Part shown: positions 1 to 18,318 of the stretch, in pieces | Numbering within the stretch: position 1 is the first letter of the stretch | Layout: each line of letters starts with the position of its first letter | Origin: Candidatus Atribacteria bacterium | GTDB taxonomy: Bacteria; Atribacterota; JALVIU01 | DNA length: 18,318 nt | Direction: 5' to 3' | Assembly (NCBI GenBank): GCA_027028665.1 | Contig: JALVIU010000006.1 | Span: forward strand, 1-18,318 | The notes under the pieces: model-generated | Told to the model about the DNA's origin: nothing | What the model saw: only the letters and a program-made list of their open reading frames with translations | The model's database searches: none | Translations under genes and position numbers: made by a program

Positions 1-157
1 TCCCTTTAAGTTCTATTTCTCCTTCTTTGTGTAAAATAGTCACCTCAGAAAATAGATTGATAGGGGCAGATACTAAAAAGGATTTACCATTTATCTCTCC
101 CTGTATAAGCTCTCCACAGGTACCTGGTGAAAAAATAGTAAACTTATTAATCTTCAT
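1..157 (-). CDS. GHMP kinase, PduX-like (L-threonine kinase family), N-terminal fragment
   Basis: Only the first 52 codons are present; the gene runs off the left edge. It starts with ATG at 157 and the product begins MKINKFTIFSPGTCGELIQG. The PGTCGELIQG segment (residues 11-20), followed about ten residues later by a LVSAPI stretch, is the typical N-terminus of PduX-type GHMP kinases. In that family, PduX phosphorylates L-threonine for the aminopropanol arm of cobalamin synthesis; this assignment rests on the N-terminal motif alone, and the phosphate-binding GHMP loop lies outside the window. The start overlaps the last 11 bases of the ribonuclease Z gene in another frame, which suggests translational coupling and a shared transcript. 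The Shine-Dalgarno sequence is weak. It could also be another small-molecule kinase of the GHMP superfamily. Confidence 0.75.
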   Translation of the reverse strand, partial: MKINKFTIFSPGTCGELIQGEINGKSFLVSAPINLFSEVTILHKEGEIELKG

Positions 158-1058
158 AAGGTATCTCTAAGGTCATATAGTCCTTTGCAATAATGGTATT
201 TGGAAATATCTCTTTTGCCTTTGCAAGCAACATCTCTCCATCACTATATCTGGGAGATATATGAATAAGTAAGAGTTTTTTTACATTTGCCTCTTTTGCA
301 ATCCTTGCAGCATCCTTTACAGAAGAATGGCCTCTTTCTATGGCCATCACATCATCATCACCTGAAAACATACCATCATGCATAAGAAGATCTGCCTCTT
401 TTGCAAAATCTACCATTTCAGACATAGGATTAGTATCTGTTGCATAGACAACTTTTCTACCCTTTCGAGGAGGACCCATCACCTGGCCTGGATAAACTAT
501 ATTTCCATTGGGAAGGGTTACAGGATGTCCATCTTGAAGTTTTTTAAACAAAGGCCCTGGTTTTATCCCTAATTCTATTGCCTTTTCTGGATAAAATCTT
601 CCTGGTCTTTCTGCTTCTTCTATCTTATATCCAAGATTAAATATTATATGAGAAAGGGGCATTGCATATATGGAATATTCTTTACTTTTATAGATCTCTC
701 CACCTGTTACTTCATGTATTATAAGCTCATAATCCAACCTAAAATTCAGGTGTTTTTTCATATTATCCATAAATTCCTTCATTCCTGGAGGGGCATATAA
801 TTCTAAAGGTTTTTCTCGAGAAAATTGGGATAGGGTCATAAGAAGACCTGTGAGTCCCAATACATGATCCCCATGAAAGTGGCTTATAAATATCTTCTCA
901 AGTCTACCTGGCTTTATGTGAGATCGCATAATACGAAACTGAGTTCCTTCTCCACAATCAAAAAGAAATACCTCTCCATTTCGTTCAAGTGCAAAGGCAG
1001 GGAGGCCCCTGTATAGGCTGGGGACTCCACCACCTGTTCCAAGTGCTGTAAGTTTCAT
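147..1058 (-). CDS. rnz: Ribonuclease Z (tRNA 3' endonuclease)
   Basis: This 303-residue protein has the usual length for bacterial RNase Z, the zinc-dependent endonuclease that removes the 3' trailer of tRNA precursors. The zinc ligands are in the expected places: HFHGDH at residues 60-65, His137 (PLSH), Asp208 (ATDTNP) and His266 within HISPRY, with GHSS around residue 244 as well. The N-terminus, with LGTGGGVPS and then FDCGEGTQ, is also diagnostic. The start is ATG at 1058, nine bases after the argG stop. There is no convincing Shine-Dalgarno sequence, so translation probably depends on ribosomes arriving from argG. Its place at the end of an arginine operon has no obvious metabolic logic. 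The family assignment is secure. Confidence 0.96.
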   Translation of the reverse strand: MKLTALGTGGGVPSLYRGLPAFALERNGEVFLFDCGEGTQFRIMRSHIKPGRLEKIFISHFHGDHVLGLTGLLMTLSQFSREKPLELYAPPGMKEFMDNMKKHLNFRLDYELIIHEVTGGEIYKSKEYSIYAMPLSHIIFNLGYKIEEAERPGRFYPEKAIELGIKPGPLFKKLQDGHPVTLPNGNIVYPGQVMGPPRKGRKVVYATDTNPMSEMVDFAKEADLLMHDGMFSGDDDVMAIERGHSSVKDAARIAKEANVKKLLLIHISPRYSDGEMLLAKAKEIFPNTIIAKDYMTLEIPYED

Positions 1059-1067
1059 GGCTTTATA

Positions 1068-2264
1068 TTACTTTTGACTCCTTTTTATCTCAGAATAAAC
1101 CTTAATAGGAAGTCCGTATATATCAATAAACCCTTTTGCTGCCTTATGATCAAACATATCCTTTTCATCATATGTAGCAAGGCTAAAATCATAAAGAGAA
1201 TATGGGGATTTTCTTCCATTTATAATTATATTTCCTTTAAAGAGTTTCATCCTTATAGTACCTGTTACATTTTCCTGAACAGTTCTATTGAAACTATCAA
1301 GTGCTTCTTTTAGTGGAGAGAACCAGAGTCCATTATACACAAGCTCTGCATATTTTTGGTCAGTAATTGCCTTAAAGTGAAAGAGCTCACGTGGGGTAAC
1401 CAGGGATTCAAGGTCCTTATGCGCCTCTATCAATATAAGGGCTGCTGGTGTCTCATAGGTTTCCCTTGACTTTATCCCAACAAGCCTATTTTCTATCATA
1501 TCTATCCTACCTATTCCATTTTCTCCCCCTACCCTATTTAGATAATTTATAAGCTCTACAGGGCCCATTTCTTCTCCATTTATCTTTTTAGGAACCCCTT
1601 TTTCAAAATATATCTCAAGGGTAGTAGGTTCATCTGGGGTATCTTCTATCTTTTTTGTCCATGTATAAGGTTCATCAGGAGGCGGATTCCATGGATCTTC
1701 TAAAACACCACACTCTATACTCCTTCCCCAGAGATTCTCATCTATGCTATATGGACTATCTATATCTACAGGTATAGGTATATCATTCTTTTTTGCATAT
1801 TCAATCTCTTCATCTCTTTTGAGGCTCCATTCTCTTACAGGTGCAATCACTTTTAGTGATGGATTAAGTGCCATTATGGATACCTCAAATCTTACCTGGT
1901 CATTTCCTTTTCCTGTAGCACCATGGGCTACATATTCTGCACCCTCTTTTTCTGCTACTTCTACAAGCTTTTTTGCTATAAGAGGTCTGGATAGGGATGC
2001 AGACATGGCATATCTACCCTCATACAATCCGTTTGCAAAGAGTGTAGGGAATATAAAATCTTCTGCAAATTCCTTTTTTGCATCTACGAGATATACCTTT
2101 TTTGCACCGATCCTATATGCCTTATTTTTTACCTCAGATAAATCCTTTTGTTGACCTACATCAAGCGCAAGGGCGATCACCTCAGCCTGATACTTATCTG
2201 CAAGCCATTTTATGGCAACAGAGGTATCTAAACCTCCTGAATACGCAAGAACCACTTTTTTCAT
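1068..2264 (-). CDS. argG: Argininosuccinate synthase
   Basis: This 398-residue, full-length cytoplasmic enzyme joins citrulline and aspartate, using ATP, to form argininosuccinate, the penultimate step of arginine synthesis. The ATP-pyrophosphatase P-loop AYSGGLDTS is at residues 7-15. Further family landmarks are [26 protein letters not shown] and [15 protein letters not shown]. The ATG at 2264 follows AGGAGG with a six-base spacer. The argD stop lies 14 bases upstream, so the genes are co-transcribed. No argH follows; argininosuccinate lyase must be encoded elsewhere. Confidence 0.98.
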
Positions 2265-2278
2265 ATCTTTCCTCCTAT

Positions 2279-3460
2279 CTATTTTAAGATATCCTCAAAA
2301 ATATTCAAAAATGTATTTATATGTTCTTCCTCTATTATATATGGAGGAAGAAGTCTTATGACATTTCCATGTGTACAGTTTAGGAGTATCCCTTTTTCTC
2401 TAAAGGCTCCAACCATATCTTTACACTCTTCGTATAACTCTACTCCTATCATAAGTCCCTTTCCCCGTATATCTTTTATCTTTTTGGGATACTTTTCTTT
2501 TATCCTCTGGAGACCCTTTATAAGAAGCTCACCTTTTTCTATATTCGCTTCTATAAGTCCCTCTTTTTCCATTACATCAATAGTCGCAATACTTGCAGCT
2601 GCTGCTACAGGGTTTCCACCAAAGGTAGATCCATGATCCCCATATGTAAACACATCTTTTACCTTGGAAAATGCAATAAATGCAGAGATAGGAAGACCTC
2701 CGCCCAGGGCCTTTGCTACTGTTACGATATCTGGTTTAATATCTGTATATTCATAAGAGAAAAATTTCCCAGTTCTTCCCATTCCTGCCTGTATCTCATC
2801 TGCAATAAGTATTATATCATACTTATTGCAGAGCTCTCTTAGTGCCTTTAAAAATTTTTCATCTGCTACCTGTATCCCCCCTTCTCCCTGTATAGGTTCT
2901 ACAATGATTGCGGCAACCTCATCATCAATAAGGGCTTCCACAGATGATATATCATTAAATAATGCCTCTTTAAAACTTGGCATAAGAGGTATATAATCTT
3001 TTTGGTATTTTTCCTGCCATGTAGCTGCTAATGTAGCAATAGTTCTCCCATGGAAGGAGTTTTTAAAGCCTATTACTTTATATCTTTCTTTTTCACCTTT
3101 TTTTACAAAATATTTTCTTGCAAGCTTTATTGCACCTTCATTTGCTTCAGAGCCACTATTTCCAAAAAACACCTTTGCTCCTTCATTTGCATACATAACA
3201 AGTTTTTCTGCAAGCTCTATCTGAGGCTCCATGTAATAATAATTGGAAAGATGTATATATCTTTTTGCCTGTTTTACTATGGCCTCTATTACCTCAGGAT
3301 GGTTGTATCCAAGAGCCATAACAGCAATTCCTGATAAAAAATCAAGATATCTGTTCCCATTTGTATCGTATAGATATACACCCTCACCCCTTTCAATCAT
3401 TATAGGGATTCTTTTATAGGTATTTATAAAATACCTTTCCTCAAGTTCTATAAAGTCCAC
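2279..3460 (-). CDS. argD: Acetylornithine aminotransferase
   Basis: This class III, PLP-dependent aminotransferase converts N-acetylglutamate semialdehyde to N-acetylornithine. Visible landmarks are [13 protein letters not shown] for phosphate binding, the SFHGRT block, [13 protein letters not shown], and the Schiff-base lysine in [10 protein letters not shown] (Lys250 from the start used here). The longest reading frame begins with a GTG at 3469, but that GTG lies inside the Shine-Dalgarno sequence AGAGGTGAT. A second GTG at 3460 sits at normal spacing after it, so I place the start there, giving about 393 residues beginning [11 protein letters not shown]. The argB stop is 17 bases upstream. 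ArgD enzymes often also act on succinyl-diaminopimelate; the sequence does not decide this. Confidence 0.95.
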
Positions 3461-3464
3461 AGAA

Positions 3465-3473
3465 ATCACCTCT
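3465..3473 (-). promoter_or_regulatory. Ribosome binding site that decides the argD start
   Basis: AGAGGTGAT on the minus strand closely matches the anti-Shine-Dalgarno sequence and ends four bases before the GTG at 3460. The upstream in-frame GTG at 3469 is part of this site and so is unlikely to be the initiator. Confidence 0.7.
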
Positions 3474-3477
3474 TTCT

Positions 3478-4335
3478 CTATGATTTTACAATCTCTGTTC
3501 CAATGCCTTCTTCTGTAAAGATCTCAAGCAAAATGGAATGTGCGAAGGTCCCATTAATTATATGTACCTTTTTTACCCCTCCCTGTAAGGCATCTACACC
3601 AGAGGTTACCTTTGGAAGCATGCCTCCTACAATATCCCCTTCATCTATGAGTCTTTTTGCCTCATTTATAGAAAGGTGAGAAATAATCCCTTTATCCCTG
3701 TCCATTACACCTTCAGTATCTGTAAGATATATAAGTTTCTCTGCCTTAAGCATCTGAGCTACCTTGCCTGCTACAATATCTGCATTTATATTGTATCCCT
3801 GTCCCTTCTCATCTATTCCTATAGAAGAAATAACAGGTATATAGCCTTCATAAAGTAGGGATTCTAATAGTTTGATATTTATACTCTTTATATCTCCAAC
3901 ATATCCAAGATCTAAAGACTCATTTAGTACAAGCTTTTCTGCCTTTATTAGATTGGCATCTTTTCCCGAAAGACCTATAGCAAGTCCACCTTGTGCATTT
4001 ATTCCCGCAACCACTCTTTTATTAATCTTTCCCGCAAGGATCATCTCTACTATATCCAATGTCTCCTTATCTGTAATCCTATGCCCACTTACAAATTTGG
4101 ATGGAATACCAAGTTTTTTCATAAGATGGGTTATCTCTTTTCCCCCTCCATGTACCACAATAGGCATCATACCTACAAATTTTAAAAGAACGATATCCCT
4201 GAATACCTCTTTGCTTAGCTCCTCATCTTCCATTACACTTCCGCCATATTTTATAACTATAATTTTCCCACTAAATTTTTGGATATATGGAAGGGCCTCC
4301 AATATAATCTTAACCTTTTCATGATTATTAAGCAT
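3478..4335 (-). CDS. argB: Acetylglutamate kinase
   Basis: This amino-acid-kinase-family enzyme phosphorylates N-acetylglutamate, usually the committed and arginine-inhibited step of the cyclic pathway. Landmarks are IVIKYGGS near the N-terminus, PIVVHGGGKEI, the acetylglutamate-binding FVSGHRITD region, GLSGKDANLI, and the C-terminal DTEGVMD and GGMLPKV blocks. An in-frame GTG at 4344 lies inside the Shine-Dalgarno stretch. The ATG at 4335 has proper spacing, so I start there, giving 285 residues beginning MLNNHEKVKII. The N-terminal helix before the first strand resembles that of hexameric, arginine-sensitive kinases, but feedback inhibition is only an inference. The argJ stop lies 21 bases upstream. 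Confidence 0.96.
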   Translation of the reverse strand: MLNNHEKVKIILEALPYIQKFSGKIIVIKYGGSVMEDEELSKEVFRDIVLLKFVGMMPIVVHGGGKEITHLMKKLGIPSKFVSGHRITDKETLDIVEMILAGKINKRVVAGINAQGGLAIGLSGKDANLIKAEKLVLNESLDLGYVGDIKSINIKLLESLLYEGYIPVISSIGIDEKGQGYNINADIVAGKVAQMLKAEKLIYLTDTEGVMDRDKGIISHLSINEAKRLIDEGDIVGGMLPKVTSGVDALQGGVKKVHIINGTFAHSILLEIFTEEGIGTEIVKS

Positions 4336-4340
4336 CTTTA

Positions 4341-4350
4341 CCACCTTCTC
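4341..4350 (-). promoter_or_regulatory. Ribosome binding site that decides the argB start
   Basis: GAGAAGGTGG on the minus strand ends five bases before the ATG at 4335. The alternative GTG at 4344 is embedded in this site, which argues against its use. Confidence 0.65.
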
Positions 4351-4356
4351 AAAGAT

Positions 4357-5529
4357 TTAAGAATACTGGGTATTTATATTAATGTATTCGTGTGTAAGGT
4401 CTGTTGTGAGTATCTCTGCCTCCCCTACCCCTATCTTTAAATCTATAACAATTTCGATCTCCTTCTGTCCAAGATAATTTCTTACCTCTTCCCTGGAAAA
4501 TGCAAGGGGTACCCCATTTTCTACAATCTTTTTTCCCATGTATATATCCACTTTACTTGGGTCGATTTTTATTCCTGCATAACCTAATGCAGCCATTATT
4601 CGTCCCCAATTGGGATCTGCACCATAAAGTGCTGTCTTTACAAGCATCGAATGTGCAATAGTTTTCCCTGCCCTCTTAGCCTCAGAAAAGCCATCTGCTC
4701 CTCTAATCTTTATCCTTACAAGTTTTGTTGCACCTTCTCCATCCTTTGCAACCAGATATGCAAGTCTCCCAAGTACATTATAAAGATGGGTATAGAACTC
4801 GTCAAATTGTTCATTCTCTCTGGTAATCTCTGAATTGTCTGCAAGACCATTTGCCATTATAAGTATAGTGTCATTCGTACTTGTATCACCATCTACTGTA
4901 ATCATGTTAAATGTATTCTCAGTAGCCCTCGCAAGGGCAAGTTTTAACATGGGAAGAGAGATCTTAAGATCTGTCACTACAAAGGAGAGTGTAGTTGCCA
5001 TATCAGGATTTATCATCCCTGAACCCTTTGAGATGCCTAATATATTTACCTCTTTATCATCTATAAAAAATGATTCATGGGCCATCTTTTTTATTGTATC
5101 TGTGGTAAGAATTGCCTCTGAGAAATCTTCATATCCCTCTTCAGATAAATTCTCTACACATAGACCAATACCAGATTCTATCTTATTCATAGGAAGAGAC
5201 GGACCTATTTTCCCTGTTGATGCGATAGCTACTAAAGAAGCATCTATATTTAAGGTATCTCCTACTAATTCTGCCTCTTTTTTCGTATCTTTAAGGCCTT
5301 TTTCACCTGTGCATGCATTTGCTATTCCACTATTTACCAAAATGGCCTGGAGTTTTCCATCCTGAATTATTTCCATGTCATACAATACAGGAGCAGCTTT
5401 TACTTTATTCCTTGTAAATACACCCCAGGCTGTTGCAGGTACCACAGAATACATAAGACCAAGATCCTTTCTCTTTATCCTAATACCTGAATTTATCCCA
5501 CTGAATTTAAAACCTAAGGGAACCTTCAT
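4357..5529 (-). CDS. argJ: Glutamate N-acetyltransferase / amino-acid acetyltransferase (ArgJ)
   Basis: This 390-residue ArgJ-family enzyme moves the acetyl group from N-acetylornithine to glutamate, closing the cyclic arginine pathway; some members also use acetyl-CoA. The precursor cuts itself between Ala178 and Thr179 in PDMATTL, just after KGSGMI, making alpha and beta chains with Thr179 as nucleophile. Both halves are intact, and VDGDTSTNDT and GADPNWGRI are also present. The ATG at 5529 follows GGAGGTGATC, ten bases that pair fully with a typical 16S rRNA 3' end, making this the strongest ribosome binding site in the operon. The argC stop is 15 bases upstream. No argA-type synthase is seen, so a bifunctional role is plausible but unproven. 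Confidence 0.97.
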   Translation of the reverse strand: MKVPLGFKFSGINSGIRIKRKDLGLMYSVVPATAWGVFTRNKVKAAPVLYDMEIIQDGKLQAILVNSGIANACTGEKGLKDTKKEAELVGDTLNIDASLVAIASTGKIGPSLPMNKIESGIGLCVENLSEEGYEDFSEAILTTDTIKKMAHESFFIDDKEVNILGISKGSGMINPDMATTLSFVVTDLKISLPMLKLALARATENTFNMITVDGDTSTNDTILIMANGLADNSEITRENEQFDEFYTHLYNVLGRLAYLVAKDGEGATKLVRIKIRGADGFSEAKRAGKTIAHSMLVKTALYGADPNWGRIMAALGYAGIKIDPSKVDIYMGKKIVENGVPLAFSREEVRNYLGQKEIEIVIDLKIGVGEAEILTTDLTHEYININTQYS

Positions 5530-5544
5530 TTGATCACCTCCCTC

Positions 5545-6567
5545 CTATATTAATCCTATTTCTTCTGAAAATCCAAATCTTATATTCATATTTTGAACCG
5601 CCTGTCCCGATGCCCCTTTTATGAGGTTATCTATAGCAGAAAAAACTATAACCCTTCCTGTCCTGTTGTCCACTCTTAACCCAATATCACAGAAATTTGT
5701 ATTTGCCACCGATTTTGTATCTGGGAGTAAGTTCTTCTCTACAATTCTTATAAAATATGCATCTTTATAAAATTCTCTATAGAGTTTATAGAGTTCTTTT
5801 TGAGAGATTTTATCCTTTAACTTTGTATATATCGAAGCAAGGATGCCTCTATCCATAGGCAAAAGATGTGGAGTAAAAGTAATATATACATCATCTCTAC
5901 TTCCAATCTTACAGAGTTCTTTTTCGATCTCTGGGATGTGTCTGTGCATTACTGGAGAATATGGGGAAAAGTTTTCGTTTCTTTCTGGAAAGTGTAATGT
6001 TTCTGTAAGCTTTTTCCCAGCTCCTGTAGTACCAGACTTTGCATCAATAACAATAGATTCTACATCTATTAGATTATGCTTTAATAAGGGTGCCAGACCT
6101 AATATAGAAGCAGTAGGATAACATCCAGGATTTCCTATAAGATTTGCCTTCTCTATCTTTTCTTTGTAAAGCTCTGGTAATCCATAAACTGTATTTCTTA
6201 ATAATTCTTTACTCTTATGTTCTACCTTATACCATTTTTCAAAAATTTTCCAATCTTCAAATCTGAAATCCGCACTTAAGTCTATAAGGACAACTCCTTC
6301 ATCGTATAGTTCCTTTGCAAATTCCATTGCCACTTTATGAGGGGTAGCGGTAAATACAACATCTGATTCCTTTGCTACATCTCTATAATCTTTCCAAACA
6401 AATTCTATATCTAAATCTCTGTATTTCGGATAGAGTTCCCCTATCTTTTTTCCTTGAAAGGTTTTGGATACAAGATTTACCAACTTTACCTCTGGATGGT
6501 TTTTTAATATTCTAAATAGTTCTATTCCTGCATATCCAGAAGAACCTATTACACTTGCCCTTATCAT
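5545..6567 (-). CDS. argC: N-acetyl-gamma-glutamyl-phosphate reductase
   Basis: This 340-residue, full-length enzyme makes NADPH-dependent N-acetylglutamate semialdehyde from the acyl phosphate produced by ArgB. The N-terminal dinucleotide-binding motif GSSGYAG is at residues 8-14. The catalytic cysteine is Cys149 in GNPGCYPTAS, and a conserved histidine lies in the FSPYSPVMHRH stretch. The ATG at 6567 is preceded by AAGGAGG; another ATG four bases upstream is out of frame and too close to the site. It is the first gene after the T-box terminator (6591-6626), so it is the direct target of that regulation. Confidence 0.97.
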   Translation of the reverse strand: MIRASVIGSSGYAGIELFRILKNHPEVKLVNLVSKTFQGKKIGELYPKYRDLDIEFVWKDYRDVAKESDVVFTATPHKVAMEFAKELYDEGVVLIDLSADFRFEDWKIFEKWYKVEHKSKELLRNTVYGLPELYKEKIEKANLIGNPGCYPTASILGLAPLLKHNLIDVESIVIDAKSGTTGAGKKLTETLHFPERNENFSPYSPVMHRHIPEIEKELCKIGSRDDVYITFTPHLLPMDRGILASIYTKLKDKISQKELYKLYREFYKDAYFIRIVEKNLLPDTKSVANTNFCDIGLRVDNRTGRVIVFSAIDNLIKGASGQAVQNMNIRFGFSEEIGLI

Positions 6568-6590
6568 ACATAGCCCTCCTTAAATAACTA

Positions 6591-6626
6591 TAATAAAAAA
6601 ACTCGTCCCAAAAAGGGACGAGTTTT
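6591..6626 (-). terminator. Intrinsic terminator of the arg T-box leader
   Basis: On the minus strand, ACTCGTCCC (6601-6609 complement) pairs with GGGACGAGT (6615-6623 complement) around a five-base loop, with extra A-T pairs at the base, followed by a run of Us and then AUUA. Part of one arm is shared with the antiterminator, so the two folds exclude each other. Confidence 0.93.
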
Positions 6627-6787
6627 CTCGTGGTGCCACCCTACTTAAGGCAAAAGCCCACTTAATTGACACATTTTCTATATTTAGTTTATACCATCTT
6701 CGGTTCTCTTCATCTAAACTCTTTCAAGGACCTCTCAGCTAAAAGCCCCTCTCTGTATGAAAGAGATTTAGATTACTCTCCGATTTT
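6591..6787 (-). promoter_or_regulatory. T-box leader sensing uncharged tRNA-Arg (specifier AGA)
   Basis: This is a complete T-box riboswitch in the argC 5' leader. Stem I forms from 6758-6772 and 6713-6726 (TCTAAATCTCTTTCA against TGAAAGAGTTTAGA, with one bulged base). Its apical part contains AGAGAGGGG and CTGAGAGG. The specifier loop has GAGTAA on one side and GAAGAGAACC on the other. Using the usual pattern GAA-N-codon-A, the specifier is AGA (6705-6707), an arginine codon. The T-box proper, AGGGTGGCACCACGAG, lies around 6627-6642. It folds as AGGG/CCCT and ACGAG/CTCGT around the seven-base bulge TGGCACC, whose TGGC would pair with a GCCA tRNA end. Uncharged tRNA-Arg should favour the antiterminator and expression of argCJBDG. 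The class is certain; the specifier is read from the pattern. Confidence 0.95.
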
Positions 6788-6792
6788 TGAGG

Positions 6793-6821
6793 ATTATATC
6801 ATAAAATTATCTCAGATGCAA
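6793..6821 (-). promoter_or_regulatory. Promoter of the arg operon
   Basis: A TTGCAT -35 box (6816-6821) and a perfect TATAAT -10 box (6793-6798) are 17 bases apart on the minus strand. Transcription should start near 6786-6787, exactly where the T-box leader begins. The -35 box is only about 20 bases after the stop of the upstream binding-protein gene. Confidence 0.88.
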
Positions 6822-6840
6822 TATGTAATTTTAATTTATT

Positions 6841-7968
6841 CTAAGGATTCACTGTTGTTACATATTTCCATGTACCATTTTCTACTTTTAAAACAACTGC
6901 ACTCTTTATAGCATTTCCGTGTTCATCTATATTAATTATACCTGTTGCACCTTCATATCCTTTGGTTTTTGCTATTTCGTCTCTTATCTTTACAGGATCT
7001 GTAGAACCTGCCCTATTAATTGCCTGCCATACCACCCCATATGCATCATAACCTAAAGCAGCAAGTGCATTTGGATCCTTATTATATTTTGCTTTATATT
7101 CCTCTATAAATTTTTTGCCATTTTCTGTAGTTGCAGCTTTTGGATCAAAATGGGTACTAAAGTAAAGTCCCTCTACGGCTTCTTTCCCAATCTGAAGAAG
7201 CTCTGGGGCCTGTGCTGCATCTCCTGCTAAAAATGGAGCTTTTATCCCTTGTTCTCTTGCCTGTTTGGCAAAGAGAGCAATCTCTGAGTAAAAACCTGGG
7301 ATAAATATAACATCAGCCTTTGCATTTTGGATACCGACAATTTGAGCCGTAAAATCTTGATCTCCAGATTTGTACTGTCCTATATATACAATAGATTTTG
7401 GATCATCTGTCAATTTTTTAAAAGAATCCATAAAGAACTTTGCCAGTGCTACAGAATAGTCATTTGCCTTATCAAACAAAACTGCAGCCTTTCTTGCTTT
7501 TAAATTAGATACAGCAAATTTTGCCATTACAAATCCTTGGAAATCATCTACGAAACAAACTCTAAATGCAAACTTTTTCCCTTGAGTTACTAATGGATTA
7601 GTAGCAGAAGGGGTAACAAAAGGCACTTTGTAACGCTCACATATAGGACCTACAGAAAGGGCATTTGGACTAATTATCGGGCCCAATATTACTGAGACCT
7701 TTTCCTTCCCTATGAGACGAGATGCTGCATTTGCAGCCTCTATCTTATCACTTTTATCATCCAATAGAATAAGATCGATCTTCTTACCGAGTACCTTAGG
7801 CTCTAGACTGTTTGCAAGGTCCAGGCCCTCTTTAGTCATCTGTCCAAAAGCAGATGCCATCCCAGTCATAGGGAATATTACACCTATTCTGACTACATTT
7901 TCACTGGCATTTGCAATACCTGCAAAAATGAAAACTGTAAGAAAAATAAATACAAAAATTCTTTTCAT
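6841..7968 (-). CDS. Periplasmic branched-chain amino acid-type binding protein (third, divergent copy)
   Basis: This 375-residue member of the LivJ/LivK family (type I periplasmic binding fold) would capture a ligand and deliver it to the LivHMGF complex. The signal peptide MKRIFVFIFLTVFIFAGIA ends near NAS/E, with no lipobox cysteine. The mature protein starts with VVRIGVIFPMTG, then KIDLILLDDKSDK and TNPLVTQGKKF, as in the two tandem copies (13072-15381). It differs widely elsewhere, lacks their shared CKTGDQD cysteine (KSGDQD here) and has a two-residue insertion. The start is ATG at 7968 with AGGAGG upstream. It lies 20 bases after the metallo-hydrolase gene, far from the other two binding proteins, suggesting a different ligand for the same transporter. 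The ligand is unknown. Confidence 0.92.
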   Translation of the reverse strand: MKRIFVFIFLTVFIFAGIANASENVVRIGVIFPMTGMASAFGQMTKEGLDLANSLEPKVLGKKIDLILLDDKSDKIEAANAASRLIGKEKVSVILGPIISPNALSVGPICERYKVPFVTPSATNPLVTQGKKFAFRVCFVDDFQGFVMAKFAVSNLKARKAAVLFDKANDYSVALAKFFMDSFKKLTDDPKSIVYIGQYKSGDQDFTAQIVGIQNAKADVIFIPGFYSEIALFAKQAREQGIKAPFLAGDAAQAPELLQIGKEAVEGLYFSTHFDPKAATTENGKKFIEEYKAKYNKDPNALAALGYDAYGVVWQAINRAGSTDPVKIRDEIAKTKGYEGATGIINIDEHGNAIKSAVVLKVENGTWKYVTTVNP

Positions 7969-7988
7969 TTTTTTCTTCCTCCTTCTTT

Positions 7989-8870
7989 TTATTCTCTAAT
8001 TAAAAGACCACTATGCAATATCCCATAAGCCTTCGGAAATGCATTATAAATGGCTACCTGTGCAGGAAAACCTGTACAATGACCAGCATATATCCATTTT
8101 AACGGAAATTCTTTTAATCCTTCTACTGTTTTATTTATTTGATCTTTGTTTGCAGATACAAGATGGAGTCCTCCAATTACACCAAATATACTATTTGTCC
8201 TGAAAAGGTTTTTAAAATGTTTTAAAATATTAATAATTCCAGAGTGTGCACATCCTGTAATAACAACTAATCCCTTATCTTTTATATTAACTGCCAAAGA
8301 AAAATCGTCTAATAACTTATCCCTTTCAAGATATCCTTCCTCACTTATATTATATGTGCCTATGCCTTTTGCTTCAAAATCTGTTACTCTATCTACTTCT
8401 CCACTTATTACAACTCCCTCAGCAATATTCATGGGTTCTCTGGTAAGAATTAATATCCCACCATTTTTTTCGATATCTTCTCTTGAATTCTTAAGTCCTA
8501 TACCTATCTCTCTAAAGTATGGTCTATTTATAAAATTTTTTCTAAATAAAGAAGGATGAGCTATTATAGGAATCTCTTTCTTTGCTTCTTTCAAAAATCC
8601 TAAAAGCCCCTTTGTATGATCATAATGTGCATGAGAAAGAGTGATTACATCTACAGATTCTGGTGAGATCCCAAAAAGTTCCATATTATGAAGTATTACC
8701 CTCTCATCAGGTCCTACATCAGATAGTATCCTTTTTGTATAACCTTGGAACTTTACTTCTAAGAGAAAAGAGACCCCATGAGTAGCCCAAAATTGAGATT
8801 CATATCCTGCATAATCATCAAGTAATGTGTAAATCTTCAGACTCTCAACTCCCCCCCATTTGTCTATCAT
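7989..8870 (-). CDS. Metallo-beta-lactamase-fold hydrolase, COG1237 type
   Basis: This 293-residue cytoplasmic protein shows the MBL metal-binding motif HAHYDH (residues 80-85), GCAH (His209), GGLHL (His236) and a C-terminal HCTG (His264). That set is typical of the COG1237 group, annotated after the archaeal enzyme that makes the ribofuranosyl-aminobenzene phosphate precursor of methanopterin. In bacteria the group is mostly uncharacterised, so I do not assign a substrate. The ATG at 8870 is well spaced after AAGGAGG. It adds about ten residues before the usual family start (LKIYTLLDDY). Those codons contain a run of seven G (8851-8857). The gene sits 15 bases after the CBS/ACT gene and 20 before the third binding protein, so it is probably part of the transporter operon. 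Confidence 0.85.
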   Translation of the reverse strand: MIDKWGGVESLKIYTLLDDYAGYESQFWATHGVSFLLEVKFQGYTKRILSDVGPDERVILHNMELFGISPESVDVITLSHAHYDHTKGLLGFLKEAKKEIPIIAHPSLFRKNFINRPYFREIGIGLKNSREDIEKNGGILILTREPMNIAEGVVISGEVDRVTDFEAKGIGTYNISEEGYLERDKLLDDFSLAVNIKDKGLVVITGCAHSGIINILKHFKNLFRTNSIFGVIGGLHLVSANKDQINKTVEGLKEFPLKWIYAGHCTGFPAQVAIYNAFPKAYGILHSGLLIRE

Positions 8871-8885
8871 GCTCCGCCTCCTTAT

Positions 8886-9509
8886 TTAGTCCCAAAATTT
8901 TACTTCTAATCCAATCTCTTCTAACTGTCTTTGAAGCTTTTCTTTTTCAAATGTATATTCTATTTTGAGAAAAACAAGATCTCTATTTACTTTTTCCTTA
9001 AGTTTAAAGAAATGAATAGAAACTATGTTTATATCATTTTTGGCTAAAATATTTGCAACTTTTGCAAGATTTCCTGGTTTATCTTCCATCTCAAATGTAA
9101 TTCTAATTCCTTCCCTTTCTGCTCCTAATCCTTCTAACATTGCTGTGAATATATCGTATTCTGTTATAATACCCACCAGTCTTCTTTCCATAACTACAGG
9201 AAGGCCTCCTACGCCCTTTTCACGCATCAATTTTATGGCATCCTCTAAAAGTGTTTCAGGAGCTACAACAGCAGGGTTTTCAGTCATTAAACCCTTTACT
9301 TTTATTTTTTCCATTATTAATCTATCTTTTTCAGTATTGGAAAAAACCTTAAGGTCGCTTCTGGAAATTATACCTACTACATTATGATCTCCATCAACTA
9401 CAGGAAGCCTCTTTATTTTATGCTTTTCTAAAAGCTCAAGGGCCTTAAGGGCAGATTCATCTCTATGTATAGCAATAGGTTCCCATGTCATAAATCTCTT
9501 TACTTGCAT
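8886..9509 (-). CDS. CBS-pair and ACT domain protein (AcuB-like)
   Basis: This 207-residue soluble protein has two CBS domains at about residues 5-58 (MTWEPIAIHRDE to GIISRSDL) and 72-128 (MTENPAVVAPET to GIITEYDIF). An ACT domain follows at about 133-207 (IRITFEMEDKPGNLAKVANIL). CBS pairs usually bind adenine nucleotides and ACT domains often bind amino acids, so the protein looks like a sensor joining energy state and amino acid level. The architecture resembles AcuB, but there is no acetoin context here. It lies 12 bases after livF, with a good AGGAGG site before the ATG at 9509. A regulatory role toward the LivGF ATPases or downstream metabolism is inference from position only. Confidence 0.9.
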   Translation of the reverse strand: MQVKRFMTWEPIAIHRDESALKALELLEKHKIKRLPVVDGDHNVVGIISRSDLKVFSNTEKDRLIMEKIKVKGLMTENPAVVAPETLLEDAIKLMREKGVGGLPVVMERRLVGIITEYDIFTAMLEGLGAEREGIRITFEMEDKPGNLAKVANILAKNDINIVSIHFFKLKEKVNRDLVFLKIEYTFEKEKLQRQLEEIGLEVKFWD

Positions 9510-9521
9510 TTTCCCCTCCTA

Positions 9522-10229
9522 TTAAGCCTCACCAAGATAGGCTTTTTTCACATCTTCATTATTCAAAAGTTCTTGCCCTGTTCCTTCAAGTATAATTCTA
9601 CCTGTCTCAAGTACATACCCATAATGGGCAATCTTTAAGGCAGCTTTTGCATTTTGTTCTATCAGCAGTATTGTCCTCCCCTCTTCATTTATCTGCTGTA
9701 CTATTTCAAAGATCTCTTTTACAAGCAGAGGAGCAAGTCCTAAGGAAGGCTCATCCATAAGCAAGAGATCGGGTTTGCTCATAAGTGCCCTACCCACTGC
9801 CAACATCTGCTGCTCTCCTCCAGAAAGTGTTCCTGCTTTTTGTTTTTTTCTCTCTTTCAATCTTGGAAAAAGTTCATATACCCAATCTAAGTCCTTTTCT
9901 ATACTGGATTCGTCTGTTCTAAAATATGCTCCTAATTTTAAATTTTCCAAAACTGATAAATTAGGGAAAACCTTTCTACCCTCAGGGGCCATTGCAATGC
10001 CCATATGTACAATTTTATGAGCGGGATAACCTAAGATCTCCTCATCTAAAAATTTAATAGAGCCTTTCTTTGCCTTAACAAGCCCAGTGATAGTACGAAG
10101 AGTTGTACTTTTACCTGCGCCATTTGCTCCAATTAGAGTGATTATTTTACTCTTAGGTACATGAAGAGATATCCCCTTGAGTGCATGAATTCCACCATAA
10201 AATACATGTAAATCTTCTATCTTAAGCAT
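9522..10229 (-). CDS. livF: High-affinity branched-chain amino acid ABC transporter ATPase LivF
   Basis: This 235-residue nucleotide-binding subunit energises import on the cytoplasmic face of the LivHM channel. Walker A is GANGAGKS (residues 34-41), the signature is LSGGEQ (135-140), Walker B is LLLMDEP (155-161), and the switch histidine follows in LIEQN. The LivF hallmarks APEGRKVFPNLSVLENL and SLGLAPLLV are present. Its start overlaps the end of livG by eight bases, which implies translational coupling and equal amounts of the two ATPases. Confidence 0.96.
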   Translation of the reverse strand: MLKIEDLHVFYGGIHALKGISLHVPKSKIITLIGANGAGKSTTLRTITGLVKAKKGSIKFLDEEILGYPAHKIVHMGIAMAPEGRKVFPNLSVLENLKLGAYFRTDESSIEKDLDWVYELFPRLKERKKQKAGTLSGGEQQMLAVGRALMSKPDLLLMDEPSLGLAPLLVKEIFEIVQQINEEGRTILLIEQNAKAALKIAHYGYVLETGRIILEGTGQELLNNEDVKKAYLGEA

Positions 10230-10992
10230 ATTCTTCCTCTCCCAAGTAGGCTTTTATTACTTCAGGATTATTTTGAATTTCAGATGGGGTACCTACAGCA
10301 ATGGTCTTACCATAATCAAGTACCCATATCCTTTCACAAATACCCATTACTACTTTCATATCATGTTCTATAAGAAGTATCGTTAAATCAAATTCATCTC
10401 TAATCTGCTTTATAAAGTCCATGAGTTGGAGTGTTTCATTAGGATTCATACCTGCTGCTGGTTCATCTAATAGTAAAAGCTTCGGATGAGTGGCAAGGGC
10501 ACGAGCTATTTCTAGTCTCCTTTGTTCTCCATATGGAAGAGATCCTGCTTTCTCTTCTGCAAGATGATCAAGTTCTACTTTATGTAAAAGTTCCATTGCC
10601 TCTTCATACATAGCATTTTCCTGCCTCATATACCGAGGCAGTTTGAATACCGCTTCAAAAATATTTGACTTTAATCTTACATGATAAGAAACCATCACAT
10701 TTTCAATAAGAGAAAGGTCAGTAAAAAGCCTTATATTCTGAAAAGTTCTTGCAATTCCTAAAGCAGTTATTATATCAGGCCTTTTACCTGTTATATCTTT
10801 GTCTTGGAAGTATATTCTTCCAGAGGTAGGCCTATACACACCTGTAATCATATTAAATACAGTTGTCTTACCCGCACCATTTGGTCCTATTAGACCTACC
10901 AGATCTCCAGGTTGAAGCTCCAGATTAAAATCATTTACTGCAACCAATCCACCAAATCTCATAACTAAGTGATCTGCTTTAAAAAAAGGCAT
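10222..10992 (-). CDS. livG: Branched-chain amino acid ABC transporter ATPase LivG
   Basis: This 256-residue partner of LivF in the ATPase dimer has Walker A GPNGAGKT (residues 36-43), the signature SLPYGEQRRLEIARAL (from 151), and Walker B LLLLDEPAAGMNP (from 172). The EHDM switch is near the end. The long linker between GIARTFQNIRLF and the signature is the usual LivG insertion. The ATG at 10992 follows AGGAGG, 17 bases after the livM stop. The gene is complete and of normal length. Confidence 0.96.
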   Translation of the reverse strand: MPFFKADHLVMRFGGLVAVNDFNLELQPGDLVGLIGPNGAGKTTVFNMITGVYRPTSGRIYFQDKDITGKRPDIITALGIARTFQNIRLFTDLSLIENVMVSYHVRLKSNIFEAVFKLPRYMRQENAMYEEAMELLHKVELDHLAEEKAGSLPYGEQRRLEIARALATHPKLLLLDEPAAGMNPNETLQLMDFIKQIRDEFDLTILLIEHDMKVVMGICERIWVLDYGKTIAVGTPSEIQNNPEVIKAYLGEEEYA

Positions 10993-11009
10993 ATTAACCT
11001 CCTAACAGC

Positions 11010-12050
11010 TTAATCCTTTACAAATCTTTTTATTATAAAATCCCAGGAAAATTCTGACCTTCCCATAAGTCCTCTCTGATAGAAGATCATCACAATCAAG
11101 AGAAGTAAAGAAAATACAACCATTCTCATACCTGGAATACCTGGGATATGAATACCAAATACATCCATCGGCGCCTCAATAAATCTTAGCCATTCCAAAA
11201 GTATGGGAAAAAAGAAACCTGCTATAACAGAACCTGTTATGCTTCCTAAACCCCCTATTACTATTACAATAAGTATGTTAAAGGTCAAGAAAAAGTTAAA
11301 TGCAACAGGATTTATAGTGGTTAATAGATGGGCAAGCAATCCTCCTCCTATACCTGCAAAAAAAGCACCTACAATAAATGCCAATACCTTATGATAAAAA
11401 ATATTTACACCCATTGCCTGGGCTGCTACTTCATTCTCTCTTATCGCCTTTAATGCCCTTCCATAAGAGGAATTTACCAATCTCGTAATAAAAAATACGG
11501 TAAATACTGCCCATCCATATGTCCACCATAAATTAGTATAAGGAGATAAACCCTTAAGACCCAATGCACCATTTGTAATATTTATTGTATTATTAAACAC
11601 TACAACTATAATCTCTCCAAATCCAAGGGTCGCTATTGCAAGATAGTCTCCTCCTAATCTTAAGGTAGGGATTCCAATTAACAAACCAAAAAAAGCAGCA
11701 ACAACACCTCCTATCAATAGTGCAGGTAAAAACGGGATACTTATTTTATCAAGAGGGCTAATAAGTGGTTCTATAAAAAATGTCATCTGTTTTTGGGCAA
11801 CAGACATGGTAAGAAGTGCTGCTGTATATGCACCCAATCCCATAAAACCTGCATGTCCTAGAGAAAATATACCCGTTATTCCATTTATTAAATTTAGACT
11901 CACGCCAAGTATAATATATATACCTGAAACAGTAAGGACCCTCTTGTAATAATTATCTAAGTGCCCATCTGCCCACCATATTATTAGAAAGAGAATGACT
12001 ATAGAAATTAAAGTAAGTAAATATCTTAAATACAATTTTTCTTTTCTCAT
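11010..12050 (-). CDS. livM: Branched-chain amino acid ABC transporter permease LivM
   Basis: This 346-residue, very hydrophobic inner-membrane protein is one half of the transport channel. The first membrane segment is about residues 10-26, and several more follow through about 330. Family landmarks are GIFSLGHAGFMGLGAY, TLRLGGDYLAIATLGFGEI and the cytoplasmic coupling loop RALKAIRENEVAAQAMGV that contacts the ATPase. GGLGSITGSVIAG comes near the end. The ATG directly abuts the TAG of livH, so the two permeases are translationally coupled. The last 15 or so residues form a charged cytoplasmic tail. Confidence 0.95.
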   Translation of the reverse strand: MRKEKLYLRYLLTLISIVILFLIIWWADGHLDNYYKRVLTVSGIYIILGVSLNLINGITGIFSLGHAGFMGLGAYTAALLTMSVAQKQMTFFIEPLISPLDKISIPFLPALLIGGVVAAFFGLLIGIPTLRLGGDYLAIATLGFGEIIVVVFNNTINITNGALGLKGLSPYTNLWWTYGWAVFTVFFITRLVNSSYGRALKAIRENEVAAQAMGVNIFYHKVLAFIVGAFFAGIGGGLLAHLLTTINPVAFNFFLTFNILIVIVIGGLGSITGSVIAGFFFPILLEWLRFIEAPMDVFGIHIPGIPGMRMVVFSLLLLIVMIFYQRGLMGRSEFSWDFIIKRFVKD

Positions 12051-12944
12051 CTATGCCTTCTCCTTTACCTCTACACCTAACAAGCCTGTAGGTTTTACTA
12101 ATAAAATAAGTATAAGTATTAAAAATGCAAACGCATCCCTATATCCAGAGAGTTGTGGCATAAATGCCACTAGCATAATTTCTGCAATACCCAAAATAAA
12201 TCCTCCTAAGAGTGCACCTCCTACACTTCCAATTCCACCTAAAACTGCTGCAATAAATGCCTTAAGACCTGGGAATATACCCATTAAAGGATTTATCTGA
12301 GGATATTTCATGGCCCACAATACTCCACCTACTGCAGCAAGGCCAGAACCTATAGCAAATGTAATAGATATGATTTTATCCACATCTATTCCCATCAATC
12401 GTGCTGTTTCCATATCAGTAGATACAGCTCTCATACCAAGTCCTGTTTTTGTACGATAGACTATGTAAAATAATAAGACCAAAAAAATAGCTGTAATTAC
12501 TAAACTATAAAAAGTAAGAGAGAGAATTCTAACTCCCTTTATGGTAATAATTTCATCAAATATATGAGGTCTATAGAATCCCTTAGGTCTTCCTCCGAAA
12601 ACTACAAGACCCAAATTTTCTAAGAAAAAAGAGACACCTATTGCAGTAATTAAAGCACTAATTCTGGGTGCATTTCTAAGTGGTTTATATGCCCCCTTAT
12701 CAATTAATATACCTATAAAAGCTGTCAAAATAATAGATACAATAAGGGAAAGCCACCAAGGAAGAGAAAATATAAGCATTCCATAAAAGGCGATATACGC
12801 ACCCAACATAAATATATCACCGTGAGCAAAATTAATAAGTCTAAGGATTCCATATACCATGGAATAGCCGATTGCAATTAATGCATAAAGACCACCTAAA
12901 GAGATACCATTGGAAAGATTTTGAAAAAATGATTCCCAGGACAT
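12051..12944 (-). CDS. livH: Branched-chain amino acid ABC transporter permease LivH
   Basis: This 297-residue integral membrane protein is the second half of the channel. Visible landmarks are GISLGGLYALIAIGYSMVYG at the N-terminus, LINFAHGDIFMLGAY, the ATPase-coupling loop GMRAVSTDMETARLMGID and the terminal GGIGSVGGALLGG. The ATG at 12944 follows AAGGAGG. It is the first gene after the 50-bp palindrome, which separates it from the binding-protein genes. LivH/LivM-type permeases also serve urea, short-chain amide and aromatic transporters, so the substrate cannot be fixed from these genes. Confidence 0.95.
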   Translation of the reverse strand: MSWESFFQNLSNGISLGGLYALIAIGYSMVYGILRLINFAHGDIFMLGAYIAFYGMLIFSLPWWLSLIVSIILTAFIGILIDKGAYKPLRNAPRISALITAIGVSFFLENLGLVVFGGRPKGFYRPHIFDEIITIKGVRILSLTFYSLVITAIFLVLLFYIVYRTKTGLGMRAVSTDMETARLMGIDVDKIISITFAIGSGLAAVGGVLWAMKYPQINPLMGIFPGLKAFIAAVLGGIGSVGGALLGGFILGIAEIMLVAFMPQLSGYRDAFAFLILILILLVKPTGLLGVEVKEKA

Positions 12945-12976
12945 TATTGCCTCCTTATGTATTCTAAACAGAGAGA

Positions 12977-13026
12977 TAATTAAATAAAGATTAGAAGGGA
13001 TATCCCTTCTAATCTTTATTTAATTA
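12977..13026 (-). repeat. 50-bp perfect palindrome between the binding-protein gene and livH
   Basis: The 25 bases from 12977 to 13001 are an exact inverted copy of 13002-13026, centred on GGGATATCCC. The first mismatch on each side is at 12976/13027. In RNA from either strand it forms a long hairpin of about 23 pairs with a minimal loop. On the minus strand the hairpin is followed by TCTCTCTG rather than a U run, so it is a poor terminator. It more likely protects the 3' end of the binding-protein mRNA or partly attenuates livHMGF. Confidence 0.9.
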
Positions 13027-13071
13027 CAAGACATAACTAAGTTGAATATAAAGGTTTTTACAGTAAGTAAC

Positions 13072-14193
13072 CTATGGGTTTACAACGGTTACGAATTCAA
13101 ACTTTCCATTCTTTACAGTCTCTATTACTGCACTCTTTATAGCATTTCCATTTTCATCAATAGTAATAACACCTGTAACACCTTTAAAGTCTTTTGTAGC
13201 TGCTATACCATCTCTAATCTTTACTGGATCTAAAGATCCTGCACGTTCTATAGCGTCAAGAAGTATATAGTATGCATCGAATCCAAGTGCACCAAGTGCA
13301 TTTGGAGATTTATTAAATTTCTTATGATATATCTCTACATATTTCTTACCAAGCTCAGTACTTGCAGCCTTTTCATTAAAGTGTGTAGTGTAATACATAC
13401 CTTCTACTGCTTTTCCGCCTATTTCAATAAGTTGAGGAGCCTGAGCACCATCACCTGAGAGAAGTGGAGCATTTATGCCCATTTCTCTTGCCTGTTTTGC
13501 AATAAGTGCATCCTCTGTGTAATAGTTAGGGATATAGATAACATCAGGATTTTTTGCCTTAATTGTAGTAAGCTGTGCAGAGAAATCCTGGTCCCCAGTT
13601 TTACAAAAAGTCTTGGATACAATCTCTCCACCAAGGGCTTTAAAGTTTTTCTCAAAGAAATTGGCAAGACCTACACAATAGTCTTGTGCAATATCCACAA
13701 GTATAGCTGCTTTCCTGGCTTTTAAATTATTATATGCAAATTTTGCTGCAACTTTTCCCTGGAATGGGTCTATAAAACATGCACGGAAGATAAACTTTTT
13801 GCCCTGTGTAACAAGTGGATTTGTAGATGCTGGAGTAATTAAAGGAACTTTAGCCTTTTCAAATATTGGGGCGGCGGAAAGGGTATTAGAACTCGCAACA
13901 GCTCCAATGCCTGCCACTACATGTTCTTTTTCAATAAGACGGGATGCAGTATTTGCAGCCTCTACCTTATCACTCTTATCGTCAAGGAGTATAAGTTTTA
14001 CAGGCTTTCCGAGTACTTGCGGTCTTAATTCATTAGCAAGTTCAATACCTTCCCAAGTCATCTGACCAAATGCGGCAACAGGACCCGTCATAGGCAAAAT
14101 AACACCAATCTTTACCTCATCAGCTGCAAATGAAGTGGTTCCAAAAGTTAAAACCATTAAAGCTACTACTAAAAATAAAGATAATTTTTTCAT
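13072..14193 (-). CDS. Periplasmic branched-chain amino acid-type binding protein (second tandem copy)
   Basis: This 373-residue LivJ-family protein binds the substrate in the periplasm. The signal peptide MKKLSLFLVVALMVLTFG ends near SFA/A, with no lipobox cysteine. Landmarks are VKIGVILPMTGP, LLDDKSDKVEAANTASRL, TNPLVTQGKKFIFRACF and FCKTGDQDFSAQL. The reading frame extends 11 codons further upstream, but AAAGGAGGG precedes the ATG at 14193 and the signal peptide begins there. A consensus promoter lies immediately upstream (14226-14254). By hand count it is about 72 percent identical, without gaps, to the copy at 14260-15381. The two mature cysteines of FRACF and FCKTG are shared by both copies. 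The ligand is not determined. Confidence 0.94.
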   Translation of the reverse strand: MKKLSLFLVVALMVLTFGTTSFAADEVKIGVILPMTGPVAAFGQMTWEGIELANELRPQVLGKPVKLILLDDKSDKVEAANTASRLIEKEHVVAGIGAVASSNTLSAAPIFEKAKVPLITPASTNPLVTQGKKFIFRACFIDPFQGKVAAKFAYNNLKARKAAILVDIAQDYCVGLANFFEKNFKALGGEIVSKTFCKTGDQDFSAQLTTIKAKNPDVIYIPNYYTEDALIAKQAREMGINAPLLSGDGAQAPQLIEIGGKAVEGMYYTTHFNEKAASTELGKKYVEIYHKKFNKSPNALGALGFDAYYILLDAIERAGSLDPVKIRDGIAATKDFKGVTGVITIDENGNAIKSAVIETVKNGKFEFVTVVNP

Positions 14194-14225
14194 ATCTTTA
14201 CCCTCCTTTCTTGAATTTTGCCACA

Positions 14226-14254
14226 ATTATATATCTAAAAAAGTGGTTTGTCAA
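14226..14254 (-). promoter_or_regulatory. Consensus promoter of the second binding-protein gene
   Basis: A perfect TTGACA (14249-14254) and a perfect TATAAT (14226-14231) are 17 bases apart on the minus strand, in the 66-bp gap after the upstream binding-protein gene. The second copy and livHMGF can therefore be transcribed independently of the first copy. Confidence 0.9.
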
Positions 14255-14259
14255 ATATT

Positions 14260-15381
14260 TTATGGATTTACAATTGTTACAAATTTGAATTTTCCGTCTT
14301 CTATTTTCTTTATTACAGCAGGTTTTACAGCGTTTCCGTTCTTATCAATAGTGATGGTTCCTGTTACACCTTCAAATCCTTTTGTCTGAGAGAGGGCATC
14401 TCTAATCTTTACTGTATCTAAAGAGCCTGCACGTTCAATAGCGTCAAGCACCATATAGTATGCATCAAAAGTAAGTGCACCAACTGTATTTGCAGCCTTA
14501 TTAAATTTCTTATGATAAACTTCCAAATATTTTCTACCCAATTCACTTTGTACAGCATTTTCATCAAAATGAGTGGTGAAGTATAAGCCGTTTACAGCAT
14601 CTCCACCTACATCAAGAATTTCAGGAGCATCTGCTGCGTCACCTGATAGTAAAGCAGCATTTATACCCATAACCTTTGCCTGTTTTGCAATAAGTGCATC
14701 CTCTGCATAATAATTAGGCATATAAATAAGATCTGGATTCTTTGCCTTAATTGCAGTAAGCTGTGCAGAGAAATCCTGGTCTCCAGTTTTACAAAAAGTC
14801 TTGGATACAATCTCTCCACCAAGGGCTTTAAAGTTTTTCTCAAAGAAGTTTACAAGACCTACACAATAGTCTTGAGAGATATCTGTAAGAAGGGCTGCCC
14901 TTTTAATTTTTAAATAGTCTATAGCAAATTTTGCTGCAACTTTTCCCTGGAATGGGTCTATAAAACATGCACGGAAGATAAACTTTTTGCCCTGTGTAAC
15001 AAGTGGGTTTGTAGCATATGGACTCATCATAGGAATCTTGGCCTTTTCAAGAATAGGAGCAGCAGACATGCTAAGGGAACTTGTAAGTGGTCCAATTACT
15101 GCCACTACATGTTCTTTTTCTACAAGACGAGATGCAGTATTTGCAGCCTCTACTTTATCACTCTTGTTATCGAGGAGTATAAGTTTTACAGGCTTTCCGA
15201 GTACTTGCGGTCTTAATTCATTAGCAATTTTTAGACTTTCATTTGCCATTTGACCATATGCAGCAAATGGCCCTGTCATAGGAAATATTACACCAATCTT
15301 TACTACGTCTTCTGCAAATGCTATGCCTGTAATAAGTACTAAAGACAATACAAAAAGGACAAAAATAATACTTCTCTTCAT
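14260..15381 (-). CDS. Periplasmic branched-chain amino acid-type binding protein (first tandem copy)
   Basis: This 373-residue LivJ-family protein has a signal peptide (MKRSIIFVLFVLSLVLI, cut near AFA/E) and no lipobox. The reading frame is open for 16 more codons upstream, but the ATG at 15381 has AAAGGAGGT nine bases ahead and begins the signal peptide, so I use it. It shares the family's VKIGVIFPMTGP and TNPLVTQGKKF segments. It differs from the second copy in patches likely to line the ligand cleft (for example SSLSMS for SSNTLS and MMSPYATN for LITPASTN), so the two may bind different amino acids. It has its own promoter (15420-15448) and heads the transport cluster. Confidence 0.94.
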   Translation of the reverse strand: MKRSIIFVLFVLSLVLITGIAFAEDVVKIGVIFPMTGPFAAYGQMANESLKIANELRPQVLGKPVKLILLDNKSDKVEAANTASRLVEKEHVVAVIGPLTSSLSMSAAPILEKAKIPMMSPYATNPLVTQGKKFIFRACFIDPFQGKVAAKFAIDYLKIKRAALLTDISQDYCVGLVNFFEKNFKALGGEIVSKTFCKTGDQDFSAQLTAIKAKNPDLIYMPNYYAEDALIAKQAKVMGINAALLSGDAADAPEILDVGGDAVNGLYFTTHFDENAVQSELGRKYLEVYHKKFNKAANTVGALTFDAYYMVLDAIERAGSLDTVKIRDALSQTKGFEGVTGTITIDKNGNAVKPAVIKKIEDGKFKFVTIVNP

Positions 15382-15419
15382 ATTTATATTACCTCCTTTC
15401 GTAAAAAATTTATTAGGAA

Positions 15420-15448
15420 ATAATATCATAATACTATATTAATGTCAA
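15420..15448 (-). promoter_or_regulatory. Promoter of the first binding-protein gene and transport cluster
   Basis: TTGACA (15443-15448) and TATTAT (15420-15425) are 17 bases apart on the minus strand, starting nine bases after the stop of the glycosyltransferase/TPR gene. No terminator separates the two transcription units. Confidence 0.85.
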
Positions 15449-15455
15449 GTATTAT
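15428..15455. promoter_or_regulatory. Possible operator: 8-bp inverted repeat over the -35 region
   Basis: ATAATACT and AGTATTAT (15428-15435 and 15448-15455) form an exact inverted repeat with a 12-bp spacer that covers the -35 box and most of the promoter spacer. The half-site distance, about two helical turns centre to centre, suits a dimeric repressor. The sequence is AT-rich, so chance is possible. No regulator gene is adjacent. Confidence 0.4.
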
Positions 15456-15456
15456 T

Positions 15457-18162
15457 TTAATATAAATTTTTTTTATTTTTTTCGAAAATGATTTTTTTTA
15501 GGTTTGAAGTAGCTATTTTATTAGAAGGATCGCGAGTAAGTACTTCTCTAAAAAATTTTTCTGCTTTTTCTAACTCACCTATCATCCCATAAAAAACACC
15601 AAGATCATTGTATATCCTGACATCATGAGGCTCTATCTTTAAGATCTCTTCAAAATAGGATATTGCCTCTTTAAAAAAACCAAGCCTTGCATATGAAAGG
15701 CCCAATTTACGCATAAGCTCAACATCATTAATATTTTTTCGTTTCAGGATCTCTTCCCAAATAGAAATGGCTTCTTGTAACTTATTTTGACCTTCGAGAA
15801 CTTCTGCAAGGGCACCCATAAGTTCTAAATCGTATTCATATACGATAAGTCCCTCTGCGTATATCCTTGCTGCCTCTTCTTTTTGGTTTAGTGTTTCAAA
15901 TATCTTTCCCATTAATATATAATATTCTTTCCCTAAGCCTTCTACATTTGTTATTCTTTCTATCTCTTTTAATGCATGCTCTATATCTCCCTCTGAAAAA
16001 TATATATCTGCAAGGTAAAAAAAAGACCTATTTAATAGATCCTCTTTTGTGCCTATCTTTTCTAACTTTTTAAAATATTCCTTTGCCTCTTTATACCGAT
16101 CCTGGATATAATATATATGTCCCAAACTAAAAAGCACCTCTTCACCTTCTCTAATCCTCAATGCCTCCCTATAGGCATCTTCTGCTTTTTTTAGTTTATC
16201 TAGTTGTAGATATGCATTTCCTAAGTTATTCCATGAATCATAATGAGAGGAATCTCTTTGAATAGATTTTCTAAAATATTCTATTGCCTTTCGAAAATCC
16301 TTTAATTTATAGTAAGACATTCCTATTAAAAAATCTATATTTTCCTTTTCTTGCTGTCTTATACTTACATTCTTAAAATTCTCTATAGCTTCCTCATATT
16401 TACCCATATTGAATTGGGTGGTGGCAAGATAATATTTATGATCAAAATCAGATATTTTTATATATGCAGGACTTTCTCTATCCACTCTTTTCTCTACATC
16501 TAAGAAGACCTTTTCTGCCTCCTTAAACCTTCCTAAGTAAAGTAGGGATCTCCCCCATATTTCATATGCAGATTCTATATCTTTATTTATCTTTATAGCC
16601 ATTTTTGCCATATTTATAGCCTTTTCAAACACCTTTTTATGATAATAAATAATAGAAAGATTAAGATATGCATAGGATAAATAGTTGGTCTCTGAGGGTG
16701 GAAATAGCGCTATAGCCCTTTTTAAAAACTTCTCTGCTTTTTCTATACTCCCTTTTCCGGCGATCCACTCCTCCATATATGTTCTACCTAAATAGGTAAG
16801 TATGATAGGGTTTTCTGGCTCATCCTTTAGTGCCTCTTCCAGGATTCGTTTATTTCTCTCTTTTTTCTCTTTAAGAAGTTCTGGATTCTCGTATCCTGTA
16901 TGATATATAGGTATATTTATTGTACCAACCTTACCCTTCAACCTATTTATAGAATAAAGTATTTGTTCATGAATCTTCCCTTCGAATCTTATCTCAGGGT
17001 GATTTCTAAAAATCCTTGTAAGGTAATTTACATCCCTTTTTTCAAATAATCCTCTCCTAAAGGAGAGTGTAGGCATTCTAAATGCCATATAATCTGTTCT
17101 TGTAAGAGTTTCTTTAAAATTGAGGAAATCTTTTTTATCCTTTTCTTCTATATAGTCATCTGCATCAAGCCAAAATATCCATGGATGTCTTGCATGTTTT
17201 ATAGATTCATTTCGTGCAAGGGAAAAATCATTTTGCCATTTAAAATAAAATATCTTTGCACCAAATGCCTCTGCTATTTGGGGTGTTCTATCATTTGAAC
17301 CTGTATCTACAACTATAATCTCATCTACCAAATCTCTTACTGATTCAAGGCACCTTCCAAGGTTTTTCTCTTCATCCTTTACAATCATACAAAGACTTAT
17401 TTTAGCATCTGGCTCTTTTTCTATTCCTTCCTTTTCTTCTTGATAAATTTTTACATCGATATTCTTTTCTCTTATCCTCTCTACATATTTTCTTATAGAT
17501 TTTCTATAGGAAAATCTGCTCTCTAAAAGACCTATTTCGTAAAGTAAGTGAGATCCTATAGAGAAGGCAATTACATCTTTGGTCTCTTTGTTTTCCACTA
17601 TCTTGAAATCCTGAGAAGGAGAGATTAATTTGGAAAGATACTTTTCTGTAAAGGATATAGGAGAAAATACTATGTTCCTTCCTTTTTTCTCAATAAGACC
17701 TTTATTTATAAGCTCTACAAGATCTTTTCCACCTATTAGCGGTATCTTATTTTTTTTACAAAAAGAAATGGTAATTGGAGATGGGTTTATAATGAGAAAA
17801 AAATAGTGACTATTTGAAGGCAAAAATCCTTTCTTTATTCTATATCTCCAAAAGTCTATAAGATCTTTTTTGTTCTTTGCATAAAAAAGAAAAGTATAGT
17901 TATAAGAGGGGGGGTATTTTATTTTTTCCAAAGTGATTATATTTTTTCTTATATCTAAATCTTTTTCCGCATATTTTTTAAGCTTTTGGATTATCCTATC
18001 TGCTATCTTTACATTTCCATATTTTAAATAGAGAAGAACAAGGGTATTTAAGATAAGCGGATCATATGGATCCTTTTTAAGCAAAGAAAAGACCTTCTCT
18101 TTTGCCTTTTCATATAAACCTACATTGATCTCACCTATTAAATTTATAATCCTTTTATCCAT
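15457..18162 (-). CDS. GT2 glycosyltransferase fused to a long TPR array, with an unassigned N-terminal region
   Basis: This is a 901-residue cytoplasmic protein. Residues 1-75 look like a TPR-type helical repeat, and about 90-240 match no family I can name. About 254-430 is a GT-A fold family 2 glycosyltransferase, beginning ISLCMIVKDEEKNLGRCLES, with DEIIVVDTGSND (Asp286) and the metal/nucleotide-sugar motif LDADDY (332-337). Residues 435-890 hold roughly a dozen TPRs, clearest around 500-690 and 755-885. Similar GT2-TPR proteins add sugars to peptides, proteins or cell-surface polymers, with TPRs holding the acceptor; the acceptor here is unknown. The ATG overlaps the stop of the upstream deacetylase (TAATG), and the ribosome binding site is weak, so translation is probably coupled. 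A run of seven C occurs in codons near residue 85 (17908-17914). Confidence 0.88.
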   Translation of the reverse strand: MDKRIINLIGEINVGLYEKAKEKVFSLLKKDPYDPLILNTLVLLYLKYGNVKIADRIIQKLKKYAEKDLDIRKNIITLEKIKYPPSYNYTFLFYAKNKKDLIDFWRYRIKKGFLPSNSHYFFLIINPSPITISFCKKNKIPLIGGKDLVELINKGLIEKKGRNIVFSPISFTEKYLSKLISPSQDFKIVENKETKDVIAFSIGSHLLYEIGLLESRFSYRKSIRKYVERIREKNIDVKIYQEEKEGIEKEPDAKISLCMIVKDEEKNLGRCLESVRDLVDEIIVVDTGSNDRTPQIAEAFGAKIFYFKWQNDFSLARNESIKHARHPWIFWLDADDYIEEKDKKDFLNFKETLTRTDYMAFRMPTLSFRRGLFEKRDVNYLTRIFRNHPEIRFEGKIHEQILYSINRLKGKVGTINIPIYHTGYENPELLKEKKERNKRILEEALKDEPENPIILTYLGRTYMEEWIAGKGSIEKAEKFLKRAIALFPPSETNYLSYAYLNLSIIYYHKKVFEKAINMAKMAIKINKDIESAYEIWGRSLLYLGRFKEAEKVFLDVEKRVDRESPAYIKISDFDHKYYLATTQFNMGKYEEAIENFKNVSIRQQEKENIDFLIGMSYYKLKDFRKAIEYFRKSIQRDSSHYDSWNNLGNAYLQLDKLKKAEDAYREALRIREGEEVLFSLGHIYYIQDRYKEAKEYFKKLEKIGTKEDLLNRSFFYLADIYFSEGDIEHALKEIERITNVEGLGKEYYILMGKIFETLNQKEEAARIYAEGLIVYEYDLELMGALAEVLEGQNKLQEAISIWEEILKRKNINDVELMRKLGLSYARLGFFKEAISYFEEILKIEPHDVRIYNDLGVFYGMIGELEKAEKFFREVLTRDPSNKIATSNLKKIIFEKNKKNLY

Positions 18163-18318
18163 TAGTCCAGAAGTTCAGATAGTGTTACAAGTTTATATCC
18201 CTTAGATTCTATATAATCTATAACATTGGGAAGGGCTTCTAGAGTTGTTTTATGATTTTCATGCATAAGGATAATGGCTCCATTTGTAAGGTGATTTTTT
18301 ATAATTTCCATTACCTTT
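18162..18318 (-). CDS. Polysaccharide deacetylase (NodB-type), C-terminal fragment
   Basis: Only the last 51 codons are inside the window. The product has the late NodB motif GAIILMHENHKTTLEALP (the histidine of LMHE matches the LxH catalytic motif), then the usual ending with GYKLVTLSELL. Such enzymes remove acetyl groups from peptidoglycan, chitin-like or exopolysaccharide sugars. The stop shares one base with the ATG of the glycosyltransferase/TPR gene, suggesting that the two act on the same envelope or polysaccharide process. Confidence 0.85.
   Translation of the reverse strand, partial: KVMEIIKNHLTNGAIILMHENHKTTLEALPNVIDYIESKGYKLVTLSELLD

Follow-up and report, generated by a model that had tools for sequence, protein, structure and literature searches.

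How arginine biosynthesis is switched on and off in a bacterium of the phylum Atribacterota is the question raised by an 18,318-nucleotide stretch of DNA (the window), in which a structured leader precedes an arginine operon. Behind it, on the minus strand, lie five genes named by curated models, argC (TIGR01850, 5545..6567), bifunctional argJ (TIGR00120, 4357..5529), argB (TIGR00761, 3478..4344), argD (TIGR00707, 2279..3469) and argG (TIGR00032, 1068..2264), followed by a ribonuclease Z gene (147..1058, minus strand) that is likely the last member of the operon, as judged from a 9-base gap. All six share one orientation and are separated by 8 to 15 bases, and the model-based names agree with the initial annotation, which had proposed a T-box before a biosynthetic arg operon. 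Elsewhere in the host genome, argF is on a separate contig, where it immediately follows another open reading frame and has no T-box upstream, while argH is represented only by below-cut-off matches. The assignment of the contig to this genome, a draft assembly of 1.79 Mb and 413 contigs with 89.9% completeness and 2.8% contamination, rests on assembly binning. The window also contains three paralogous genes for substrate-binding proteins of the branched-chain amino acid type (6841-7968, 13072-14226 and 14260-15429, minus strand), which surround one ABC transporter gene set.

A covariance-model search, by which the initial annotation had suggested that its T-box be checked, returned RF00230 as the sole Rfam family at gathering score in the window. 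The match spans 6797..6611 on the minus strand and covers the full model (positions 1-219) with an E-value of 6.8e-20 and a score of 94.2 bits, compared with a gathering cut-off of 93 bits. The leader folds at -65.5 kcal/mol, compared with an average of -45.2 for shuffles (z -5.1), and none of 200 shuffles equalled it. By reading, an exact consensus -10 hexamer, TATAAT (6793..6798), which does not come from the promoter scan, is preceded at a distance of 17 bp by a -35-like hexamer, TTGCAT (6816..6821), a weak match that is absent from that scan; these and all features of the leader RNA (6611..6797) are on the minus strand. According to the Rfam alignment and reading, Stem I retains the AGUA/GAA specifier loop with AGUA on its 5' side (6774..6777), the AG bulge ACAGAGA in its distal part (6750..6756) and the apical loop motif AGCUGAGAG (6732..6740), and the Stem III region GUGGGCUUUUGCC follows at about 6649..6661. 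The T-box sequence AGGGUGGCACC (6632..6642), with the bulge UGGC at 6638-6635, opens an antiterminator (6614..6642) with a computed stability of about -7.7 kcal/mol without tRNA, and an intrinsic terminator of 15 pairs and -22.1 kcal/mol occupies 6595..6629. Since both hairpins require the segment CUCGUCCC at 6622-6615, which is common to them, they are mutually exclusive. The window contains a single T-box/terminator module.

Stem II with its IIA/B pseudoknot is an optional feature of T-boxes, whereas a K-turn at the base of Stem I occurs in nearly all of them. In the Rfam alignment of the window leader, several pairs in the Stem II region are non-standard, deletions remove most of the IIA/B (F-box) part, and the consensus CgaUGA of the lower Stem I/K-turn is unmatched at the sequence level, reductions that probably explain why the score barely exceeds the cut-off. 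The earlier statement that every canonical part is present is therefore an overstatement, since Stem II, IIA/B and, judged by sequence, the K-turn are weak or missing. Such weakness in Stem II and lower Stem I, together with the marginal score, could be taken to mean that the T-box has decayed into a fixed attenuator. This seems very improbable, as the specifier, loop E motif, AG bulge, apical loop, Stem III, T-box and terminator are all kept, argC leaders of two other families in the phylum (f2 and f5) still carry AGA despite being similarly reduced, and glycine T-boxes without Stem II are functional (PMC7583486).

The specifier loop reads GAUGAA-G-AGA-A-CCG, giving the register GAA-N-AGA-R-CC, in which AGA (6705..6707) precedes A6704 and the CCG helix (6703-6701). 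The preferred specifier frame comprises bases 2-4 from the loop end (PMC7778990), and AGA occupies this frame, an assignment based on the Rfam alignment, on reading and on the register in relatives. The host genome encodes a tRNA-Arg(UCU) with G73, whose GCCA end is complementary to the bulge UGGC, so that a single tRNA is complementary to both specifier and bulge; its G73 was read from an acceptor end that ARAGORN printed one base early, with U8 and A9 placed by eye. Both predictions made from the leader at the outset, an AGA specifier and, from the bulge TGGC, a tRNA-Arg with a G discriminator, are supported by these data, AGA being found at 6707-6705 in the canonical register and conserved before argC in relatives.

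The conservation of this register was assessed in a set comprising the host and 49 further Atribacterota genomes, none of them listed as closer than phylum. T-boxes are present in all 50, and were absent from all 11 outgroup genomes searched. Of 28 argC loci retrieved from phylum genomes, a T-box precedes argC in 21; four of the other seven are truncated at the end of a contig, and in three argC lies, by reading, directly behind a carB- or dapA-like gene. The argC T-boxes of the relatives were missed at the Rfam gathering score and found in E-value mode. In 17 of the 21 leaders, AGA stands directly before a purine and the helix (by eye), its position being kept while the flanking bases change. 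In the remaining four, all from f2, AGA is displaced outwards by two or three bases; their canonical frame reads AAA in most and their bulge is UGGC, to which the host tRNA-Lys(UUU), with A73, does not fit (a host tRNA, not one of the f2 genomes' own). As a separate observation, about 560 bases containing repeat-like sequence separate the end of the argC T-box in genome G016 from the argC gene downstream.

The same comparison bears on whether the T-box might instead read a glutamate codon one base out of register and sense tRNA-Glu. The loop reads GAAGAGAACC, with GAG and GAA one base either side of AGA, glutamate is the precursor of arginine, and the host tRNA-Glu(UUC) also appears to have G73 by the same by-eye reading, compatible with UGGC. 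The GAG register, which had been put forward as the finding that could overturn the arginine assignment, was rejected because it requires tRNA-Glu(CUC), whose A73 in the host is mismatched to UGGC. For GAA the discriminator would permit pairing, but the relatives keep AGA while the GAA frame varies between GAA and GAG, and this register was likewise rejected. With AGA in the canonical place in 17 of 21 leaders amid variable neighbours, with the preferred frame (PMC7778990) giving AGA and with arginine genes downstream, glutamate sensing appears extremely improbable. Arginine specificity is supported by the AGA register, the G73 of tRNA-Arg(UCU), the arg operon downstream and the conservation of AGA before argC in other families.

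On this sequence evidence, the leader is almost certainly a T-box riboswitch that acts on transcription and recognizes tRNA-Arg(UCU) specifically. By analogy with known T-boxes, from which its tRNA binding, charging sensing and switching are inferred, a shortage of arginine would leave tRNA-Arg(UCU) uncharged, its anticodon pairing with the specifier AGA and its 3' GCCA with UGGC in the antiterminator bulge. The antiterminator would thereby be held and the terminator blocked, allowing argCJBDG to be transcribed. The 3' end of charged tRNA could not dock, and the stronger terminator would halt transcription before argC.

Arginine is one of several amino acids for which the host appears to use such elements, as four of its five T-boxes are for others. 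Two with the specifier CUC (Leu) precede ilvB- and ilvD-like genes (L001 and L004). A third (L002; contig C260, 2277-2533, plus strand) has the specifier UGG and the bulge UGGC, matching tRNA-Trp with G73, and the following gene encodes a substrate-binding protein, likely of a tryptophan transporter. The fourth (L005; contig C385, about 14037-14205, minus strand), a phenylalanine T-box (UUC) before pheS, has a transcription terminator, but its Stem I, only some 50 bases long, seems to lack both the AG bulge and the apical loop; a short Stem I has been described mainly for translational T-boxes (PMC7583486).

The presence of a T-box at this operon raises the issue of the repressor ArgR. Domain searches for the ArgR C-domain and N-domain, which were positive in 8 or 9 of 14 control genomes, detected neither in the host, for which the initial annotation had suggested a genome search for argR, nor in any of the other 49 phylum genomes. 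An ArgR gene could sit in the missing part of the host draft genome, but hardly in that of all 50. From these genome sequences, the T-box appears to take the place of the usual arginine repressor throughout the phylum. An unrelated DNA-binding repressor might still exert the main arginine control and leave the T-box a secondary role, given that the regulator searches covered the ArgR family only; with ArgR domains absent phylum-wide and the T-box being the conserved element before argC, this arrangement is regarded as highly unlikely.

Omp85 was detected in the host as well as in almost all other phylum genomes searched; its presence in the host makes a diderm envelope likely, in line with the earlier suggestion, and the host is probably diderm. 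The 16S primer rt1F of Atribacter laminatus RT761 (PMC7736352) has an exact match in phylum genome G016 (3.1 Mb, one contig), and the RT761 genome is 3.1 Mb in size (PMC11227167). This match identifies the phylum as Atribacterota; named hits to the host argC reach only about 52% identity. RT761 has been described as Gram-negative, with three membrane-like layers.

T-box switches are well known from Gram-positive bacteria, in which they have mostly been described. In Clostridioides difficile, the expansion of arginine T-boxes is said to have followed the loss of an earlier regulator, a view ascribed to Vitreschak et al. (2008). T-boxes of this organism precede argG CD1785, argC CD2034 and argH CD2500 (PMC11477304), an arrangement that resembles the window in having leaders before argC and other arginine-pathway genes but belongs to another phylum. 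Among Bacillota-titled argC loci, a T-box with the specifier CGC or CGU and the bulge UGGU immediately precedes argC in L067, L070 and L082, in contrast to AGA and UGGC in the window; at a further such locus, L061, the T-box motif lies on the other strand. AGA accounts for 24% of the specifiers in the arginine T-boxes catalogued so far (PMC7778990). With the RF00230/TBDB arginine class, the window leader shares a full-length match and AGA, whereas it shows a reduced Stem II, IIA/B and K-turn. The occurrence of T-boxes beyond Firmicutes, in which the initial annotation saw an interesting case of spread, has been on record since 2008 (PMC2494555), and in Atribacterota it is phylum-wide (50 of 50 genomes) rather than local. 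A search of the open-access literature found no paper that mentions both Atribacter and T-box, although subscription papers and databases may do so. Arginine T-boxes before argC and AGA specifiers are thus already known, and what seems new is their occurrence in Atribacterota, of which no description was found. The simple story of one operon recently acquired from Bacillota was rejected, given T-boxes in all 50 phylum genomes and argC T-boxes in several families, while an older transfer may have been the origin of the argC T-boxes.

Eleven argC leaders of f2 and f5 (L159 and L162 to L171) differ from the single-module leader of the window: behind one Stem I they carry two T-box antiterminator/terminator modules in succession. 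The second bulge is located 100 to 220 bases after the first and has its own terminator, with no room for a Stem I in most; in L162, L163 and L165, the bulge reads UGGU in the first module and UGGC in the second. This architecture resembles that of partially tandem T-boxes, a known type whose mode of action has been described as unknown (PMC7583486). Taken together, the data slightly favour a scenario in which the AGA arginine T-box is the ancestral arginine control in the ArgR-less, diderm Atribacterota and has developed in f2 and f5 into a partially tandem switch, with one tRNA-reading Stem I governing both modules. The one- and two-module leaders behind a single Stem I would provide a natural set for testing partially tandem T-boxes. 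More broadly, these observations suggest that, outside the Gram-positive bacteria, a tRNA-sensing RNA may run the arginine regulation of a whole phylum in place of the usual repressor.
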